Shown here: in pieces, positions 1 to 6,209 of the stretch
Layout: every line of letters begins with the position of its first letter
Position numbering within the stretch: position 1 is the stretch's first letter
From: Chloroflexota bacterium
Lineage (GTDB): Bacteria > Chloroflexota > Dehalococcoidia > JACPPY01
NCBI GenBank assembly: GCA_016189825.1
Contig: JACPRR010000092.1
Coordinates: 1 to 6,209, forward strand
Direction: 5' to 3'
Length of the DNA stretch: 6,209 nucleotides
Made by a program: the position numbers and the translations under genes
Notes under the pieces: generated by a model
The model's input: the letters and a program-made list of their open reading frames with translations, nothing else
Told to the model about the DNA's origin: nothing
Databases searched by the model: none

Positions 1-2326
1 CCTGAATGTTGTACTGGATGTGGCTCCCGCCCGAGGTAAGGAACGTCCTGGTCAAATCGGCCAGCTTGCCCATGGCTTCAGGGTTCTGCATCAAGGCGGC
101 GGGGAACTTCTGGTTCAACACGGCGGCCCTCGCTTCTTTGAACCCCGCCGTTATCGCTGACCTCATTACCCCGGTGACACCGCATTTGTCCGTGCCTCGC
201 ATCGGGGAGAGCGAGCCATCGTTCAAAGGCTCTCCCGCCTTGTGCCCGTTGGGCAGGGCGCCTACCCCCTTGCCACCATAATAGTGCCAGGCCAGGCCAT
301 GCCGGTTGATCGTATAAGGGCCGCCAAGGGGATTCTTGAACTGGTGTATCAGGTCAGCCATGGCTTGGCCCGATTGGCGCACCATGAGGTCGGCCTCTTC
401 AATGCCGTTGCCGTACTTGGGCGCTGCCAGGCACATGCGGCGGATTTCCTCGCCCCGCTCACCAGCAAAGTTGGAATCCAGGGCATCAAGCAGTTCCGCC
501 ATTGTCAGCTTCTTTTCGTCGAACACCAGTTTCTTGACGGCAAGAAGGGAATCCGCGGCATCGACATGGCCCCGGTCTCTCCAGTCCCAATTCTTGTATG
601 ACCATTGTCCCCCGACTACGAAGTCCTGGCCTTTTTCCAGGCATCCGGGCGCCAGGACCGACCACACGGGGAACCGGGCCCTTTCCTCGTCGACCCTGTG
701 GGCGGCGTAGGCCATGGCGTTGAACCGCGGCGCCATGAACTCCATCTGCTTTTTGTATGCGTCCCACAGTTCCCCGAAGCTCTGGAATGACCTTGGGTCC
801 CCTGTCTGCGCCCCCAGGAGCTTCCCTGTCATGGGGGCGACGCCGTTGTGCAGCGCCAGGTCGACCATCAAGGGCATGTTCAGGTGAGAAACCGGCCGCA
901 TCTGCCCGCGACTGCCAAGCTGACCGCCGGCTGCCGCATGCACTCACCCATGTCCCGCCCAGTCTCGAGCGTCCTCCAGGGCTTCGCCTTGCTCTACCAG
1001 GTATGCGATGACGCGGTCATCAGACATGAACTGCGGTTGACCACCGCCGACCTTGCGGTTAGTGTCCAGGGCTTTGATCAGCGCCCACCCGGGGGTCTCA
1101 GCCCGCAGCCGAAAAGTGTAATGTGGTTCCGCATACCTCAACAGCCCCGCCATGTGCAAGATGAGATAGGTGAGCTCGTTGTTCGCGTCCCGCCCGTCCG
1201 CGGTCACGCCGCCCAGGGTGACATTGCTGTGCAATGTACCCTGCACATGCTGCCCTCGCTGCACGCTCTTGACACCGTCGCGCCGGGCCAGGTTGGAAAG
1301 CAGCGTCCCTATCAGGTCGCCGGCCTGTTCCAGAGTCAGCCGGCGCTCGCGCAGGCCATCGATGAAGTACGAGTAGAACTCCTGGTCAACCCTGCCGCTC
1401 TCGTCAACGGCGTGGTCAGGACGGCACCACTGCATCGCGACGCCCCAGATCACCCTTGCCTGGATGGCCTCTTGCAGCGTGCGCGCAGGGTATTCAGGCA
1501 CCCGCTCCAGGATGCCCGCGATCTCCTCAAGCTCTACCCGCCTCGCCAGATTGTTTTCGTTTTCGGCCAGGTCCCGCGCCAGCCTGGCATAGCGATGCGC
1601 GTAGCGGACTGCTGCATCGCATACGATCGTCACGGCCTGCCAGAACCACGCTTTCCTGGCTTCAGGCTCCACCCCCATGCGGATCCGCTCGATTCCTGTT
1701 TCTGCGGCCTGCCTTACGCCGTGCAGTCCCTCGACCAAGAGTTTTCTCCAATCCGGGGTCGGGGGAGTGAGATTATACTTGCCCTGCCTGATGGTGCCGC
1801 GCGCCTTTTCCAGCTCCTCGGGCCAGTCACCATAGAGGGCTGCCAGGCTTCTGAACATGGCATCGACCGGGGTGTTCCCCAGGAAGAACCTGACCGTCTC
1901 TTCGATTGCTTCCCAGACTTCGTCTTCACACCCGGACACACGTGCGGCACTGGTCCTTATCTGGCGCTTGTCTTTCTCCATGACCTCGACCACATTGGGC
2001 GCATCATATTCCACCCACGGGTCGGCGCCACGAAAAAGCTTGGTTTGGTTCCCGACAACAAGCTGGTCCTTGAAGATTACTATGGGCAGCCTGGCCGCCC
2101 ATTTCTCCACCAGACGAGCCCAGCGGACGTCCAAGACATCTCCCTGAGTTTCCTTCCAACTCTCCATCGCGAGCACAGCGCGATCGGAAGTGATTTCCAA
2201 TTCATGCGCAAAGAACTGTTCCCGTTCCGCTCTCAACCTGGGGCTGAGCCGGATCCCATCGATCTGTCTCAACAGCCCCTCGTTGACGGCGGGCTTGCTT
2301 TCTTCTACCTTCTGTTCCAAAGCCAC
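1..2326 (-). CDS. Glycyl radical enzyme (PFL/diol-dehydratase-like) with predicted selenocysteine at the catalytic cysteine position; 3' end beyond the window
   Basis: This is a large cytoplasmic radical enzyme that would use a thiyl-type (here selenyl) residue, activated by a C-terminal glycyl radical, to open a C-X or C-C bond of an unknown substrate. Family motifs in order: GRVDQ (residues 311-315), NVTLGG followed by DGRDANNELTYL (368-387), GGGQPQF (427-433), then DWAGHG-[UGA]-VHA at codon 461. After the UGA come NMPLMVDLALHNG, PGCLEKGQDFVVGG, GALPNGHKAGEPLNDG, and GGSHIQYNIQ near residue 769 at the window edge. The RVxGY glycyl-radical loop should follow within about 70 residues outside the window. 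The frame has no stop other than the UGA across 775 codons. Length and motif order fit a normal ~830-860 aa GRE. The start is GTG at 2326, since an in-frame TAG lies at 2362-2360; its Shine-Dalgarno is weak (AGGGA 11 nt upstream). The residue two after the catalytic position is His, not the Glu of the dehydratases (GCVEP), so the substrate class cannot be assigned. A gene-caller would truncate it at 944. Family assignment is near certain; selenocysteine is strongly supported inference. Confidence 0.93.
908..937 (-). promoter_or_regulatory. Predicted bacterial SECIS hairpin
   Basis: Starting 7 nt after the UGA, the mRNA reads GCGGC-A-GCCGG, then an 8-nt apical segment CGGUCAGC, then UUGGC-A-GUCGC. 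This gives 5 bp, an A/A mismatch and 5 bp (two G-U), plus a possible C-G closing pair over a GGUCA loop. The loop GGUC lies at +19 to +22 after the UGA (window 925-922). The E. coli fdhF SECIS, recalled from memory, presents GGUC at the same offset, with the G and U that SelB needs. An additional outer GCAU/AUGC pairing is possible. No bulged U equivalent to that of fdhF is evident. Folding was done by eye. Confidence 0.75.
944..946 (-). other. In-frame UGA, predicted selenocysteine codon (Sec461)
   Basis: Read on the minus strand this TGA falls between GHG and VHA, aligned with the cysteine of the GxC loop that carries the transient radical in all characterised glycyl radical enzymes. Upstream 460 codons and downstream 314 codons are both clean GRE sequence in the same frame. 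Cys codons (TGC/TGT) are one base from TGA, so a nonsense mutation is the competing explanation. The exact placement at the one catalytic cysteine, the intact downstream frame and the adjacent hairpin all argue for recoding. Confidence 0.85.
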
Positions 2327-2420
2327 CTTCCGGTGTTTCCCTACTGCCGGTCAGAGAGAGCTACTGTGCTCAAACAGTTCCTGACGGAAACCAGAATAGG
2401 TTTATTCCCAATATGTCCGA

Positions 2421-2450
2421 ATCGTAACATGCCCATTTGCCTGATGTCAA
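2421..2450 (-). promoter_or_regulatory. Sigma-70-type promoter for the GRE gene
   Basis: On the minus strand a perfect TTGACA (2450-2445) is followed after 18 nt by TACGAT (2426-2421), or after 17 nt by TTACGA. Transcription would start near 2414, giving a leader of about 88 nt before the GTG at 2326. Its -10 sequence and flank (TACGATTCG) are identical to those of the opposing promoter. Confidence 0.72.
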
Positions 2451-2473
2451 GTAAGAGTAACCACGTCCTCTCC

Positions 2474-2502
2474 TTGACATGGGGCCAATATTGAGGTACG
2501 AT
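2474..2502 (+). promoter_or_regulatory. Sigma-70-type promoter for the amidohydrolase genes
   Basis: A perfect TTGACA (2474-2479), 17-nt spacer and TACGAT (2497-2502) form a near-consensus promoter. The start would be near 2509, so the transcript's ~180-nt leader includes the palindromic repeat copy at 2552-2645. Its -35 box lies back-to-back with the GRE -35, with 23 bp between them, so one regulator could control both directions. Confidence 0.78.
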
Positions 2503-2551
2503 TCGCGCGTTGCGTCAGCAACGCGGTCCGGGGTGGGGCTCTCCTGGCGAA

Positions 2552-2645
2552 TAATACAAACGCCTTAGAAATTGTGGCAAGGCGCACAGGCCGGGACGCC
2601 TGTGCCACCCATAGGGATGCAACATCGCTTAGTTCGCTTGTGTTA
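2552..2645 (+). repeat. Palindromic interspersed repeat, copy 1
   Basis: A 94-bp unit runs from TAATACAAACGCCTTAG to CTTAGTTCGCTTGTGTTA; its ends are imperfect inverted repeats of one another. The centre holds a perfect 8-bp hairpin, GCACAGGC-cgggac-GCCTGTGC (2584-2605). Three further copies in the same orientation occur at 4558, 4720 and 6046. It has no coding capacity, which fits a MITE or REP-like element moved in trans. It lies in the leader of the first hydrolase gene. Confidence 0.88.
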
Positions 2646-2675
2646 GATGTGCCCCATGTTGGAATTCGGACTGGC

Positions 2676-2684
2676 GGGAGGAGG
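2676..2684 (+). promoter_or_regulatory. Ribosome binding site GGGAGGAGG deciding a TTG start
   Basis: GGGAGGAGG lies 7 nt before TTG at 2692. This selects the TTG over the in-frame ATGs at 2647 and 2656, which have no Shine-Dalgarno. It also places the conserved VVDSHVH at the very N-terminus, as in the paralogue. Confidence 0.8.
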
Positions 2685-2691
2685 CATCACC

Positions 2692-3477
2692 TTGCTGGTG
2701 GTCGACTCACATGTTCATCTGGGCCTCCACTGGTACGAGCCGGCGGAGACGCTTCTTGACGAGATGGCGAGATGCGGTGTGGACAAAGCGGTGCTGGTGC
2801 ATGGAGTGACCACGTCTGACAACGGGTACGAACTCGAGTGCGTCAGGAAATACCGTGGCCGGTTCGGGGCGGTGGTCCTTGTGGATGGGCAGGATGCTGC
2901 CGCGGCAGGTAAGATGAAGAAGCTGGCCAGTAATGGGGCCATCGGTGTCAGGCTCTGGGCTGACAAGCTGTTCCCGGGGCCCGATCCTCTGGCTGTGTGG
3001 CGTGCGGCATCCGAGCTTGGCCTGCCTGTCAGTTGCGCCGGCAGACTGGAGGCCTTTGCCAGCGCAGGCTTTCGTAACCTGGTGCGTGAGTTGCCAGACC
3101 TCAAGATAGTCGTCGAGCACCTTGGGAAGGGCGCCAAACCGGAAATGTCGGAAGACCTCTTCAGCAGGGTGCTGGAGCTGGCATCCTATCCAAACGTTTA
3201 CATCAAACTGCCCGGCCTGGGGGAGCTTCTTCCGAGGCCGAAACGGACCGCGACCGACTCGGAGGTGTTCACCCAATCGCCGCCAGCGCTGAGGATGGCC
3301 TATGAAGCTTTCGGGCCGCGGCGGATGATGTGGGGCAGTGACTTCCCCCGGTGTTGTGGCAGAGAGGGCTACGCCAATGCCCTGCGCCTTCCCATGGAAA
3401 AGACCCCTTTCTTCACAGCAGAGGACAAGGAATGGATCTTCGGGAAGACGGCACTTTCAGTGTGGAGTATCGAGTAA
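2692..3477 (+). CDS. Amidohydrolase-2 family (COG3618-like) metal-dependent hydrolase
   Basis: A 261-aa cytoplasmic TIM-barrel hydrolase of the family that includes 2-pyrone-4,6-dicarboxylate lactonases and related lactone or C-C hydrolases and decarboxylases. Visible motifs are the N-terminal HxH (VDSHVH, His7 and His9), GVDKAVLV (about 30-37), an EHLGK histidine at 143, YIKLPGLGE, and the MMWGSDFP strand carrying the catalytic Asp217. All expected catalytic positions are present and the length is normal for the family. The TTG start is chosen from the strong GGGAGGAGG site and from homology with the paralogue. It is the first gene of the rightward transcript, divergent from the GRE, and its sequence is clearly paralogous to the next gene. 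The shared promoter region suggests it acts in the same pathway as the GRE. The substrate is not identifiable; lactone, cyclic amide or carboxylate are all possible. It ends with TAA. Confidence 0.9.
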   Translation: MLVVDSHVHLGLHWYEPAETLLDEMARCGVDKAVLVHGVTTSDNGYELECVRKYRGRFGAVVLVDGQDAAAAGKMKKLASNGAIGVRLWADKLFPGPDPLAVWRAASELGLPVSCAGRLEAFASAGFRNLVRELPDLKIVVEHLGKGAKPEMSEDLFSRVLELASYPNVYIKLPGLGELLPRPKRTATDSEVFTQSPPALRMAYEAFGPRRMMWGSDFPRCCGREGYANALRLPMEKTPFFTAEDKEWIFGKTALSVWSIE

Positions 3478-3511
3478 CGCTTGGTTGTACGACTGAGCGC
3501 AATGGGTTTCG

Positions 3512-3539
3512 CCTCTCCCCTCGGAGGATTAAGGAGAGG
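3512..3539. repeat. GC-rich inverted repeat between the hydrolase genes
   Basis: CCTCTCC (3512-3518) can pair with GGAGAGG (3533-3539) around a 14-nt segment that contains its own small CCTCGGAGG hairpin. There is no T-tract, so it is not a canonical intrinsic terminator. Confidence 0.45.
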
Positions 3540-3578
3540 GGGCTCCATGCCGCCAACGGTAGCCAGTCACCCGCTCCC

Positions 3579-3614
3579 TACCCTCTCCCTACCCTCTCCC
3601 TCGAAGGGAGAGGG
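3579..3614. repeat. Tandem TACCCTCTCCC plus perfect 10-bp hairpin
   Basis: TACCCTCTCCC occurs twice in tandem (3579-3589 and 3590-3600). The second copy forms a perfect palindrome, CCCTCTCCCT-cga-AGGGAGAGGG (3592-3614). No run of T follows, so a role in mRNA stabilisation or attenuation between the two hydrolases is as likely as termination. The form resembles dispersed intergenic CCCTCTCCC-type hairpins seen in many GC-rich genomes. The rest of 3478-3735 shows nothing further. Confidence 0.7.
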
Positions 3615-3724
3615 AGAATCTCGACACGTCGGGACGCTGCAACCATTATGTGGGACAATACGAGCAGGTACTAGCTTTGCGCCCTCGGGGGCCAGTTCGC
3701 GTCCTTCCCAACAGGAAGAGGATG

Positions 3725-3731
3725 AAAGGAG
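3725..3731 (+). promoter_or_regulatory. Ribosome binding site AAAGGAG for the second hydrolase
   Basis: AAAGGAG lies 4 nt before an in-frame TTG at 3736 and 22 nt before the ATG at 3754. The spacing favours TTG although it is slightly short; the ATG would lack a usable site. Confidence 0.6.
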
Positions 3732-3735
3732 AGCA

Positions 3736-4560
3736 TTGAAAGAAAAAACGGCCATGGTCATCGTCGACTCACACTGCCACGCTTCCCCGTACTGGTTTGA
3801 GCCGGTGGAAGTCCTGCTATTCCAGATGGATAGGAACGGGGTGGACAAGGCAACACTGGTCCAATTCTCGGGCCAAACAGACAATAGTTATATTCTCGAC
3901 TGCGTGCGCCGCTACCCCGGGCGCTTTTCCGCAGTGGTCGGCATAGACACCGACCGGGTTGACGCACCCGTCATCTTGAAGCAGCTCGTTAAGCAGGGGG
4001 CTGAGGGTATTCGCCTCAGGGCCACTACCCGCTCTCCCGGGAAGGACCCGCTTGCTATCTGGCGGGCCTGCGCCGAAATGGGACTCCCGGTGACCTGCGG
4101 CGGAGAAAAGGAGCAATTCGCTTCTGAGGGGTTCAGCACTTTGGTCAGGGCATTGCCGGACCTGGCGATCATAATCGAGCACCTGGGGGACGCAAGAGAC
4201 GGAGAACAGCCCCCTTATGATGCTTACCGGCGGGTGCTGGCCCTTTCACAACACCCGAACACCTATATCAAGGTCGGCGGGCTCGGTGAGATTTGCCCCA
4301 GGCCCAAGCCGTTCCGGCAGCCGTTTCCTTTTGGACCGGTACCTCCGTTGGTGGAGATGGCCTACAGAGCCTTCGGAGCTTCCCGTATGCTGTGGGGGAG
4401 CAACTACCCACCCAGCGCCCACGTCGAAGGGTATGCCAACACCCTGCACTGGCTCGATGACCATGTGAGGAGCTTCTGCACCGAGAAAGACCGGAGTTGG
4501 ATTTTTGGTGAGACCGCGCTTTCACTTTACAAGCTCAGGATCCCTCCGTCTGATAACTAA
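3736..4560 (+). CDS. Amidohydrolase-2 family paralogue with Asp-to-Asn change in the active-site strand
   Basis: A 274-aa paralogue of the upstream hydrolase, collinear along its whole length: VDSHCH (His13, His15), GVDKATLV, RRYPGRFSAVV, EHLG (His149), YIKVGGLGE, SRMLWGSNYP, GYANTL and WIFGETALS. It retains HxH and the strand-5-region His. However, the usual WGSD motif reads WGSN, with Asn223 (AAC) where amidohydrolases place the metal-binding or proton-transfer Asp. It may therefore use a different mechanism, act on a different substrate, or serve as a partner of the upstream enzyme. The start is TTG 3736 or ATG 3754; the open frame extends upstream to 3481 through hairpin repeats and is not coding there. 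It probably shares the transcript of the first hydrolase, 258 nt downstream. Its TAA stop lies inside a palindromic repeat. Substrate unknown. Confidence 0.87.
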   Translation: MKEKTAMVIVDSHCHASPYWFEPVEVLLFQMDRNGVDKATLVQFSGQTDNSYILDCVRRYPGRFSAVVGIDTDRVDAPVILKQLVKQGAEGIRLRATTRSPGKDPLAIWRACAEMGLPVTCGGEKEQFASEGFSTLVRALPDLAIIIEHLGDARDGEQPPYDAYRRVLALSQHPNTYIKVGGLGEICPRPKPFRQPFPFGPVPPLVEMAYRAFGASRMLWGSNYPPSAHVEGYANTLHWLDDHVRSFCTEKDRSWIFGETALSLYKLRIPPSDN

Positions 4561-4660
4561 TACGAACGCCTTAGAACCTGTGGCATGGCGCACAGGCAGG
4601 TATCCTTCCATGAAGGGTGCCACCCATAGCGATGCAACAACCCTTAGTTCGTTTGTATTA
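4558..4660 (+). repeat. Palindromic interspersed repeat, copy 2
   Basis: A 103-bp copy bounded by TAATACGAACGCCTTAG and CTTAGTTCGTTTGTATTA. The outer arms match the other copies, but the centre differs: GTGGCA (4580-4585) pairs with TGCCAC (4618-4623) around an inner CCTTC-cat-GAAGG hairpin. Its first three bases are the stop codon of the second hydrolase. It may act as a transcript-end hairpin but lacks a T-tract. Confidence 0.88.
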
Positions 4661-4663
4661 GCT

Positions 4664-4692
4664 TTGACAAAGGCGACGGCATAAGGTAATCT
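4664..4692 (+). promoter_or_regulatory. Sigma-70-type promoter for the fused Lrp regulator
   Basis: TTGACA (4664-4669), a 17-nt spacer and TAATCT (4687-4692) lie in the 59-bp gap between repeat copies 2 and 3. The start would be near 4699, so the ~120-nt leader contains all of repeat copy 3. This gives the regulator its own promoter, independent of the hydrolase transcript. Confidence 0.7.
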
Positions 4693-4719
4693 CCCCCTAC
4701 ACAGGGGTGGAAGACTTAC

Positions 4720-4813
4720 TAATACGAACGCCTTAGAATTTATGGCATGGCGCTCAGGCATGGACGCCTGTGCCACCCATAGGGATGCGACATCACTTAG
4801 TTCGCTTGTATTA
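4720..4813 (+). repeat. Palindromic interspersed repeat, copy 3
   Basis: A 94-bp copy from TAATACGAACGCCTTAG to CTTAGTTCGCTTGTATTA with the core GCTCAGGC/GCCTGTGC (one mismatch against the perfect stem of copy 1). It ends 5 bp before the first ATG of the regulator frame and would form a hairpin in its 5' leader. Confidence 0.88.
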
Positions 4814-4818
4814 ATGCC

Positions 4819-6048
4819 ATGAAGATGCGGCGCGAAAGTCGGCGTGAGGACGCCATAGCTGTCCACGGTGGTGTGCGCGATGGAAAGTCACAGTCCAGGC
4901 GCCGCGGAAAACAGCAGGACGGCTCCGTGACCCCGGCGTCCGCCGGGCCAGAGGACCAGTCACGTGTGAAGGCAACCGGTCCGCTTCAAGGGACCGGCCA
5001 CAAGAATGCCTTCTCAGAAACTCAGATAGACGGGTGCGCCTGGGATGGATACATCGATTCCAGAGATCTCGCCATCATCCTGGAGCTACAAAAGGATGGC
5101 CGCCAGAGCGATGCCCGGATATCCCGCCAGTTGGGCACCAGCGAAGTAACTATCAGGAAGCGCATATCCCGGCTCATAGGCGAGGGGACTATACGAGTTG
5201 TCGCGGCGCCGGTCCCCTGGATGGTAGGGTACTGCGTTGACGCGCGCATAGGCTTGAGGGTCGACCTTTCGCGAGTCAAACAAATCCTGGAGCAGTTGGT
5301 CGGAATGGCCACTGTTCATTTTGTGGCCCTTACTGCGGGCCGGCACAACATCATGATATCGGTTGCTTTCCGCTCACCCCACGAGCTATCGGACTTCCTG
5401 GCCAATGACCTCTCAACGGTGCCGGGCATATTCAGAAGCGATACGTTTGTGACTCTGGAAACCCGGAAGCGGCAGCATGACATTCTGCAGCCCGTTCGAA
5501 AGGCTGCTCATCGATTAAGACAAAAGACCGCCCGGGTGTCCGCCACCGGGGCCACGCCGGTGCGGACGACCGGCAAGATGATCGACCGCGCAGACTGCGA
5601 CATCATCGTAGAGTTGCAGCGGGATGCCCGGCAGAGCGACGCGACCCTGGCTCGCAAACTTGCCCTCAGCGAAGCCACAGTGCGGCGCCGGATCAAGCGG
5701 CTGATAGGGGACCATGTCATAGAGGTCGTGCCGGCCATGCTGCCAGCGAAGGTTGGCTACGTGACCTCTGCCCACATAGGGCTTCAAGTGTCTCCTGCCA
5801 TGCTCGACGCGGTGCTCGGAAGACTGGTCGAAATGCCGAGGGTACATACCGTAGTGCTGACCGCCGGGGAATTCGACATTCTCGCGTGGGCCTCGTTTGT
5901 CTCTCCGTCAGAGCTGTCCAGCTTCATCAGGAATGACATATCCTCCATCTCCGGCGTGCTGAGAACTGAGACCATGATCGATTTGGACATCAAGAAGATG
6001 GAACTGGGGATCTTGCCGTCTCAGAGCGCCACAGAAGCTTCGGGCTAA
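4819..6048 (+). CDS. Tandem-fused Lrp/AsnC-type transcriptional regulator (HTH-RAM-HTH-RAM)
   Basis: The 409-aa product contains two complete Lrp/AsnC units. Unit 1 has an HTH at about residues 79-128 (IDSRDLAIILELQKDGRQSD, then SEVTIRKRISRLIGEG) and a RAM ligand-binding/dimerisation domain to about 225. Unit 2 has an HTH from 255 (IDRADCDIIVELQRDARQSD, then SEATVRRRIKRLIGD) and a RAM domain to about 400. A 25-30 residue basic linker joins them. A normal Lrp protein is one unit of ~150 aa acting as a dimer or octamer, so this chain is a covalent pseudo-dimer. The first ~78 residues are basic and of low complexity. ATG 4819 has no Shine-Dalgarno and follows a repeat directly; GTG 4927 has AGGA 7 nt upstream and gives a 373-aa protein, so the start is uncertain. 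It probably senses a pathway metabolite and controls the GRE/hydrolase divergent promoters (inference from position). Its stop TAA lies in repeat copy 4. Confidence 0.88.
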   Translation: MKMRRESRREDAIAVHGGVRDGKSQSRRRGKQQDGSVTPASAGPEDQSRVKATGPLQGTGHKNAFSETQIDGCAWDGYIDSRDLAIILELQKDGRQSDARISRQLGTSEVTIRKRISRLIGEGTIRVVAAPVPWMVGYCVDARIGLRVDLSRVKQILEQLVGMATVHFVALTAGRHNIMISVAFRSPHELSDFLANDLSTVPGIFRSDTFVTLETRKRQHDILQPVRKAAHRLRQKTARVSATGATPVRTTGKMIDRADCDIIVELQRDARQSDATLARKLALSEATVRRRIKRLIGDHVIEVVPAMLPAKVGYVTSAHIGLQVSPAMLDAVLGRLVEMPRVHTVVLTAGEFDILAWASFVSPSELSSFIRNDISSISGVLRTETMIDLDIKKMELGILPSQSATEASG

Positions 6049-6094
6049 TACAAACGCCTCAGAATTTGTGGCATGGCGCACAGGCAGGGACGCC
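6046..6094 (+). repeat. Palindromic interspersed repeat, copy 4, interrupted
   Basis: It begins TAATACAAACGCCTCAG and follows the other copies through GCACAGGC-aggga-cgcc, then departs from them at about 6094. The right half (ATAGGGATGC... and the CTTAGTTCG arm) is missing within the window. Its first three bases are the stop codon of the regulator. Confidence 0.82.
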
Positions 6095-6209
6095 AGCCTG
6101 TCTCAAAAACATAAGTGATGTTCCCACTTCACCACAAGCGTTGATGCCAGACGAACTATTCCGACTATGCTCCCCACAGAAAGGCTCCAAGGGGGCAGCC
6201 CCGCAGTCC
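6095..6209. other. Unassigned sequence at the right edge; possible mobile-element boundary
   Basis: The sequence beginning AGCCTGTCTCAAAAACATAA replaces the expected right half of repeat copy 4. It shows no reading frame that I can support and contains a short AACAT-aagtg-ATGTT inverted repeat. It may be the terminus of an insertion sequence that landed in the repeat, but no transposase or second end is visible. Confidence 0.3.

Follow-up and report, generated by a model that had tools for sequence, protein, structure and literature searches.

A predicted selenocysteine at the thiyl-radical position of a glycyl radical enzyme from a Chloroflexota bacterium

In the glycyl radical enzyme (GRE) family the thiyl radical is carried by the cysteine of a GCVxP motif, a residue on which these enzymes are understood to depend. 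Selenocysteine (Sec) usually serves in two-electron redox chemistry or in metal binding; the Sec of the E. coli fdhF product, for instance, binds molybdenum. The GREs closest to the gene described here belong to the branch of glycerol/propanediol dehydratase, choline TMA-lyase and hydroxyproline dehydratase, which possess a Cys codon where our gene has UGA, and Glu two residues after this Cys where our gene has His; moreover, our reading frame scored below the cut-off of every NCBIfam GRE model that it matched. Formate dehydrogenase H of E. coli (fdhF) resembles the locus in its in-frame UGA and in a hairpin with an apical GGUC at nucleotides 22–25, but it is a different enzyme, and the Sec predicted here would carry a radical. 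To judge by their title, Caceres et al. (2022, Methods Enzymol. 662) reportedly dealt with Sec substitutions in thiyl radical enzymes that were apparently made in the laboratory, whereas the predicted substitution in the present gene is a natural one. No report of Sec in a GRE was found among the titles and abstracts of the open-access literature searched, nor is one contained in the available portions of PMC10591478, PMC9176816, PMC11574389, PMC7593587, PMC11841067, and PMC7763103. A term search of the available text of the prokaryotic selenoprotein surveys PMC13188914 (2026), PMC9312934 (2022), PMC12013277 (2025), PMC5029168 (2016), and PMC1088965 (2005) returned neither “glycyl” nor “formate lyase.” In an earlier note on this DNA it was remarked that no characterised GRE is known to have Sec at the relay site.

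The window analysed is the whole 6,209-base contig JACPRR010000092.1 of a Chloroflexota bacterium (assembly GCA_016189825.1), whose draft genome is 62% complete and totals 1.41 Mb over 282 contigs. Translation of the minus strand from 2326 to 2 yields 775 codons with a sole stop, a TGA at 946..944 (codon 461). The 460 codons preceding it (947..2326, minus strand) represent the N-terminal part of a GRE, as judged from the PFL-like domain and from homologues, and the 314 codons which follow it in the same frame (2..943, minus strand) comprise the remainder of the PFL-like domain and the start of Gly_radical, again with homologues and with a dN value as evidence of coding. The Pfam PFL-like domain spans the stop (residues 42–674; 425.9 bits against a cut-off of 24.3), so that the barrel domain by which the GRE superfamily is defined is present in the frame. 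Pfam Gly_radical (PF01228) matches from residue 706 with 27.0 bits (cut-off 22.2), and the window holds just the beginning of this match: the frame ends at the contig edge ahead of the glycyl radical loop, and the position of RVxGY falls off the contig. HMMER alignments place codon 461 opposite the Cys of the GCVxP motif in CutC (9f3w) and glycerol dehydratase (1r8w). The in-frame TGA (944..946, minus strand) thus occupies the column of the thiyl-radical Cys, which is Cys in homologues that cross it and is immediately preceded by the last residue of others; the catalytic Cys of the finger loop is absent as such, and a Sec (Sec461) is predicted in its stead. The six other Cys of the frame are all encoded by TGC or TGT. 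None of the curated NCBIfam GRE models reached its cut-off, the best being TIGR01774 (347.9 of 678.2 bits) with seven others lower. Domain profiles revealed no radical-SAM activase among the four window products scanned; the contig is short and the gene may lie elsewhere. The earlier note had described a 775-codon GRE frame whose only stop is a UGA at the thiyl-radical Cys, which translation and alignments confirm, and intact flanking motifs, all of which are indeed found in the translation (NVTLGG before the stop, GALPNGHKAGEPL and GGSHIQYNIQ after it).

Three protein searches, one of which gave 93 matches, provided at least 313 proteins besides the window copy (P0001). Among the matches listed, Cys stands at the stop column in the best alignments of all 230 homologues that cross it, and 31 of 31 tblastn rows of relatives across the column read TGC or TGT (two genes appear twice). 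An in-frame UGA aligned with a Cys conserved in homologues, the pattern by which bacterial selenoproteins are recognised, is therefore what the gene presents. Searching with the first 460 residues recovered at least five other homologues (P0003, P0005, P0006, P0007, and P0008), 62–67% identical, which end exactly at residue 460. Since proteins much over 805 amino acids could not be returned by that search, full-length forms were sought separately, and among the matches listed nine were found at 62–67% identity, all with Cys. Including the window copy, at least six proteins stop at residue 460; the codon is read as TGA in the window and could be TAA or TAG elsewhere, and we surmise that it is TGA in the five relatives also. 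Scans of GTDB-species contigs (two) and viral contigs (one) found no DNA of the stop-bearing relatives, which, where named, are Chloroflexota. According to the available part of PMC1088965, a candidate counts as a new selenoprotein family when two or more distinct sequences share its conserved UGA. A lone sequencing error is made less likely by the recurrence of the stop at this codon in at least five further homologues.

The second halves of such proteins were recovered by a search with the C-terminal half. P0100 and the N-terminal half P0003 lie on contigs of 26,891 bases each, P0098 and P0007 on contigs of 2,452 bases, and P0099 and P0008 on contigs of 2,803 bases, the last pair having the neighbouring locus tags HYY32_00270 and HYY32_00265. 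P0096 and P0004 likewise come from contigs of equal length (17,404 bases), P0004 running into a frameshift ahead of the site. P0096 and P0097 begin at the codon immediately behind the stop, as expected from a gene caller which restarts after an in-frame stop. The glycyl radical loop, RVAGYSAYW, is present in each of the seven close C-terminal halves examined. Among 393 genomes of the class and 400 of the phylum, in the majority of which no more than two candidates were scored, no second GRE match with an internal TGA was listed, and a profile search of the 400 phylum genomes (E up to 1e-60) matched the source genome alone. A related GRE match (G037:C62, L032) has a single internal TAG, its Cys codon at the catalytic column being intact, and an unusual expansion of Cys-type GREs is seen in two genomes of the class (G027 and G045, with 17 and 12 matches).

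The source genome possesses a second GRE of the same subfamily on contig C137 (L113:1424-3898), 67% identical to the window gene, which has TGC at the catalytic codon in place of TGA. It adjoins genes for an enoyl-CoA hydratase and a CoA-acylating methylmalonate-semialdehyde dehydrogenase, whereas the window gene has other neighbours. Against this paralogue dN is 0.19 after the stop and 0.29 before it, and the part behind the stop is, by this comparison, evidently under purifying selection. Of the single-base changes that would create a stop in the paralogue, 293 in number, just one converts the catalytic TGC to TGA. Known selenoprotein families commonly combine Sec with Cys forms. A maximum-likelihood tree of 29 rows places the stop and Cys forms together in one subfamily (support 100/100), in which the two kinds intermingle, with weak support for many inner branches; on the best tree the stop label requires at least three changes, and a single origin is also compatible. 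Gly at both −3 and −1 (G-x-G before the stop) occurs in six of six stop forms and two of ten Cys forms (Fisher p 0.007, the rows being related by descent). This is perhaps an adaptation of the loop, and because the rows are related we do not use the association as proof.

With respect to the Sec machinery, the source genome contains selA as a 240-residue N-terminal part at a contig end (280 bits; curated cut-off 267.9), and no selB, selD, or tRNA-Sec (selC) over cut-off in what is a 62% complete genome. Its best SelB-like match (C206) is an EF-Tu-like open reading frame of 422 amino acids beside Thr and Tyr tRNA genes, another (C184) lies within a 692-residue frame taken as EF-G or a relative, and a SelD-like match (C104; 66 bits, cut-off 125) resembles ThiL, all three being named by eye. 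The tRNA-Sec-like matches, that is all four of the source genome and the best four of twelve in the genome G001, were identified by ARAGORN as tRNAs for Ser, Tyr, or Leu; as a positive control, both programs detected an authentic tRNA-Sec in a different genome of the class. Matches to formate dehydrogenase in the source genome were all below cut-off and none had a TGA. The sole genome of the same family compared, G001 (81% complete), has adjacent selB (382.6 bits) and selD (381.6 bits) genes, and no selA match or tRNA-Sec over the Rfam cut-off; hence neither genome shows the full set of Sec genes. Two of its genes carry an in-frame TGA at a classical Sec site. In SelD (L112:9854-10900) it falls within GUAAK, the usual Sec site of this protein, and the single TGA of the formate dehydrogenase FdhA (L120; 857.9 bits) lies within CARLUHSP. 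Across 60 genomes including the source genome, selA exceeded its cut-off in 27 and selB in 31. Given selB, selD and the UGA-containing SelD and FdhA of G001, together with selA in the source genome, their family very probably decodes UGA as Sec.

Folding revealed a SECIS-like hairpin in the mRNA (903..942, minus strand) with the apical loop GGUCA, in which GGUC at 922–925 corresponds to nucleotides 22–25 when numbering starts at the U of UGA, the position it also has in E. coli fdhF (NC_000913) and in FdhA of G001. The bSECIS model, as given in the available part of PMC13188914, calls for a loop of 3–9 nucleotides, G within the first two positions of the loop, a distance of 16–37 nucleotides from UGA, and an MFE of −7.5 or lower. 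The window hairpin fits this model (loop GGUCA, spacing 18, MFE −16.8 to −22.3), but so, often, do controls: 15 of 50 Cys relatives after substitution of UGA for Cys (a GG or GU loop being present in 7) and 1594 of 2000 synonymous resamplings (1192 with such a loop). Because so many of these also conform, the SECIS test is weak as evidence for Sec. A similar hairpin is present in the Cys paralogue, and the folding energies are ordinary, with z values of −0.91, −0.33, +1.05, and −0.47 in four stretches. Rfam gave no match over the whole window at E up to 1, and two chance-level matches alone over 121 bases round the TGA.

The best reading of the locus is that UGA specifies selenocysteine at the radical-relay position of a GRE, and on the genomic evidence we hold this to be highly probable; both the incorporation of Sec and the radical chemistry proposed for it we infer. 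The same interpretation had been put forward in the earlier note, and it gains support from the repeated stop, the lack of decay, and the Sec genes. Of the checks proposed there, the search for selA, selB, selC, and selD succeeded for selA and, in this 62% complete genome, failed for the other three, and the comparison of relatives at the column produced at least five that stop exactly there, the listed homologues that cross it all having Cys. Two of the observations named there as damaging did not come about: Sec machinery is not absent, considering selA in the source genome and selB with the UGA-containing SelD and FdhA in G001, and in place of decay elsewhere in a gene without Sec relatives we find no other stop and a lower dN after the TGA than before it.

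Were UGA a true stop, the enzyme might be a split GRE in which a second polypeptide starts just behind it and the two halves pair into a barrel without the relay Cys. A GTG directly follows the TGA in the window, gene callers begin P0096 and P0097 just past the stop, and both halves are conserved. Such a protein, however, would be expected to be dead for want of the relay Cys; the reading frame is maintained across the stop in the window, and P0098, P0099, and P0100 start elsewhere behind it, so that there is no conserved common start. We therefore regard a split enzyme as very unlikely. Slighter still is the chance that the TGA arose from the Cys codon of an ordinary GRE by nonsense mutation or through faulty assembly. 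TGC and TGT are one base away from TGA, the paralogue has TGC, and the contig stems from a fragmented draft genome; against this, at least five other homologues at 62–67% identity stop at the same codon, a single one of the 293 stop-making changes in the paralogue would strike the catalytic codon, and the gene shows no decay elsewhere. Recoding of UGA through some different tRNA, with Cys or a residue other than Sec inserted, would accord with the want of a tRNA-Sec over cut-off in the source genome and G001. It is nonetheless very improbable, as the six other Cys codons of the frame are TGC or TGT, selA is present in the source genome, and the UGAs of G001 fall at classical Sec sites; furthermore the available part of PMC5424206, on unusual cysteine coding in Chloroflexi, makes no mention of UGA.

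If UGA is read as Sec, SelB and Sec-tRNA would decode it, aided by the hairpin at 903–942, and a radical-SAM activase would generate the glycyl radical on the RVAGY loop, which lies off the contig. The radical would then pass from glycine to Sec461, and the resulting selenyl radical would abstract one hydrogen atom of the substrate and give one back afterwards. The Se–H bond is weaker than S–H, which should make the transfer from glycine easier and abstraction from the substrate harder; for this reason the substrate probably has a weak C–H bond. A gain in robustness suggests itself as an alternative benefit of Sec. The Glu found two residues after the catalytic Cys in diol dehydratases and CutC (position 491 in CutC, according to PDB titles) is replaced by His463 in the window enzyme, and among the matches listed the nine closest full-length homologues have Glu once and N, Q, G, or S otherwise. 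With His in place of the CutC Glu and this position variable in the subfamily, the enzyme is probably not an ordinary diol dehydratase.

We consider it likely that the Chloroflexota harbour a group of GREs with natural Sec at the radical relay, carrying out hydrogen-atom chemistry through a selenium-centred radical. If this is true, selenium replaces sulfur at the relay, the use of Sec extends beyond two-electron redox and metal binding, and the group constitutes a new selenoprotein family. Natural Cys and predicted Sec forms coexist in one subfamily, even in one genome at 67% identity, and a natural Sec GRE would make the dependence of the reaction on S–H bond strength directly testable. As the pairs seen here illustrate, annotation breaks genes of this kind into two halves, so that surveys of radical enzymes in anaerobic bacteria would miss them.

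The rest of the contig encodes two tandem genes of the amidohydrolase-2 family, divergent from the GRE (2647-3477 and 3481-4560), the second of which has a long 5′ extension ahead of the domain, and an Lrp/AsnC regulator of 409 amino acids (4819-6048), all assigned by domain search. The regulator is doubled, its HTH and ligand-binding domains each occurring twice in complete form. Between the genes lies a dispersed repeat of approximately 94–100 nucleotides (TAATACRAACGCCTTAGAA ... TTAGTTCGNTTGTATTA), present at 2552-2651, 4558-4666, 4720-4819, and 6046-6094 as three full copies and one partial copy, which resembles a small element of mobile or palindromic type.
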